Part shown: in pieces, positions 1 to 64,000 of the stretch
Position numbering within the stretch: the stretch's first letter is position 1
Layout: every line of letters starts with the position of its first letter
NCBI RefSeq assembly: GCF_001887355.1
Contig: NZ_MPIN01000004.1
Location: forward strand, 721,733 to 785,732
Source: Cystobacter ferrugineus
GTDB taxonomy: Bacteria; Myxococcota; Myxococcia; Myxococcales; Myxococcaceae
Direction: 5' to 3'
DNA: 64,000 nt
Made by a program: the position numbers and the translations under genes
The notes under the pieces: generated by a model
What the model was told of the DNA's origin: nothing
Database searches by the model: none
Seen by the model: only the letters and a program-made list of their open reading frames with translations

Positions 1-826
1 CGAACAGCACGTAGAGCGCGCCCTCGCTCGCGTCATGGGCCGTGAGCGTGTTGCGCATGGAATTCATGAAGCGATCGGTGAACTTCAACACCTGCTGCGC
101 GCGAGGGACCGTCGGCGAGAGCAGCGCGCCGGCGGTCTCGGTCGCGTTCACATCGCTCACCCAGTCGATGAGCCCCAGTACGTCGTCGAGGCGATCTTCG
201 TCCACCGCTCGCTTCAAGGCCTCGAAGCCCTCGGCCAGCCCGCCACCCGCGAGTCCCACGGGCGCACGTGTCTGGGGGTCTTGGACCGTCGCGCGTAAAG
301 CGGGTGTGTTGGGCGTGTAGATCGCGTACCCCTGCAGCGCCTTCAAGAGAAGTGACGCCGGATCGTCTGGTGGCAGCTCGACCCTCTTCAGCGCCGAGAG
401 TCCTGCGGACTCGTCGAGAGTCTTCTTCTTGTCTGGCGGCGCACGGCTCACGATCGTCTTGTCTCCGGAGGAGAGAACCTCCGTCTTGAACGACCACGCC
501 GGCTTCGGGTTCTTGAGCGGATTCAACAGTGACACGCGGAAGATCGCGCGGGGCGCGCCCAGCGCCTCCAGCGTGATGTGAGGGGGGATCTGGGAGTCGG
601 CGAAAGAGGTCTTGAACAGGCGGGGCAGTCCCGCGCGCACGCCGCGGCGAATGATGGCCTCGTCATCCACACGGCCCGATGCCGCCGCGCCGAGGACGCC
701 CACGGCTTCGAGGACGTTGCTCTTACCCACGCCGTTGGCGCCGATGAAGCAGTTCACACGCCCGAGCCAGACGGTCTGGTCGACGATGGACTTGAAGCCC
801 TTGATGTGGATTCTGCGAAGTCTCAT
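1..826 (-). CDS. AAA family ATPase (RecF/SMC-like N-terminus), 3' end outside window
   Basis: The first 275 codons of a minus-strand gene that runs off the left edge are visible. It starts at the ATG at 824-826, preceded by GGGGAA about 5 bases upstream. The protein opens MRLRRIHIKGFKSIVDQ, typical of RecF/SMC-like ABC ATPases that begin with a strand leading to a Walker A loop. The Walker A sequence GANGVGKSNVLEA lies near residue 30. The Walker B, signature and any C-terminal effector domain are outside the window. Relatives with this fold include OLD-like and AAA_21 proteins, some of them phage-defence components, so a defence role is possible but not shown here. The fold call is secure; the function is open. 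Confidence 0.85.
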   Translation of the reverse strand, partial: MRLRRIHIKGFKSIVDQTVWLGRVNCFIGANGVGKSNVLEAVGVLGAAASGRVDDEAIIRRGVRAGLPRLFKTSFADSQIPPHITLEALGAPRAIFRVSLLNPLKNPKPAWSFKTEVLSSGDKTIVSRAPPDKKKTLDESAGLSALKRVELPPDDPASLLLKALQGYAIYTPNTPALRATVQDPQTRAPVGLAGGGLAEGFEALKRAVDEDRLDDVLGLIDWVSDVNATETAGALLSPTVPRAQQVLKFTDRFMNSMRNTLTAHDASEGALYVLF

Positions 827-1410
827 GTGGTTCCCCGCTGCGAGGGGTAAGCACCCGGTCAGGGCTCATCGGTGCCTGCGGCCCCTTCGGGGATTTTGCG
901 TCCCGGATCAAGAGATTGCAGGTTTCCTGCCGTTTGAGCATGGGGAAAATGAAGGCCCTTGCGTTCGCGATCCGCTCCATCCCCGCGCTGATGGTCTTCC
1001 GCGACGGAATCATGCTCTTCGAACAGGCCGGAGCAGTCGCACGGGCTGCAGCAGCGGCTGTGCTGGACGGAGGTGGGCGTCTGACGTCCTCCCCGCAAGC
1101 AGCCCCGGTGCGCCTTCCTGGAGGGCATCTCTCTGCACGCCAACACGCCTCACGTGGTTCCAGGGCGTCTTCGCTGCAGGCGCCAACCTGCGGCCATGAC
1201 TGGTCCCCCAAGCAGACGCGAAGGAGGCGAGCGCGGGGCTTGAGGCCGCGGCCAGGAAGGAGCCGCTGGCGTACTTCGTAGCGCAGCACCTGCTGAAGCT
1301 GCTTGCGCTCGGAAGGGGTTGGGCTGAGTCCTCTGCCCGGAAGCCACATCGCCGATCCTGCTGCTGAACGGGCGGTGATGCTACCTCTGACGGGACTTAC
1401 CCCGGGTGGC
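827..1410. other. Gene-poor gap with possible transposase debris
   Basis: I see no convincing complete gene in this 584-base stretch between the AAA ATPase start and the uvrA stop. Open frames are short, arginine/serine-rich and mutually overlapping. One plus-strand segment near 1112-1201 reads CAFLEGISLHANT, which resembles the start of the core domain of IS91/IS801-type transposases (EGFSLHANT-like), but the frame is soon lost. A second short open segment at 1200-1360 reads AARKEPLAYFVAQHLLKLLA and was not recognised. Both could be coincidental in DNA this GC-rich. Confidence 0.3.
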
Positions 1411-4296
1411 TTAGGCGGCGGGGGACGCCACCTCGGGGGGCCGCTGGCCCACGCGGTGGCGTCGCGTCTTCGTCAGCACGTACTTGAGGTAGCGCCCGGT
1501 GTGGCTCTCCTTCACCTCGGCCACCTGCTCCGGCGTCCCCGTGGCGAGCAGCTGTCCTCCGGCCGCTCCCCCCTCGGGGCCCATGTCGATCACCCAGTCC
1601 GCGCTCTTGATGACATCCAGGCAGTGCTCGATGACGAGCACCGTGTTGCCCGCCTCCACCAGCCGGTTGAGCACCTGCAACAGCTTGCGGATGTCCTCGA
1701 AGTGCAGGCCCGTGGTGGGCTCGTCGAGGATGTAGAGCGTGCGGCCGGTGGCCACGCGCGCCAGCTCCCGCGCCAGCTTGATGCGCTGGGCCTCGCCGCC
1801 CGACAGCGTGGGCGAGCTCTGCCCCAGCCGGATGTAGCCCAGGCCCACGTCCTCCAGCGTCTGGAGCACGCGCATGATGTCCTTGTGCGCGGCGAACAGT
1901 TGCATCGCCTCGCGCACGCTCATGTCGAGCACCTCGGCGATGTTCTTGCCCTTGTAGCGCACCCGGAGCGTGGCCTCGTTGAAGCGCTTGCCCCCGCACA
2001 CCTCGCACGGCACGTACACGTCCGCCAGGAAGTGCATCTCCACGAGCTTCACGCCATCTCCCTCGCACGCCTCGCAGCGCCCGCCCTTGATGTTGAAGGA
2101 GAAGCGCCCGGCGGTGTAGCCGAACGCGCGCGCCTCCGGCGTCAGGGCGAACACCTCGCGGATGCTGTCGAAGAGCTTCGTGTACGTCGCCGGGTTGCTG
2201 CGCGGCGTGCGCCCGATGGGCCGCTGGTCGATGTCGATGACCTTGTCCAGGTTCTCCAGCCCCAGCACCGCCTTGTGCTTGCCCGGCACCTCACGGCTCT
2301 CGTAGAGCGCGCGCGCCGCGGCGGGGTAGAGGATTTCATTGATGAGCGTGGACTTGCCCGCGCCGGACACGCCCGTGACGGCCACGAACAGGCCCAGGGG
2401 GATGTCCACCGTCACGTCCTTGAGGTTGTTCTCCCGGGCGCCCTGGATGGTCACCTTGTTCTTGCCCGGGGCCCGGCGCTGGGCGGGCACCTCGATCTCC
2501 TTGCGGCCGGAGAGGTACGCGCCGGTGAGGCTCTTCTCGTTGTCCATCACCTCGGCCGGCGTGCCCGCGGCCACCACCTGGCCGCCCAGCTCTCCCGCGC
2601 CGGGGCCGAAGTCCACCAGGTAGTCCGCCTCCTCCATCGTCTCCTCGTCGTGCTCCACCACGACGACGGAGTTGCCCAGGTCGCGCAGGCGCTTGAGCGT
2701 GCCGAGCAGCTTGCCGTTGTCTCGCTGGTGCAGGCCGATGGACGGCTCGTCGAGGATGTAGATGACGCCCGTGAGCTCGCTGCCCATCTGCGAGGCGAGC
2801 CGGATGCGCTGGCTCTCGCCGCCGGACAGCGTGGACGCGGTGCGATCCAACGTCAGGTAGTTCAGGCCCACGTCCTCGAGGAAGCCCAGGCGGCTGCGGA
2901 TCTCCTTGAGCAGCTCGGTGGCGATCTTCCGCTCCGTCTCCGTGAGCTTCAGCTCCTTGAGCCAGCGCAGCGAGTCTCCGATGGTCAGCCGGCTCAGCTC
3001 CACGATGGAGCGGCCATGCACCTTCACCGCCCGGCTCTCCGGCTTGAGGCGCGCGCCGTCACACGTGGGGCAGGGCTTGTCGCTGAAGAACTTCTGGTAG
3101 TAGGCGCGCGCGGCCTCGGAGGTGGTCGTCTTGAAGCTGCGCATCAGCTTGTTGACGAGCCCCTCCCACTCCATCTCGTAGTTGCCGCCGTCGCCCCACT
3201 TCACGTTGAAGCTCTTGCCGTCCACGCCGTACATCAGGATCTTCTTCGCCTTGGCGGGCAGCTTGGCGTAGGGCGTGTCCAGGTCGATGCCGAAGGCGTT
3301 GGCGAGGCTGTCCACGAAGTCCGCCGTCCAGCCCTCGCCCCGGTTCATGCTGGTGGCCCACGGCTCCACCGCGCCCTCGCGAATGGTGCGCGAGGCGTCC
3401 GGGACGATGCGCTCCGGGTCCATCTCCGCCTTGGTGCCCAGGCCGTTGCAGTCCGAGCACATGCCCAGCGGGTTGTTGAAGGAGAACGAGGAGGGCGTCA
3501 GCTCGCCGAAGGACAGGCCGCAGGCGTGGCACGCGTTGAGCTCGCTCATGACGCGGTCGCTCGCGGGGTCTCCCGTCTCGTTGGTGAGGATGAGCAGGCC
3601 CTTGCCCTCGCGCAGCGCCGTCTCCACCGAGTCCGTCAGCCGCTGCTTGCCCTCGGGCTTGATCGTCACCCGGTCGATGACGAGCGCGATGTCGTGCTTG
3701 GACTTCTTGTCCAGCTCGATCTTCTCCTCCAGGCTCTTCACCTTGCCGTCGATGCGCGCGCGCGAGAAGCCGCGCTTGAGCGCCTCGGTGAGGATGTCCT
3801 TGTGCTCGCCCTTGCGGTTGCTCACCACGGGAGCGAGCACCATGGCCTTGGTGCCCGCGGGCGAGCCCATGAGCGTGTCGACGATCTGCTGGGCGCTCTG
3901 CTTGCCCACGCGCTGGCCGCAGTTGGGGCAGTGCTGCACTCCCACCGAGGCGTAGAGCACGCGCAGGTAGTCATGCACCTCGGTGACGGTGCCCACGGTG
4001 GAACGGGGGTTGTTGCTGGCCGCCTTCTGCTCGATGGAGATGGTGGGAGACAGGCCACGGATGGTGTCGTACCGGGGCTTCTCCATCTGCCCGAGGAACT
4101 GCCGGGCATAGGCCGACAGGCTTTCCACGTAGCGTCGCTGCCCCTCGGCGTAGAGGGTGTCGAACGCGAGTGAACTCTTCCCGGACCCGGAGACGCCGGT
4201 GAACACCACCAACTTCTTCTTGGGGATGTCCAGGGAGATGTTCTTGAGGTTGTGCTCCTTGGCTCCACGGATGGAGAGGGTGTCGGGCTCGGACAT
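1411..4296 (-). CDS. uvrA: Excinuclease ABC subunit A (UvrA)
   Basis: UvrA is the damage-recognition ATPase of nucleotide excision repair; a UvrA dimer loads UvrB at lesions. The 961-residue product has the duplicated ABC architecture: first Walker A GVSGSGKSSLAFDTLYAEG near residue 35, a first zinc site built from CHAC and CSDC, first signature LSGGESQRIRLASQ, second Walker A GVSGAGKSTLINEIL, the CEAC/CEVC zinc finger, and second signature LSGGEAQRIKLARE followed by LYILDEPTTGLH. I chose the ATG giving MSEPDTL; an in-frame ATG six codons upstream adds MLDRAP. It is transcribed away from the next gene and stands alone. uvrB lies 58 kb away in this window. Length and motifs are normal and complete. 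Confidence 0.97.
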   Translation of the reverse strand: MSEPDTLSIRGAKEHNLKNISLDIPKKKLVVFTGVSGSGKSSLAFDTLYAEGQRRYVESLSAYARQFLGQMEKPRYDTIRGLSPTISIEQKAASNNPRSTVGTVTEVHDYLRVLYASVGVQHCPNCGQRVGKQSAQQIVDTLMGSPAGTKAMVLAPVVSNRKGEHKDILTEALKRGFSRARIDGKVKSLEEKIELDKKSKHDIALVIDRVTIKPEGKQRLTDSVETALREGKGLLILTNETGDPASDRVMSELNACHACGLSFGELTPSSFSFNNPLGMCSDCNGLGTKAEMDPERIVPDASRTIREGAVEPWATSMNRGEGWTADFVDSLANAFGIDLDTPYAKLPAKAKKILMYGVDGKSFNVKWGDGGNYEMEWEGLVNKLMRSFKTTTSEAARAYYQKFFSDKPCPTCDGARLKPESRAVKVHGRSIVELSRLTIGDSLRWLKELKLTETERKIATELLKEIRSRLGFLEDVGLNYLTLDRTASTLSGGESQRIRLASQMGSELTGVIYILDEPSIGLHQRDNGKLLGTLKRLRDLGNSVVVVEHDEETMEEADYLVDFGPGAGELGGQVVAAGTPAEVMDNEKSLTGAYLSGRKEIEVPAQRRAPGKNKVTIQGARENNLKDVTVDIPLGLFVAVTGVSGAGKSTLINEILYPAAARALYESREVPGKHKAVLGLENLDKVIDIDQRPIGRTPRSNPATYTKLFDSIREVFALTPEARAFGYTAGRFSFNIKGGRCEACEGDGVKLVEMHFLADVYVPCEVCGGKRFNEATLRVRYKGKNIAEVLDMSVREAMQLFAAHKDIMRVLQTLEDVGLGYIRLGQSSPTLSGGEAQRIKLARELARVATGRTLYILDEPTTGLHFEDIRKLLQVLNRLVEAGNTVLVIEHCLDVIKSADWVIDMGPEGGAAGGQLLATGTPEQVAEVKESHTGRYLKYVLTKTRRHRVGQRPPEVASPAA

Positions 4297-4683
4297 AGGG
4301 GCGCGGTCTAGCACTGAAAGGGCGCGCAGTGGGGGGGGAATGTGGGCGCGCGGGGATTGGGATGGTTCTCAACGGTTCGTGTTTCAACCCGAATCCACGG
4401 GCCCGCCAGAGGGAAGGGCGGGCGGACGGGCCAGCGCTCCCGCCTTGTCCCGTGGGACAGGGAATCCCAGGCTGACCACTTCGTCGGAATCCTCCCGTTT
4501 CTACCCGTTGGGAGGCGGGCACTCCGGCAATCTTTTCGGGCCCGTGGGACGCGTGGGTCCGGTGTGGCCTTCCCACGGTGAGCACTTTCCTTCCCAGGGG
4601 TGCCAGGACTCTCGCTCTCGAGGGCATGGCCTTGCCCAGGCCCCGGGGTTGCAGAGGGCCGCCCCCGTCTGGGGGAGGTTGTA
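4297..4683. other. Divergent intergenic region with a dyad
   Basis: This 387-base region separates the divergently transcribed uvrA and the ASH/VWA lipoprotein gene, so promoters for both should lie here, but no convincing -10/-35 pair stands out. A dyad at 4443-4462, TTGTCCC-GT-GGGACAG plus flanking CC/GG pairs, is the most ordered element and could be an operator or a small RNA hairpin. I see no coding sequence; the open frames here have the composition of noncoding GC-rich DNA. Confidence 0.4.
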
Positions 4684-7659
4684 ATGCTCGGAATGCGTGG
4701 GAGCTGTCTGGCGACGTGCCTGTTCGCCGTACTGGTCGCGGGTTGTGAGCGTCCCTCGTCCCAGCGAGCCTCCTCCCACCTGGGCCTGTCCCCCGAGAAG
4801 CTGGAGTTCGGGCTGTCGGCGGTGGGAATCACCCGGACGAAGACGGTGCGGCTGTCCAACCAGGGCCGGGCGCCGCTCCTGGTGCGCGGGGTCTCGGCCA
4901 CGCTGCCCAACGTGAGGGTGGTGCCCTTCGAGCCCTTCGAGCTGCCCTCGGGCGGTGAGCGCGAGGTGGAGGTGCACTTCACCGCGGACGTGGAGGGCAC
5001 GGTGGAAGGCCAGTTGGAGGTGCTCACCGATGCGGACAACGTGGGACGCGAAGGGGTGGCCGCGCTCGGTGTGGGCGGCCAGGGAGTGAGGGCGTCGCTG
5101 GTGGTGCTGGTGCGCGCGCTCGACTTCGGCAACGTGGAGACGGGCCACCTGGAGGTGCGCGAGCTCGTGGTGCGCAATGACTCGCTGGTGGACAGCCCGG
5201 TGCGCCTGTCCATCTCCGGTCCGGACGCGGACGCGTTCGGCTCGGGGGCGGTGGGGGCTCCGTTCTCGCTCCGGCCGGGAGAGCAGCGGCGGTTGTCCCT
5301 GTCCTTCCTCCCCGAGCGGCTGGGCGCGGCCGAGGCCGAGGCGCACGTGCGCGTGGAGTGCGCCGGCTGCGAGCCCTTCGTCGTGAAGTTGTCGGGCACG
5401 GGCATCGCCTCGCGCTTGGAGGTGACGCCGCTGCGGGTGGACTTCGGCCGCGTGGCGGTGGGCTCCACCGCGGAGGAGCGCGTCACCGTGCGCAACCTGG
5501 GCTCCGAGCCCCTGGCGTATGGCGGGGTGAAGTTGCTCGAGGGCGCCAGGGGGGACTTCCACCTGGTGAGCGCGCCCACGCTGCCCGGCGAGGTGCTGGC
5601 CCCGGGCGCCCGGGTGGAGGTGCGCGTGTCCTTCTCGCCCACCTCCCGCGGGGTGGTGCCCGCGGCGCTCCTGGAGGTGGATGCGCGGCCCCTGGGCTCC
5701 ACCCGTCCGGGACCCAAGGTGTCACTCGTGGGCGAGGGGGGCTCGGGGTGCGTGGAGCTCCAACCGCGCCTGCTCGACTTCGGCGCGGTGCCCGAGGGCC
5801 TGAGCGCCACGCGTGACGTGCGGGCCTTCAACCGCTGCCGTGAGGACGTGCTGGTGAGCGAGCAGAAGCTCACCCCGAGGAAGGGCGGCTATTTCCTGCT
5901 CGCCCAGGCACCCGCGAGCCTGCCCATTCCCGCGGGCCAGTCCCTCACGCTGCCCATCACCTTCATGCCGCGCGCGGGCGCGGGGGCGGGCGAGGCGGAG
6001 CTGTCCGTGAAGCTGCTCGACGGCCGCGGCACCTCCGCCGAGGTGGTGCGGCTCGTGGGGGAGGGCCGGGTGTTCCCGCCCTGCCAGTACGCGCTCGCCC
6101 CGGAGGAGGTGTCGTTCGGCCGGGTGCCGCCAGGCTCCGAGGTGACGCTCGGCGTGGGGTTGCGCAACGTGGGCTCCACGGAGTGCTACGTGGCCGGAAT
6201 GCGGGTCGCCGAGGGCTCCGACGCGGCCTTCTCCGCGGAGCCCATGCCGCCCCGCGTGCTCGCGCCAGGGGAGCGCGCCCTGTTGCGCGTGCGCTTCAAG
6301 CCGGAGTCGGCCGAGCTCTTCTCGGGCCTGGCGGAGGCCTGGGTCCATCACCCCTCCCGGGGCCACGTGCGGGTGTCGCTCCGGGGCGAGGGCGCGCGCG
6401 GGTGCTTCTCCGTCCAGCCGACGCGGTTGGACTTCGGCGCGCTGCGGCTGTCGTGTGGGCCGAGGAAGCGCGAGGTGGTGCTCTACAACGACTGCGCGGG
6501 GCCCACCCGGCTCGTGGGCCTGGGCCTGGAGGGCGACGCCTCCGACTTCCAGGTGTCGGGAGGACCCTCGGTTCCGGGGGAACTGGCCCCGGGCAGCCGC
6601 GCCACGCTCGAGGTGACGTACGCGCCCCAGGGTGGCGGGGACGACATCGCCGCGCTCCGGTTCGAGCTGGCCACGGGCGCCCCGTTCTCGGTGGGCCTGG
6701 AAGGGCGGGGCCTGCTCCAGGACGAGAAGACCGACACGTTCACCCAGAGCGCGCGCAACGCGGTGGACGTGCTGTTCGTGGTGGACAACTCGGGCTCGAT
6801 GATGGACGAGCAGCGCCGTCTGGGACAGAACCTCGCGGCCTTCCTCTCGCAAGCGGCCGCCTCGGACGTGGACTACCACATCGCCGTCACCACCACGGGC
6901 CTCACGCGCTCGCTGGAAATGGGCACTTTGTGCCCGGGCGGCGCCGACGGGGGGGAGAACGGACGCTTCTTCCCCGTGGATGGCGCCTCGCCCCGCATCA
7001 TCACGCCCGCCACGCCGGAGGCGGCCTCCGTCTTCGCTCACAACACGAACGTGGGCGTGTGCCATTGGAACGAGCAGGGCCTGGAGGCCATGTACCGTGC
7101 CCTGTCGGATCCGCTCGTCCACCAAGGGGATGATCCCGGCACGCCGTGGCCCCGGGATGGCAACGCGGGCTTCCTGCGCCAGGACGCCCGGCTGGCCATC
7201 ATCACCGTCACGGACGAGGAGGATTTCTCTCCCCGGGACGTGGGCTTCTACGAGACGTTCCTCCTGGGCCTCAAGGGCAACGACCGCTCCCAGGTCGTCT
7301 TCTCCGCCATCGCCGGACCGGAGGACCTGGGCTCCTGCCCGAGCGCCAGCGGAACGGGCAGCCGCTACCTCGCGCTGGCCCGGGCCACGGGGGGAGTGGT
7401 GGAGAGCATCTGCACGCCCAACTGGGCCGAGTCCCTGGCGCGCCTGTCGGAGAGCACCTTCGAGGTCCAGCGCTCCTTTCCGCTCAGCGAGACTCCCTCG
7501 GACGCCTCGCGGATCCGGGTCCGCGTGGACGGCGTGGCGGTGACCCAGGGCTGGGTGTATGACGCACGCTCCCATGCCGTGGTCTTCTCCCTGGCGCCCG
7601 CCCCCGGCGTGACCGTGGAGATCACCTACCCGGTGGGCTGCCAGGGCTCGCTCCGATGA
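4684..7659 (+). CDS. Lipoprotein with repeated ASH-like beta domains and a C-terminal VWA domain
   Basis: The start is the ATG at 4684, eight bases after GGGGAGG. The N-terminus is a lipoprotein signal with lipobox LVAG|C. Residues ~30-680 hold about six repeats of roughly 100 residues that open with 'L.F' strands such as KLEFGLSAVG, VDFGRVAVGS and LDFGAVPEGL; this matches the ASPM/SPD-2/Hydin (choice-of-anchor D) immunoglobulin-like fold. From about residue 693 a von Willebrand factor A-like domain begins with VDVLFVVDNSGSMMDEQ, containing an intact MIDAS DxSGS, and the later segment IITVTDEEDFS is also VWA-like. The likely role is a surface or periplasmic adhesion or scaffold lipoprotein; no partner can be named. 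It is not obviously in an operon. Family-level reading is secure, biological role unknown. Confidence 0.9.
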   Translation: MLGMRGSCLATCLFAVLVAGCERPSSQRASSHLGLSPEKLEFGLSAVGITRTKTVRLSNQGRAPLLVRGVSATLPNVRVVPFEPFELPSGGEREVEVHFTADVEGTVEGQLEVLTDADNVGREGVAALGVGGQGVRASLVVLVRALDFGNVETGHLEVRELVVRNDSLVDSPVRLSISGPDADAFGSGAVGAPFSLRPGEQRRLSLSFLPERLGAAEAEAHVRVECAGCEPFVVKLSGTGIASRLEVTPLRVDFGRVAVGSTAEERVTVRNLGSEPLAYGGVKLLEGARGDFHLVSAPTLPGEVLAPGARVEVRVSFSPTSRGVVPAALLEVDARPLGSTRPGPKVSLVGEGGSGCVELQPRLLDFGAVPEGLSATRDVRAFNRCREDVLVSEQKLTPRKGGYFLLAQAPASLPIPAGQSLTLPITFMPRAGAGAGEAELSVKLLDGRGTSAEVVRLVGEGRVFPPCQYALAPEEVSFGRVPPGSEVTLGVGLRNVGSTECYVAGMRVAEGSDAAFSAEPMPPRVLAPGERALLRVRFKPESAELFSGLAEAWVHHPSRGHVRVSLRGEGARGCFSVQPTRLDFGALRLSCGPRKREVVLYNDCAGPTRLVGLGLEGDASDFQVSGGPSVPGELAPGSRATLEVTYAPQGGGDDIAALRFELATGAPFSVGLEGRGLLQDEKTDTFTQSARNAVDVLFVVDNSGSMMDEQRRLGQNLAAFLSQAAASDVDYHIAVTTTGLTRSLEMGTLCPGGADGGENGRFFPVDGASPRIITPATPEAASVFAHNTNVGVCHWNEQGLEAMYRALSDPLVHQGDDPGTPWPRDGNAGFLRQDARLAIITVTDEEDFSPRDVGFYETFLLGLKGNDRSQVVFSAIAGPEDLGSCPSASGTGSRYLALARATGGVVESICTPNWAESLARLSESTFEVQRSFPLSETPSDASRIRVRVDGVAVTQGWVYDARSHAVVFSLAPAPGVTVEITYPVGCQGSLR

Positions 7660-7705
7660 GCCCCTGGGTACGGCCCCAGAGGGGCGTGCGTCACTTGCGC
7701 TGATT

Positions 7706-7734
7706 TTGACACAACGCCCGGGGATGGATCTCGA
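7706..7734 (+). promoter_or_regulatory. Possible sigma70-type promoter for the phosphoesterase gene
   Basis: A perfect -35 hexamer TTGACA at 7706-7711 stands 17 bases before TCTCGA at 7729-7734, a poor -10 element. It lies 27 bases upstream of the phosphoesterase start. The exact -35 is suggestive only. Confidence 0.25.
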
Positions 7735-7760
7735 CAGGGCGCGGTCGGCCGGGCAGGGTG

Positions 7761-8672
7761 ATGGGTACGATGGCTCCAGACTCACTCCTGGTGGTTGGTG
7801 TGGGAGACATCCATGGTCGCTTCCACCGGGTGGAGGCATGGCTCGACGCGCTCGAGGAGGCGCGCCGTCGTCCCGTGGACTTGGTGCTGGCGGTGGGCGA
7901 CGTGGAGGCCTTCCGGCTCGCGGATGATCACCGGCGCAAGGCCGCCAAGCGCGGCATGCCCGCGGAGTTCGCCGGGTACGCGGATGGGGTGCGCACGATG
8001 AAGCGGCCCCTGTACTTCATTGGCGGCAACAACGAGGACTTCGAGGCGCTGCACGACGAGCCCGAGGGCTTCTCGCTCGCGCCCAACGTTCACTACCTGG
8101 GGCGCGCCGGGCTCAAGGAGCTGCTGGGCCTGCGGGTGGGCTACCTGTCGGGCATCCACGCGCCGCGCTTCTACGAGCAGCCGTTGAAGCGGCCGCGCTC
8201 GCTCGACACGGCGAAGCAGGCGGGCTACTTCCGCGCGTCCGAGGTGGAGCGGGTGATGGCGCTGCGCGACGTGGATGTGCTGCTCGTGCACGAGTGGCCC
8301 CGCGGCCTGCCGCAGCGGGCCCAGGAGCGGGAGACGCCGCCGCCGGGCCGCACGCTGCCCTCGTACTGGATTGGCAACCCCATCACCCGGCGGCTGGTGG
8401 AGACGGTGCATCCGCGCTGGGTGTTGTGTGGCCACTCGCACCGGGCCTTCGCGGTGTCCCTGGGTGGGGGCCGCACGCCCACGCGCGTGGCCTGTCTGGA
8501 TCAGGCGGCCAGGCCCGAGGAGTCGGTGTTCTGGCTGGAGTTCCAGGGCCGCGAGGTGGTGGGTGCCGGATGGGGCGTCTCGGGCGAGGTGTCCTGGCGG
8601 GCAGGGCAGCCCTGGGGGCTGGGCTCGCTGCCCGCGCCCTCCGAGCCGCCCCCCCTGGGCACCATGGGCTAG
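7761..8672 (+). CDS. Calcineurin-like metallophosphoesterase, DBR1/CWF19L1-like type
   Basis: This protein of about 303 residues has the metallophosphoesterase metal-binding blocks in order: GDIHG (residue ~14), GDVEAF, GGNNEDF in the place of the usual GNHE, VLLVHEWPRG and LCGHSH. The segment between them (ADGVRTMKRPLYFIGGNNED, then LSGIHAPRFYEQP) is the pattern seen in the N-terminal domain of eukaryotic lariat-debranching DBR1 and CWF19L1 proteins and their bacterial homologues. It therefore probably hydrolyses a phosphodiester or phosphomonoester with two metals; the substrate is unknown. Starts are possible at GTG 7758, ATG 7761 and ATG 7770; a GGGCAGGG immediately upstream does not decide between them. 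No signal peptide, so cytoplasmic. Confidence 0.85.
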   Translation: MGTMAPDSLLVVGVGDIHGRFHRVEAWLDALEEARRRPVDLVLAVGDVEAFRLADDHRRKAAKRGMPAEFAGYADGVRTMKRPLYFIGGNNEDFEALHDEPEGFSLAPNVHYLGRAGLKELLGLRVGYLSGIHAPRFYEQPLKRPRSLDTAKQAGYFRASEVERVMALRDVDVLLVHEWPRGLPQRAQERETPPPGRTLPSYWIGNPITRRLVETVHPRWVLCGHSHRAFAVSLGGGRTPTRVACLDQAARPEESVFWLEFQGREVVGAGWGVSGEVSWRAGQPWGLGSLPAPSEPPPLGTMG

Positions 8673-8693
8673 GGCCGCGGGCCCGGCGCCGGC

Positions 8694-10082
8694 TCAGCGC
8701 AGCTTGCGGCGCAGGTGGTTGAGCAGATCGATGCGGGTGATGAGCCCGATGAACTCGTCCCCCATCATGACGATGGGCACGTAGCCCTTGTCCAGGTAGG
8801 TGAGCAGCTCGGGCACCGGGGTGCGCACGTCCACGGTCTGCAGGCGCGTGGACATGAAGTCGCGCACCGGCAGGCGCAGGCGCGTCTCGTCGTTGATGGC
8901 CGCGAGCAGCAGGTCCGACTCGTCGATCATCCCCACCACCTTGCCCCCGTCGAGCACCGGGAGCTGCGACACGTCGTAGAGCTTCATGCGCCCGTAGGCG
9001 ATGAGCAGCGTGTCGTTGGGGGCCAGGGTGACCACGGCCCGGTCCGCGTAGCGGCGGGTGATGACGTCGCGCAAATCCCCGTGGGCCGCGCGCGGCAGGA
9101 AGCCCTGATCGGCCATCCAGAAGTCGTTGAACATCTTGGACAGGTACTTGTTGCCGCTGTCGCACACGAAGGTGCACACGCGCTTGGGAGTCGTCTGCTC
9201 GCGGCAGTAGCGCAGCGCGGCGGCGATGAGCGTGCCCGAGGACGAGCCCGCGAGGATGCCCGCCTTCTGGAGCAACTGCCGCGCCGTGTCGAGGCTCTCC
9301 GTGTCGGGGATGGTGTAGGCCTTCTTCACCCGGGACAGGTCCGCGTTGGGGGGCAGGAAGTCCTCGCCAATGCCCTCGACGACCCACGAGCCCGCCTTGC
9401 CCATCGTCCCCGTCTTCACGTAGTCGGCGAGCACCGAGCCCTGGGGGTCGGCGAGCACCATCTCGCACTCGGGGATGGCCTTGGCGAAGTAGCGCGACAG
9501 GCCCGCGAGCGTGCCACCCGAGCCCACGCCGCACACCATGGCATCCAGGCGGTGCTCGAGCTGGGCGGCGATCTCCGGACCGGTGGTGGTCTCGTGGGCG
9601 AGCGGGTTGGCGGGGTTGGCGAACTGGTTGACGTAGAAGCCGCCCGTCTCGCGCGCGATGCGCTCGGCCATGTCCTGGTAGTACTCGGGGTGGCCCTTGT
9701 CCACGTCCGAGCGCGTCATGATGATCTCCGCCCCGAGCGCCTTGAGGTGGAGCACCTTCTCCTGGCTCATCTTGTCCGGGATGACGAGCGTGAGCCGGTA
9801 GCCCTTCTGCGCGGAGACGAGCGCGAGCCCCAGGCCGGTGTTGCCCGCGGTGGCCTCCACGATGTGCTTCTGGTGGGGGCCGAGCTGGCCGGTCTCCTCG
9901 GCGGCGGAGATCATGGACAGGCCGATGCGGTCCTTGATGGAGCCGCCCGGGTTCTGGCTCTCGAGCTTGAGGAAGAGCTCACACGGACCCGTGTCCAGCT
10001 GGGTCACCTTCACCATGGGGGTGTTGCCGATGAGGCTGAGGACGTCGTGTCGGAGAGGGGCGAAGCGCATGGCCATGGACAC
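8694..10082 (-). CDS. Cystathionine beta-synthase-type PLP enzyme with CBS pair
   Basis: The 462-residue product has a fold-type II PLP domain (residues ~10-310) followed by two CBS domains (~335-460). Visible landmarks are IGNTPMVKV, the PLP lysine in NPGGSIKDRIG, the substrate loop ATAGNTG, the phosphate-binding GVGSGGTLAG and the late SSSGT. The domain order equals human and bacterial cystathionine beta-synthase: serine (or O-acetylserine/cysteine) plus a thiol such as homocysteine or sulfide. CBS domains suggest allosteric control by an adenosyl ligand. Likely start is GTG 10080-10082 or the ATGs two and four codons later; GGGAGA lies upstream. The first codons of this gene are duplicated at 12892-12911. 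Cystathionine synthase versus cysteine synthase activity cannot be settled from sequence. Confidence 0.92.
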   Translation of the reverse strand: MSMAMRFAPLRHDVLSLIGNTPMVKVTQLDTGPCELFLKLESQNPGGSIKDRIGLSMISAAEETGQLGPHQKHIVEATAGNTGLGLALVSAQKGYRLTLVIPDKMSQEKVLHLKALGAEIIMTRSDVDKGHPEYYQDMAERIARETGGFYVNQFANPANPLAHETTTGPEIAAQLEHRLDAMVCGVGSGGTLAGLSRYFAKAIPECEMVLADPQGSVLADYVKTGTMGKAGSWVVEGIGEDFLPPNADLSRVKKAYTIPDTESLDTARQLLQKAGILAGSSSGTLIAAALRYCREQTTPKRVCTFVCDSGNKYLSKMFNDFWMADQGFLPRAAHGDLRDVITRRYADRAVVTLAPNDTLLIAYGRMKLYDVSQLPVLDGGKVVGMIDESDLLLAAINDETRLRLPVRDFMSTRLQTVDVRTPVPELLTYLDKGYVPIVMMGDEFIGLITRIDLLNHLRRKLR

Positions 10083-10315
10083 TACACGCGGTAGTCTCCC
10101 GCGTGCATGACCTCTTCTCTCCTCGACACCTTCCTCACCCGGGCCCGTCAGCTCCCCGACGAACCCGTCCTGGATTTCGAGCGGCGCCGTTTCACCGCCG
10201 GACAGCTCGTTTGACGGCCCAACTTTCCGCGCTCGAGTGGCTCGTCACTGTCGAGTCGCCTCCCCAGGCCGTGCCCTGGCCCACGCTCGACTTCGACGCA
10301 CTGCTCTTCCGGGGG
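10055..10315. repeat. Left copy of a partial duplication (CBS gene start / synthetase gene start)
   Basis: This segment repeats at 12892-13396. Both copies share the 20-mer gaggggcgaagcgcatggcc, then cacgcggtagtctcccg, the ATG-proximal synthetase codons, and a downstream block ending in cacgctcgacttcgacgcactgctc. The left copy lacks about 240 bases present in the right copy (13053-13290). Similarity stops at about 10315. The two copies flank the toxin/immunity genes in direct orientation. Confidence 0.9.
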
Positions 10316-10348
10316 TCGGTTGCCCGTGGAGCCGTGCTTCTCGCGTAG
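10107..10348 (+). pseudogene. Truncated duplicate of the acyl-CoA synthetase gene
   Basis: The first 35 codons (MTSSLLDTFLTRARQLPDEP onward) closely match the start of the intact synthetase at 12944, then a TGA at 10212-10214 ends the frame. After an internal deletion of about 240 bases relative to the intact gene the homology resumes in the next 100 bases (ALEWLVTVES, PWPTLDFDALL) and then stops for good. It has the same upstream sequence as the intact gene, so it may be transcribed, but it can encode only a 35-residue fragment. It is clearly debris from a duplication, not a new gene. Confidence 0.9.
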
Positions 10349-10435
10349 GGGCATGGCTCCCCGCCCCCCCTTCAGCAAACTGCCCGGGGTAGCAACGACG
10401 CGAACGGAGGAGCGGTATAGGTCACGTCCCGGCGA

Positions 10436-11020
10436 CTACCTCGGCTCGTGAGGTCCCGTCACGCGCTCGAACGACACTCCCAGGTTCCCGCCCCTTTCGA
10501 GTGCGTTCTTGATGTCCTCCGACACGATGAACGCGGTCTTGAACTTCTTCAGACGAAAGACATGCGCGCCTTCAGTCTTCGCGGGGTCAATCCGCAAGCC
10601 GTAGATCCAACGGTACTCACCCGCGTACTCAGTGAAGGAGCCCTCGGGGTAGTGCTGCACCTCCAAGCATCTCGCTTCGTCTATGCAATCAACCACCTTG
10701 GTTGCGTTGACGACGAAGTACCGTTCGGACTCCCCCTCTATCGACACCGGAAAGAGCTGCACTTCGTTGGGAGCCAGGACCCTGAAGACGTTCGCGACTA
10801 CTTCGCTGCCGATGGGAGTTTCCTCTACCCCCGCGAACACGAACATGCGCCTCGTGCCAGGATGTGAAATCTGGGCCTTGATGGCTCCAGGGTCTGGAAG
10901 GACGCGACCATCCGTGAACATCCAAGGCTCGTCGAACGCCTCACCCGAATCCCGTGTCGGCGTCTCAATGAGCCAGTGCGGCACATCAGCAAGCCCCACC
11001 GAGTAGAAATGGCGTTCCAC
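10436..11020 (-). CDS. Imm11-like (DUF1629) immunity protein
   Basis: The 194-residue soluble protein resembles the Imm11/DUF1629 immunity family that is common beside AHH-type toxins in myxobacteria. Visible family-like features are VVNATKVVDCIDE in the middle, LRIDPAKTEGAHVFRLKKFK and a C-terminal VSEDIKNALE....GVSFERV. No signal peptide or membrane segment. It starts at GTG 11018-11020, one base after the stop of the upstream toxin gene, so the two are translationally coupled in the normal toxin-then-immunity order. The predicted role is to bind and neutralise the AHH nuclease domain encoded just upstream. The frame is intact although the toxin gene is broken, which fits selection to keep immunity against sibling cells. 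Confidence 0.85.
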   Translation of the reverse strand: MERHFYSVGLADVPHWLIETPTRDSGEAFDEPWMFTDGRVLPDPGAIKAQISHPGTRRMFVFAGVEETPIGSEVVANVFRVLAPNEVQLFPVSIEGESERYFVVNATKVVDCIDEARCLEVQHYPEGSFTEYAGEYRWIYGLRIDPAKTEGAHVFRLKKFKTAFIVSEDIKNALERGGNLGVSFERVTGPHEPR

Positions 11021-11021
11021 C

Positions 11022-12316
11022 TCACCCCTCCACCTTCACAATGAAACTCCTCAGCGGAGAGCCCGGCGTCAACAGCTCGTTGGCTATATTTGCAAGCTCC
11101 TCCATCAAACTGGCCCGGCAGGTCTCCGTCGTCCGACATCGCGCAACAGAACGATCAAGGCGCCGAATCACCTCGCTGTGGTAGCGCTCGGGGTGAGGCC
11201 CTTCATGGCCATTGAGTCGCACCTTGTTCGCGGCATCTTCGAGCGTCATCCCGGCCTTCTTGAAAATCCTCTCGCACTGAGGCGTCCAAGGACCGCCGGA
11301 CGCAGCGGACCTGGTGTTCTTGTTGGTGCAGATATGGTGGACCGGGCCCTCGGCGTCACCCGGCATACCGTTCGAGTACATCGCGACGGCGGCGGTCGCT
11401 CCCGGAGCCAGTGCCACATCGAGCACGCCAGCGGCAGGCAACGAGATTGAGCCCACCCCACCATTCAGTGCCGCCACGAGCTGGAATCCCCCTTCGGCCC
11501 GCGCGCGGATGGCGGCCTGGGAGAAGCCGGGAAGCTTGGGGCCCTGGGCCGCCATCGCGCTCTTGCCGCCAAGCGCCGCCGTGACGAGCAACACCAGGAC
11601 GCGCGTGCTGTTCGTTCCCAACACCCGTCCGAACCGGTGCCCGATGTCCTGCAACTCGATGATGCTCGTCGCCTTCCCGGACTCTTCCCACAGCCGGACG
11701 AACCCTCGGCCCATCTCCCAGACGGGAATCACACCGAGGTAGGCCACCAGGGCCGCTGTCAATGCCACCGCGATGGCCTTGGTGACGGGCTCGGGCAGCG
11801 TCATCGTGAGCAGCACGGTCAACGCGGCCGAGGTCAACATCGCCTTGAGCGCTACCGGGTTGAGCATCTTGCCGACCTCCACCTCGACGCGCTCCCAGAC
11901 GGTATCGAGCGCGAAGGACAGGGCCATCAGCGTCCGGTCCTTCCGCCCGAACGACAACCCCGTCCCCCCTACCAGGGTCAAGCAGTCGTCCGCGTCGGGG
12001 CAGATGCGCGCGTACAACGACTCGGGGGAACTTGCCGCCCCCGAATCAGCGAGGCCCTTCGAGGAAGCGAGGAGAGTCCTGGACCGCACCCATCCCCGCT
12101 GGTCCGCCTCGTCTGACTCGCGGAACGCAACGTCCATCGCATGTCGAGGACGAGCTGCGTGAGGCCCGCCTTGAACTCGGCCTCGCTCACCTCGACCGGC
12201 TCGACCTCGACCGACTCGTGGGCGACTCGCTGACCGTTCCCAACGTCGATATGGAGAACACGGGTGGCCGCACACCCCGCCGCCAGCAGCAGACTTATCA
12301 ATCCGACTAATCTCAC
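11022..12316 (-). pseudogene. SitA-type polymorphic toxin lipoprotein with C-terminal AHH nuclease domain, frameshifted
   Basis: It begins at GTG 12314-12316 with a lipoprotein signal (GLISLLLAAGC). The first frame continues to about VLDMR near 12138, where one base appears to be missing; the rest (MDVAFRESDEADQRGWVRS onward) is in another frame and open to the stop at 11022. The middle carries a hydrophobic block with LTMTLPEPVTKAIAVALTA, shared with the second toxin locus. The C-terminus contains HHICTNKN followed by GHEGPHPERYH, the signature of the AHH branch of HNH/EndoVII nucleases. The architecture (lipobox, conserved chassis, variable nuclease, adjacent immunity gene) matches the SitA lipoprotein toxins that myxobacteria transfer between kin by outer-membrane exchange; this equivalence is inferred. 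As read, no full-length toxin is made unless the frame break is a sequencing error. Confidence 0.8.
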
Positions 12317-12329
12317 AGAGCCCCCATAT

Positions 12330-12853
12330 GAGAAAATCCGGTGAAAATGGATTCAGCATCGTAGCTCTGGGGGCTGACAGCTTCAAGATCCCGACGGAAA
12401 CCGGTTCTTCGTTGTTGCTCAAGAAGCTCGCGCTGCTCGACATGGCGGCCCCCAGGGGAAAGTGACTTCTCCCATGGGTTGTAACCACGCCACTTCGCTG
12501 AAGGGAAGCCGCAGCGGCCCACGAACGAGGTCGGAAGGGCGGTCATCGCAGCGGCAGTCAGGTCCGGGCTGAAGGGTCGTTCTCTGCCCGCTCCAGAAAG
12601 TCCAACTGTAGTACAATGCGACCCCCTCGGAAACGTCTTTGAATGGTGCCGGAGTACTTGGAAGCCCTGCGACGTAGAGTTCCTGCTGCCTCTCAATAAA
12701 GCCGCGGAATGGAGTGGGCCCACGCGCGTCTGTCGCGGCGGCTCATGGCGCGTGCAGGCGCTAAACGCGCGCTGTGCGAACCGCTACGGAGAGAGGTCAA
12801 CCGTGCACATGGATGACATTGGTTTCCGTGTGCTCTTCGACGAGGAGTCCTGA
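12330..12853 (+). pseudogene. Decayed formylglycine-generating enzyme (FGE/SUMF1-type) gene
   Basis: No intact start exists, but the frame from 12485 to the TGA at 12851-12853 reads as the C-terminal part of an FGE-sulfatase domain: LGNVFEWC, then RVCRGGSW, ending HMDDIGFRVLFDEES. These correspond to the canonical GNVWEWC, RV.RGGSW and IGFR blocks in correct order and spacing. Further upstream a stop (12482-12484) and frame changes interrupt it; weak traces such as FKIPTET (canonical RLPTEAEWE) remain at about 12385. Its 5' end overlaps the toxin start on the other strand. This gene was not evident as an ATG-started frame and is a dead remnant. Family members act as formylglycine generators or related oxygenases. 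Confidence 0.8.
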
Positions 12854-12891
12854 GTCTGAGCCTGACCTGGTAAGCGCGTTGGGCTCGGTCC

Positions 12892-13396
12892 GAGGGGCGA
12901 AGCGCATGGCCGCGCGCGGGACACGCGGTAGTCTCCCGAGTGCATGACGACTTCTCTCCTCGACATCTTCCTCACCCGGGCTCGTCAGCTCCCCGATGGG
13001 CCCGTCCTGGACTTCGAGCGGCGCCGTTTCACCGCCGGACAGCTCGCCAACGACGTGACGGCCTTTGCCCGCGCCCTGAGGGCGCAGGGGCTCGCCCCCG
13101 GAGACCGGGTGGCGCTCTTCCTGGAGAACAGCCCGGCCTTCGTCATTTCCTACCTGGGCACCTGGTACGCCGGGGGCGTCGTCGTCCTCGTGAACACCCA
13201 GTACCGTCAGGTGGAGCTGGGCCACATCCTCGCCGACTCCGGGGCGCGGGCCTGTGTCACCGGGGCCGCGGGCGCCGCCGAGCTCACTCCCTTGAAGGCT
13301 CAACTTCCCGAACTCGAGTGGCTCGTCACCATCGAGCCGTCTCCCCAGGCCGTGCCCTGGCCCACGCTCGACTTCGACGCACTGCTCTCCCGGGGA
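12892..13396. repeat. Right copy of the partial duplication
   Basis: The partner of 10055-10315. It begins with the reverse complement of the first six or so codons of the CBS-type gene (encoding MRFAP), although the real CBS gene is 2.8 kb away, and runs through the shared intergenic sequence into the intact synthetase gene. This fixes the right junction of the inserted material at about 12891. Confidence 0.9.
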
Positions 13397-14500
13397 GCCG
13401 CCTCCACCGCGTCGTTGTCGCTTCCCTCGGGCGAGCAACTCGCCGTGCTCGGCTACACCTCGGGCACCACCGGCCGCTCCAAGGGCGCGATGATGCTGCA
13501 CCGCAACCTGCTCGCCAACGTGCGCGCCGTCACCGAGGCCTGGCGTTGGACGCGGGAGGATCGGCTGCTGCTCGCCCTGCCGCTCTTCCACACTCACGGC
13601 CTCATGGTGGGTCTGCACGGCACGCTCTACTCCGGCGGCACGGTGGACCTGCGCCGCCGCTTCGACGCGGCCGAGGTGCTCGCGGCGCTGAGCCAGGACA
13701 CCTCCCTGACGATGTTCTTCGGCGTGCCCACCATGTACGGCCGGCTGCTCGAGGAGTCCCGCCGCACCGGCGTGCGCCCCCGGGCGCTGCGCCTGCTCGT
13801 CTCGGGCTCGGCGCCCCTGAGCGCCCAGCTCTTCCAGGAGGTGGCGGAGACGTTCGGCCAGCGCATCCTCGAGCGCTACGGCATGACGGAGACCATCATG
13901 AACACCACCAACCCCTACGAGGGCGAGCGGCGGCCGGGCACCGTGGGCATGCCGTACCCGGGCCAGGAGGCGCGCGTGGTGGACGTGCGCACCCGCCAGC
14001 CGCTGCCGCCGGGGGAGACGGGGGAGATCGAGGTGCGCGGTCCCCACGTCTTCGCGGGCTACTGGCGGCGCCCGGACGCCACCTCCGAGTCCTTCGACGC
14101 CGAGGGGTGGTTTCGCACGGGGGACCTGGGCGAGCGCGACGCGGACGGCTACTTCCGCATCACCGGCCGGGCGCGCGAGCTCATCATCAGCGGCGGCTTC
14201 AACGTCTATCCCCGCGAGGTGGAGGAGGTGCTCGCCCTGCATCCCGCCGTGGCGGAGGTGGCGGTGCTGGGCCTGCCGGATCCGGACTTCGGCGAGCAGG
14301 TGGTGGCCGTCGTCGTCCCCGCCGCCGGCCAGAACGCCGAGCCCTCGGCGCTGGTGGAGTTCTGCAAGGAGCGGCTCGCCAGCTTCAAGAAGCCCCGCCG
14401 GGTCGTCTTCGTGGACGCCCTGCCGCGCAACGCGCTCGGCAAGGTGCAGAAGCACGTGCTGCGCGAACGGCTCCTCGGCTCCGGGCCGACAGCGGCCTGA
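12944..14500 (+). CDS. Acyl-CoA synthetase (AMP-binding, adenylate-forming enzyme)
   Basis: The 518-residue product is a complete member of the acyl-CoA synthetase branch of adenylate-forming enzymes. Landmarks are the P-loop YTSGTTGRSKGAMM (~residue 168), ERYGMTETIMNT (~310), the hinge block GWFRTGDLGERDADGY (~385) followed by the FNVYPREVEEVL segment, and the catalytic lysine in ALPRNALGKVQK near the end. It activates a carboxylic acid to an acyl-adenylate and then an acyl-CoA; the overall length and motifs resemble malonyl-CoA synthetase (MatB/ACSF3) and medium/long-chain ligases, so substrate is uncertain. Start ATG 12944 is supported by alignment with the duplicated fragment at 10107. 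No signal peptide. Confidence 0.92.
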   Translation: MTTSLLDIFLTRARQLPDGPVLDFERRRFTAGQLANDVTAFARALRAQGLAPGDRVALFLENSPAFVISYLGTWYAGGVVVLVNTQYRQVELGHILADSGARACVTGAAGAAELTPLKAQLPELEWLVTIEPSPQAVPWPTLDFDALLSRGAASTASLSLPSGEQLAVLGYTSGTTGRSKGAMMLHRNLLANVRAVTEAWRWTREDRLLLALPLFHTHGLMVGLHGTLYSGGTVDLRRRFDAAEVLAALSQDTSLTMFFGVPTMYGRLLEESRRTGVRPRALRLLVSGSAPLSAQLFQEVAETFGQRILERYGMTETIMNTTNPYEGERRPGTVGMPYPGQEARVVDVRTRQPLPPGETGEIEVRGPHVFAGYWRRPDATSESFDAEGWFRTGDLGERDADGYFRITGRARELIISGGFNVYPREVEEVLALHPAVAEVAVLGLPDPDFGEQVVAVVVPAAGQNAEPSALVEFCKERLASFKKPRRVVFVDALPRNALGKVQKHVLRERLLGSGPTAA

Positions 14501-14545
14501 ACACCCGCCTCAGAAGGGCGGAGTGCCAGACCTCCGGGGAAGGCG

Positions 14546-16933
14546 TCATCCTATGTTCCCGGGCTCCGCCGGTCGAACCACTTCCACGCGGCCCTGACTG
14601 CCATTGACGCGCACCCGGTCGCCCGTGCGCAGGCGCATCGTCGCATTGCCACAGCCCACCACCGCGGGAATGCCCAGCTCCCGGGCGACGATCGCCGCGT
14701 GGGACAGGGGGGCGCCCACGTCGGTCACGATCGCGGCGGCGCGCGGAAACAGGGGTGCCCAGCCGACGTTGGTCACGGTCGTCACGAGGACTTCCCCGGC
14801 CTGGAAGGTGTCTCCCTCCTCGGGTGAGGCCAGCAGCCGTACCGGGCCCTCGACGATGCCGGCCGCTCCGGGGAAGCCGGTGATTGCCTCCTGGACGGGC
14901 GCGCTGTCCCCGCGCGCATCGAACACATCGCTCCGCCGCCGGGGATCGGCCGCCCATTGGAAGGGATCGAAGCGGCCGCGAATCAACGTCGGGTAGACCG
15001 GCAGGGCCGAGTATCGGGCATGCGTTTGCCGGCGGGCCGGGACGAACGCGAGCGCCGTGGCGTCGCCGCGCAGCAGGGCGAGGATCTCCTCGTGGTACAG
15101 GAAGAAGAGGGCGTCCCCCTGGCCCGTCAACGTCCCCGCTCGCAGGACGAATGCGCGCAGCACCCAGAAGGCGCGAATCACTTCCGAGCGCGCCGCCTCG
15201 CGCGCGTGAGCCCCCTCGGCGGCCCGGTCCAGCAGTCCACGTATCTTCGCGAACCGGCGCGGGTGGTTGCGTTGGAACCGCTCCCAGGCGGCGTCCCGTG
15301 CCTCCTTCCGACGCGAGAGCAGCGTGTCCACGTCCACGGGGGCCTCGCGCGCCTGGGCGAGCTGCCGGTCGATCCATTCCGGATCCTCGGCGGGGCGGGG
15401 GAGGGAGACCTCGAACTCGTGTGGACCCCGGTGACCGTATCGCCGGGCATAGGTCTCGCGGTCGAGTTCCCCCCGGCTCACTCGGGTGAGTGCCACGAGG
15501 GGCGCGAGGCTCTCCAGGGGACCCGCGCCGCTGCTCAGCCCCGACAACAGGGCGGTGGCATCGGCGTCTCCCACCCACTTGCGCAGCATGCGCCGCAGTC
15601 CGTGGGCGGCTCTTCCGTTCTGCCGGCTCCCTGCTTCGAGCATGCGGCAACACTCCTGGTGGTAGGGGAACAGCTCCTGGTCCCACAGCGCGCCCAGTTC
15701 CGGGGCACTGGACGTGGCCTGGATCCGGGCATGGAGCGCCTCGCAGCGCTGGGGGGCGGATGCGACGAACGCGGCCAGCCTGGATTGGTTGGCACGTACG
15801 CGTTTGCGGAGACGTATCGCGCCGGGGACGAGCTTGCGCAGGAGGCTCCAGCGCGAGAGCGGCAGCAGCGGAATCTCCATGCCCTCGGGAAGCCGTCCGA
15901 AGGCTTCCTCGGCCGTCTCGGCGAAGCGCTGGCGGCTCACGCCGAACGCCGCGCCCAGGGTCGCCGTGAGGCTCAGGTTCATGTAGGCGCGTCCGCCGAG
16001 ATTGCCCATGGGCGGGTCGTTGCCCATGAAGAGCAGGGGCAGGGTCTCGGCGAGGAAGAGTCGCAGGAGGGACCACGTGCAGGGCGTCATCACATCGGGG
16101 ACCGCCTCGCCGAGGTTCGTGCTCGTCCACAGGTAGTCGCCCGTGAGGCTGTCATTCCACTCGCCCGTCGCGGGATCATGGCCGCGCAGGGTGGTGATCG
16201 GCCGGGCCTGTAGCAGCATGAGCCGGCCCCGGGAGATCGCCCACTCGATGTCCTGCGGTGAGCCGAATTCCTCCTCGAGCCGCAGGGCGAGCCGCCGGAA
16301 CTTCCGGGCGTGGGCGCGCGGCTCCGGCGGGCCGGAGTACGTGCCCTTCATCCGATCGATGGTGAAGGACGACGGCGTCACCTCGCCCGCGACCAGGCGC
16401 TCGCCGAGACCGCTCACGAAGTTGCCCACCAGCGCCGAGCGGTTGCCGGTCACCGGGTCGGCGGTGAAGAGCACGCCCGAGGTGTCCGCCGCCACCAGGT
16501 GTTGGATGACGACCGCGACCTCGTGCCCGGTGGCGAGTCCCTGGGCCTGGCTGTACGCCGCGACGCGCTCCGCATGGCGGGAGCGGCGCACGGTCTCGAT
16601 GGCCCGCCGCACGGCGTCATCGTCCCGCACGTCCAGGACTGTCTCGAAGCCTCCGGCGAAGGAGGCCCGCTCCGAGTCCTCGCCGAGGGCCGACGAGCGG
16701 ACCGCGAACGCGCGATCGGGCTGGCCCGCCCGCAGCCGCGCGAGCGCGGTGACGACCTCGTCCCAGGACGCGGGCCGGAGCGAGTCCCCCTCGAACGCGC
16801 TCGTCAGGACGATGAATCCCGGGGGCACGGGATGGCCCGCCTGGTGAAGCCGCGCGAGCACGCGTCCCTTTCCACCCGCCTGGGTGGCTCGCTCGGCGGT
16901 GAGATCCTCGAAGAAGCAGACCGTGGTCGTCAT
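14546..16933 (-). CDS. Rifampicin-phosphotransferase-like PEP-synthase-family enzyme
   Basis: The 795-residue protein follows the three-part plan of rifampin phosphotransferase and PEP synthase. An ATP-grasp/pyruvate-phosphate-dikinase N-terminal domain (residues 1-~290) has GGKGRVLARL, VRSSALGEDSERASFAG and GVLFTADPVTGN. A central substrate domain follows (~300-680). A C-terminal swivelling phosphohistidine domain has TDVGAPLSHAAIVARELG with the phospho-acceptor histidine. The missing PEP/pyruvate TIM barrel separates it from true PEP synthase. Such enzymes transfer the beta-phosphate of ATP to a small-molecule hydroxyl; rifamycins are the known substrate, but many homologues are uncharacterised. 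It is divergently arranged with the EGF-like gene and stands alone. Drug resistance is possible but unproven. Confidence 0.85.
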   Translation of the reverse strand: MTTTVCFFEDLTAERATQAGGKGRVLARLHQAGHPVPPGFIVLTSAFEGDSLRPASWDEVVTALARLRAGQPDRAFAVRSSALGEDSERASFAGGFETVLDVRDDDAVRRAIETVRRSRHAERVAAYSQAQGLATGHEVAVVIQHLVAADTSGVLFTADPVTGNRSALVGNFVSGLGERLVAGEVTPSSFTIDRMKGTYSGPPEPRAHARKFRRLALRLEEEFGSPQDIEWAISRGRLMLLQARPITTLRGHDPATGEWNDSLTGDYLWTSTNLGEAVPDVMTPCTWSLLRLFLAETLPLLFMGNDPPMGNLGGRAYMNLSLTATLGAAFGVSRQRFAETAEEAFGRLPEGMEIPLLPLSRWSLLRKLVPGAIRLRKRVRANQSRLAAFVASAPQRCEALHARIQATSSAPELGALWDQELFPYHQECCRMLEAGSRQNGRAAHGLRRMLRKWVGDADATALLSGLSSGAGPLESLAPLVALTRVSRGELDRETYARRYGHRGPHEFEVSLPRPAEDPEWIDRQLAQAREAPVDVDTLLSRRKEARDAAWERFQRNHPRRFAKIRGLLDRAAEGAHAREAARSEVIRAFWVLRAFVLRAGTLTGQGDALFFLYHEEILALLRGDATALAFVPARRQTHARYSALPVYPTLIRGRFDPFQWAADPRRRSDVFDARGDSAPVQEAITGFPGAAGIVEGPVRLLASPEEGDTFQAGEVLVTTVTNVGWAPLFPRAAAIVTDVGAPLSHAAIVARELGIPAVVGCGNATMRLRTGDRVRVNGSQGRVEVVRPAEPGNIG

Positions 16934-16941
16934 ATCAAGTG

Positions 16942-16970
16942 ATGTAAAACGGGCTTACCCTTCGATTCAA
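16942..16970 (-). promoter_or_regulatory. Possible promoter of the Rph-like gene
   Basis: On the minus strand TTGAAT (16965-16970) is followed after exactly 17 bases by TTACAT (16942-16947), in a locally AT-rich stretch immediately before the start codon at 16933. Spacing is ideal, hexamers are only partial matches. Confidence 0.3.
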
Positions 16971-16995
16971 GAAGACAATGCCGAGAGAAGACACC

Positions 16996-17711
16996 ATGCG
17001 CCAAAGAATCCACGGGGTATTCCTGTCGTGTCTCACCTTCATGGCGCTCGCCGGCTGTGGGAGCGCGGAGGAGGGGAGCCACGAGTTCCCGAAGGCAGGA
17101 GAGGTCTCGGCATGGCGGACGGTGTCTGCTCTGGCGTCACCTGCGGTGGTCACGGTGTCTGTCAGGATCGGGCGGGAAGCGCGGTGTGTGTCTGTGATGA
17201 AGGCTTCACGGGGACGTCCTGTTCCACGCGTGGCGGGAATTTCTACGCGCGCATGCTGCTCGTCTCGGGCATGGCCGCTCCCGACATCTACAAGGAGCAC
17301 GACGATCTCTTCCTCTTCAACATCTTCCACGTCGGTGCCTTCCAGCCCGCGGGGACCTTCACCTCGCGCAGCACCTACAAGCAGCGCCTGGCCTTCAAGC
17401 CGGACGGCTCCCTGGCCTCGCTCAACCAGGTCAACGTCCGGTGGACGCGCAAGGCCGGGTACAGCTACTCGCTGGATCTCGTGCTGCGCGATGGCACGGT
17501 GGTTGGCCCCTGCATCGACGTGAACTCCGTCAACCGTGCCCTCGCCTGGAGCTACGCCGGGCGCTGCACCTCGCCGGGCATCGACGTGGCCCCGTCCAAC
17601 ATCAGCGCCTTCCGCGTCTGCTCGGCGGTGGGCGGCGATTGGTCCCGTGCGCGGTGCGGTACCACGGCCTATGACGGCAAGCGCATGGACGCGTCCATCG
17701 TGATTCCCTGA
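16996..17711 (+). pseudogene. Secreted lipoprotein with EGF-like domain, frameshifted
   Basis: ATG 16996 follows GAGAGAAG and opens a lipoprotein signal peptide (MRQRIHGVFLSCLTFMALAG, then C). After about 35 codons the frame turns into serine/arginine-rich shadow sequence. The sensible continuation lies in another frame from about 17110: DGVCSGVTCGGHGVCQD then AVCVCDEGFTGTSC, an EGF-like six-cysteine module, followed by ~165 residues of unrecognised secreted domain ending KRMDASIVIP at 17711. One missing base near 17100-17115 joins the two parts. Either the gene is broken or the base call is wrong. Function unknown; the EGF module suggests extracellular binding. Confidence 0.75.
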
Positions 17712-17718
17712 GCGGGCG

Positions 17719-19047
17719 TCAGGCCCAGAGGCTCTGCTCGAGCGAGGTGAGCAGGGACGCGGCGACCTCGGGGGTGGGTATGCCCGCCTCGGTGACGAGG
17801 TCGGCGTCGGGCGGGGTGGCCACCTCCGCGCGCAGGGCCGCCACGGCCGCCCGGCGGGCCTCGCGCAGGGTGGCGCGCTCGGACTCGGACAGCCGGGTGT
17901 GGGCCCATCGGTCGATGGCCCAGGACAGCTCGGCGTGCCGGGTCTCGTCCTCGGCGATGCGCGCCATGGCGCCGCGCACCTGCTCATCGCGCGCGTGCAG
18001 CGCCTGGTGGTGCGCCACGAGCGCCCCGTACGTCTCGCGCGTGCAGCCCTCCACGGCGTTGTCCAGCGCCACCTCGAAGAGGGAGCGGAGCGGCAGTGCC
18101 TCCACCTGGGGCCTGGGGGGCGTGGCGCCGAAGCGGTGGGCCAGCCGCGTGCTGAGCTGCGTGTGCATCACTTCCTCCAGCGCGCTCGCGAGCGCCGCGT
18201 CCTGGAGGGACTCGTCCGCGCCGTGCAGGGCGAGCTCCTCGCGCAGGCGCAGGAAGGCCTGGATGGACGCGGCCTCCAGGTGGGCGGCCGCCGCGAAGTG
18301 ACGCCCCAGGGCCTCGGCGCAGGCCACGCCATCCGCGGCGCGCAGCCCCTGGGGCCGCCGTCCGATGGCGCAGCCGGGATTGCCCCGCTCGATGATCGCG
18401 CTGCTCTCCTCTTTCACGTCCCCGGAGGGAGACACGCTCAAGATGTGGCGTGTCACGTTGCTGCCGGCTCCGCAGGAGTGGCCCTGGGTGGTGATGACAT
18501 GGAAGCCGCCGTCGGCATCGGCCCGCACCGCGCCTCGCGCCAGGTTGTTGCAGCTCAGGTTGTAGCCCTGGGCGAAGGCGAGCAGGGCGGCCTCCTGGGC
18601 CGTGTCGATGGTGCCCAGGAAGCTGCGCAGGCCGTCCAGCGTATCGATGGCCGCCACGTCGTCGCCCCGCGTCGTCGCGAGGAAGTAGTTGGTGCAGGCG
18701 TCATTGCCGCAGCTCCGCAGGAAGCCTTTCTCGGTGGTGAGGGCGTCCAGCGCGGACTGACACACCGAGGGCTGGGAGGCAGTCGCGCAGGCGGTGCCCG
18801 AGGAGTTCAGTATGTTCGGGCCGCGGTGGGGTGGGTTCGGGGAGAAGTCGGTGTAGACGTTGCGCAACTGCACGAAATCGGGTGGCACCGCGGGATTCAG
18901 TCCGGTCACCGCGAGGTAGCCATCCTCGCAGGAGGGCGCGGAGTAGCCCTCCAGGTCGATGATTCCGCAGCCCGCGAGGACCAGCGGGGAAGCGAGCGAG
19001 GCGCGAAGGGTACGTGCGAAGAGTTGGCGCAGCCGGAGGGGTTCCAT
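17719..19047 (-). CDS. Lipoprotein with C-terminal ferritin-like domain
   Basis: The start ATG 19045-19047 follows GGAGTCCTCC. A lipoprotein signal ends in VLAG|C. Residues ~40-220 are a cysteine-containing region (CEDGY, CQSALD, CGNDACTNYF, CNNLARGAV, HSCGAGSN) of unknown fold. Residues ~280-430 form a four-helix ferritin-like bundle: HLEAASIQAFLRLREEL, LEEVMHTQL, EGCTRETYGALVAHHQA and EDETRHAELSWAIDRW supply the E and ExxH-type ligands expected for a di-iron site. Outer-membrane or periplasmic ferritin-like lipoproteins occur in several myxobacteria, function unproven; iron handling or oxidation is an inference. The gene ends 8 bases from the convergent EGF-like gene. Confidence 0.82.
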   Translation of the reverse strand: MEPLRLRQLFARTLRASLASPLVLAGCGIIDLEGYSAPSCEDGYLAVTGLNPAVPPDFVQLRNVYTDFSPNPPHRGPNILNSSGTACATASQPSVCQSALDALTTEKGFLRSCGNDACTNYFLATTRGDDVAAIDTLDGLRSFLGTIDTAQEAALLAFAQGYNLSCNNLARGAVRADADGGFHVITTQGHSCGAGSNVTRHILSVSPSGDVKEESSAIIERGNPGCAIGRRPQGLRAADGVACAEALGRHFAAAAHLEAASIQAFLRLREELALHGADESLQDAALASALEEVMHTQLSTRLAHRFGATPPRPQVEALPLRSLFEVALDNAVEGCTRETYGALVAHHQALHARDEQVRGAMARIAEDETRHAELSWAIDRWAHTRLSESERATLREARRAAVAALRAEVATPPDADLVTEAGIPTPEVAASLLTSLEQSLWA

Positions 19048-19288
19048 GGAGGACTCCTGGGTTGAAGGGGCGAGGGTGGCCTGAGCAATGCGGATGCCAG
19101 GAGGCGCGTGTCCCGTGTCCCAAGAGCGAGGGACCCGCGCGTCCCCTGGTACCCGGGGCTCGGAATTCCGAGGGGCCCTGAACGCGGTGTCCGGTCTTCG
19201 CCTCCTGGACATTCCAGGAGGGGCGGGCCGCCACGACATCGCTGTCCGGCTCCTCACGGATTTCGAAGCCTCGCCGTGAGGATGTCCT

Positions 19289-19417
19289 TTATGAAACGAG
19301 CTTCGAGTTGATGTCGCAGAAGTCCTCGGTGACTTCGATTTCCGTGCGGCCAGTTCGTTCCAGGTGGTCGAACAGGGCTTCTGCCGCTCGTCTCGGCTCG
19401 GAGAGTTGGATTTTCAC
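19289..19417 (-). CDS. Small protein, 42 residues, third member of the toxin run
   Basis: The GTG at 19415-19417 overlaps the stop of the preceding gene by GTGA and opens a 42-residue frame (VKIQLSEPRRAAEALFDHLE at its start, rich in charged helix-forming residues) ending at TAA 19289-19291. The overlap and sensible amino-acid composition support translation. It could be a complete small protein or the truncated front of a longer one. Function unknown; position suggests an immunity or accessory role. Confidence 0.5.
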   Translation of the reverse strand: MKIQLSEPRRAAEALFDHLERTGRTEIEVTEDFCDINSKLVS

Positions 19418-19794
19418 TGGGTACGCACCAGCCACTTCTCTCCATCAGGTTTATTCGCGGCGAGCGTTGCCAGTGCCTTCAGGAGTTCGGCTTCGATGTC
19501 CTCTATGGCGCTGGCCAATTTATCCGGGATGAGGTCTGCCACATCCTCGAGTTCGGTGGCCATATGGATGGCATGCAGAAGCGCTGGGCACGCGTTCATT
19601 TGACTGAGACGCGTCAGTAGTGCTGGTCCGAACAGCCGTTGACAGGCATAGTCTGGACTTAACTGTCCCTTGGATAACGCTCGACACATTCCGAGTGAGG
19701 CAATGGTAATGAGTAACTGCGCGTCGTCGGCTCCCGTTGCCCGAAGAGACAACTCCTTCTGCGGGCCAGAACTCTTGGGCAATTGTCCATTCAT
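19414..19794 (-). CDS. Putative immunity protein for the second SitA-type toxin
   Basis: The 126-residue acidic, helical, soluble protein starts at ATG 19792-19794, whose ATGA overlaps the toxin stop; an in-frame ATG four codons upstream (19806) also exists. Central features are LLITIASLGMCRALSKG, LFGPALLTRLSQM and IHMATELEDVADLIP. It resembles small DUF3969-type proteins, but I hold this loosely. The four-base overlap with the toxin gene is the strongest evidence for an immunity role. It is unrelated to the Imm11-like protein of the first locus, as expected if immunity is matched to the variable toxin domain. Confidence 0.65.
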   Translation of the reverse strand: MNGQLPKSSGPQKELSLRATGADDAQLLITIASLGMCRALSKGQLSPDYACQRLFGPALLTRLSQMNACPALLHAIHMATELEDVADLIPDKLASAIEDIEAELLKALATLAANKPDGEKWLVRTQ

Positions 19795-21101
19795 TGGTTG
19801 CTCCATTCAAACTTGATTTTGAGGTTGAAGACTTTTCCCGAGGGGCTTTCGAAGTAGTGGAGGGATGCTTTCGTGCTTCCGATCCAGCCATCTTTGTAGA
19901 CTTTATGCCAATTGCCCGGTTCAATCCCTCGTAGCTTCTCCAGTAGGTCCTTTCTCGATATGGGGTTTCTGGTTATTCCATTCTGGATGCTTTTGAAATT
20001 GGAGGGGTATCCAGGAGCGTTTTTCAGCCCATTTGTAGACGTTTTTCAGTTCAGCGTTGTCGGTTTCATCATGGAGGCTCTTTGCGGAGCCATACGAGCC
20101 TCCATCACCGCCGCCTCGTGCCGTCATCGCCACTGCACCCGGTGCCAGGGCAATGGTGACGGTTTCTGCGCTCACGGCGACCGTCTCCACTTCTCCCACC
20201 GCCGCGAGACGGATACCCATCTGCATCTCCGCCTGCGCCGCCGCCTGCTGAGCACCGGGCAGCTTCGGCACCTTCGCGGCCAGACCCGGTGCCGTGTTGC
20301 CGATGGCCGCCATGGCCAGCAGGGCGAAGGCTCGCGCCGCGTTGCGACCCATGACCTTGCCGTAGCGTTCGCCCGCCTCGCGCAGTTCCTGGAAGGTGGT
20401 GGCTCGGTCCGCTTCCAGCACCAGCCGTTTGAATCCCAGGAGGAGCCCCCAAAAGGTGTCCACACCCACGTAGGAGATGAGCGTGACCGTCATTACGGCG
20501 GCGATGCCCTTGCTCACGGGCTCGGGCACCGTGAGCAAAAGCATGTAGGTAGTGCAAGTCCACAAGACGGCCGACACCATGGCGTGAGGGTCGGCCATGT
20601 CCTTGAACGCTTCCAGCATCTCGTCCAATACCACCCCCCTTCGCCAGCGCCATGGCCAGGGTGTAACGGCCGTCTCCGTTGAGGGTAGAACCCTTCTTCA
20701 GCAGGTGAGTCCCCAGGTCGGCCCGTGCGTGAGCACCAGCGCAGGTAATCGCGCTTCAGTTCGGCTTCGACTCGTGTGGGCTCCTCCACCAGGGCGTCTC
20801 CTGGCGCGAGGGTGGCGGAGAGCTTGTGCGTGTGGCCGTCGTATTCGAAGGAGCCGGTGCGTGCGTCCATTTCAAAGAGCCGTCGGGCACTCTCTTGGAC
20901 ATGGGCGGGAGGTTTCACCTCGCGGGCTTGCGCCGACACGGCGGCTTTGAACTCGTGGGGCTCCAGGCGCACGGGTCGTGCGCGGGAGCGAGGCTCGAAG
21001 GTCAGTGGATGTGTTTCGCCTGTATCGAGGCGAACGACCTGGGACGAGGTTCCACAACCCACGAGGAGCAACAGCCACACGGAAAAGAAGGACAGCTTCA
21101 T
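19791..21101 (-). pseudogene. Second SitA-type polymorphic toxin lipoprotein, three frame breaks, unrecognised C-terminal domain
   Basis: Start ATG 21099-21101 after GGAAGG; the signal MKLSFFSVWLLLLVGC has lipobox LLVG|C. The N-terminal half runs to DYLRWCSRTGRPG. It continues in a second frame (THLLKKGSTLNGDGRYTLAM), then in a third (VLDEMLEAFKDMADPHAM, then LTVPEPVSKGIAAVMT), and ends in a fourth segment (NAPGYPSNFKSIQNGITRNP to FNLKIKFEWSNQ). Each junction fits one extra base, at runs of four G (20711-20714), six G (20634-20639) and five A (20020-20024). The chassis with its PEPV-K hydrophobic block is shared with the first locus; the last ~85 residues differ completely and carry no AHH motif. 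They are basic and include SLHYFESPSGKVFN, suggestive of a small nuclease, but the family is not recognised. Confidence 0.75.
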
Positions 21102-21130
21102 CTGGGCGACCTTCCGGAGCACGCCACCCC

Positions 21131-21165
21131 CTGATGGGTGGCGTACCGGAATTCATACCCATCAG
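21131..21165. promoter_or_regulatory. Perfect 9-bp inverted repeat between PAP2 and toxin genes
   Basis: CTGATGGGT at 21131-21139 and its exact complement ACCCATCAG at 21157-21165 are separated by 17 bases. It sits 30 bases upstream of the second toxin start and 60 bases after the PAP2 stop, both on the minus strand. It could be an operator for the toxin operon or a weak PAP2 terminator; no T-run follows. Confidence 0.35.
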
Positions 21166-21224
21166 GTCCGACGGCTCGGTCATCCCGCCGACCGACGGCT
21201 TCACCGTGTTGAGAGTCGATTGGT

Positions 21225-22145
21225 CTAGAACTGACCAGACAACATCACGCCGCCAGGGTTGCCCGACATCCGCATCGACACTCCCGACTGTTGTGCCGGG
21301 CCGCCATTGCCACTGGATGCGCGTCCATGCAGCAGCAGCGGCACTCCCACGCCGAAGGCGGTGCCCGCCACGGCGCCCACCAGCACGTCCGTGAAGTAGT
21401 GCTTGTCCGCCCCCATGCGCATCAGTCCCACCGACGCCGCCGCGGGCACGCCCACCGCCCAGATGAGCCAGTTGTTGCGGTAGCCGCGCATCCCGGACAC
21501 CGTACCCGCCGCCGCCACGAGCGAGAACGCCAGGCTCGTGTGGCCGCTGTAGAAGGACAGGTTGTTGTCGCTCGGGTGGTGGGTGAGGCCCTTCTGCTCC
21601 TCCTCCAGCACGTGTACGAAGGGGCGCTCGCGGCCCACGGCGAACTTCACCACCTGGTTGGCCAGTGCCGCCACCGCCGCCGTCTCCACGATCGTCATCG
21701 CGTCCTCCGCGTAGTACCGCGCCGACGCTCCGCTCCCGGATGCCAGCAGGTACTGCGCGCCCAACACCCCCACCGGCAGCACGCCGAAACCGGCCACGTT
21801 GCTCCAGGTGTCCCACGCCTTGCGTCCCGCCTCGGTCTTCCCCGCCATGCCCCGGCCCCAGCGGTCCACCCCATTGAGGGTGTCCTGGCCATCCGGCGAG
21901 CGGTCGCACCACCGGCAGGTGTCCGGGGCGAGCTGGCTCTTGAGGAAGGCCTCGCTGGTGATCCACAGCGCGCCACTCACGCCCGTGATGAGCCCATCCC
22001 GTGTCCAGTTGACGTCGAGCGCTCGCACCGTGGGTGCGTCCGCTGCCTGGCGTGCCCCCGGAAGCGCGGCGTCCGGAACTGGAGAAGAGGCAACCAGGGA
22101 AGCGAGTGCTAGAAAACAGAGGGCAGAGGGCATGGCGGCGAGCAT
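21225..22145 (-). CDS. PAP2-family phosphatase, exported
   Basis: The 306-residue protein has an N-terminal signal/anchor (SALCFLALASLVASSP) and the three PAP2 blocks: KFAVGRERP (KxxxxxxRP type), PSDNNLSFYSGHTS (PSGH type) and MRMGADKHYFTDV (RxxxxxHxxxD type), at residues ~165, ~195 and ~245. Hydrophobic segments surround the active site, so it is likely an inner-membrane enzyme with a periplasmic active site, acting on undecaprenyl pyrophosphate, phosphatidic acid or a similar lipid phosphate. All catalytic residues are present. It begins 42 bases from the divergent addB-like gene. Two close ATG starts are possible. Confidence 0.88.
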   Translation of the reverse strand: MLAAMPSALCFLALASLVASSPVPDAALPGARQAADAPTVRALDVNWTRDGLITGVSGALWITSEAFLKSQLAPDTCRWCDRSPDGQDTLNGVDRWGRGMAGKTEAGRKAWDTWSNVAGFGVLPVGVLGAQYLLASGSGASARYYAEDAMTIVETAAVAALANQVVKFAVGRERPFVHVLEEEQKGLTHHPSDNNLSFYSGHTSLAFSLVAAAGTVSGMRGYRNNWLIWAVGVPAAASVGLMRMGADKHYFTDVLVGAVAGTAFGVGVPLLLHGRASSGNGGPAQQSGVSMRMSGNPGGVMLSGQF

Positions 22146-22186
22146 AAATGCGCCCCCCTCACCGTTCTAGACTCCACTCCCCCCGT

Positions 22187-25100
22187 ATGTCCGACCCCCG
22201 CCGCCTCCTCCAGGTCTTCCCCGATGCCGCACGCCGTCAAGCCGCCCTGCGCGCGGTCCGGCGGGACGCGGGAGTCGTGCGCGGAGACCTCCTCCTCGAC
22301 TGGGCGGGGTTCCTCGACGCGCTCGGAGGCGTGCGCGAGCTGGGCCGGCGCCCGTGCCCGCCCCTCGCGGCGCGCACCGTGGTGGCCTCGCTCGCGCAGG
22401 GCCTGGGTCCCACGCCCCTGGGCGACTTCGTCCATGAGCCCGCTTTCGCCCGCGCCGCGCTCGAGGTGCTGCTGGACCTCAAGGCCGGGCGTCTGTCCCC
22501 TCGTGAGCTACAGGACGCACTGGAGGTTCTTCCTCCCGAGCGGCGCGACCGCGTCCGGACGATCGCCCTGTTGCACCATGCCTACGAGCGCAAGATGGCC
22601 GAGCTGGGCCTCGCCGATCGCGAGGACGGCGTGCGGGGGGCCCGCGAGGCGCTGGAGCGCGGCGCCTGGCCCGAGGCCTGGGCCGACGTGGGGGAGATCG
22701 TGCTGCGCGGTATCTACGATGTCCGGCCCTCGACGCTGGAGCTGTTGCTGGCCCTGGCCGCCGCGTGTGAGTCGCGCCGGGTGGGCCTGCGCGTGGAGAC
22801 GCCGGTGGGTGGCTCTCCCGTGGCGGACGCGGCCCTGGCGGCTCTCTTCCGCGCCTTCGAGAACCGCGGCGAGGTGCTCACCCACGTGGATCTCTTCAAG
22901 GCGGACGTCACCTTCGAGTCCCGTCCGATGGGCGAGCTGGGCCGTCATCTCTTCTCGCCTCGGGCTCCCAAGGACGCGCTCGTGGGCGCGGTGGAGGGCC
23001 TGCGCCTGTGGAGCGCGGCGACGGCGCGGGACGAGGCCCGGCTCATCGCCCGGGACGTGCGCCGCCTCGTGTCGGAGGGCGTGCCTCCGGGAGACATCGC
23101 CGTGGCCTGGCGCGATCTGAGCCACGAGGCGCATTGGGTGGCCGAGGCCCTGGGCGAGCTGGACGTTCCCGTGCGTCTGCCCTGGGGCGAGCCGCTCGCG
23201 CTGACCGGACCCGTGCGGCTGGCGTTGGATCTGCCCCTGCTGGTGGAGGATGGCTTCCCCGCCGAGCGCGTGGCGGACGTGCTCTCCAGCCGCTACGCGC
23301 CCCGGCTCTCCGCGGGTGCGCCCGAGGCCCCCGCGACGCTGCTGTCGCTCGCGGCCGTGCGCGATGATCGGCTGGGCGCCTCGCGTAACAAGGGCGCGTA
23401 TGACATCCGCCTGGAGGCCCTGGCGAGGCGGTTGACGCCGCTTCCGGATCAGGTGCGTCTCAAGGATCAGCGCCGCGTCCAAGAGGTCCGGGTGCTGCGT
23501 GAGCGGTGTCTGCTGTTGATCGAGGCCTGCCGTCTCATCCCGGAGCAGGGCCGCGCCTCGGAGCTGCTCACGGCGTGGTGGCAGGTGGTGCGGCGCCTGG
23601 GGTTGTTGGACTCGGAGGGCACGCCGGAGACGCCCGCGGACGAGGGACTGGGTGCGCTCGCGGTGGAGGCCCGGGCGCGGGACGACGCGGCGCGGAGGGC
23701 GCTCGTGGCGCGCGTGCGCGAGCTGGAGCGGGTGCTCGCGGCGGTGGGCGGAGGCCCCCGGTTGCGCCGGCGCACCTTCGGTCGCTGGCTCGCGGACGCG
23801 ATGCGCGACGTGCACCTGCCGCCCCGGGGCTCGGCGGTGGGCGCCGTGGAGGTGCTGGAGGTGCGCGAGCTGGAGGGCCGCACCTTCGCGCATGTCTTCC
23901 TCGGAGGGCTCGCCGAGGGCCGCTTTCCGGGCCACGAGGTGCCCAACCCGTTGCTCGGCGACTCCGAGCGCCATGCGCTCAACAAGCACCTGGGCCGCGA
24001 CGTCTTCCGCCTCACCGGTGGCGAGTTCGAGGACCGCGCGCCCTGGCGGCTCACCGAGGACCGGCTCCTGTTCGCCAGCGTCCTGGTGGCCGCCGAGCAC
24101 ACGGTGAGTCTGTCCTTCTCGGTGGCGGGTCCGGGCGGGCAGGAGCAGGCGCCGTCCTCGTTCCTGGAGGAGGTGCGGCGCTTGACGGGAGTCACGTGGC
24201 CGCTGCGCTCGCTGCCGGCCATCGCGCCGCTCGACGAGGTGCTCACGCCGGCGGAGCTGCGCCAGCGCGTGGTGCTGGAGTCGCTCGCGATGGAGCGGCT
24301 GCGTGTCTCGGAGCCGGATCCCGCCCGCGCGGTGCTGCGCGAGCGCTTCTCGCACATGCCCTGGTTCCAGGCGGCCCGGGAGATGATGCGGGTGGAGCTC
24401 GAGCGCCTGCATTTCTTCGGGGGAGGGGTTCTGGACGCGGGCCGCTACACCGGCGCAGTGGGGGCTCCGGATCTGGGCGAGTCGCTTCGCGAGGCGTTCC
24501 GCTTCAATGCCGAGCGGCCCCTGTCCGCCTCGTCGATCGCGCGCTTCAGCAACTGTGGCTTCCAGGGCTTCCTGGCGTATGGGCTCAAGGTGCCCGAGCC
24601 GGAGCGGCCCGGGGAGGAGTTCGACAGCCGGGGGCAGGGCGTCTTCTGGCACCGGGTGCTGGAGGAGTTCTTCAAGCGGCTCAAGGAGCGCGAGCTGCTC
24701 GGGCGGGGGTTCAACGAGCTGCCGGAGGCGCTGTTGGACGCGGTGCTCGACGAGGTGCAGGAGCACTTCGAGAAACACCACTACGTGGGCCATCCCGCGC
24801 TGTGGCGCCTGGCGCGCGAGCGGGCGAAGAACATGGTGCGCCGCGTGCTCCTGGACGAGCGGCGCGGGCTGCCCTTCGAGCGGCTGGAACCCTCGGGCTT
24901 CGAGCTGCGCTTCGGACCGAAGAATCCGGCGGAGGGGTGGAACGCGGTCACCCTCCAGGTCGGCGAGGACGTCATCCACTTCGAGGGAACCATCGATCGC
25001 CTGGACATGGGTGGGGGCGAGGTGGGCGTCATCGACTACAAGTCCGGTCACCTGTCGCGCTCGGAGCTGCGCAACAAGCTGCTGGAGGCCTCGGACTTCC

Positions 25101-25453
25101 AGCTCCCGTTGTACCTGTACGCGGCGCGGGCCAGTGGCCATCGCGACACGAGGCACGCCGCCTGGTTCTCGTTGAAGACGGGCAAGGCCATCCTCCTGTC
25201 GGAGGTGCTCGCGGACAAGAAGCAGGAGCTGTCGTTGGATCTGGACGAGCTGCTGTCCACCGAGCCCGACGTGCGCCAGCGGCTGGCGGCGGAGCAGAAG
25301 CCCAACCTGGCCAACGCGGTGGAGACGCTGGTGCGCACCGTGAGGGCGGGACAGTTCGCCATGCGGCCCAAGGACTGCGGGCGCTGTGGCTATCAGGCCG
25401 TCTGCCGCATCACCGAGCGGCGGATCGTGGGCGAGGAGGGCGCCCATGAGTGA
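22187..25453 (+). CDS. addB: AddB-like subunit: inactive helicase with Fe-S PD-(D/E)XK nuclease
   Basis: The 1088-residue protein pairs with AddA encoded immediately downstream (8-base overlap). Its N-terminal half has no Walker A, as in AddB, where the helicase fold is noncatalytic and reads recombination hotspots. The C-terminal nuclease is complete: WHRVLEEFF supplies the early histidine, FEGTIDRLDMG the aspartate, and VGVIDYKSG the D-Y-K. A 4Fe-4S site is formed by FSNCGF upstream and C-x2-C-x5-C in DCGRCGYQAVC at the end. The complex resects double-strand breaks and loads RecA. The start ATG 22187 gives MSDPRRLL; no good ribosome site is visible. Confident as family, moderately confident on the AddB name versus AdnA/B variants. 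Confidence 0.88.
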   Translation: MSDPRRLLQVFPDAARRQAALRAVRRDAGVVRGDLLLDWAGFLDALGGVRELGRRPCPPLAARTVVASLAQGLGPTPLGDFVHEPAFARAALEVLLDLKAGRLSPRELQDALEVLPPERRDRVRTIALLHHAYERKMAELGLADREDGVRGAREALERGAWPEAWADVGEIVLRGIYDVRPSTLELLLALAAACESRRVGLRVETPVGGSPVADAALAALFRAFENRGEVLTHVDLFKADVTFESRPMGELGRHLFSPRAPKDALVGAVEGLRLWSAATARDEARLIARDVRRLVSEGVPPGDIAVAWRDLSHEAHWVAEALGELDVPVRLPWGEPLALTGPVRLALDLPLLVEDGFPAERVADVLSSRYAPRLSAGAPEAPATLLSLAAVRDDRLGASRNKGAYDIRLEALARRLTPLPDQVRLKDQRRVQEVRVLRERCLLLIEACRLIPEQGRASELLTAWWQVVRRLGLLDSEGTPETPADEGLGALAVEARARDDAARRALVARVRELERVLAAVGGGPRLRRRTFGRWLADAMRDVHLPPRGSAVGAVEVLEVRELEGRTFAHVFLGGLAEGRFPGHEVPNPLLGDSERHALNKHLGRDVFRLTGGEFEDRAPWRLTEDRLLFASVLVAAEHTVSLSFSVAGPGGQEQAPSSFLEEVRRLTGVTWPLRSLPAIAPLDEVLTPAELRQRVVLESLAMERLRVSEPDPARAVLRERFSHMPWFQAAREMMRVELERLHFFGGGVLDAGRYTGAVGAPDLGESLREAFRFNAERPLSASSIARFSNCGFQGFLAYGLKVPEPERPGEEFDSRGQGVFWHRVLEEFFKRLKERELLGRGFNELPEALLDAVLDEVQEHFEKHHYVGHPALWRLARERAKNMVRRVLLDERRGLPFERLEPSGFELRFGPKNPAEGWNAVTLQVGEDVIHFEGTIDRLDMGGGEVGVIDYKSGHLSRSELRNKLLEASDFQLPLYLYAARASGHRDTRHAAWFSLKTGKAILLSEVLADKKQELSLDLDELLSTEPDVRQRLAAEQKPNLANAVETLVRTVRAGQFAMRPKDCGRCGYQAVCRITERRIVGEEGAHE

Positions 25454-28400
25454 CGCGCTCACGTTGGCGTTGGAGAGGAACCTCGCGCTGCTCGCGGGAG
25501 CGGGCGCGGGCAAGACGTACAGCCTGGTGACGATGACGTTGCACCTGCTGGCCGGGGCTCGCGAGGGGTTCAAGCCCTTGCGGCCCGCGCGCCTGGGCAT
25601 GGTGACGTTCACCGACAAGGCCGCCGCGGAGATGCGCGCCCGTGTCCGCGCGCGCCTGGATGTGCTCGTCCAGGAGGAGCCCAAGGCCTCGCAGGAGCCC
25701 GAGCTGCGTGCCTCGCTCGAGCGCCTGGGATTGCCCTTTCCCTCGCGCGATACGTGGCGCTCGCTGCGAGAAGAGCTGGGCTCGGCCTCGATTGGCACCT
25801 TCCACTCGATGTGCGGGCAGATCCTCCGCCGCGCGCCCCCGGGCTCGGGCGTGGATTCCTCCTTCGACGTGCTCGACGAGCTGGAGGCGCGCTCGCTCGT
25901 GCTGGACGTGTGCGAGCGCGTGGTGCTGGACGCACTGGAGTCCAGCGACACGCTCGTGCGCGAGCTGTGCGCGGAGATGACCTTCTCGGGCTCCGACTTC
26001 ACCGAGGGCCTGGTGTCCTCGTTGGCGGAGCTCTACGGGAAGTTGCGCGAGGAGGGCCTGCCCGCGGCCAGGGCTCGCGTGTCCGACCCCGGCGAGGCCC
26101 GGGAGTCCTTCGACGCCCTCGTCGAGAAGTGCCTCGAGCTGTGCGGCACCGTGAGCGAGCATGACGCCAAGGGAGAGTGGCGGGCGCTGCGCGAGAAGCT
26201 CGAGCGCGCGCTCACGGGGCTCACCCCGGAGAATGTCTTCGCGCCCGAGCGGCTGCCCGCGCTCAAGCTGGCCTTCAACGAGGATGGCCGTGACGTGCGC
26301 CGGCTCAAGAAGGAGCCCGGCAACTCGATGAAGGAGCTGTACTGGTCCTTCTTCGGCAAGAGCGACGGCACGGTGTTGACGCTGGAGGACGTCGCCGCGG
26401 CGTGCCGCACGGTGCCCTTCGAGGCCACGTTCCGCGCGCTGCTCGAGCAGGTGGAGACGCGTCACGCGGAGGAGCTCTCCCGGCGCAACGCCCTGGACTT
26501 CACCTCGCTGCTGGTGAAGACGCGGGACTTGCTGAGGGACCTGCCCGACTTCCGCCGGCAGATGCAGGAGCGCTTCGGCGCGCTGATGGTGGACGAGTTC
26601 CAGGACACCAACCGCTTGCAGTTGGAGCTGGTGCTGCTCCTGGCCGAGAAGCGCGAGGAGGGTCCCCGGGCCGTGAAACCCGAGGACGATCTGGTGGCCG
26701 CGCTGCCGCTGGAGCCCGCCTTCCTGTGCGTGGTGGGAGATCGCAAGCAATCCATCTACGAGTTCCGTGGCGCGGACGTGTCCGTGTTCGAGGTGCTGGC
26801 GCGGAAGATCGAGCAGGAGGGGGGCGTGCGCGACTTCCTCCAGCACAACCGGCGCTCGGTGCCGCCGCTGCTCGACTTCTTCAACCAGGCCTTCGCGGGC
26901 GTGCTGGTGCCGGGCGAGGGTGGGGCGCGTCCCTACGAGGTGGTGTACTCGCCCGAGGGGGATGATCTGCTCGCGGTGCGTCCGGCCCCCGTTCCCGCGC
27001 CGGTGGTGGAGCGGTTGCTCGTGGAGGACGAGGGCATCACCACCTCGGGCGAGCTGCGCCTGGCGGAGGCGGAAGCGCTGGCCAGGCGGTTGAAGCTCCT
27101 CCTGTCCCCGGGGGCTCCGCCGCTCATCGCGGTGACCAGGGAGGGAACGGAGGTGCGTCCCCTGCGCGGGGGCGATGTGGCCATGCTCTTCCGGACCTTC
27201 AATCACCTGGAGGTGTACCGGCAGGCGCTCATCCGCCACGGCATTCCCCACCGCGTGCTGCGCGGCCGTGGCTTCTATGGCGCGCAGGAGGTGCTGGATC
27301 TGGCCTCGTTGCTGTCGCTGCTCGCGGACTCCGAGGACACGCTGGCGTTCGCGGCGGTGTTGCGCTCTCCCCTGGTGGGGTTGTCGGACGCCTCGCTCTT
27401 CCGCCTGGCCGGGCCCGAGGGCTTGTCGCTGCCCGCCGTGGAGAAGGAGGGGGCCTCGCTCCTCGAGTCTCTTCCGGAGGGGGAGCGCGAGCGGCTCGAG
27501 CGCTTCCTCTCGGCGCTGCCCGTGCTGCGGCGCGAGCGGGACCGGCTCGGCGTGCGGGCCCTGCTCCTGGCCACGCTGGAGCTGACGGGCTTTCGCGAGG
27601 CGCTGGCGGCCACACCCTACGCGGAGCAGGCGAGCGCCAACGTGGAGAAGCTGCTCGCGCTGGCGGGCCGGCGCGACGAGCGGGGCACGGGCGGCTGCGT
27701 GACGTTCGCGCGCGAGCTGCAACGCCTCGTGCACGAGGAGCCCACCGAGGCCCAGGCGGATCTGCTGGAGGCGGGGGACCCGCGCGCGGTGCAACTGCTC
27801 ACCATCCACCGGGCCAAGGGGTTGGAGTGGCCGGTGGTGGTGGTGCCCGCCCTCGGCGGTTCGCGGCGCTCCAACAGTGGAGGCCGGGTGCTCTTCGAGC
27901 GCGCACGAGGCCTCGCCCTGCGGCCCTGGTTGCCGCCGGAGCTGCTCGACCGCGTGGACACGAAGTTCCGCTCGCCCCGCTTCGACGCGGTGAAGACGGA
28001 GATCAAGCGCCGGGAGACGGCCGAGTACCGGCGTCTGCTGTACGTCGCGCTCACTCGCGCCCAGGATCGGCTCCTGCTGTCGGGCGGCGAGGAGCGCAAC
28101 GCCGCGGACTCGTGGTGGTGTCTGCTCGACGCGCGGCTCGATGAAGACTCCCGGCTGCGGGACCTGGTCGAGGATCTGGACGCGCGCACGCTGCCGGAGC
28201 CTCCGGAGGTGGACCTCTCCGAGGAAGTGGACGAGGCCGAGCAGGAGGCCCGGGTCGAGACGGCCTGGCAGCGGGTGCACGCTCGCCGGGACGCCGTCGT
28301 CCCCGAGTCCGTGACGGTGCAGGCGGCGGCGGTGCAGGACTTCATCGCCTGTCCGCGCCGCTACCATTACGTGCACCGGTTGGGTCTGCGCGCCGATGGA

Positions 28401-29156
28401 GTCGCCTGGGAAGCACCGCCTCGCCAGTCGGCCCTCTATGTCGAGCGGGACTCCTGGGGCGCTCCGTCCCCGAGCATTCCGGACCGGGTGGTGGCCCTCG
28501 TACGAAGGGTGGATTTCCGGCTGGCGGGTACGCCCGCTCCGGAGCGGCGGGCGCGCCTGGAAGCCTTGGCTCGGGAGGTGGGCTGGACAGTGGAGGAGGA
28601 GGGCGTGGAGGAGGCGCTTGTCCTCCTCGAACGCTTCTTGGACACCGCATGTGCCCACGAACTGGCGACCGTGCCCGGGGCGCGAGTGCTCCGTGCGTTG
28701 CCGTTCGTCCTGGACCTGCCGGGAGGAGCGCCCACGGCCCTGGAGGGGGAGCTGGATCTGCTCTGGGAGACCCCGGAGCGCGAGGCCCGGGGCCTGGTGT
28801 TCCTACCGGCCGGTAGGTCTCCCCGCGGGCTCGAGGCCCATGCGGACTTCCTGGCGGCCGTGGCCTTGGCGGCTCGGCGGCTGGTGCGCGAGGACGTGCC
28901 CCTCCGGGTCGGGGCCGTCTTCCTGGGTGGGGACGTGTTGGAGCCGGAATTCTCCTCGGAAGAAGCAAACCTACAGCTCCCCGCCGAGCGCTTGAGGGAC
29001 GCGGCCCGGGCCCTGGTCGAAGCGGACGTCCGAGGGCGCTGGCCCGGGCGCGACGCCCCGGTGTGTGCGGGACTGGCCTGTGGCTATGTCGCACACTGCC
29101 ACCCGGACGGCCTGGCACGATCCAACTCGGTGACGGACCGTGCGGAAGCGTGCTAA
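25446..29156 (+). CDS. addA: AddA-like UvrD-family helicase with degenerate nuclease domain
   Basis: The 1236-residue product has every SF1A helicase motif: LLAGAGAGKTYSL (Walker A, residue ~15), TFTDKAAAEM (Ia), MVDEFQDTNRLQ (II), VVGDRKQSIYEFRGAD (III), LLTIHRAKGLEWPVVVV (V) and LYVALTRAQDRLL (VI). The ATG overlaps the addB stop, so the two are one operon with coupled translation. The C-terminal region has the position of the AddA nuclease but the D..DYK pattern is absent: the matching segment reads ALEGELDLLWETP then GLVFLPAGR. Four cysteines remain in Fe-S-like spacing (FIACPRRY; VCAGLACGYVAHC). It should therefore be an active helicase with a probably inactive nuclease fold, leaving cutting to AddB. 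purA follows 12 bases later. Confidence 0.9.
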   Translation: MSDALTLALERNLALLAGAGAGKTYSLVTMTLHLLAGAREGFKPLRPARLGMVTFTDKAAAEMRARVRARLDVLVQEEPKASQEPELRASLERLGLPFPSRDTWRSLREELGSASIGTFHSMCGQILRRAPPGSGVDSSFDVLDELEARSLVLDVCERVVLDALESSDTLVRELCAEMTFSGSDFTEGLVSSLAELYGKLREEGLPAARARVSDPGEARESFDALVEKCLELCGTVSEHDAKGEWRALREKLERALTGLTPENVFAPERLPALKLAFNEDGRDVRRLKKEPGNSMKELYWSFFGKSDGTVLTLEDVAAACRTVPFEATFRALLEQVETRHAEELSRRNALDFTSLLVKTRDLLRDLPDFRRQMQERFGALMVDEFQDTNRLQLELVLLLAEKREEGPRAVKPEDDLVAALPLEPAFLCVVGDRKQSIYEFRGADVSVFEVLARKIEQEGGVRDFLQHNRRSVPPLLDFFNQAFAGVLVPGEGGARPYEVVYSPEGDDLLAVRPAPVPAPVVERLLVEDEGITTSGELRLAEAEALARRLKLLLSPGAPPLIAVTREGTEVRPLRGGDVAMLFRTFNHLEVYRQALIRHGIPHRVLRGRGFYGAQEVLDLASLLSLLADSEDTLAFAAVLRSPLVGLSDASLFRLAGPEGLSLPAVEKEGASLLESLPEGERERLERFLSALPVLRRERDRLGVRALLLATLELTGFREALAATPYAEQASANVEKLLALAGRRDERGTGGCVTFARELQRLVHEEPTEAQADLLEAGDPRAVQLLTIHRAKGLEWPVVVVPALGGSRRSNSGGRVLFERARGLALRPWLPPELLDRVDTKFRSPRFDAVKTEIKRRETAEYRRLLYVALTRAQDRLLLSGGEERNAADSWWCLLDARLDEDSRLRDLVEDLDARTLPEPPEVDLSEEVDEAEQEARVETAWQRVHARRDAVVPESVTVQAAAVQDFIACPRRYHYVHRLGLRADGVAWEAPPRQSALYVERDSWGAPSPSIPDRVVALVRRVDFRLAGTPAPERRARLEALAREVGWTVEEEGVEEALVLLERFLDTACAHELATVPGARVLRALPFVLDLPGGAPTALEGELDLLWETPEREARGLVFLPAGRSPRGLEAHADFLAAVALAARRLVREDVPLRVGAVFLGGDVLEPEFSSEEANLQLPAERLRDAARALVEADVRGRWPGRDAPVCAGLACGYVAHCHPDGLARSNSVTDRAEAC

Positions 29157-30495
<1,339 letters not shown>

Positions 30496-30601
30496 AAAAA
30501 CTGAACACTCGGGGATTCCCGGAAGTCCTGTGGTGGACTCCCCGACTGGAGGGCAGGGGAGCCGGTGGCATGTGTCAGGGGGGCACCTTAATTTCAGGTG
30601 C

Positions 30602-31030
30602 ATGGAACAGGGCGACTCGAAGGCAGGAAGGCAAGTATTCCGCCCACACGCCGTGCTCGCGGCCGTCATGGGCGCCGCGACGCTGCTCTGGCTGGGGGTG
30701 TTGCTCTACCTCCTGCGCTTCGACGGAGTGCCGGTGCAGACGTTCCTGTCCGCGCTCTTCTTCGTCCTCTTCTTCGCGGTGTCGGTGACCTACTACGGGC
30801 GCACCCGCATCGTCGTGGACGCGGGCGGCATCACGTACCGGGGCATGGTGCGCACCCGCCGCTTCTCCTTCTCGGACATCCGCAAGGTGGATGTGCTGCC
30901 CGGTCCGGTCACCGTGTACGCGGTGCGCGGCAGCCGGGGCCGCGTGCACTTCACCAGCCTCTTCTCGCACCACCAGCGCCTGGCGCGGTTGCTCATCGAG
31001 CGGGCGGGTCTCTCGCCGCTGCACGCCTGA
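30602..31030 (+). CDS. Small membrane protein with PH-like domain
   Basis: The 142-residue protein has two predicted membrane helices (about residues 15-35, LAAVMGAATLLWLGVLLYLL, and 42-62, FLSALFFVLFFAVSVTYY) followed by a beta-rich soluble domain of ~75 residues (IVVDAGGITYRG, then FSFSDIRKVDVLPG, then VHFTS). This resembles small bacterial PH-like (bPH) membrane proteins of unknown role. ATG 30602 is preceded by AGGTG. The gene ends three bases from the stop of the convergent FHA gene. Confidence 0.7.
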   Translation: MEQGDSKAGRQVFRPHAVLAAVMGAATLLWLGVLLYLLRFDGVPVQTFLSALFFVLFFAVSVTYYGRTRIVVDAGGITYRGMVRTRRFSFSDIRKVDVLPGPVTVYAVRGSRGRVHFTSLFSHHQRLARLLIERAGLSPLHA

Positions 31031-31033
31031 GCT

Positions 31034-31876
31034 TCAGCCCGTCAGGACGTAGGTGGCCAGCAGGCCCACCAGGGCCAGCCCCGCGCCCAGGACGAGCAGT
31101 CCCACGTCCCCTCGTCCCCGTGAGCGCACGGGCGCGCGCTCCCGCTCCACGCTCGGGCTCTCGGGTTCGGGGGCGGGGGAGGGCGCGGCTTGCTCCTCGG
31201 GCGGCGGTTCCGCGATGGGCTCGGCCGCCGGGGCCTGGAAGCGCAGCAGGGTCCGTCCCAGCTCGATGATGTCGCCGTCCTGGAGCGCCTGGGGGGCTTC
31301 CACGCGTTTCCCATTGAGATAGACGCCGTTGGGGCTGTCCTGGTCCTCCAGGAGGAAGGCGCCCTCCTGCTGGCGGATGCACGCATGGCGGCGGGACACG
31401 GCGATGTCCCTCAAGCGCACGGCCATCTCCAGGCTCCGCCCCAGCTCCGTCCGGGCCTCCGCGAGGGCGAAGCAGCGGCCCACGTCCGCGCCGGTGAGGC
31501 ACTGGAGCGACGCGGCGCGCGAGACCAGGGATTCTTCCGTGTCCCCCAGCAGGTGCTTGAGCACGGCCACCGTGCCCACCTGCCGCTCGGTGTCCGCGCC
31601 GGGTGCCAGCAGCTTCAGGCTCATGCCCTCGGGCAGGCCCACCTCCTCACCGGGAAGCACCAGCCGCGCCACGTCCGGGGGCACCATCACCCCCGCCACG
31701 GTGAAGGTGCGGCGGGCCTCCACCATCAGCCGGTGCCCCTCGATGCGCAGCGTCAGCAGGCCGGGCGGCAGTCCCTCGAGGCGGACATGATCGTCCTCGC
31801 CGCCTCCCAGCAGATGCACCCCCTCGGGAAGCTCGAAGGAGGTCGGGGTGCCCAGGTGCTCGAATTCGAAGTGCAT
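31034..31876 (-). CDS. FHA-domain protein with C-terminal membrane anchor
   Basis: The 280-residue protein has an N-terminal beta-rich region (1-~125) that may be a degenerate FHA-like fold, and a clear FHA domain at ~135-215: LGRSLEMAVRLRDIAVSRRH, then EDQDSPNGVYLNGKRV, then LQDGDIIELG. A proline/glutamate-rich linker (~217-250) leads to one C-terminal hydrophobic segment, VGLLVLGAGLALVGLLATYV. FHA domains bind phosphothreonine peptides, so this is likely a membrane-tethered reader of Ser/Thr kinase signalling, which is abundant in myxobacteria. No kinase gene is adjacent. Confidence 0.85.
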   Translation of the reverse strand: MHFEFEHLGTPTSFELPEGVHLLGGGEDDHVRLEGLPPGLLTLRIEGHRLMVEARRTFTVAGVMVPPDVARLVLPGEEVGLPEGMSLKLLAPGADTERQVGTVAVLKHLLGDTEESLVSRAASLQCLTGADVGRCFALAEARTELGRSLEMAVRLRDIAVSRRHACIRQQEGAFLLEDQDSPNGVYLNGKRVEAPQALQDGDIIELGRTLLRFQAPAAEPIAEPPPEEQAAPSPAPEPESPSVERERAPVRSRGRGDVGLLVLGAGLALVGLLATYVLTG

Positions 31877-31914
31877 GGCGTGGGGAGCGGAAGGGAGGTG
31901 GTCTGCCCCAGGGC

Positions 31915-32364
31915 CTACTTCGCGATCCGCGTGAGCGAGTTGTTCCGGACGAAGGTGCCCGGGTAGGACTGCCCATCGGCCGAGTACGTCAGTGTCCCGG
32001 AGGAATCGAGTTGGATGCTCGAACCCGTGAGCACCGCGGTCCCGCTGGTGAAGGTCAGTGAGAGCGAGACGCCGTTCAGCTCACCGGTACACGTCACCCC
32101 CGCTCTGAGCGTCGCCACGTTCCCCTCGACATCCGCGGGCAGGGCGCACGTGCCGCTCGAGTCCATGATGACGATGTCCGAATCGATTCCTTCCGAGATT
32201 CGGAGCGACATCTTTCCGGAACCAGTCGCGCTTCCTCTTCCAGTGATGGACACGGTGAGCGAGTCCGGCCCGGAGTAACTGCCGTGGAACTGCTGACCCG
32301 CGGGGCCACAACCCAGGGCGAACGTGGCGAGTGGCAGGCAGAGCAAGAGCATCGAGCGCTTCAT
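31915..32364 (-). CDS. Small secreted lipoprotein, beta-rich
   Basis: ATG 32362-32364 follows GAGGAGTCGTC. The signal LLLCLPLATFALGC ends in a lipobox ALG|C. The mature ~130 residues are rich in serine, threonine and glycine with alternating strand-like patterns (SLTVSITGRGSATGSGKM, LSLTFTSGTAVLTGS) and two cysteines (GTCALP, GVTCTG) that could form a disulfide. No family was recognised. It lies on the same strand as the FHA gene, 38 bases upstream, and could share its transcript. Confidence 0.7.
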   Translation of the reverse strand: MKRSMLLLCLPLATFALGCGPAGQQFHGSYSGPDSLTVSITGRGSATGSGKMSLRISEGIDSDIVIMDSSGTCALPADVEGNVATLRAGVTCTGELNGVSLSLTFTSGTAVLTGSSIQLDSSGTLTYSADGQSYPGTFVRNNSLTRIAK

Positions 32365-32610
32365 GTGACGACTCCTCGGTGAGGGGGGCGCGGCCCATGG
32401 GGAAGGGCACGCGACGGGGTGGATGCCGGGGCCGCTCGTGCAGGACTCCTGCCAGTCTCCACCTGCGCCGCGGCGACTCCTCAAACCCATGCGATTCAAG
32501 GACATGGCCGCGTGACGATGGCGTCGCCGCGGTCTCCCCCATCCACTGCGTGGGATGCCCCATCATCCACGCCATGGACGGATGCGCTGGGACTAGGATG
32601 GGCGCCCCCG

Positions 32611-33807
32611 ATGCGTCCCGCCCTCCGCCTGCTGCCACTGCTGCTGCTCTCGCTCCTCTCCGCCTGCCGTGATGAACAGGCCGGCCCCAAGCCTCGTGCG
32701 AAAGCCCTGCCGCCCCCCGCCCGGTTGCGCGTCCTGGACGCGGCTCCGGCGGACCTGACCTACCGCGCGGGCACCACGTTCGCGGGAGGCGCGGTGCGCT
32801 ACCTCGGCACGCGCGTGACTCCCGCGGTGGCCGCGCCCGGCCAGCCCGTTCAGCTCGCGCACTACTTCGAGGCCCTGCGCGCCCCGCCCCAGGGGTGGGA
32901 GTTCTTCGTGCACGTGGTGGAGCCCGGCTCCGGGCAGATGCTGATCAACGCGGACCATGGCTTCGCGGGCGGAGTGGGGCCCCTGGGCTCCTGGCCCGTG
33001 GGCAAGGTGGTGGAGGACGTGCACACGGTGGCCATGCCGTCCATTCCGGGCCGGGTGGTGCTCGGCTTCTGGCGGGGCGAAGAGCGTCTGGCCGTGGATG
33101 AGCCGCGGGCACATGCGGGAGACAACCGGATGTTCGGCCCGGAGCTGGGAGGCGCTCTTCCGCCCTTGCCTGAGTACACGATGCACCGTGCCGCCCGGCC
33201 GCCGGTGCTCGACGGAGAACTCGAGGACGAGGCGTGGAAGGCGGCCACTCCGGTGGTGCTGCGGGGCAGCTTCGATGGGCGTGCCGTGTCTCCGCGCACC
33301 GAGGCCCGGCTGACCTACGACGACCAGAACCTGTACGTCGCCTTCGACGTGGAGGATCCGGATGTCTGGGGCACGTTCCGCAAGCAGGACGAGCCCCTCT
33401 ACACGCAGGAGGTGGTGGAGGTGTTCCTCGACGCCAACGCGGACGGGAGGACGTACAACGAACTGCAGGTGTCCCCGCACAACGTGCACTTCGATGCCTA
33501 CTTCCCCGCGCGCCGTCAGGGCATGGATTTGAGCTGGGACTCGGGCATGACGAGCGCGGTGAAGGTCCGGGGCACGCTCGACGAGGCGTCCGACCGGGAC
33601 GAGGGCTGGCGGGTGGAGATGAAGATTCCCCTGGCCCGCCTGGCCGAGGTGCCCCACCTGCCCCCGAACAAGGGGGACCGGTGGCGCTTCAACCTGTACC
33701 GGCTGGAGCACCCGGAGCGGCGGAGAGAACAAGGGCAGTCCTTTTCCCCGCTCTTCGTGGGTGACTTCCACTCGCTGCCGCGCTTCGGCTGGCTGATCTT
33801 CGACTAG
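32611..33807 (+). CDS. Lipoprotein with CBM9-like carbohydrate-binding domain
   Basis: ATG 32611 is preceded by AGGATGGG. The signal LLPLLLLSLLSAC has lipobox LLSA|C. Residues ~50-190 form an unrecognised beta domain (YFEALRAPPQGWEFFVHVV). Residues ~195-398 match the family 9 carbohydrate-binding (DOMON-like) fold: PPVLDGELEDEAWKAA, ARLTYDDQNLYVAFDVEDPD, EVVEVFLDANADG, and WRVEMKIPLARLAEVP. This is the layout of myxobacterial 'carbohydrate-binding family 9-like' lipoproteins. A surface sugar-binding role is likely; no glycosidase domain is fused. The upstream 246 bases contain no other gene. Confidence 0.82.
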   Translation: MRPALRLLPLLLLSLLSACRDEQAGPKPRAKALPPPARLRVLDAAPADLTYRAGTTFAGGAVRYLGTRVTPAVAAPGQPVQLAHYFEALRAPPQGWEFFVHVVEPGSGQMLINADHGFAGGVGPLGSWPVGKVVEDVHTVAMPSIPGRVVLGFWRGEERLAVDEPRAHAGDNRMFGPELGGALPPLPEYTMHRAARPPVLDGELEDEAWKAATPVVLRGSFDGRAVSPRTEARLTYDDQNLYVAFDVEDPDVWGTFRKQDEPLYTQEVVEVFLDANADGRTYNELQVSPHNVHFDAYFPARRQGMDLSWDSGMTSAVKVRGTLDEASDRDEGWRVEMKIPLARLAEVPHLPPNKGDRWRFNLYRLEHPERRREQGQSFSPLFVGDFHSLPRFGWLIFD

Positions 33808-33823
33808 TCATCGCGGTCAAGCT

Positions 33824-34318
33824 TCATCCCCTTGACAGCCTATCCACTTCCTTCAGGAGCGTGGGAACGCGGTAGGACCCATGCATCGTGCGGACGCGTT
33901 CTGCCGCCACGTCTGGCTCCATCCCCACGGCGGTGACGTAGAGGGGCCGAGTGGCGCCACCTCGCAGCACCGGCACGGCGAAGCCCGAGCCCTTGAACGC
34001 GGTCTTGGCCACGCCCACCACGGGCACGCGGCGACCGAGCGCCTCGTACAGGTGTGCGCCCAGTCCCTTCTCCGCCGCGGAGCCCAGCCAGACGTAGCCG
34101 TCGATGAGCACCGCCGCCAGTGGCTGGTCGACCTGGGCGAGCAGGGCGAGCAACACTGGCAGCTCACGCTCGTAGAAATGCCCTGGCTGGTACTCGGCCG
34201 CCGCCGGCAGGTGAACCAGACGCTGCTCCACGGAGGCCGTGGCGGCCCAGTCGGCGAAGAGCAGCAAGGCTCCCCGCGCCTCGTGCTCCTGGTAGTGGAC
34301 GTCGACGCACGCGAGCAA
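33824..34318 (-). CDS. Endonuclease V-like protein
   Basis: The 164-residue protein is shorter than E. coli endonuclease V (~220) but keeps its core order: ACVDVHYQ (first metal aspartate), QPGHFYERELPVLLAL (catalytic glutamate block), AAVLIDGYVWLG (second aspartate, VDGHG in classical members), GLGAHLYEALGRRVPVVGVAKTA (GVAK) and a C-terminal GSYRVPTLLKEVDRLS. The family nicks DNA or RNA near deaminated adenine (inosine). The usual HG after VDG is YV here, so specificity may differ. The start is probably TTG 34316-34318, eight bases after the upstream stop, in an apparent operon with comEC and a small gene. Confidence 0.75.
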   Translation of the reverse strand: MLACVDVHYQEHEARGALLLFADWAATASVEQRLVHLPAAAEYQPGHFYERELPVLLALLAQVDQPLAAVLIDGYVWLGSAAEKGLGAHLYEALGRRVPVVGVAKTAFKGSGFAVPVLRGGATRPLYVTAVGMEPDVAAERVRTMHGSYRVPTLLKEVDRLSRG

Positions 34319-34326
34319 GGCGATGG

Positions 34327-34581
34327 CTACGCGTGCGGGGAGATCTCCCAGTGCGCGTCCGCCATGGAGCGCTCGGTCGGGTCCCCGAGGAAGCGCAGGA
34401 AGCCGTTGAGCTCCAGGGTGTCGATGAGCTCCTCTGCCTCCAATTGGGAGAAGCCCTTCGTGTTCACGAGCAGGTCGCGCATGAACGCCTTGCCGCGCAG
34501 GTAGCCCACGGGTTCACCCGGGGGGAGCATGTGCTTGAGGTCGGCGGTGAGCTGACGCAGGTCCGTGTCTTCGGAGATCAT
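34327..34581 (-). CDS. Small conserved-looking helical protein between comEC and endonuclease V-like gene
   Basis: The 84-residue product starts at ATG 34579-34581, four bases after the comEC stop and right behind GAGGTG. An in-frame start 14 codons earlier (34623) would overlap comEC. It is predicted mostly helical (TADLKHMLPPG, LEAEELIDTLELNGFLRFLG) with no signal or membrane segment. I do not recognise a family. Tight packing on both sides supports it being real and co-expressed with a DNA-uptake channel and a nuclease. Confidence 0.65.
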   Translation of the reverse strand: MISEDTDLRQLTADLKHMLPPGEPVGYLRGKAFMRDLLVNTKGFSQLEAEELIDTLELNGFLRFLGDPTERSMADAHWEISPHA

Positions 34582-34585
34582 CACC

Positions 34586-37051
34586 TCAAGGCTGGTGATG
34601 AGAGAGCGCGGGTGCAACCACATCCTCGTCCCGTGTCGAGGAAGGCAGGAAGGGGCTCAAGCGCACGTCGTGTCCGTCACTCTCCAGGGTGATGGCGCCG
34701 TGAAGGTCCGTGCGCAGACACTCCGTTCCCAGGGCCCGGTAACGCGCCTCCACCTCCGGGTGTGGAAAGCCGAAGCGGTTGCGGCGGCCCACGCAGAAGA
34801 TGGCGAAGCGTGGACGCAGCCGGGCGAGCAGGCCCTCGGTGGAAGAGGTGCGTGAGCCATGGTGGGGCGCCTTGAGCACCGCCACCGGTCCGAGTGCTCC
34901 ATCCTCGAGCAGGGCTTCTTCACCCGCCTCCTCCACGTCGCCGGGGAGCAGCACGGTGACGTCGCCATGGCGCACGAGCAGCACCACGCTCGTGTCGTTC
35001 TGGCCCTCGAGCAGCAGGCGATCCTCCGGTGGGCCGAGGACCTCCAGCGTGGCCTCCCCGAGGGCATACGGGGCATGGCCCCGCTGCACTTGCTCGACAT
35101 GGGCTCCCGCGGCCGCGGCGATGAGCTGCCGTGACAGGGGCCCGTCCGCGCTGTCCGCGGGCAGCCACAGCCGCTCGGTGGGCACCTGTTGCAGCGCGGA
35201 GATGAGTCCGAGCGCGTGATCCGGGTGGGGATGGGAGAGGACGGCCAGGTCCAACCGTTCGATGCGGGAGGCGCGCAGGAAGGGGACGACGACGCGCTGC
35301 CCGGGATCCGCGCCGCCGGGCACACCGCCTCCATCGAGCAGCGCGTGGTGGCCCGCGGAGCTGAGCACCATCGCGTCTCCCTGGCCCACGGAGAGGAAGG
35401 TGATGCGCAGGCCCGGCTCGGGAAGGACGCGAGGGAGCAGGAGGGCGAGCCCCAGGCTCGCGGGCACGAGGAGTCCTCCCAGGCGCCAGCTGCGCTCGCC
35501 CAGGGCCCAGCACGCGAGCCCCACGCCATAGAGCAGCGAGGCGGCGGTGCCGAACGAGGGCAGCTCCACCGTGGCCAGGGGCACATGGGCGAAGAAGCGG
35601 GTGAGCCAAAGCAGCACCTGCGAGGCCCAGGCGCCGCCCCACAGCAGTGGGGTGGCCAGCACGGGCGCCGCGACGAAGAGGGCCGCGCCCCCCGCGGCGA
35701 AGCCGGTGAGCAGGCCACACAGGGGCAGACAGACGATGTTGGAGACGAGCCCCGCGAGGCTCGCGCGCCCGAACGTCCCGGCCACCAGGGGAAGACTCGC
35801 CACGGTGACGGCGGCGCTCGCGCAGAACGTCTCCAGCACGGTCTCCCGGGTGCTCGCGAGCAGGCGCCGGAGCCGGTGCGGCTCGCGGGGATCGGGGGGC
35901 GGCAGGGGGACGGCCTCGCGCAGCGCGGGGGTGAGCAGCAGCAGGCTGAAGACGGCGAGGAAGGACAGTTGCAGCGAGAGGTCGGCGACGCTCGAGGGCG
36001 TGCAGACGACGAGCAGCGCGGCGGCGGCGGCCAGGCTGTTGAGCCCATCGGCCCGGCGCCAGAGCGTGAGCCCCAGCAGGACGACGGTGGCCATCACCGC
36101 CGAGCGCACCGCGGGGGGCTGGTTGCCGGTGAAGACGACGTAGGCCCAGACGAAGGGAATGGCGGCGGGGGCCGCGAGCCTCCGCGCATCCACCCGCCGC
36201 GCAGCGGGCAGCGCCCCGCTCGCGCGCACGAACAATCCCCGCAGCAGGGCGAGCGTCATGAGCGCGAGCGCCGCCACGTGCAGCCCGCTCACGCTCAACA
36301 CATGCGCCAGCCCGCTGCGCGAGAAGTCCTCCTCCAGTGCGTCATCGAGCGCGGCGCGCTGCCCGGCCGCGAGCGTGAGGAAGAGGGTGGCCGCATCGGG
36401 CGATGGCGCCACGGCGTGCACCGCCCGGGCGAGCCCCTCCTGGAGCCGGACCAGGGCCTCGCGCCAGCGCGGGGCGGGGGACAGCACGAGCAGCCTCGCG
36501 GGCTCGAAGCCTCCGGTGAAGGCCATCCCCTGTCGCCACCGTTTAGCGGAGAAGTCCTTTTCTCCGGGATTCGCCGCGGGCTCGAGCGGCCGGAGCCGGG
36601 CTTCCAGGCGCAGGCGCTGTCCTGGCAGGAGCGGGGGAAGAGTGCCTCGCGCGGACAGCAGGGCGCGGAAGCGGGCGGGGGTTTCGGCTCGGGGCCCCAC
36701 GCGGACGACGGCCAGCAGCAGGCGCGTGGAGTCCGCGGTGAGCTCCACGCGCTCCACCTCGCCCTCCAGGACCGCGCGGCCTCCTTCTCTCAGTCCGGGA
36801 GGCACATCCGCTCCGGCTTCGAGGGAGGCCAGCCCCGCGCCCGTGAGCGCCAGGGCCCCCAGCACGCCCAGGTGGGCACCAGGCAGGCGGGCGAGCGCCA
36901 GGGCCCCCACCGCCACGGTGGATGCCATCAGTAATTGGAATGCTCCCTCGCCCGCGCTCGTTCGTATCCACAGACCCGCGCCGAGCATGAGGCTCACGGC
37001 GGGAAAGAACAGCGGACGTACGGTCAGATCTCGCCACGACGAACGGCCCAT
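34586..37051 (-). CDS. comEC: ComEC/Rec2 DNA-uptake channel protein
   Basis: The 821-residue inner-membrane protein has the three ComEC parts: an N-terminal oligonucleotide-binding-like soluble region (~70-190), the competence domain with many helices containing HVLSVSGLHVAALALM and PPAVRSAVMATVVLLGL (~240-520), and a C-terminal metallo-beta-lactamase-like domain with FLSVGQGDAMVL, LSHPHPDHALGLI, LLPGDVEEAG and LKAPHHGSRTSS (~560-780). It forms the channel that carries single-stranded DNA into the cytoplasm during transformation; the MBL domain may degrade the other strand. ATG 37051 is behind a G-rich ribosome site; GTG 37069 is an alternative. The gene is complete. Confidence 0.93.
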   Translation of the reverse strand: MGRSSWRDLTVRPLFFPAVSLMLGAGLWIRTSAGEGAFQLLMASTVAVGALALARLPGAHLGVLGALALTGAGLASLEAGADVPPGLREGGRAVLEGEVERVELTADSTRLLLAVVRVGPRAETPARFRALLSARGTLPPLLPGQRLRLEARLRPLEPAANPGEKDFSAKRWRQGMAFTGGFEPARLLVLSPAPRWREALVRLQEGLARAVHAVAPSPDAATLFLTLAAGQRAALDDALEEDFSRSGLAHVLSVSGLHVAALALMTLALLRGLFVRASGALPAARRVDARRLAAPAAIPFVWAYVVFTGNQPPAVRSAVMATVVLLGLTLWRRADGLNSLAAAAALLVVCTPSSVADLSLQLSFLAVFSLLLLTPALREAVPLPPPDPREPHRLRRLLASTRETVLETFCASAAVTVASLPLVAGTFGRASLAGLVSNIVCLPLCGLLTGFAAGGAALFVAAPVLATPLLWGGAWASQVLLWLTRFFAHVPLATVELPSFGTAASLLYGVGLACWALGERSWRLGGLLVPASLGLALLLPRVLPEPGLRITFLSVGQGDAMVLSSAGHHALLDGGGVPGGADPGQRVVVPFLRASRIERLDLAVLSHPHPDHALGLISALQQVPTERLWLPADSADGPLSRQLIAAAAGAHVEQVQRGHAPYALGEATLEVLGPPEDRLLLEGQNDTSVVLLVRHGDVTVLLPGDVEEAGEEALLEDGALGPVAVLKAPHHGSRTSSTEGLLARLRPRFAIFCVGRRNRFGFPHPEVEARYRALGTECLRTDLHGAITLESDGHDVRLSPFLPSSTRDEDVVAPALSHHQP

Positions 37052-37165
37052 CACCCACCCCCCACCCACTCCGTCCAGTCAGGGTGTAGCACTCTACCCA
37101 AGAGGACACCCACGCAAAGCGGCGCAGGCTAGTCCGGGAAAACCCGCCGGGTCAAGACGCCAAAG

Positions 37166-37194
37166 TTGCTGGAGGGGTTGGATTGTGGTACGAG
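37166..37194 (+). promoter_or_regulatory. Possible cdnL promoter
   Basis: TTGCTG at 37166-37171 and TACGAG at 37189-37194 are separated by 17 bases, 60 bases upstream of the cdnL start. Both hexamers match the sigma70 consensus at only about half the positions. Confidence 0.3.
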
Positions 37195-37253
37195 TGGGAC
37201 GTTTTCCGAGGCCGGGTGTCGAGACCAAGCCATCCTAGAGGAGGCGGTAACGA

Positions 37254-37748
37254 GTGCAGACGAGCTTCAAGACCGGCGATAAGGCTGTGTACCCCGGGCA
37301 GGGTGTGGGCGAGGTGATGGGTATCGAGCACACCGAGGTCGCCGGGCAGCGTCAGTCCTTCTACGTGTTGCGAATCCTGGAAAACGGGATGCGCATCATG
37401 ATCCCAATCAACAAGGTGGGCTCGGTCGGCCTCCGGGAAATCATCAGCGAGGAAGACGTCAAGCAGGTCTATTCCATCCTGAAGGAGAAGGACATCTCGG
37501 TCGACTCCACGACGTGGAACCGTCGCTACCGGGAGTACATGGAGAAGATCAAGACCGGCTCCGTGTTCGAGATCGCCGAGGTGCTGCGCGACCTGTACCT
37601 GCTCAAGGGTGACAAGGATCTCTCCTTCGGTGAGCGCAAGATGCTGGACACGGCGCGCTCGCTGCTCATCAAGGAACTGTCGCTGGCCAAGGACTGCTCC
37701 GAGGACGAGATCGAGTCGGACCTGAAGAAGATCTTCAACATCGCCTGA
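37254..37748 (+). CDS. cdnL: CdnL (CarD-family RNA polymerase-binding transcription factor)
   Basis: The 164-residue length equals that of Myxococcus xanthus CdnL. The N-terminal Tudor-like domain (FKTGDKAVYPGQGVGEVMGI) binds the RNA polymerase beta subunit, and the helical C-terminal domain (TTWNRRYREYMEKIKTGSV, DLSFGERKMLDTARSLL) stabilises open complexes at rRNA and other promoters; these roles are known for the family. The start is GTG 37254 behind GGAGGCGG, and the tryptophan in STTWNRR corresponds to the residue inserted at the -10 bubble edge. It is monocistronic, ending in a strong terminator. Confidence 0.95.
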   Translation: MQTSFKTGDKAVYPGQGVGEVMGIEHTEVAGQRQSFYVLRILENGMRIMIPINKVGSVGLREIISEEDVKQVYSILKEKDISVDSTTWNRRYREYMEKIKTGSVFEIAEVLRDLYLLKGDKDLSFGERKMLDTARSLLIKELSLAKDCSEDEIESDLKKIFNIA

Positions 37749-37767
37749 GCCTCCTCGGGTGGACGTT

Positions 37768-37808
37768 GAAAACCCCGGTTTCCCCATTGTGGGGACCGGG
37801 GTTTTTCT
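37768..37808. terminator. Strong intrinsic terminator, probably bidirectional
   Basis: AAAACCCCGGT (37769-37779) pairs with ACCGGGGTTTT (37795-37805); an inner CCCCA/TGGGG pair extends the stem around a TTG loop, and a T-run follows to 37806. The A-run on the other side makes it work in reverse too, serving cdnL and the convergent FHA gene. Confidence 0.88.
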
Positions 37809-37832
37809 TTGGGCCCCGAGGCCTCCCTGGGG

Positions 37833-39077
37833 CTACGGGCCCTGGACCTGCGACTGGGCCTGGGTCAGCGCCTGGCGGATGCGCGGCGCGTATGCACCCC
37901 ACCCCTGGGCGATCTGCCGATCCAGGGCGTGCGCCTCGGTGAAGTAGCGGACGGCGGCCCGGGCGTCCTGGGCCTCCATCGCGGCCTGGCCCGCCTTCCA
38001 CGTCTGCTGGAAGCGCTCCATCAGCAGGGCCAGGTTCTCCACGTGCTCGCGCCGGGCGAGGCTCAGGGCCGCCTCGACGTGTCCCGCCTCGTACTGGGCG
38101 AGGATTTCCGCCTCCGCATCGGGATTGGGGGCGGCCTGGGGCTCGGGCGCCAGTGGCTTCGGGGCGGCCTTGGCGGAGCCCTCCTTCACGGCGCGGCCGG
38201 TGTCCCGTCCCGGACGGGCAGTGGGGGCGGCGGGCCGCGTGGCCTCGAGGCGGGGGGTGCTCTCCGAGGGAGTGGGCTCCGCGGTCATCTCCACCTCGAT
38301 GTCCGGCTCCCGGGCGCGGAGCGGCTCGGACTTCTCTTCGGACTTCTCTACGGGGGGCGCATCGCGCAGCAACCGGACCGCCGAGAGCGTGAGGAACACG
38401 GCCACCAGGCCGCTCGACGCGGCGGCCAGCAGGATGAGGCGCTGGGCACTCAGGCCCACCCGGAGGGGCGAGGAGCGCCGGCCGTCGGCGCCGCGGCGCG
38501 AGGGCATGGGTCCCGGCCCCCTCACGCGCAGCAGCGCGTTGCCCAGGGCGATCTCATCCCCCGAGCGCAGCTCGCACTCGCCCGTGAGCCGGACGCGGTT
38601 GACGTAGGTGCCGTTCTGGCTGCCCACGTCCTTGAGGAGGAGCCGGTTGCCGAGGCGGGTGAGCTGGGCGTGGCGCCGGCTGATGGAGGGGTGCTGGAGC
38701 CGCAGGTCGGACGAGGAGGCGCGGCCCAGCAGTAACACGCCCTGCTTGATGGGCACGAGCTGACCGGTTCCGGGGCCTCGCTCGACATAGAGGCAGGCGC
38801 GCTCGTGGCCGGGATCCTCGTACTCGCCGGAGGAGAAGCGGGCGGGGAACTCGCGGTCGCGCTCCTGGCGGGAGGTGCCCGCCGCGTGCCGGCGCGAGCG
38901 GCGCGGGCCCACGGGAAACTGGGGCACGCGCTGAGGGCGCGGATCATCGGCTTGCAGGGGCGCCACTTCGTCATCATCGAAGGGCAGGTCCACATCATCC
39001 GCGGGCGCCGTGGTCTCTCCCTCCACCGCGGAAGGCGGAGCGGAGCGGGGCGGGCGCTTGGGATTCGGAGGACTCAT
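37833..39077 (-). CDS. FHA-domain protein with transmembrane segment and C-terminal TPR-like region
   Basis: The 414-residue protein starts at ATG 39075-39077 after GGGAGAAG. Residues 1-~100 are basic, proline-rich and low complexity. An FHA domain occupies ~110-195: LLLGRASSSDLRLQHPSISR, RHAQL, KDVGSQNGTYVNRVRL and LRSGDEIALGNAL. One membrane segment follows (LILLAAASSGLVAVFLTLSA, ~230-250), then an acidic/proline linker and a C-terminal helical repeat region (~320-414) with EILAQYEAGHVEAALSLARR. The layout matches a membrane-anchored phosphothreonine reader with a cytoplasmic FHA end. It is convergent with cdnL and 209 bases from the divergent cysS. Confidence 0.85.
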   Translation of the reverse strand: MSPPNPKRPPRSAPPSAVEGETTAPADDVDLPFDDDEVAPLQADDPRPQRVPQFPVGPRRSRRHAAGTSRQERDREFPARFSSGEYEDPGHERACLYVERGPGTGQLVPIKQGVLLLGRASSSDLRLQHPSISRRHAQLTRLGNRLLLKDVGSQNGTYVNRVRLTGECELRSGDEIALGNALLRVRGPGPMPSRRGADGRRSSPLRVGLSAQRLILLAAASSGLVAVFLTLSAVRLLRDAPPVEKSEEKSEPLRAREPDIEVEMTAEPTPSESTPRLEATRPAAPTARPGRDTGRAVKEGSAKAAPKPLAPEPQAAPNPDAEAEILAQYEAGHVEAALSLARREHVENLALLMERFQQTWKAGQAAMEAQDARAAVRYFTEAHALDRQIAQGWGAYAPRIRQALTQAQSQVQGP

Positions 39078-39286
39078 GGGGGTGCTTCTCCCAGGATTCG
39101 ATGGCCGGGCGAGACGGGGGGTCTCCCGGGACAGGAGGATAGTCTTTTTTCGGCCGGGAAGGGGGAGGGAGGGCCCATCTATGTTGACTGCGCATTCAGG
39201 CCCTTGTGAAAGTCCCGTCTTTCCGACTGCGCGTCGGAATCCGCAGTCAGAACTTGAGAATCGACCGTCCAAGGAGGTTCGTGCAC

Positions 39287-40753
<1,467 letters not shown>

Positions 40754-41002
40754 GTGCCTTTCCGGCATGAGCAGGGAAAAGCCAGACATCCCGCGCGGAT
40801 GAATGCTTGCTCTCAGTCCCTCCTGGTCGAATCCCTGCTCATCGCCGCCTTTCCAGCGGGGAGCGGTCCGATTGGATCATCCCGTGACTCCTCCTTCCCG
40901 CCGTTTCCCTACATTCTGGAAATGAGCGAGTTTTCAGTCTTTCTCTGTTTCCAAGAAAATGATAAGGTTGGACGCCCCCCCTCCTCCACCGGGAGTCCAT
41001 CC

Positions 41003-42460
41003 ATGCGATCGAGCGCGCGGTCCGTTTTCAAGTCGATGATGTTGGGAGTTGCGCTCATGCAAAGCCCCGCGCTCGCGGAGAGCCCCCAGTCGTTCGGCGC
41101 GGCGTCTTCGCCCGCGGCCCTCCCGGAGAGGGCCAGCACCGTGCGCTGGACGGAGGAGCTCGCCAGCGGCGAGGGCACGGGCGAGCTCGTGCGCACCCGG
41201 GACGGATTGCTCTTCGAGCCCTATGCCGTCATGCGCAGACCCGAGGGATTGAGCCGGCTCACCGGTCTCTACACCTTCCCCGCCCGCACGTTGGCGCAAC
41301 CCGTGGACACGATCCGGCCGCTGCTCCAGGCGAGCGCTTCCCCGGAGATGGGCGTCGAGGTGGATGTCCGGGTGCGGACGCCCCAGGGGGCCTGGAGCGA
41401 GTGGCGCACCGCCAGCGCGGGAGAGGCCGCGCGCCTGCCTCGCGCCGGAACGGAGGTGCAGGTGCGGCTCGCGCTCCTCGCGGACGAGCACGGCCGGGGT
41501 CCCGTGGTGCGGGAGGTGCGGCTGGAGGGCTCGCTGGAGGGAGGCACGTCACGGGAGGACTTCCAGCCCCTGGCGGCGCTGAGCTACCGCATCTTCGCCA
41601 CGCGCGAGGGCCTGGTGGGGGGCACGACCGCCAATGGCCATGTCATCAAGTCCAATGATCGTTTCGTGGCGCTGCCGTCGCGCCGGGCGCTCGCGTCCAA
41701 TGGCGGCTCCGAGTACCAGGTGAAGGTGTGCTACTCGAAGACGGGCAAGTGCACGACCACCTCCGTCTGGGACGTAGGGCCCTGGAACACGAAGGATGAC
41801 TATTGGAATCCCTCGAGTGTCCGCGAGATGTGGAAGACCCTGCCGCAAGGCAAGCCCGAGGCCCAGGCCGCCTATCAGGATGGCTTCAACGGTGGGTTGG
41901 ATCAGTTCGGGCGCCGTCCCGCCAACCCCGCGGGCATCGACATCGCCGACGGGGCGTTCTGGACGGACCTGGGAATGAGCAACAACGACTGGGTCGACGT
42001 GACGTACCTGTGGACCTCGGGAGGCAGCACCCCCACGGGCCTGGTCATCGACAGCAACAACGCCAACAACGACAGCACCCGGGGCTACCTCCAACTCACG
42101 GGCACCAGCTGGGCCTCGTCCACGAACGTGGCGGGCTACTTCGGCTCGAACTACCTCGCCTCGCCCACCGCGGCCGTCTCCGAGCCGGCGACGTTCTGGT
42201 TCTACCTGCCCACGGCGGCCACCCGGACGATCGACGCGTGGTGGACCGCGGCGAGTGATCGCTCGACGACCGCGCCCTTCATCGTCTGGAACGCCAATGG
42301 CACCCAGTTGGCCACCGTGAAGGTGAACCAGCAGGCCAATGGTGGCAGGTGGAACACCCTCGGCACGTGGAGCTTCCCCGCGGGCTGGAACAAGGTGCAG
42401 TTGAGCCGCTGGACCACGGCGGGCTCCTACGTCATCGCCGACGCGATCCAGGTGCGATAG
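41003..42460 (+). CDS. Secreted protein with DPBB-like region and golvesin-like C-terminal domain
   Basis: ATG 41003 opens a signal peptide ([18 protein letters not shown]). Residues ~50-170 are an unrecognised domain. Residues ~190-320 hold a segment with [31 protein letters not shown] and [20 protein letters not shown], a double-psi-barrel-like arrangement seen in secreted wall-associated proteins. Residues ~345-485 match the golvesin-like/xly-type beta-sandwich: [36 protein letters not shown] and [20 protein letters not shown], ending [11 protein letters not shown]. It is likely an extracellular enzyme or wall/polysaccharide-binding protein. The 249 bases upstream contain no gene. It is convergent with the GH26 gene. 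Confidence 0.75.
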
Positions 42461-42482
42461 CGACTTCCCTCATGCGCGGCAT

Positions 42483-42520
42483 CGCCGCCCGGAGCCTCCC
42501 TACGGGACTCCGTGGCGGCG
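42483..42520. terminator. Stem-loop between convergent secreted-protein genes
   Basis: CGCCGCCCGGAG (42483-42494) pairs with CTCCGTGGCGGCG (42508-42520) with one bulged base and a 13-base loop. It lies in the 79-base gap between the golvesin-domain and GH26 stops, where a shared bidirectional terminator would be expected. No T-run. Confidence 0.5.
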
Positions 42521-42539
42521 GACGCCCTCCTTCCTCCGC

Positions 42540-43928
42540 CTACTTCACGGTGAAGGTGGTGTCGTTGCGGTAGAGCAGGGTCTTCGACCAGTCGGGCAGG
42601 AAGAGCAACGTGTCGACCCGGTAGGTCCCCGCCGCGAGCGACGTCGGAATCGTGAACGCCGTGGTGTACGAGCGCGTCTGCCCGGCGGTGAAGGCCTGGG
42701 CCGTGTAGCTCTTCTCCGACACCAGCGCCGTCGTGGCGGCATTGCGGATCTCGTACTTCACCACCAGGCTCCTGGCCGTGGACGAGGTGACCGCGCCGGA
42801 GACCTGGAAACTGGTGCCCCGCGTGACGGTCGTGGGGCTCACCGTGGCCTTGCTGGCCGAGACGGCCTCGGTCGGCTGCGGCTCGGTGGGAGCTTCCGTG
42901 TAGTAGCTCTTGAACAGCGCGGCCGCGTTCGGGAACTCGGTCTGGAAGCCGTGGCCGCTCCGGCTGTCCACGTCGGAGAGCTGGTGATGGCCGTCCGAAG
43001 CCTGATAGTCGAAGTACGAGTGGTAGCCGACGTTGTTCGCCGGATTGAAGATGAACTCGAGCATCTGCTCGACGTAGTAGGTGTTGTCCCCGCCGCCATG
43101 CGTGGCCGCGTCGTTCACTCCCCACTCGGGAACGGACAACTGCTTGCCGTGCGCTTGCGCGAAGGCGCGGAACTTGCTCAGCGCCGGAGCGAACTGCGCG
43201 TTCCAGACCGACTGCCAGCGGCTCAGCGCGCACGAGCCCGTGCATCCCGCGGGAACCGGATAGGCCCCGTTCCAGCCCTGGTCATACAAGTCGAACCCGA
43301 TGTAATCCACATACGCATCCCCCGGGTAGGTGGCGGCCAGATCGCTGGACGAGATGTCGTAGTTGGGATTCCAGTCGAACTTGAAACCAGCGGACGGCTG
43401 GGCGGTGCGCATGGCCGTCACGATCTTGCGGAAGCAGGCGGCGAAGTTGGCCTGCTGTCCATTGCCGGAGTACCACGGCATCCAATTGCCGCTGAACTCC
43501 CAGCCCAGACGGATGATGGTGTTCTGCAGCTTGTAGGAGACCAGGTTGTTCGCCAGCGTCTTGAACCGATAGTCATAGGAGCCCTGCGCGCACTGGGCCA
43601 GCGAGCCCTGCCCGCTCGGGAACATGGCCACCGAGTAGTTGAGGCGCCGGCCCGGCTTCGCGTTCACCCACGTGCTCCACGAACTGAGCTGCCAGGAGGG
43701 GTTCTCGATGTTGCCCCAGTTGTCCTTCGCCTGGTGTCCCTGGCCCATGGTGACCTCATGGCCGAGCCAGGTTGAATAGGCGTTGATGACTTCGGGATTC
43801 GAGTAGACCTCACCCCGGTACACACCCGTCAGGGGCTCCGCGGATGCACTCGTGCTCCAGCCCAGGACGGAGATGGCGGCGAGCGAGGCGGCGAGCGTGA
43901 GTCCAACGGTTTTTGCACCAATCTTCAA
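42540..43928 (-). CDS. Secreted GH26-type glycoside hydrolase with C-terminal beta-sandwich
   Basis: The 462-residue protein has a signal peptide (LAASLAAISVLGWSTSASA|E). Residues ~35-340 form a TIM-barrel: TGVYRGE at the start, IIRLGWEFSGNWMPW with the predicted acid/base glutamate, FKFDWNPNY, YVDYIGFDLYDQGWNG, and LSVPEWGVND with the predicted nucleophile glutamate. This is the GH26/related mannanase-glucanase pattern used on beta-mannan or mixed-link glucans. Residues ~360-462 are an Ig-like module (VVKYEIRNAATTALVSE, YRVDTLLFLPDW) found as a carbohydrate-binding or anchoring appendage. Substrate cannot be fixed. A palindrome GATGCGCATC (43989-43998) lies 60 bases upstream and may be regulatory. 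Confidence 0.82.
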   Translation of the reverse strand: MKIGAKTVGLTLAASLAAISVLGWSTSASAEPLTGVYRGEVYSNPEVINAYSTWLGHEVTMGQGHQAKDNWGNIENPSWQLSSWSTWVNAKPGRRLNYSVAMFPSGQGSLAQCAQGSYDYRFKTLANNLVSYKLQNTIIRLGWEFSGNWMPWYSGNGQQANFAACFRKIVTAMRTAQPSAGFKFDWNPNYDISSSDLAATYPGDAYVDYIGFDLYDQGWNGAYPVPAGCTGSCALSRWQSVWNAQFAPALSKFRAFAQAHGKQLSVPEWGVNDAATHGGGDNTYYVEQMLEFIFNPANNVGYHSYFDYQASDGHHQLSDVDSRSGHGFQTEFPNAAALFKSYYTEAPTEPQPTEAVSASKATVSPTTVTRGTSFQVSGAVTSSTARSLVVKYEIRNAATTALVSEKSYTAQAFTAGQTRSYTTAFTIPTSLAAGTYRVDTLLFLPDWSKTLLYRNDTTFTVK

Positions 43929-44108
43929 TGAGATTCTCCAATTTTACGGTTCTAGGAGGATTATCGGTTTTCTCCTCGAAAGGTTTCTGATGCGCATCGC
44001 GTCATGAGGCGGTTTACCCGGAGTGCTCCCGCTATTGACAGTCCGTTCCATTCACTGCTGCTGTTGGATGGATCGGATGTGTCATGCCGAGAAGGAGCGT
44101 GTTTCGAA

Positions 44109-44588
44109 ATGAAGACCGTCATCCTCGCTCTGGTCGCTCTGTTCTTCGCCGGGCCTTCAGCGGCCTTCGACGAGAAGGTGTATCCCAACGCCAGACAGAG
44201 CTATCCCTTCGTGGTGAAGGTCCGCGACTTCTACGGGGCCGAAGGGTTCGGCTTCGATTACTACCTCGACAAATCGAGGCTCGTGATCGTCTTGTGGGAC
44301 GACCTTGGCAGTCCCGAGAAGGAAGTCCTCTCGAGGCCACTGACGAAGGCCGAGGCCAGGGAGTGGGCGGGTTATCTCGAACGTCTGCCCATGGAGCAGT
44401 TGAAGGAGGCGTATGCCGATCCAGCCGTTGATGACGGCTTGCAACAGACTTTTACCTTCAAGTGGGGCGGGAGGGAGAAGACGGTGGACGTCCGGAACAT
44501 CCGGGTCGAAGAGTTCGAGAAGCTCTGCCGGAAGCTGAATCGCCTGATACCCGACAAGCACATGAGGCTGCGGATTCCTCCCTCGTAG
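44109..44588 (+). CDS. Small exported protein of unknown function
   Basis: ATG 44109 gives MKTVILALVALFFAGPSAAF, a clear signal peptide; AAGGAG is about 13 bases upstream, a little far. The mature ~140-residue protein is mixed alpha/beta with YGFDYYLDK-like aromatic patches (GFGFDYYLDKSRLVIVLWDD), a helix EAREWAGYLERLPMEQLKEA and a basic C-terminus. One cysteine. No family recognised. It is followed closely by the convergent serine-hydrolase homologue. Confidence 0.7.
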   Translation: MKTVILALVALFFAGPSAAFDEKVYPNARQSYPFVVKVRDFYGAEGFGFDYYLDKSRLVIVLWDDLGSPEKEVLSRPLTKAEAREWAGYLERLPMEQLKEAYADPAVDDGLQQTFTFKWGGREKTVDVRNIRVEEFEKLCRKLNRLIPDKHMRLRIPPS

Positions 44589-44596
44589 TCCTCCCT

Positions 44597-45634
44597 TCAA
44601 TGCCGGGTGAGGAGCGCGAACCCGGGCGCTTCGACTGGCACGCGCCGCAGCAGCGCGGCGAAGGGGGAGGGCGCATGGTCCGACAGCACGACGACTCCGG
44701 TGTCCGTCTCCACCGAGAACCCCAGGAAGCCCGAGTAGCCGCCCATCGCCGAGGAGCGCCACACGAGGGGTCTGCCCCGCACACGGGACACGTTCCATCC
44801 GAGTCCCACCCGCTTGCCCCAGGCCTTCACGCGCGGGGTGTGCGCCAGCCGCGCGGCATGGGTGAGCCCGACCTGCCAATGTCCGAGGTTCGCATCGAGG
44901 AAGCGCAGCAGGTCGGGCACCGTCGAGTAGAGGGCTCCCGCGCCGGGCAGGGCCGGCCAGGTCCAGGCGGGCACCCGCTCGTCCCGGGGGGTGTGGCCGG
45001 GAAGCACGCGCGGCTCCTGGGTCTCGGAGGGACGGGCGGTGGTGTCACCCATCTTCAGTGGAGTGCACAGCCAGTCGCGCACCGCGTGTGCGTAGTTGAG
45101 CTTCAAGCGGCGCGAGAGCGCATGGCCGAGCACGGCCATTCCGATGAGGGACTCGGCATGCCTTCGCGGCGGTGGGCTCGGGGGGTGGTAGTTGCGCAGG
45201 AAGTCCCCGAAGAGCATCGCGTTGTAGTGGCCGTAGGGGTCGCCCGGATTCCACGCGCCCGTCCGCAGATTCGGCGGCTCGTACGGCATGCCCGAGGTAT
45301 GTGTCGCCAGTTGCTCGAGCGTGATGCGGCCGGCGGCCTCGTCCGGCAGGAGCGAGCGGGGAATCAACTCCTGGAGCGGCGTGTCGAGCCTCGCCTCGCC
45401 CCTGTCCACCAGCAGAGCCAGGAGGGTGCCGGTGAAGACCTGGGTGAGTCCGCCCAGTGCGTACAGGGACTCGGGGGCGGGGGGCTCACCCTGGCCGCGC
45501 AGCATCCGCACGTGGTGCTCGCCCCGGTGCGTGATGCCCACGCACAGCGCGGCCGAGGGATACGCGCGCACGTAGCTCCGGGTGGCGAGGAGCAGGGCGT
45601 CAGCGGGTGAGCCAGGGGGGGCACGGAGGTTCAT
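44597..45634 (-). CDS. Serine beta-lactamase-family homologue lacking the SxxK nucleophile
   Basis: The 345-residue protein has the fold pattern of class C beta-lactamase-like esterases/peptidases: TLEQLATHTSGMPYEP (THTSGLP block), a Y-x-N-like GHYNAMLFG, and a late WRSSAMGGYSGFLGF in the place of the KTG/HxG strand. The catalytic block that normally reads .GS.TK.FT reads LGGLTQVFTGTLL, so the nucleophilic serine is glycine and the lysine is glutamine. No signal peptide is obvious. The family fold seems conserved but the catalytic dyad does not, so it is probably a noncatalytic binder, or a decaying gene. It may also be that a different serine is used. Confidence 0.78.
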   Translation of the reverse strand: MNLRAPPGSPADALLLATRSYVRAYPSAALCVGITHRGEHHVRMLRGQGEPPAPESLYALGGLTQVFTGTLLALLVDRGEARLDTPLQELIPRSLLPDEAAGRITLEQLATHTSGMPYEPPNLRTGAWNPGDPYGHYNAMLFGDFLRNYHPPSPPPRRHAESLIGMAVLGHALSRRLKLNYAHAVRDWLCTPLKMGDTTARPSETQEPRVLPGHTPRDERVPAWTWPALPGAGALYSTVPDLLRFLDANLGHWQVGLTHAARLAHTPRVKAWGKRVGLGWNVSRVRGRPLVWRSSAMGGYSGFLGFSVETDTGVVVLSDHAPSPFAALLRRVPVEAPGFALLTRH

Positions 45635-45699
45635 GGGGGTTGGGGGTCGACCGGTGAGTATCCCATCCGGCGGCCATGCATGGAAGTAGAGTGGGGTTC

Positions 45700-46770
45700 A
45701 TGCACATGGGGCTCCGCATCGCGGCTCTTCTGGTCGTGGGTTTCCTGGCGTGGCCCTCTGGCGCGCTGGCCTGCAGTTGCGAGCAACAGCCGAACGAGCT
45801 GCACGAGGCCTTGCGGTCGGCGCGTGAGAAGGCCGCTGCCATCTTCGTCGGACGGGTCGCCGCCATCGAGCCGGTCTATCAATCGCCCGACTCCAAACGC
45901 CTGCGTCTGCACCGGGTGACGTTCGAGGACATCGAGGTCTTGAAAGGGAAGGTCGCACCCCGGCAGGTCGTCACCACATACCGGCCGGACGGAATCGCCT
46001 GTGGCTATCTGTTCGAGGTGGGGGTCGAGTACCTCGTCTATGCGAGAGCGGACGAGCCGTCCGGGCTCGAGACCAGCATGTGCTCGCGGACACAACCCGC
46101 CCGGCGGGCCTCTGTCGAGATCGATTCATTGCGGATCGGTGCCCCCCCACTCCGCCCCGTGGCACTTCGCCGGAAGCGTGTGAGTTGCACCGAGTGCGAC
46201 GTGTTCTCCGTGGCCCCTGCCTTGGTTTGCGGTGGTGCGGAGCGGTGTGACTCGAGCGGCGTGAGGGAGGCCGCCAAGGCTCTGCACGAGGGCCGACCCT
46301 TCTGGGCCCTCGAGAGACGCCATGGTCATGGGGAGATCAAGGCGTATGGCGTGGCCTTGGATGGGCGGATGTTCGAGCTCGTGCAGCAGCCGTACTTCGG
46401 GGCGGAGGAGGACTGCATGCAGCGCGTGCTCCGGCGTTGGTGTGAGCGCTTGAGCGTCGAACCGGACCCGCAGGGGTGGCGGCCCGCCGTGACCTGTGTG
46501 GGCCCGGCTTCCGAGGAGTTCGTCTGCGACGAGACGACCACGCGCCGCTCGTCGTGGGGACCCGTGGAATCGATGCTCGGGGCCAGGTGCGATTGGGATC
46601 GCGCGGACGCTCCATTCTGTAGCCTGGACGAGGAGCCCGCATCGAGTGACCCAGGCGGACAGGCGACGAGTCCTGGGTTGTTGTGTGTCCCCTTCATGGG
46701 CCCGCCCCGGCACCGGTGCTGGCTCGTTCCCGATGTGGCGATCACTCCACCAGACAAAGCCGACCCGTAG
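45700..46770 (+). CDS. Secreted cysteine-rich protein with NTR/TIMP-like N-terminus
   Basis: ATG 45700 or 45706 opens a signal (AALLVVGFLAWPSGALA) followed at once by CSCEQQ, the CxC start typical of netrin/TIMP-like (NTR) domains. The strands AAAIFVGRVAAIEPVY, VTFEDIEVLKGK, VVTTYRPDGIACGYLFEVG and EYLVYARAD fit the OB-like NTR fold over residues ~25-150. The remaining ~200 residues contain many cysteines (CTECDV, LVCGGAERC, MQRVLRRWCERL, CDETT, RCDWD) and are unrecognised. Exported and disulfide-rich; substrate unknown. It is followed by another secreted protein gene on the same strand after 77 bases. Confidence 0.72.
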   Translation: MHMGLRIAALLVVGFLAWPSGALACSCEQQPNELHEALRSAREKAAAIFVGRVAAIEPVYQSPDSKRLRLHRVTFEDIEVLKGKVAPRQVVTTYRPDGIACGYLFEVGVEYLVYARADEPSGLETSMCSRTQPARRASVEIDSLRIGAPPLRPVALRRKRVSCTECDVFSVAPALVCGGAERCDSSGVREAAKALHEGRPFWALERRHGHGEIKAYGVALDGRMFELVQQPYFGAEEDCMQRVLRRWCERLSVEPDPQGWRPAVTCVGPASEEFVCDETTTRRSSWGPVESMLGARCDWDRADAPFCSLDEEPASSDPGGQATSPGLLCVPFMGPPRHRCWLVPDVAITPPDKADP

Positions 46771-46847
46771 CCGCTTGCCCACTCAACGCTGGGGTCGCCC
46801 TCCCGGGCGGGTTTGTCCGTTCTTCCTGGAATGTTAATGGTCGCCGG

Positions 46848-47447
46848 ATGAAGACAAACCCCATGAGGAGCGCGCGGTTGCCGCGCGGTGTGATGTTGGG
46901 TGCCTGGCTCGCCCTGTTTCCGGGAACGGGGGCGTTCGCCGCCGAGCCGGTCAACCCCTGGGCCCACCTGGTTCCGTCGGACACGGCGGTGACGTGCTTC
47001 GGTTCGAATCGGACCGTGTACTCCCCCCCGATCTCGAGCGTCCCCCAGCGTGGCTCCATGAGTCACTCTTCCCACTACTCCTGTCTGACCTTGGTGGGTC
47101 CGGCGGTCTCCTCGGCGGCCGTCGCCGCCACCTCGGTGGACTACCCGAGCTACACCTGTGACATGGTTCTTGGCAGTGCTCCGGAGCGCTTCACCGTCAT
47201 CTGGAACAACGGTGAGCACTCCGAACTGTCGCTCGCATCGGCCGAGGTGGATGTCCAGGCGACCACCACCACGGTGACCTATTCGGGCGAAGTGGTGGCG
47301 GGGAAGTTCAAGGGCCAGGGGGCCGTGCGCTCCTGGTCCTTCCGGAACGAGGACCTCTGGGAGCGGTGCCTGTCCCCGGAGGGGCTGCCGGAGGCGAATG
47401 TGTTCACCATCCTCGTGTTGACCCGCCTGCCCACCCCCGCGCCCTGA
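46848..47447 (+). CDS. Secreted protein of unknown function
   Basis: The 199-residue protein begins with a signal peptide (GVMLGAWLALFPGTGAFA|AEP). The mature part is beta-rich with aromatic and threonine clusters (VTCFGSNRTVYSPPISSVPQ, then FTVIWNNGEHSELSLASAEV), two or three cysteines and an acidic C-terminus. I see no recognisable domain. It lies between the NTR-like gene and the kinase operon on the same strand, with its own apparent spacing, so operon membership is unclear. Confidence 0.7.
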   Translation: MKTNPMRSARLPRGVMLGAWLALFPGTGAFAAEPVNPWAHLVPSDTAVTCFGSNRTVYSPPISSVPQRGSMSHSSHYSCLTLVGPAVSSAAVAATSVDYPSYTCDMVLGSAPERFTVIWNNGEHSELSLASAEVDVQATTTTVTYSGEVVAGKFKGQGAVRSWSFRNEDLWERCLSPEGLPEANVFTILVLTRLPTPAP

Positions 47448-47570
47448 GCATCCTGTCGCCGGCTCCGCCGTGGTCCCCATCCAGGGACGGAGTCTTTCGC
47501 GCCGGGGAAGGGGATGTTGTATGTCCGTCGCCCGCGGGCCCGAGCTCCCGCCGTTCCCCCGGGAGGCTCC

Positions 47571-50534
47571 TTGGAGACACGCACGACCAGTGTCCTGCTC
47601 GTTGATGATGATCCCGCCAACCTCGCCACCCTGGAAGCCGTCCTCGAGCCGCTCGGCCAGCGGCTGGTGATGGTGCGGTCCGGACGCGACGCGCTCCGGT
47701 GCGTGCTCGAGGAGGACTTCGCCGTCATCCTCCTGGACGTGCGCCTGGGAGACATGAGCGGCCTCGAAGTGATGGAGCTGCTGCGCGAGCGCGAGCGCAA
47801 CCGGCGCACGCCCATCCTGCTCATGACGGCGGCGGACATCGAGGTGCCGGAGCTGCTGGAAGGCTACGCCCACGGCGCGGTGGACTATCTCGGCAAGCCC
47901 CTCATTCCCCAGATGCTGCGCGCCAAGGTGGCCACCTTCGTGGAGCTCCAGCTCGCACGTGAGCAGGTCCGCCGTCAGCAGGACGCCCAGCGCGTCCTCG
48001 AGCGCAAGCAGTGGGAGGCTGAACAGAGTGGCCGGCTGCACGCGCTGCTGCTCCAGGCCCCGGTGGCTGTCGCCATCACCCGTGGCCCCGACTTCATCCT
48101 CGAGTTCGCCAATGCCTTCTACGAGAAGGTCATGGGCCGCGCCGTGGAGCCCGGTCAACCGCTGCTCGCGTTGTTTCCCGAGCTCGAGGCCCAGCCCGGG
48201 TTGCTGGAGAACCTCCGGCGCGTGCTGGAGACGGGAGAGCCTTTCCTCGGCAAGGAGTTCCCCGTCACCCTCAACCGGGGACAAGGGGGCGCGCCGGAAG
48301 AGGCCTACTTCGACTTCATCTATCAGGCCGCCCGGGATCCGGACGGACACATCACGGGCGTCATCTCCATCTCCGTGGAGGTGACCGGCCACGTCCGGGC
48401 GCGGCGCCACTCGGAGCGGCTCGCCGAGGAGCTGCACTCGCGCACGGCGGCGCTGCGCGAGAGCGAGGAGCGGTTGCGGCTGGCGATGGAGTCCACGGCG
48501 CTCGGCACCTGGGACTACAACCCCCTCACCCGGACACTCAACTGGGACGCACGCTGCAAGGAACTGGTCGGGGTGCCTCCGGATACCCGGCCCAGCCTCG
48601 AGTTGTTCTACTCGAAGATGTTTCCCGAGGATCGTGAGCGCGTGGCGGCCGCCATGCAGCGCGCCATGGATCCCGCGGGCGGCGGCGAATACGACGTCGA
48701 GTACCGAAACCTCGAGCCACGGGAGGGCGCGGAGTGGTGGTGCCGCGCCATGGGCCGGGTGCACTTCGAGCAGGGCCGCGTGGTGCGCTTCACGGGCACG
48801 GTGCAGGACGTCTCCGAGCGCAAGCGCGCGGAGCGCGAGCGGGGCCGGTTGCTGGACGAGGCGCGCCAGCGGGCCGAGCAGCTCCGGGGGCTGACCGAGG
48901 CGTCCCTGGCCATCAACGCCGTGGAGGGCATCCCTCCGGCGCTGTCGCTCATCGCCGAGCGGGCGCGGGTGCTCGGGGGGGCCCAGCGGTGCATGGTCAG
49001 CCTGACGGACGGCCACGAGGGGGTGGAGTCCATCACCGCCCTGTCTCTGGCGGATCCCTCCCTGGCCCGGCGCGGCGACGAGTCCTGGAGCGAGGAGACC
49101 GGCCTGGCCGCCCAGGTCCGTGGCTCGAACCAACCCCTGCGTCTGAGCCGGGCGGAGCTGCGGGAACGTCCGCCATTCCCATCCCCACGCGGCTGGCTCG
49201 CCGTGCCCCTGGTGGGCCGCGATGGCGCCAACCTCGGCCTGCTCCAGTTGTCCGACAAGGAGACGGGCGACTTCACCGCCGAGGACGAGGCCATCGTCAT
49301 GCAGCTCGCCCAGATGGCGAGCCTCGCCGTGGAGAAGATCCGCCTGTACGAGCTGGCCCGCACCCAGCGCCGCAACCTGCTCGCGGCGCTGATGCAGATG
49401 CCCGAGCCCCTGGCGGTCCTGCGGGGCGCGGACTTCCGCATCGAGATGGCCAATCTCACCTTCTCGCGCTCCGTGGGCGAGCGGCCCCTGGAGGGACGTC
49501 CCATTCGCGAGGCGATGCCCGAACTGGAGGGACAGGACTTCTTCGAGACCCTGGAGCGTGTGTATCACCAGGGAGAGGTCGTGCTGCGCAAGGAGGTGGT
49601 GCTGCGCTGGCGGCGGTTGCCGGAGCGCTTCCTGCGTGAGGGCATCTTCAACCTCGCCCTCCAGCCCCTGCGCGATGGGGAGGGCCGGGTGGAGGGCATC
49701 ATCGCCGTGGCCTTCGCGGTCACCGATCAGGTCCTCTCCCGTCGAGAGGTGGAGGGGCTCGCCGAACAGCTCCGCCAGAGCGAGCAGCGGTTGATCACCC
49801 TCGCCGTCGACCTGGAGGACCGGGTGCGCGAGCGCACCGCCCAGCTCCAGGCCGTCAACCAGGAGCTGGAGTCCTTCAGCTACTCGGTCTCCCATGATCT
49901 GCGTGCCCCGCTGCGCCACATCATCGGCTTCGCCCAGCTCCTGGAGCGGCGCGCCGGCCCCGTGCTGGACGAGGTGTCACGAGGCCACCTCAAGACGATC
50001 ACCACCGCCGCGCGTGATGGCGGCACGCTCATCGATGATCTGCTCGAGTTCTCCCGGATGGGCCGCGCGGAGCTGCGCCAGTCGCGCGTGGACCTGGGGG
50101 AAATGGTGCGCGAGGTGCTGCGCGGCCTCGAACCCGACATGAAGGGGCGGAGCCTGGAGTGGCGGGTGGGGGAGCTGCCCGCGGTCAAGGCGGATCCGGT
50201 GCTCGTGCGCCAGGTGCTGCGCAACCTCCTGGCCAATGCCCTGAAGTACACCCGGCCCCGGGCGCACGCCACCATCGAGGTGGGGGCCCGCGAGGTGCAG
50301 GGCGAGGTGGAGGTGTGGGTGCGCGACAACGGGGTGGGCTTCGACATGCGCTACGCCGACAAGCTCTTCGGCGTCTTCCAGCGCCTGCACACCGTCGAAC
50401 AGTTCGAGGGAACGGGGATCGGATTGGCCAACGTGCGGCGCATCATCTCCCGGCATGGGGGCCGCACCTGGGCGGAAGGGGCCGTGGACCAAGGGGCCAC
50501 CTTCCACTTCACCCTGCCCCGGGCCGGTTCCTGA
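47571..50534 (+). CDS. Hybrid sensor histidine kinase: receiver - PAS - PAS - GAF - PAS - HisKA/HATPase
   Basis: The ~987-residue cytoplasmic protein opens with a receiver domain (VLLVDDDPAN; phospho-acceptor D56 in AVILLDVRLGD; conserved lysine in LGKPL). PAS-like sensors follow at ~150-265 and ~290-415 (LRLAMESTALGTWDYNP), a GAF domain at ~435-590 and a further PAS at ~600-730. A HisKA domain has H775 in YSVSHDLRAPLRH. The ATPase has NLLANALKYT, RDNGVGFD and GTGIGLANV. No membrane helices. I chose TTG 47571 five bases after GGGAGG; ATG 47514 is an alternative adding 19 residues. It starts a run of four same-strand genes. As an N-terminal-receiver hybrid it likely receives phosphate from, or relays to, other regulators. 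Confidence 0.88.
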   Translation: METRTTSVLLVDDDPANLATLEAVLEPLGQRLVMVRSGRDALRCVLEEDFAVILLDVRLGDMSGLEVMELLRERERNRRTPILLMTAADIEVPELLEGYAHGAVDYLGKPLIPQMLRAKVATFVELQLAREQVRRQQDAQRVLERKQWEAEQSGRLHALLLQAPVAVAITRGPDFILEFANAFYEKVMGRAVEPGQPLLALFPELEAQPGLLENLRRVLETGEPFLGKEFPVTLNRGQGGAPEEAYFDFIYQAARDPDGHITGVISISVEVTGHVRARRHSERLAEELHSRTAALRESEERLRLAMESTALGTWDYNPLTRTLNWDARCKELVGVPPDTRPSLELFYSKMFPEDRERVAAAMQRAMDPAGGGEYDVEYRNLEPREGAEWWCRAMGRVHFEQGRVVRFTGTVQDVSERKRAERERGRLLDEARQRAEQLRGLTEASLAINAVEGIPPALSLIAERARVLGGAQRCMVSLTDGHEGVESITALSLADPSLARRGDESWSEETGLAAQVRGSNQPLRLSRAELRERPPFPSPRGWLAVPLVGRDGANLGLLQLSDKETGDFTAEDEAIVMQLAQMASLAVEKIRLYELARTQRRNLLAALMQMPEPLAVLRGADFRIEMANLTFSRSVGERPLEGRPIREAMPELEGQDFFETLERVYHQGEVVLRKEVVLRWRRLPERFLREGIFNLALQPLRDGEGRVEGIIAVAFAVTDQVLSRREVEGLAEQLRQSEQRLITLAVDLEDRVRERTAQLQAVNQELESFSYSVSHDLRAPLRHIIGFAQLLERRAGPVLDEVSRGHLKTITTAARDGGTLIDDLLEFSRMGRAELRQSRVDLGEMVREVLRGLEPDMKGRSLEWRVGELPAVKADPVLVRQVLRNLLANALKYTRPRAHATIEVGAREVQGEVEVWVRDNGVGFDMRYADKLFGVFQRLHTVEQFEGTGIGLANVRRIISRHGGRTWAEGAVDQGATFHFTLPRAGS

Positions 50535-50550
50535 TAAGACGGACTCCCTC

Positions 50551-52134
50551 GTGAGCGAACTCGAGAGAACCTTCCTGGTGGATGCTCCCCCCTCCAGGCC
50601 CCTGTCGATCCTCCTGCTGGAGGACAGCGCGCTGGATGCGCAGCTCATCTCCTCGCGTTTCGAGGAGGCGGGGATCGACGTGCGGCTGGAGCGCGTGGAC
50701 AACAAGGCCGGGTTCACACGGGCACTCGAGGGGTGCCCCTTTGATCTCATCCTCTCCGACTACAACGTCCCGGGCTTCGACGGTCTGGCCGCGCTGAGTG
50801 CCGCCCGGAGCGCCTGTCCGGACACGCCCTTCGTCTTCGTCTCCGGCGCGCTGGGCGAGGAGCGGGCCATCGAGCTGCTCAAGCGCGGGGCCACGGACTA
50901 CGTCCTCAAGGACCGGTTGGAGCGGCTCGTGCCGTGCGTGACGCGGGCCCTGCGCGAGGCGGAGGGGGAGCTGCGGCGCAAGCGCGCCGAGGAGGCCCTG
51001 CGCAAGTCCGAGGAGCGCTACGCGCTGGCCATCCGGGCGACCTCCGATGCCATCTGGGATTGGGATCTGGAGGCGGACTTCGTGCAGTGGAACGACACGC
51101 TCCCGCAGGTGTTCGGCTACGCCCTCGAGCACTTCGGCACTCATCCCGACCAGTGGGCCGAGCGCATCCACCCCGAGGAGCGCGAGCAGGTGCTCCAGGG
51201 CATTCGCGGCGCCATCGCCTCGAGCGCGGAGCACTGGACGGCGGAATACCGCTTCCTGCGCGCGGACGGCTCCTGGCGCCATGTGCTGGATCGCGGCTAC
51301 ATCGTCCGGGAGCCCGGCGGCAGGCCCGTGCGCATGGTGGGCGCCATGCAGGACATCTCCGAGCGCAAGCGCACCGAGGAGGAACGGCAACGGCTGCTCC
51401 AGGAGGCCCACCGCCGGGCCGAGTTCGAGCAGCAGCTCATGGGCATCGTCAGCCATGATCTGCGCAACCCCTTGAGCGCCATCCTCATGGCCGGCACGCT
51501 GCTGCTGCGCCACCAGGACACCCAGCCCTGGCAGGCCAGGACGGCCGCCCGCATCGTGTCCTCGGCGGAGCGCGCCCACCGGATGATCCGGGATCTGCTC
51601 GACTTCACCCAGGCCCGTCTGGGCGGTGGCATCCCCGTGAGCCCCGCGCCGTTGGACCTTCACGAGCTCGCGGCCCAGGTGGTGGAGGAGGCCCGCACGG
51701 CCCACCCCGGGCGCGAGCTGCTGCTCCTCCGCACGGGCGATGGGCAGGGACGCTGGGACGCGGATCGCATCGCCCAGGTGCTCTCCAACATCCTCGGCAA
51801 CGCCCTGCGCCACGGCTTGGATGGCACCCCGGTGCGCATCGAGACGGAGGGGCTGGAGGCACAGGTGCTCATGCGGGTGCACAACCAGGGCGCGCCCATT
51901 CCCTCGGAGCTGCTGCCGCACCTCTTCGAGCCCCTCACGCGCGGCGGCACGCGGCCCGGGCACTCCGATCGGAGCATCGGCCTGGGGTTGTACATCGTGC
52001 GGCAGATCGTCCTGGCGCACGGGGGCAGCGTGGAGGTCCACTCCACGGCCGACGAGGGCACCACGTTCACCGTCCGCCTGCCCCGGCTCGTCAGCGCGCG
52101 GCCGGCTTCCACCCACGAGGCACCTTCGACATGA
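50551..52134 (+). CDS. Receiver-PAS-histidine kinase
   Basis: The 527-residue protein starts at GTG 50551, 16 bases after the previous stop. Residues ~18-140 are a receiver (LLLEDSALDAQL; D70 in LILSDYNVPG; lysine in DYVLKDRL). A PAS/PAC sensor at ~160-280 contains DAIWDWDLEADFVQWND and RMVGAMQDISERK. HisKA has H302 in MGIVSHDLRNPLSAIL. The catalytic domain has SNILGNALRHG, VHNQGAPIP and IGLGLYIVRQIV. There are no membrane segments. It overlaps the next gene by ATGA. Partnering with the preceding kinase is suggested by adjacency only. Confidence 0.88.
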   Translation: MSELERTFLVDAPPSRPLSILLLEDSALDAQLISSRFEEAGIDVRLERVDNKAGFTRALEGCPFDLILSDYNVPGFDGLAALSAARSACPDTPFVFVSGALGEERAIELLKRGATDYVLKDRLERLVPCVTRALREAEGELRRKRAEEALRKSEERYALAIRATSDAIWDWDLEADFVQWNDTLPQVFGYALEHFGTHPDQWAERIHPEEREQVLQGIRGAIASSAEHWTAEYRFLRADGSWRHVLDRGYIVREPGGRPVRMVGAMQDISERKRTEEERQRLLQEAHRRAEFEQQLMGIVSHDLRNPLSAILMAGTLLLRHQDTQPWQARTAARIVSSAERAHRMIRDLLDFTQARLGGGIPVSPAPLDLHELAAQVVEEARTAHPGRELLLLRTGDGQGRWDADRIAQVLSNILGNALRHGLDGTPVRIETEGLEAQVLMRVHNQGAPIPSELLPHLFEPLTRGGTRPGHSDRSIGLGLYIVRQIVLAHGGSVEVHSTADEGTTFTVRLPRLVSARPASTHEAPST

Positions 52135-52994
52135 CGCGGATCTCCCTGCTCGGGCCCGGGACGTTCTCCGAGGAGTCCGCCCGCCACTTCCTCGGGGCGG
52201 TGCCCCACGAACTGCTGCCCTGCACGCTCATCGCCGAGGTCTTCCAGGCGGTCGTGTCGGGCCGGGCCGACCTCGGGGTCATCCCCATCGAGAACACCCT
52301 GGAGGGCTCGGTCAGCCAGCACCTGGACTGGCTCGTGCACGAGGTGGATCTGCCCATCCAGGCCGAGTGGGTGTACCCCATCACCATGAACCTCCTCGGC
52401 CATGGCCGGGTGGGGGAGGGCGGGGATGCCCAGTCCCGGTTGGCGCTCGTGCGCGAGGTGCTCTCGCACCCGGTGGCGCTCGGACAGTGCCGCGAGTTCC
52501 TGCGCACCCGGCTGCCCCATGCCCAGGTGGTGCCCGTCAGCTCCACGGCGGAAGGCGCGCGCCAGGTGCGCGAGCGCGCGTCGGAGCAGGGGCTCGCCGC
52601 CATCGGCAGCGCCGCGTCCGCGACCCTGTATGGGTTGGACATCCTGGCGGCGCATATCGAGGACCACCCCGACAACGCCACGCGCTTCGTGCTCGTGGGT
52701 CCCCGGCCCTTGTCGCTCGCGCGGCCGGGACGCCCGAAGACGAGCCTGCTCATCACCCTGCCCGCGGACTTCCCCGGGGCGCTCCATCAGGTGTTGTCCG
52801 TGTTCGCCCGCCGGCAGGTCAACCTCGTGCGGATCGAATCCCGGCCCACCCGCAAGCGTCTGGGCAACTACTTCTTCTTCATCGATGTCGATGCCGCCCT
52901 GTCCGCCGAGCCCCTGTCCGCCGCCCTCACCGAGATAGAATCGTTGGGTTGTTCGGTCCGGGTACTCGGCTCGTACCCCAGTCACGGAGTGTAG
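52131..52994 (+). CDS. pheA: Prephenate dehydratase with C-terminal ACT domain
   Basis: The 287-residue enzyme converts prephenate to phenylpyruvate for phenylalanine synthesis. It has the periplasmic-binding-like PDT fold: LLGPGTFSEESA, GVIPIENTLEGSV (~60) and the catalytic TRF in DNATRFVLVG (~185). The ACT regulatory domain (~205-275) contains IESRPTRK, the phenylalanine-binding ESRP motif. Its ATG overlaps the kinase stop by four bases, so translation is coupled to the kinase. A separate, larger homologue follows 6 bases later. Both look functional, which is unusual. Confidence 0.9.
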   Translation: MTRISLLGPGTFSEESARHFLGAVPHELLPCTLIAEVFQAVVSGRADLGVIPIENTLEGSVSQHLDWLVHEVDLPIQAEWVYPITMNLLGHGRVGEGGDAQSRLALVREVLSHPVALGQCREFLRTRLPHAQVVPVSSTAEGARQVRERASEQGLAAIGSAASATLYGLDILAAHIEDHPDNATRFVLVGPRPLSLARPGRPKTSLLITLPADFPGALHQVLSVFARRQVNLVRIESRPTRKRLGNYFFFIDVDAALSAEPLSAALTEIESLGCSVRVLGSYPSHGV

Positions 52995-53000
52995 GCCGCC

Positions 53001-54143
53001 ATGTCCGACGTCGTGGATTTGCAGCAACTGCGTGTTGCCATCGAGCAGGTGGACGAGGAGCTCCTCGACGCCCTGCGCCGCCGCATGGACCTGGCCGAGG
53101 AGATCGCCCGGTCCAAGCTCTCCACCGCGTCGCCCATCCGGGATCAACGGCGCGAGGATCTGCTCCTGCATCGCATCCGCACCGCGGCGATGGCGCGCAA
53201 GCTGGACCCGCATGAGGTGGAGCGGCTCTATCGCTTCATCATGGAGATGTCCGTTGCCCGGCAACACGCGTGGGTGACGGGGTTGGACACCATCCCGCTG
53301 CGCGTGGCCTACCCCGGCATCGAGGGCTCCTACAGCCACCAGATGGCGCACAAGCGCTACGCGGGCCGCTCCGGGGGCGTGCTCCTGTCCGGCTTCGACA
53401 CGCCCCGCCAGGCGGTGGAGGCGCTGCGCCAGGGCGAGGTGGACCTGGCCCTGCTGCCCATCGAGAACACCACCGCGGGGGCCATGTACGACACGTACGA
53501 CGCGCTCGCGGAGGAGGGTGTCACGCTCATCGCGGAGCTGGTGGATGGGGTGCATCACCGGCTGCTGGGCCTGCCCGGCGCGAAGCTCGAGGAACTGCAC
53601 ACCGTGCGCTCCCATCCCCAGGCGCTCGTTCAATGCGAGTCCTTCCTGCGCGAGCGGCTGCCCCATGTGCGTGTCCTGCCGGAGCTGGACACGGGCGTCG
53701 CGGCGCAGCGGGTGCGCGAGTCCAATGATCCGGGTATCGCGGCGATCGCGAGCGACTCGGCGGCGCAGCGCTTCGGGCTGGAGGTGCTGGAGCGCGACCT
53801 GCAGGGCACCAAGGGAGACTTCACCCGCTTCGTCGAGGTGGCGCGCGAGGCCTCGCCCCTGCCCGCGGAGGTGCCCTGCAAGACGTCCCTGGTGATGGTG
53901 CTGGAGAACAAGCCTGGCACGCTCAGCAAGGCCCTGCTGGTGCTCGCCGAGCGCGGGGTGAACCTGGCCAAGCTGGAGTCGCGCCCCCTGCCGGGCTCGC
54001 CCTGGGCCTACCGCTTCTTCCTGGACCTGGAGGGCCATGCCGCCTCCGCTCCCATCGAGGCGGTGCTGCGCGATCTCCAGCCCTATACCCAGTCCATGCG
54101 TCTGCTCGGCACCTACCCGCGCGTGGACCTGAAGCCGGCGTGA
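53001..54143 (+). CDS. Bifunctional chorismate mutase / prephenate dehydratase (P-protein)
   Basis: The 380-residue product has an N-terminal AroQ-type chorismate mutase (residues 5-~95; LRVAIEQVDEELLDALRRRM, then EEIARSK), a PDT domain (~100-285; YPGIEGSYSHQMA, LLPIENTTAGAM, catalytic TRF in GDFTRFVEVA) and an ACT domain (~298-370) with LESRPLPGSPWAYRF. It converts chorismate to phenylpyruvate in two steps. Starting ATG 53001 is 6 bases after the previous stop, so it is in the same operon as the stand-alone dehydratase and two kinases. The only obvious difference is the added mutase and divergence between the two PDT copies. Confidence 0.9.
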   Translation: MSDVVDLQQLRVAIEQVDEELLDALRRRMDLAEEIARSKLSTASPIRDQRREDLLLHRIRTAAMARKLDPHEVERLYRFIMEMSVARQHAWVTGLDTIPLRVAYPGIEGSYSHQMAHKRYAGRSGGVLLSGFDTPRQAVEALRQGEVDLALLPIENTTAGAMYDTYDALAEEGVTLIAELVDGVHHRLLGLPGAKLEELHTVRSHPQALVQCESFLRERLPHVRVLPELDTGVAAQRVRESNDPGIAAIASDSAAQRFGLEVLERDLQGTKGDFTRFVEVAREASPLPAEVPCKTSLVMVLENKPGTLSKALLVLAERGVNLAKLESRPLPGSPWAYRFFLDLEGHAASAPIEAVLRDLQPYTQSMRLLGTYPRVDLKPA

Positions 54144-54180
54144 ATCCTCTCGGGGGACGGGCGCTCGGGTCCGCCCTCCG

Positions 54181-55044
54181 TCAACCCCGGACCGTGTAGA
54201 TCAGCTGCTGCACCTGTCCGTCCCGCTCCACCTCCAGCTCGATGCGTGGGGCGTCACGCAGGCGCGTGAAGGCCTCGAGCGCGTGCTCCATGCTGGTCAG
54301 CGACAGGCCATTGATGCGCCGCAGGATGTCCCCATTGCGCAGCCCGAGCCGCGTGAAGAGGGAGTCCGGGCGCAGGGAGAAGAGCTTGAAGCCCTTGGCC
54401 ACTCCATCCTGGAAGGCGGGGACCACCCGGGCCTGTTGGGAGACCTGGTGGAGGTTGGCGAGGGTGTTGGCCACTTCCTGGCGGGAAATCTCATAGTTGC
54501 CGGGGCTCACCTGCCGGATGGACGAGGGCGGCGCCAGGGGGGCCGGAGCGGCGGGGGCGTCGAGGGCGATGGCCGATCGGGACTCGATGGCCTCGAGTTG
54601 CCCGTCACGCGACAGCAGGACCCGGGTGCGATCGATGGCGACCACCCGCGCCCCCTGCCACTCCCCGCCGAGCCACAACGAGCGCGTGCGCTGGGTGGGG
54701 GTCTCGAGCACGGAGGCGAAGGTGTGCAGGGGAGAGGCGCCGCGCATCGTGCCCAGCAGCCGCAGATCCGCGCGCGTGGACACGGCCTCCGAGGGGGGAG
54801 GGATGACCTTCTGGCGCAGCTTCTCCGGAAGCCCGAGGTAGCGGCGCAGCGGCACGAGGGCCAGGGGCGTGGGGAGTTCTTCCCGGCGTGGAGACGCCTT
54901 CCGGACCACCGCGTCCGGGTCGGGTAGAGGGGGTTGCATCCAGGCATCCACGAGGGAGTTGAGCGCGGAGGCGAGCATCAGGCACGCGCAGGCCACGCAC
55001 AGCAGGCAGAGGGCGGGAAAGGCACGGCGGAGCAGGAGATTCAT
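54181..55044 (-). CDS. gspC: Type II secretion GspC-like protein with PDZ domain
   Basis: The 287-residue protein starts with a short cytoplasmic tail and one membrane helix (PALCLLCVACACLMLASALN, ~8-30). The periplasmic homology region follows (~75-160: LRLLGTMRGASPLHTFASVL, SLWLGGEWQGARVVAID). A C-terminal PDZ-like domain (~195-287) contains GVAKGFKLFSLRPDSLF and RNGDILRRINGLSLTSMEHA. GspC couples the inner-membrane platform to the secretin GspD. No other gsp gene is in this window, so this is an orphan or distant part of a type II system. Confidence 0.85.
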   Translation of the reverse strand: MNLLLRRAFPALCLLCVACACLMLASALNSLVDAWMQPPLPDPDAVVRKASPRREELPTPLALVPLRRYLGLPEKLRQKVIPPPSEAVSTRADLRLLGTMRGASPLHTFASVLETPTQRTRSLWLGGEWQGARVVAIDRTRVLLSRDGQLEAIESRSAIALDAPAAPAPLAPPSSIRQVSPGNYEISRQEVANTLANLHQVSQQARVVPAFQDGVAKGFKLFSLRPDSLFTRLGLRNGDILRRINGLSLTSMEHALEAFTRLRDAPRIELEVERDGQVQQLIYTVRG

Positions 55045-55209
55045 GCGGCGGCTCCAGAGCAAGCCCGGGACCAATGCCCTCTTCCGAGGGGCGCGCCTCC
55101 CCGCTTGCCCTCCCGGTGCGCCGGTTTGTCATGAGCGCGCGCGTGGGCACTGACAGGTCGTCGGGAAGCGCCACCGACAGTGGACCGCCGGGCGGATAGG
55201 CTCGGGCCC

Positions 55210-56115
55210 ATGTTCGGGCTCCTGTTGTTGTGCCTGGGGGCGGCACCCGTGACGGTCTCCGCCGCGGGCGATCTGCACCTGGGTTCCTCCTCCACCGAGG
55301 CGCACGTGAAGCCGCTGTCCCGGCTGCTCCAGGGCGACGTGCGTCTGGTGAACCTCGAGGGCCCCCTGTCGAAGTCGGGCCGTGAATCCGGAATGGCGGC
55401 GGATGGGACGCCCACGGGCCCGCTGCGCTTCAACGCGCCCCCGGCGGCGGCGAGGTGGCTCGCGGGCCGCGTGGACGCGGTCTCCCTGGCCAACAACCAC
55501 GCGCTGGACCAGGGGGCCGAGGGCCTCGCGGAGACGGTCTCCGTGTTGCGCGAGCAGGGCATCCAGGCGGCCACCGGGACCACGGACGCGGAGCTGGTGC
55601 GCGGGGGCCGGCGGCTGCGTCTCATCGCGCGCGAGCTGCCCGAGTCCTGGTCCCCCGAGGACGAGTCCGCGCTGGAGTCGCGGGTGCGCGAGGCGCGCGC
55701 GGTGGGCCCGGTGTTGGTGTCGCTGCACTGGGGCCGCACGGGGGAACTGCTGCCCACGGTGGAGCAGCGCCAACTGGCGGCGAGGCTCATCGACGCGGGG
55801 GCCACGGCGGTGCTGGGGCACGGTCCGCACACGCCGCAAGGCATCGAGCGGCACGGGCGCGGCATCATCGCGTACTCGCTGGGCAACCTGGCCTTCGCCT
55901 GCGGCTGCACGGACGAGCGCGACGCCTACGTGCTGCGCTTCCGCATCGATGGAGCGGGGGCGGCGGTGGACGTGGAGGCGGTGCCGCTTCGGGCCGGACT
56001 GCGCGAGCCTCCCCGGCGCGCGGACGATCCGGGCGTGGCCCAGCTCCTGCGGAGCCTCTCGGAGGACCTCGGCAGCCAGGTGCGCCTGAAGGGCGGACGG
56101 GTGCTCATCCGCTGA
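55210..56115 (+). CDS. CapA/PgsA-family metallophosphatase-like exported protein
   Basis: The 301-residue protein has a signal sequence (FGLLLLCLGAAPVTVSA). It then shows the CapA/PGA-cap fold: GDLHLG, VRLVNLEGPLS, DAVSLANNHALDQGAEGLAE, VLVSLHWG and VLGHGPHTPQGIERHGRGII ending GNLAFA. These are the metal-binding blocks of the calcineurin-like CapA family, some of which act in poly-gamma-glutamate capsule synthesis. No capBC genes are nearby. Function in this organism is unknown. Confidence 0.85.
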   Translation: MFGLLLLCLGAAPVTVSAAGDLHLGSSSTEAHVKPLSRLLQGDVRLVNLEGPLSKSGRESGMAADGTPTGPLRFNAPPAAARWLAGRVDAVSLANNHALDQGAEGLAETVSVLREQGIQAATGTTDAELVRGGRRLRLIARELPESWSPEDESALESRVREARAVGPVLVSLHWGRTGELLPTVEQRQLAARLIDAGATAVLGHGPHTPQGIERHGRGIIAYSLGNLAFACGCTDERDAYVLRFRIDGAGAAVDVEAVPLRAGLREPPRRADDPGVAQLLRSLSEDLGSQVRLKGGRVLIR

Positions 56116-56185
56116 CCGGAGCCCGGCGCGGCGCCTGCTGTCTTCTCTGTCTCGGTGCCACCCACCCGGGGCGGTCAGGGGCTCA

Positions 56186-57270
56186 TCAAGCCCCGGAGAG
56201 GAAGGCGGGGTCGGGTGCGCGTTGCTCGGGGTCGGCGATGAGGAAGTCCTCGTCCTTGAGGGCTCCGCCGAGCTCCTTCTCCACCGACTGGATGAGCTTC
56301 GCGTTGCGCTGGTCGTTCTTCGTGAGGCGCGCGTCGGTATAGGCGGGGTCCGGCTTGTACCAGGGCATGCGCGCGAAGTGCTCCTGGAGCAGGGGGGATT
56401 TGAAGGGCCGTCCCCGCCGGGCATAGAGGGTGTTGCGCAGCAGGCGCAGGTCGCGCAGCGACAGCTCGCGCAGATCCTTGAGCGAGAGCACCTCGTCCAG
56501 GGACTTCTCCATCTGCCCGCGCGAGGCGTCATCCGAGGCGAAGCTCCCCATGGCCCGGCTGAGCAGCCCCAACTCGATGCGCTCCTCGGCGGAGAGCTTC
56601 TTGAAGTCCGGTGCGACGGAGTACCTTGGCTGGCGCCCGCGTCCGGCGACCTTGTCCGCGTGGTACTTGCAGTCCTTGGAGGACTTGGCGGCGTGCTCGA
56701 AGGACCAGACCCAGCCCAGTGGAGTATCCAGGTCCTCGTCCTCGGTCTTTCCCGTATAGCCCAGCAGGTTCAGGCGTAGAAGGTCTGGTCCTTGACGTCG
56801 TCCTCGTAGGAGGGGACGTCGCCCCACCACTTGCCGGCCTTGCTCAGCAGGGCATCCCGCTGCTCCTCCAGATCCTGATAGGTGAAGCCCAGCTCGTAGC
56901 TCGCGATGGCCTGCACGTTCTCGCGGTCGGCGGGTGACAGGAGCTTGTAGGTGAAGTTCTTGTTGGGCTTGAACCAGGGCTGTTGTTGGAAGTGCTCGCG
57001 CAGCCAGGTCTTGCGGAAGCCGGCCCAGCCATAGCGGGCGAAGATGGTGTTGCGCAGCAGGGACAGCTCGCGCAGCGTCTTTCCACTCAGGCTGGGGCAA
57101 TGGGGAGGCGTCCACTCGTCGTCATCGGTCTCCGGGTCGTCTTCCTTTCCCGGTGTGCACAGGGGGGACTCGGAGTACCCGGGAATGTCCCGGGCCGCGG
57201 CGGGGACATAGGGCTCCGCCCCGAGGGCGGATGTCGAAGCCACGAGGGTGGCCAGCACGAGGGCGCGCAT
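56186..57270 (-). pseudogene. Secreted protein with two YARHG domains, split by a frameshift
   Basis: ATG 57268-57270 opens a signal peptide (MRALVLATLVASTSALGAEP). The first YARHG-type domain reads LSLLRNTIFARYGWAGFRKT and WLREHFQQQPWFKPN. The frame then ends at TGA in TFYA*, 56770. The next frame continues as LNLLGYTGKTEDED and carries a second YARHG domain: LRDLRLLRNTLYARRGRPFK and YKPDPAYTDARL, ending at 56186. One missing base near 56773 (in the GCC before CTGAAC) joins them. With the join it is ~361 residues, exported. YARHG domains are common in extracellular proteins of unknown function. The start is only 18 bases from the divergent M15 gene. Confidence 0.75.
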
Positions 57271-57288
57271 GTATGCCACGCTAGGCCA

Positions 57289-58080
57289 ATGCGTTCGTGT
57301 TTGAACAGCCCCTGGCCCCTCGTGCTTTCGCTCGTCGTGGGAAGCCGTGCCGGTGCGGGGCCTTCGGAGCCCGCCGTACCCGAGGCCGATCTTCCCCCGC
57401 GTGCCCTGGTGTGTCTGGCGAAGTGGTACCCGGTGGAGCCGGTGAAGGTGGAGGGGGCGTGGCACTTCAAGCTCGGCGCGGCCACGTACCCCTGGGATGA
57501 CGGGAAGACGAAGTCCTTCGAGGAGAAGCTGGAGTCCCCCGATCTGGAGGACACCTTCTCCATTCCCTATGTCCCCGGGCCCATCCAGCCGGTGACGCGC
57601 GAGAACGAGGACCCCGGACGCATCCGCTTCGATCCGCTCTTCCACGCGGCCTACGGAGACTCCGAGGCGAAGGTGGACGTGGTGAGCATCGACTTCCTGG
57701 GGCAGCCGCTGAAGGTGCACCGCGCGGTGGCGCCGGCCTTCACCCGCGTGGCGAAGCGGCTCGACGCGGTGTTGAAGCGGGATCCGTCGCTGCGGCCGTT
57801 CCTGCGCGGCCTGGGCGGCACCTTCGTGTGGCGGAAGATCGCGAATACCCAACGCCAGAGCGCGCACTCCTATGGCGTGTCGATCGACGTGAACGTGAAG
57901 CGCTCGCACTACTGGGAATGGGCGAAGCCGAAGGCGCCGGTGCGCTGGGCCAACCAGATTCCCCAGGTGCTCGTGGACGCCTTCGAGGCCGAGGGGTTCA
58001 TCTGGGGCGGGCGCTGGTATCACTACGACACGATGCACTTCGAATACCGGCCGGAGTTGTTGGATCCCACGTGCCGGTAA
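57289..58080 (+). CDS. M15-family peptidase (D-Ala-D-Ala carboxypeptidase-like), exported
   Basis: The 263-residue protein has a short signal (PLVLSLVVGSRAGAG). The catalytic part has the M15 zinc signature: histidine and aspartate in SAHSYGVSIDVNV, then the third ligand and base in YHYDTMHFEYRPEL. The order is that of VanY/M15C-type peptidoglycan peptidases. It is expected to trim peptidoglycan in the periplasm. ATG 57289 has no good ribosome site, and the start is 18 bases from that of the divergent YARHG gene, so promoters must overlap coding sequence or the start is misplaced. Confidence 0.82.
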   Translation: MRSCLNSPWPLVLSLVVGSRAGAGPSEPAVPEADLPPRALVCLAKWYPVEPVKVEGAWHFKLGAATYPWDDGKTKSFEEKLESPDLEDTFSIPYVPGPIQPVTRENEDPGRIRFDPLFHAAYGDSEAKVDVVSIDFLGQPLKVHRAVAPAFTRVAKRLDAVLKRDPSLRPFLRGLGGTFVWRKIANTQRQSAHSYGVSIDVNVKRSHYWEWAKPKAPVRWANQIPQVLVDAFEAEGFIWGGRWYHYDTMHFEYRPELLDPTCR

Positions 58081-58105
58081 AGGAATGAAACCCAAGGGGG
58101 CTCGA

Positions 58106-60472
58106 ATGCGATGGATCGACCAGTGGCTGGGGCGCGTGTGCGCGCTCCTGGTGGCCGCGATGGTCTTCATGGGGGCGGCTCCATCGGGCGAGGCGGCGCG
58201 GGAGGCGGAACTGACGTCACTGCTCCGCCGCCTCGCGGCGCGGGAGAAGGATGCGTCCGATTCCGAGAGCTGGAGCCGCCTGGAACTGCCGGGCCCGAAC
58301 GACGTCATCCTGGGAAAGGGCGCCAGGACGCTCGGGGCCGCCGCGGCTCGTCTCCAGAAGGCCTATGCCCTGACACCCGAGGCCGCCCGGCACTTCCTGG
58401 CCGCGCGGCTCTGGCTCGTTCCGCCGGGTAAGCCGTGGGAGTCGTTGTCCGAGGAGCAGGCCCTCCGCGCGCTGGAGGCTCATCGGGCGGCATTGCGCGA
58501 GGCGCCGGGACATCCCGCGCTCGCCGCCTCCCTGAGCGAGGGGATGGGGGAACTCATCAACGTCCCCGGGTATGTGCGGGCCGTGGCCGAGGCACTCGAC
58601 ACGGCGCCCGATCCGGCGGAGCTGGCGCTTCGGCTGGCCCGGCTCGAACATCACGTCTGGTCCTCCGAGTTCGTCGCGTACGCGGTGAGCCGCGAGCCCG
58701 AGACGTTGCCTCGGGCCCTGGACATCCTCGGACTGGACTCGCCGGGGGGAAGCGCGGCGCAGTTCTACCTCGCAGCCTGGCACGCGCTCACCGCGAGCAA
58801 GGAAGCCCCCTTCCCGCGGGAGCTCGCGGAGAGTCTGGTCCGCAACCTCCTCGCGCAGTGCATGCCAGGACTGGCATTGAAGGTCCTGGATGCATTTCCG
58901 GCCGACGCCCGTCAGGCGCTGCTCGCCAAGGACGGGGGAGGTCTGTCAGGAGAACAGCGGCTGGCGCGGGATGAGCTCGGTCTGAGTATCGCCGTGACGT
59001 TGTTGGCCTCGGGCCGGGAAGCCGAGGCGCGTGTCTGGCACGAGGCGGTGAAGGCTCGGACCGCGGTGGCTCCAGAGAAGAGCGACGACGAATGGCTCGC
59101 GGAGAGAGCGAAGCTCCATCGCGAGCTCGCCGACTTTCTCTTCGCGTGGAAGCCCGGAGCTGATTCCTTCGAACTGCTCCTCCTGCGCGTGGATGACGCG
59201 TTCGGGACGGCGGGCGCCCTTCTCTCCGCGCGAGCGCTGGCTGCTCGCTTCCCGGAGCGCGCGCGTGATGAGTTTCGTTGGGCGGTGCGAACCGATGACC
59301 GTTCCCCGAGCAAGGATCGGTTGCTCCTCCCAGCCGACCGCTTGAGCTTCCTCACCGCCGCGCGAGCGGAACTGGAGGCGGCGTTCCTGGATGAGCGGGC
59401 CCGGATCGAGAAGGTACGCGCCCAGCTCACGCCGCCCTCCGAGCCGCGAGGCACGGTCGCACCGGATCCGATGGCCGCGCGCATCTCGGCCCACCTGGCC
59501 ACGCCCGTCCTCCAGGTCTTCATCGAGAAGGAGCTCCCGAAGGGACGCGCTTCCGGGAGCGCCGAGACCGCCTGGACGCCCATGCGGACACTGGAGTTGC
59601 CGCGCGGCTTCCAACTCGTGCGGGCCGAGCGCTCGAACCAGAGGGTCATCGCGGTGGCGCTGTCGCAGCGGTTGGATCCGGTGGGAATGCTGTCGGGTGG
59701 AGGGTACTGGGTATTGCTGTCGGAGGACGGAGGCCAACTCTGGGAGGCTCCGCTCTACACCGGCCTGCGGCAGTTCCATCCGTATGTGCTGGAGACGGCG
59801 TCGCCCGTGTCCCTGCTGGACGGACAGGTGTTGCGCCTGGCGGCCTCGGTGCGGGAACTCGACGAGAAGTCCATCACCTTCCCGCCCATCAATCTCAAGA
59901 TGAAGCGCGAGGTGGAGGGACGGATGCTGGAGGCTCCGCTCGCCGCGCTTCGCCAGGACACCGATGGCGATGGACTGACGGATCTCGTGGAGGACCGGTT
60001 ACTGCTCGACGCGAAGGCCGCCGATACGGACGGAGACGGCACGCCCGATGGCAACGACACGCTGCCGCTGATGCCCTCGGCCCCGTCGGAGCCGCCAGCG
60101 GATGCGCGGGCGGAACTCGTGTCCACGCTGCTGTTCGAGTTGGCCGGGAAGGAGGAGCAGGCGGAAACCCTCCGGCTGCCCCAGTTCCAGGCGCCCACCT
60201 CGCTCGAGGACCTCTCCTTCCTCTCGCTGGACCGGGCGGGACTCCGAGGCGTCCGCGCTCCGGCCACGACCGTGACGTTCAGCGGCGAGGAACTCGAGGG
60301 CGCCCAGAAGCGCTTCGGCGGATTCACCTCGCTGAGCCTCGATGTCTACGTGAACCTCGCGGGGGACCAGGCGCTCCTCGTCTGGAATCAGCACTGGCGC
60401 GGGGGGTCCTTCCTCGCCCGCCGTGAAAAGGGGCGCTGGGTGCTCGAGGAGCGTGAGAGCTGGGTGACCTGA
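58106..60472 (+). CDS. Large exported protein with calcium-binding TSP3-like repeat
   Basis: The ~788-residue protein has a signal (VCALLVAAMVFMGAAPSGEA) and a helical N-terminal two thirds with many leucine/arginine-rich repeats of TPR-like look (LARLEHHVWSSEFVAYAVSR). Residues ~615-665 contain two short calcium-binding stretches, DTDGDGLTDLVED and DTDGDGTPDGNDTLPLMP, of thrombospondin-type-3 form. The C-terminal ~120 residues form a further domain ending ERESWVT. I chose ATG 58106 behind AAGGGGG. No enzyme family is recognised. It follows the M15 gene with a 25-base gap and may share its transcript. Confidence 0.72.
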   Translation: MRWIDQWLGRVCALLVAAMVFMGAAPSGEAAREAELTSLLRRLAAREKDASDSESWSRLELPGPNDVILGKGARTLGAAAARLQKAYALTPEAARHFLAARLWLVPPGKPWESLSEEQALRALEAHRAALREAPGHPALAASLSEGMGELINVPGYVRAVAEALDTAPDPAELALRLARLEHHVWSSEFVAYAVSREPETLPRALDILGLDSPGGSAAQFYLAAWHALTASKEAPFPRELAESLVRNLLAQCMPGLALKVLDAFPADARQALLAKDGGGLSGEQRLARDELGLSIAVTLLASGREAEARVWHEAVKARTAVAPEKSDDEWLAERAKLHRELADFLFAWKPGADSFELLLLRVDDAFGTAGALLSARALAARFPERARDEFRWAVRTDDRSPSKDRLLLPADRLSFLTAARAELEAAFLDERARIEKVRAQLTPPSEPRGTVAPDPMAARISAHLATPVLQVFIEKELPKGRASGSAETAWTPMRTLELPRGFQLVRAERSNQRVIAVALSQRLDPVGMLSGGGYWVLLSEDGGQLWEAPLYTGLRQFHPYVLETASPVSLLDGQVLRLAASVRELDEKSITFPPINLKMKREVEGRMLEAPLAALRQDTDGDGLTDLVEDRLLLDAKAADTDGDGTPDGNDTLPLMPSAPSEPPADARAELVSTLLFELAGKEEQAETLRLPQFQAPTSLEDLSFLSLDRAGLRGVRAPATTVTFSGEELEGAQKRFGGFTSLSLDVYVNLAGDQALLVWNQHWRGGSFLARREKGRWVLEERESWVT

Positions 60473-60556
60473 GCAGACGTGCTCCCCTGGCGGTTGCCGG
60501 CTCCGGAGCGCACGAGGACCGCGTGCTCCGCCGCCGGGCGTGGTAGGGCTTCGGGT

Positions 60557-62230
60557 ATGAAGCGATTGTCGTGGCTCCTCGCCTCCCTGGTGCTCCTCGC
60601 CTCCGCCGCCCGGGCCCAGTCCACCCCCCCCGCGGAGAAGACCGCGGCCCGGTCCCTGGCGGCGTTCCGGTTGCGCGCCCATATCGACTTCCTGGCCTCG
60701 GATCTGCTCGAGGGCCGGGGGCCGGGCACGAGAGGCGACGCCCTGGCCCAGCTCTACATCGCGACGCAGTTCCAACTGCTCGGCCTCGAGCCCGTGCCCG
60801 CGGGGCAGGGTTACCTCCAGCCCTTCGAGCTGGTGGGCCTGACGGGACATCCCGAGACCATGGCCTTCACGGGCCCCTCGGAGACCCTGCGGCTCCAGTC
60901 CGGTGAGGACTTCATCGCCTACGCCGGGCAGCCGTCCGAGCACATCGAGCTGAAGGACTCGGAGCTGGTCTTCGTGGGCTACGGCATCCAGGCGCCGGAG
61001 TTCGACTGGGACGACTTCAAGGGCGTGGACGTGCGGGGCAAGACGCTGCTCATCCTGAACAACGATCCCGAGGACGATCCCGCGCTCTTCGGGGGCAGGA
61101 CACGGCTGCGGTACGGCCGGTGGGACTACAAGTACGAGCAGGCGGCGAAGGTGGGCGCGGCGGGAGCGATCCTCCTGCACACGACGCCGAGCGCGGGCTA
61201 CCCCTGGCAGGTGGTGCGCACGTCGTGGTCGGGCGAGCAGTTCGAGCTGCCCTCGGGAGACGTCGCGCGCCTGCGGGTGAAGGGCTGGACGACGGAGGAG
61301 GCCACGCGCCGGGTGCTGCGGCTCGCGGGCAAGGACCTGGACGCGCTGCGCGCGGCGGCCCAGAAGCGCGACTTCCAGCCCGTGCCACTGGGCGTGAAGG
61401 TGTCCACGCGCTTCGCGAACCAGGTGCACCGCCGTGCCACGGCGAACGTGCTGGGCCTGCTGCCCGGGAGCGATCCGGCGCTGTCCCGGGAGGTGGTGCT
61501 CTACACGGCGCACCATGATCACCTGGGCATCAAGGCAGACGCGAAGCCGGGCGAGGACGCCATCTACAACGGCGCGGTGGACAACGCGTCCGGTGTGGCG
61601 GCGCTGTTGGAGGTGGCGCGGGCCTTCACCTCGCTGCCCAAGCGCCCCGCGCGCTCCATCCTCTTCGCCGCGGTGGCCGCCGAGGAGCAGGGCCTGTTGG
61701 GCTCGCGCTACCTCGCCGAGCACCTGCCGGTGCCGCCCGGACGCGTGGCGGCCAACCTCAACATCGACGGGCTCAACATCCACGGGCGCACCCGGGACGT
61801 GACGGTCATCGGCCTGGGCAAGTCCTCGCTGGACAAGCCGCTCAATGCGCTGGTGCGGGAGCAGGGCCGGGTGGTGAAGCCGGATCAACTGCCGGACCGG
61901 GGCTTCTTCTACCGCTCGGACCAGTTCAACTTCGCGAAGCTGGGAATTCCCGCCGCCTATTTCAGCAGTGGCCTGGACTTCATCGGCCGCCCACCGGGCT
62001 GGGGGCGCGAGCGCCGGGAGAAGTGGGAGGTCGGGCACTACCATCAGCCCTCGGACGAAGCGAGTCCGGAATGGGACCTGTCCGGCGCGCTGGAGGACGT
62101 GCGCTTGTTCTTCCTGCTGGGGGCCCACGTCGCCCGTACCCGGGAGCCTCCACGCTGGAACCCGGGCGACGAATTCGAGGCGCCCCGCCTCCGGGCGCTC
62201 GAGGCCCTGAAATCCCAGGGAGCGAGGTAA
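60557..62230 (+). CDS. M28-family zinc peptidase with PA-like insert, exported
   Basis: The 557-residue protein has a signal peptide (LASLVLLASAARA|Q). A protease-associated-like region lies at ~100-250. The catalytic M28 domain has the full set of two-zinc ligands: TAHHDHLG, VDNASGVAALLE, VAAEEQGLLGSRY, NLNIDGL and the final histidine in GHYHQPSD. It is an extracellular or periplasmic aminopeptidase/carboxypeptidase-type enzyme of unknown specificity. ATG 60557 is chosen because it places the signal at the start; upstream codons are arginine-rich and unlikely. Confidence 0.9.
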   Translation: MKRLSWLLASLVLLASAARAQSTPPAEKTAARSLAAFRLRAHIDFLASDLLEGRGPGTRGDALAQLYIATQFQLLGLEPVPAGQGYLQPFELVGLTGHPETMAFTGPSETLRLQSGEDFIAYAGQPSEHIELKDSELVFVGYGIQAPEFDWDDFKGVDVRGKTLLILNNDPEDDPALFGGRTRLRYGRWDYKYEQAAKVGAAGAILLHTTPSAGYPWQVVRTSWSGEQFELPSGDVARLRVKGWTTEEATRRVLRLAGKDLDALRAAAQKRDFQPVPLGVKVSTRFANQVHRRATANVLGLLPGSDPALSREVVLYTAHHDHLGIKADAKPGEDAIYNGAVDNASGVAALLEVARAFTSLPKRPARSILFAAVAAEEQGLLGSRYLAEHLPVPPGRVAANLNIDGLNIHGRTRDVTVIGLGKSSLDKPLNALVREQGRVVKPDQLPDRGFFYRSDQFNFAKLGIPAAYFSSGLDFIGRPPGWGRERREKWEVGHYHQPSDEASPEWDLSGALEDVRLFFLLGAHVARTREPPRWNPGDEFEAPRLRALEALKSQGAR

Positions 62231-62290
62231 CGAACGCTTCCCGTTCATCCCTAAGGCACCCAAGCACTCCGGGTGTTAAGGCTTACAGCC

Positions 62291-64000
62291 ATGCCTGAAT
62301 TCCAGATCGTCAGCGACTACAAGCCCCAGGGCGATCAACCGCGTGCCATCGGTGAGCTCACCGAGGGAATTCTGCGGGGAGATCGCTACCAGACGCTGCT
62401 GGGCGTCACCGGCTCGGGCAAGACGTTCACCATGGCGAACCTCATCGCCAACGTGAAGCGCCCCACGCTGCTCATCGCGCACAACAAGCTGCTCGCCGCC
62501 CAGCTCTACGGGGAATACAAGGCGCTCTTCCCCCACAACGCCGTCGAGTACTTCGTCTCGTACTTCGACTACTACCAGCCCGAGGCGTACATCCCCACCT
62601 CGGACACCTTCATCGAGAAGGACTCGTCGGTGAACGACGAGATCGAGCGCATGCGCCACTCGGCCACGCACTCGCTGCGCACGCGCGACGACGTGCTCAT
62701 CGTGGCGAGCGTGTCGTGCATCTACGGCCTCGGTACGGCGCGTTCGTACGTGGACCTGGCGGTGACGGTGAACGTGGGCGCGGAGCTGGGCCGTGACAGC
62801 TTCATCCGCCGGCTGGTGGAGAGCCAGTACGAGCGCAATGATCTCGACTTCCACCGCGGGACGTTCCGGGCCCGGGGCGACACGGTGGAGGTGTTCCCCG
62901 CCTACGAGGAGGAGCGCGCGGTGCGCGTGAGCTTCTTCGGTGACGAGGTGGAGAAGATCACCGAGTTCGATCCACTGCGCGGCGTGACACTGGGCGCGCT
63001 GGACAAGGTCGTCATCTTCCCCGCGAGCCACTACGTCACCGAGGCGGACACGCGCAAGAACGCGCTGCTGACCATCCGCGACGAGCTGAGTGAGCGGCTC
63101 CAGGAACTCCAGCGCGCGGGCAAGCTGCTGGAGGCACAGCGGTTGGAGCAGCGCACGATATACGACCTCGAGATGATCGAGCAGATCGGGTACTGCAACG
63201 GCATCGAGAACTACTCGCGGCACTTCTCGGGGCGGAAGACCGGAGAGCCACCGCCGTGCCTCATCGACTACTTCCCGCGCAACATGCTGGTGCTCATCGA
63301 CGAGAGCCACCAGACGGTGCCGCAGATTGGCGCCATGTACCGGGGGGACCGGGCGCGCAAGGAGACGCTGGTGGAGCACGGCTTCCGTCTGCCCAGCGCG
63401 CTGGACAACCGTCCGCTCAAGTTCACCGAGTTCGAGGAGATGGTGCAGCAGGCCGTCTTCGTGTCGGCGACGCCGGCCGAGTACGAGCTGCAGAAGTCCA
63501 AGGGCGTGGTGGTGGAGCAGATCATCCGCCCCACGGGCCTGACGGATCCCGAGGTGGAGGTGCGCCCGGCGCGCAACCAGGTGGATGACGTGCTGGAGGA
63601 GGTGCGCCAGCGCGTGGCGAAGAACGAGCGCGTGCTGGTGACCACCCTCACCAAGCGCATGGCGGAGGATCTGACCGAGTACCTCACCGAGGTGGGCGTC
63701 AAGGTGCGCTACCTGCACTCGGACATCGGCGCCATCGAGCGCACGGCGATCATCCGCGACCTGCGCAAGGGCGAGTTCGACGTGCTGGTGGGCATCAACC
63801 TCTTGCGCGAGGGGCTCGACATCCCCGAGGTGTCCCTGGTGGCCATCTTCGACGCGGACAAGGAAGGCTTCCTGCGCAGCCACGTGTCGCTCATCCAGAC
63901 CATTGGCCGCGCGGCGCGCAACATGAATGGCCACGTCATCATGTACGCGGACAGCGTGACGGACTCGATGCGCGTCGCCATCGAGGAGACCAACCGCCGC
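62291..64000 (+). CDS. uvrB: Excinuclease ABC subunit B (UvrB), 3' end outside window
   Basis: UvrB is the DNA helicase-fold damage verifier that receives lesions from UvrA and recruits UvrC. The first 570 codons are present; full-length proteins are ~660-700 residues. Walker A is [15 protein letters not shown], the beta-hairpin region is [20 protein letters not shown], motif II is [10 protein letters not shown], motif [14 protein letters not shown], and motif [16 protein letters not shown]. The C-terminal UvrC-binding part is cut off. ATG 62291 gives [17 protein letters not shown]. Together with uvrA earlier in the window, two of the three excinuclease subunits are encoded here. Confidence 0.97.

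What the first reader, a model, noticed from the sequence alone, without database searches (positions are those of the whole stretch)
28320..29156. AddA nuclease domain has lost D..DYK but kept Fe-S-like cysteines
All helicase motifs are intact, yet the C-terminal nuclease shows ELDLLWETP then GLVFLPAGR where D and DYK should be. Four cysteines remain in the spacing of a 4Fe-4S nuclease staple, here C...C-x4-C-x5-C. AddB keeps a complete nuclease with its own cluster. The complex would have a single nuclease and possibly two clusters, unlike classical AddAB.
Basis: partly seen in the sequence, partly recalled or inferred. Interest (0 to 1): 0.55.

Follow-up and report, generated by a model that had tools for sequence, protein, structure and literature searches.

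The report
Nuclease-dead AddA with conserved cysteine staple
In myxobacteria related to Myxococcus, one of the two DNA-cutting domains of the enzyme that processes broken chromosomes has lost its cutting site but kept the four cysteines expected to hold an iron-sulfur cluster, so the enzyme probably trims only one DNA strand.

Summary
The window's AddA (25446-29156, +) overlaps an intact AddB by 8 bases. Its C-terminal domain is predicted to fold as a RecB-type nuclease (pLDDT 83.9, pTM 0.80) but has V-F-L where D-Y-K should be and lacks the conserved His, Glu, Gln and Tyr. The four cysteines (C969, C1207, C1212, C1218) are invariant in the 56 nuclease-dead rows of this clade compared and in the 46 nuclease-intact relatives compared. 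On a tree of helicase columns catalysis was lost twice (one-clade AU test p 0.013), each time with all four cysteines kept. In the dead lineages AddB's nuclease is intact wherever it could be read. The staple in AddA is older than the loss: other families have staple and DYK together. Most likely this is a one-nuclease AddAB that cuts only the 5'-ended strand, the mirror image of RecBCD, with the dead domain kept as a folded, metal-stabilised exit wall for the 3' strand. Iron content, cutting and Chi response are untested. In Myxococcus-type members, not in the window protein, a relocated K-x14-E site is not excluded. New variant of a known kind.

The parts
22148..25453 (+). addB, 1101 aa: helicase-like N-terminus and C-terminal PD-(D/E)XK nuclease with its own four-cysteine staple
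   Evidence: (PDDEXK_1 5.1e-35)
24554..25405 (+). AddB nuclease domain from C803 to C1086: D950, D963-Y964-K965 (25034-25042), Q985, Y989, C1077/C1080/C1086
   Evidence: numbering; motif residues intact in the crown rows that could be read
25446..29156 (+). addA, 1236 aa, start overlapping the addB stop (ATGAGTGA)
25446..28140 (+). AddA SF1A (UvrD-type) helicase region, motifs intact (end approximate)
28302..29153 (+). AddA C-terminal RecB-type nuclease fold (aa 953-1236), catalytic site degenerate
   Evidence: AlphaFold model, PDB matches; PDDEXK_1 only 16.9 bits against a cut-off of 22 for residues 940-1236
28350..28352 (+). Cys969, first staple cysteine (CPRRY)
   Evidence: 56/56 dead crown rows, 46/46 intact rows
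28755..28757 (+). Asp1104, motif II Asp, retained
28797..28805 (+). V1118-F1119-L1120 in place of motif III D-Y-K
28848..28862 (+). F1135 and V1139 in place of the Q and Y of QxxxY
29064..29099 (+). C1207-x4-C1212-x5-C1218, C-terminal staple cysteines

Best explanation
This is the AddAB double-strand-break resection enzyme of a Myxococcaceae-type bacterium in which the AddA nuclease has been switched off by evolution, while its iron-staple fold is kept. AddA still drives unwinding as a 3'-5' motor. AddB still cuts the 5'-ended strand. The 3'-ended strand leaves past a domain that has the shape and cysteine staple of a RecB-type nuclease but no active site. The enzyme therefore should resect every break directly to a 3' single-stranded tail, with no destructive phase on the 3' strand and little or no need for Chi to protect it: the mirror image of RecBCD, whose single nuclease is in the AddA-like subunit. 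Shown: the sequence changes, the two losses, cysteine invariance, AddB motif intactness, the predicted fold. Inferred: loss of cutting, the cluster, one-strand resection, weaker Chi dependence, a structural or strand-guiding role of the dead domain.
For: Catalytic positions invariant in 46 of 46 intact rows are lost in the 56 crown rows (D1118 0/56, Q1135 0/56, Y1139 0/56, H1016 1/56, E1084 2/56), while the four Cys stay at 56/56. In 28 of 56 rows the D became A, the same change as in deposited mutants: the PDB sequence of AddA reads LLAYKS (that the wild type has D1172 there is recalled), and 6ppr, titled AdnA(D934A)-AdnB(D1014A), reads VLAWKTG in AdnB where another entry reads VLDWKTG. Two losses on the helicase tree, one-clade tree rejected, AU p 0.013; the three second-group genomes (G045, G082, G081) also keep the four Cys. 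AddB in crown rows where readable: DYK D and K 55/55, Q and Y 55/55, last three Cys 56/56. Probably not a pseudogene: the 12 closest crown pairs have nuclease-domain dN/dS 0.11-0.36, helicase 0.07-0.18. Residues invariant in the crown but not in intact rows: W988 and W1004 (0/46 intact), R1124 (4/46), E1166 (7/46), E989 (13/46). The domain model matches AdnA, Cas4-family ACE1 and AddB over residues 1 to about 270, but B. subtilis AddA only over 1-218. In the own genome the best recB-model match is this AddA itself; the other recB matches lie in open frames of 641-794 aa, and no recD match reaches the cut-off. Strand roles in B. subtilis: AddA nuclease for the 3' strand, AddB for the 5' strand (passages of PMC4824097; PMC4027173).
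Against: No biochemistry on any myxobacterial AddAB was seen in the listings of the held library. Four cysteines may bind zinc rather than a cluster; a zinc-bound homologue, 3L0A, is described in PMC3466216 and is among the structural matches. Motif II Asp is kept in 56/56 and K or R at the motif III Lys in 52/56, more than simple decay predicts. The AddB Chi-pocket positions looked at do not change with the loss, so reduced Chi dependence has no sequence support. The nuclease domain evolves faster relative to the helicase in the dead clade (median ratio 1.56-2.08, against 0.94-1.69 in intact rows), and in all 12 closest pairs its dN/dS exceeds the helicase's, so constraint has partly relaxed. 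Crown rows are closely related (whole-AddA median identity 69%), so invariance within the crown alone is weak evidence.
Confidence: 0.72

Rival explanations
1. Moved active site. In part of the clade the lost motif III acid was replaced by a Glu in the following helix (Q1135 to E), giving D1104 ... K1120-x14-E1135, a carboxylate migration as in NgoMIV, so the AddA domain may still cut in Myxococcus-type species.
For: Q1135 is E in 42 of 56 crown rows; K1120 and E1135 occur together in 25 of 56 (23 rows of genus group g19, the named Myxococcus row, and the basal row L050); spacing is 14 in 56/56. Migration of the carboxylate, e.g. in NgoMIV, and to the helix after the motif strand in PAB2104, is described in PMC1189080 (passages). 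D1104 kept in 56/56.
Against: The window protein has L1120 and F1135 and cannot form it. Sister genera have R with E, or K with S/A. H1016, E1084 and Y1139 are lost almost throughout the crown (1/56, 2/56, 0/56).
Confidence: 0.1
2. Neutral leftover (shares the dead nuclease with the best explanation, denies a functional consequence): the AddA nuclease became dispensable, and the cysteines persist only because the metal site holds the C-terminus folded; no new function and no change of resection mode that matters in the cell.
For: Relative rate of the domain is higher in the dead clade. In AddB the cluster is described as critical for structural integrity of the domain, and Cys mutants of Bad were labile (PMC7430649 passages).
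Against: Residues invariant in the crown that are not conserved in intact relatives (but crown rows are closely related) and dN/dS below 0.4 in the 12 closest pairs point to ongoing constraint; the same outcome arose twice.
Confidence: 0.3
3. The four cysteines hold zinc, not an iron-sulfur cluster (compatible with the rest of the best explanation).
For: DUF3799 protein 3L0A has the same four-Cys arrangement with zinc (PMC3466216 passages) and matches the model at Z 11.2.
Against: AddB, Cas4 and Bad with this arrangement hold Fe-S (passages), and AddB, Cas4-family and Dna2 chains are among the best structural matches that reach the staple. Spacing here is x4-x5, against x2-x5 in the AddB of this window.
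Confidence: 0.12

Closest known systems
AddAB of Bacillus subtilis (AddA 3u44/4cej chain A)
   Same: Gene pair, single SF1A motor in AddA, staple nuclease in AddB; AddA domain model matches at Z 13.6
   Different: B. subtilis AddA has an active nuclease (PMC4824097 passages), and the model match to it ends at residue 218, before the staple tail; the window's AddA has the staple and no active site
RecBCD
   Same: One active nuclease plus one dead nuclease-like domain (in RecC; recalled)
   Different: The active one is in RecB (AddA-like); here it is in AddB. No recB or recD match over the cut-off in this genome
AdnAB of mycobacteria
   Same: Best structural match is the AdnA nuclease domain, Z 14.2 (ties within 1 with ACE1 and AddA)
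   Different: AdnAB has two active nucleases (recalled); entry titles show both inactivated by D934A and D1014A
Iron-staple nucleases: AddB, Dna2, Cas4/ACE1, Bad
   Same: Four Cys spanning a RecB-type fold; AddB, Dna2 and ACE1 align through the C-terminal staple
   Different: AddB, Cas4 and Bad are described as active; this one lacks motif III and other catalytic residues. C-x4-C-x5-C instead of the C-x2-C-x5-C of the window's AddB
Staple-AddA with intact motifs in other families of the phylum (L185-L211, L216)
   Same: Same four Cys with x4-x5 spacing, same gene family
   Different: DYK or DFK, Q and Y all present in 28 of 28 rows

Membership tests
AddAB (AddA subunit) | UvrD-type SF1A helicase core | tested here: met
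   UvrD-helicase 2.7e-49, UvrD_C; motif residues invariant; best PDB sequence match AddA 3u44_A 1.1e-85 with the family profile
AddAB (AddA subunit) | Encoded next to AddB | tested here: met
   8-base overlap with addB; AddB tail in the same short locus in the crown loci read
AddAB (AddA subunit) | Active C-terminal PD-(D/E)XK nuclease motifs | tested here: not met
   DYK to VFL, H, E, Q and Y lost; isolated domain 16.9 bits against PDDEXK_1 cut-off 22, and no PDDEXK_1 line for the whole protein
AddAB (AddA subunit) | Curated NCBIfam AddA cut-offs | tested here: not met
   addA_Gpos 212.8 of 707.65, addA_alphas 202.8 of 860.75; these models are for other lineages
Iron-staple nuclease domain | RecB-type fold with four Cys spanning the domain | tested here: met
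   (fold predicted, not solved)
Iron-staple nuclease domain | Four RecB nuclease motifs | tested here: not met
   only the motif II Asp remains in the window protein
Iron-staple nuclease domain | Bound Fe-S cluster | not testable with these tools
   needs purified protein
RecBCD | RecB, RecC and RecD subunits | tested here: not met
   no hit over the cut-off for recB or recD in the own genome; recC not searched
AdnAB | Two UvrD-type motor subunits, each with an active nuclease (recalled) | tested here: inconclusive
   fold match to the AdnA nuclease, but the partner is AddB-like (TIGR02773 2e-22, under its cut-off) and AddA is nuclease-dead

The most novel reading that the evidence does not exclude
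Myxococcaceae run a Chi-independent AddAB: a naturally 'post-Chi' machine that degrades only the 5' strand and always leaves an intact 3' tail, with the dead iron-staple domain of AddA re-used as a 3'-strand guide or RecA-loading platform. The same design evolved at least twice.
Probability: 0.3. Interest if true: 0.7.

Novelty: new variant of a known kind. Interest (0 to 1): 0.52.

Why it matters
It would be a natural version of the AddA-nuclease-dead enzyme that laboratories built to separate the roles of the two AddAB nucleases (recalled), kept across a whole clade of bacteria. That makes two questions testable: whether Chi control is needed at all when the 3' strand is never cut, and whether a nuclease-fold metal-staple domain has a job (folding, DNA-end binding, RecA loading) that does not depend on cutting. 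The separation of 'staple' from 'catalysis' has here been done by evolution, apparently twice.

Tried and rejected
Chi pocket. I asked whether AddB positions corresponding to B. subtilis F68 and F210 change with the AddA loss (residue roles from passages of PMC4824097; alignment to 3u44_B read by eye). They differ from B. subtilis in most dead and intact rows alike, and only 9 AddB sequences were compared: inconclusive.

A trial alignment with guessed coordinates (A3) cut one row short and was set aside.

Frequency elsewhere. Of the 77 other loci (L108-L184), 48 have at least 230 aa after a recognisable helicase motif VI; all 48 keep a (D/E)xK (44 by pattern, 4 by eye). Four of the 48 have a staple-like tail: three cyanobacterial (L109, L128, L129, x2-x5) and L111, itself a Myxococcales staple-AddA (x4-x5). 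A fourth cyanobacterial one, L110, has the tail but is outside the 48. The other 29 (4 short after motif VI, 25 without the motif VI pattern) were not counted; 17 of those 25 still show a GxxD...(D/E)xK-like string. So nuclease loss looks rare, but this is not a census.

Rows dropped. From the 109-row alignment: L218 (contig ends before the last Cys) and L066, L072 from the crown counts; L111, L216, L194 and L210 from the intact counts (L074 also from dN/dS). L210 has a gap at C1. Loci L212-L215 and L217 (no C-x4-C-x5-C tail; L217 has a C-x2-C-x5-C tail) were left out and their motif state was not settled. Of 93 family genomes with a hit, the motif was read in 79; 14 were not read. One of the unread, G027, shows its AddA in two pieces with a stop inside one match.

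dN/dS over all crown pairs in range is affected by synonymous saturation: medians 0.401 nuclease, 0.328 helicase, 286 of 1481 pairs with nuclease over 0.5; intact pairs 0.802 and 0.844. I rely on the 12 closest pairs. A first dN/dS script failed.

The tree is a quick search with SH-aLRT only, and the AU test used 35 rows, with the group defined by the motif (not among the tree's columns) but tested after the first tree had been seen.

Literature. Yeeles 2009 (PMC2658068), a DOI I took for Cromie 2009, and Sinha 2009 (PMC2701575) are not held. I recall but could not check whether Cromie discusses one-nuclease AddAB. That no paper describes nuclease-dead myxobacterial AddA rests on searches of an open-licence library only, some lists capped (46: 20 of 26; 54: 15 of 60). 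Searches 80 (no result) and 83 were on AdnAB and on migrated active sites. I saw listings, and passages of PMC4824097, PMC4027173, PMC6452273, PMC7430649, PMC3466216, PMC1193525, PMC5443536, PMC548270, PMC4081073 and PMC1189080; no whole paper.
Full report
WHAT IS THERE. The window lies in a 12.05 Mb genome of 42 contigs; relatives by AddA include named Myxococcus and Corallococcus records at 58-63% identity, so it is a Myxococcaceae-type myxobacterium (inference). addB (22148-25453) and addA (ATG at 25446, stop at 29156) overlap by the 8 bases ATGAGTGA. AddA has the UvrD-helicase and UvrD_C domains. Adenylosuccinate synthetase follows at 29169. In the own genome the best match of the recB model is this AddA; its other matches lie in open frames of 641-794 aa, and no recB or recD match reaches its cut-off. 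So this pair is probably the only RecBCD/AddAB-class enzyme there; recC and AdnAB were not searched for.

THE DOMAIN. Residues 953-1236 were modelled with an alignment of 17 sequences: mean pLDDT 83.9, pTM 0.80, with two low-confidence stretches, model residues 33-52 and 274-284. The first staple Cys (model residue 17) sits between the first two helices, the three others (255, 260, 266) in the C-terminal helical tail, motif II and III positions (152, 166) in central strands. Structure matches: AdnA Z 14.2, Cas4-family ACE1 14.0, B. subtilis AddA 13.6, AddB 12.4, Dna2 10.5 (differences under 1 are ties). AdnA, ACE1, AddB and Dna2 align to model residues 269-284, B. subtilis AddA only to 218, consistent with its lacking a staple tail. 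An intact relative (L111) modelled the same way gives nearly the same order of elements, pLDDT 81.6. No coordinates were available, so Cys-Cys distances were not measured. Sequence models barely see the domain: PDDEXK_1 16.9 bits, under its cut-off of 22, against 122 bits in AddB.

WHAT IS LOST AND WHAT IS KEPT. In a 109-row alignment of staple-AddA proteins (states), 50 rows keep D at motif III and 59 do not. All 50 with D also have motif II D, K, Q and Y. In the 56-row dead clade ('crown'), D1118 is A 28, L 13, V 7, S 4, T 4; K1120 is K 31, R 21, L 3, Q 1; Q1135 is E 42 and never Q; Y1139 is never Y; H1016 1/56; E1084 2/56; motif II D1104 56/56; each staple Cys 56/56. The freed sites have drifted widely, which shows there was time for the cysteines to drift too. 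All four cysteines fall among the 29 of 274 invariant columns (rough chance 1e-4); the non-staple Cys1069 does not. Crown rows are related (median identity 69%), so the stronger evidence is that the same four are invariant in intact rows with median identity 34% and in the second dead group.

HISTORY. Motif states were read in 79 of the 93 family genomes with a hit: 54 in the crown dead, 3 in a second dead group (G045, G081, G082), 22 intact. In other families of the phylum, 28 of 28 aligned staple-AddA rows are intact, as is the named MAG L111. On a tree made only from helicase columns (54 rows) the state changes twice, with starred branches between; forcing one clade is rejected, AU p 0.013 on 35 rows. 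The staple therefore predates the loss, and the loss happened twice with the staple kept each time.

PROBABLY NOT A PSEUDOGENE. The frame is open in the rows aligned. In the 12 closest crown pairs dN/dS is 0.11-0.36 for the nuclease domain and 0.07-0.18 for the helicase, the nuclease higher in each. The domain evolves faster relative to the helicase in the dead clade (median distance ratio 1.56-2.08, against 0.94-1.69 in intact rows): constraint has relaxed but not gone. Several residues are invariant only in the crown: W988 and W1004 (0 of 46 intact rows), R1124 (4), E1166 (7), E989 (13), P1126 (20), G1128 (18). Part of this may simply be shared ancestry.

THE PARTNER. In 56 crown rows AddB motif residues are intact wherever the fetched DNA reaches: motif II D 54/54, DYK D and K 55/55, Q and Y 55/55, first Cys 34/34, other Cys 56/56 each; the two second-group loci read also have DYK, Q and Y. 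Among 40 intact-AddA rows one (L056) shows S at the AddB motif II column in a fragmentary row, probably misalignment; the rest that could be read are intact.

MECHANISM. In B. subtilis the AddA nuclease cuts the 3'-ended strand and AddB the 5'-ended strand, and Chi is thought to keep the 3' strand from the AddA nuclease (passages of PMC4824097; PMC4027173). With AddA dead, only the 5' strand should be cut from the start, giving a 3' tail without waiting for Chi. The commonest natural change, D to A, is the change in deposited mutant sequences of AddA and AdnB. Why keep the staple? In AddB the cluster is described as critical for structural integrity of the domain, and Cys mutants of Bad were labile (PMC7430649 passages), so the simplest reading is that the domain must stay folded as the exit wall for the 3' strand. 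A more active role (RecA loading, end binding) is possible but untested. Whether the metal is Fe-S or Zn is open (PMC3466216 passages). The Chi-pocket comparison gave no support either way.

THE MAIN LOOPHOLE. In 25 of 56 crown rows, all 24 Myxococcus-type rows (g19 and the named Myxococcus) plus the basal L050, K1120 remains and Q1135 has become E, giving D...K-x14-E. Carboxylate migration is known in PD-(D/E)XK enzymes, e.g. NgoMIV (PMC1189080 passages). The window protein cannot form it (L1120, F1135), nor can genera with R, or with S/A at 1135. I consider it unlikely but not excluded for Myxococcus.

HOW UNUSUAL. Of 48 AddA/RecB-like proteins from other loci with a complete C-terminus, 48 keep (D/E)xK; 4 of 48 have a staple-like tail, three cyanobacterial with x2-x5 spacing and the Myxococcales L111 with x4-x5. 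I found no description of a nuclease-dead AddA of this kind in the listings of the open-licence library; key subscription papers were not held.

VERDICT. A real, clade-wide, twice-evolved one-nuclease AddAB (by sequence) with a conserved staple in the dead subunit: a new variant of a known kind, moderately surprising and directly testable.

Noticed in passing
L244-L248 (genomes G010, G046, G095, G008, G012): Several uncultured members of the same family carry a second AddA-like helicase-nuclease (about 31-36% identity over the helicase) with an intact VEFKTD motif and no C-x4-C-x5-C in the last 330 residues viewed; at E 1e-30 the crown genomes show no second locus of this kind.
   Followed up: partly
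L109, L110, L128, L129: Cyanobacterial AddA-like proteins carry an AddB-like C-x2-C-x5-C tail together with an intact D(F/Y)K motif, so staples in AddA-type subunits are not unique to myxobacteria.
   Followed up: partly
window 28755-28757 (D1104) and 28803-28805 (L1120): The motif II Asp is invariant in all 56 dead crown rows and K or R stays at the motif III Lys position in 52 of 56; unexplained for a dead nuclease.
   Followed up: partly
window 28815-28829: R1124-x-P1126-x-G1128 just after the broken motif III is invariant in 56 of 56 crown rows but variable in intact relatives.
   Followed up: no
L117, L119, L122: AddA-like ORFs of 885-919 aa (Meiothermus, Granulicella, Poribacteria records) may lack a C-terminal nuclease domain altogether; frameshifts not checked.
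   Followed up: no
window 31037-31876, - strand: FHA-domain protein, also matching the Yop-YscD cytoplasmic FHA-like domain model, near the addAB and adenylosuccinate synthetase genes.
   Followed up: no
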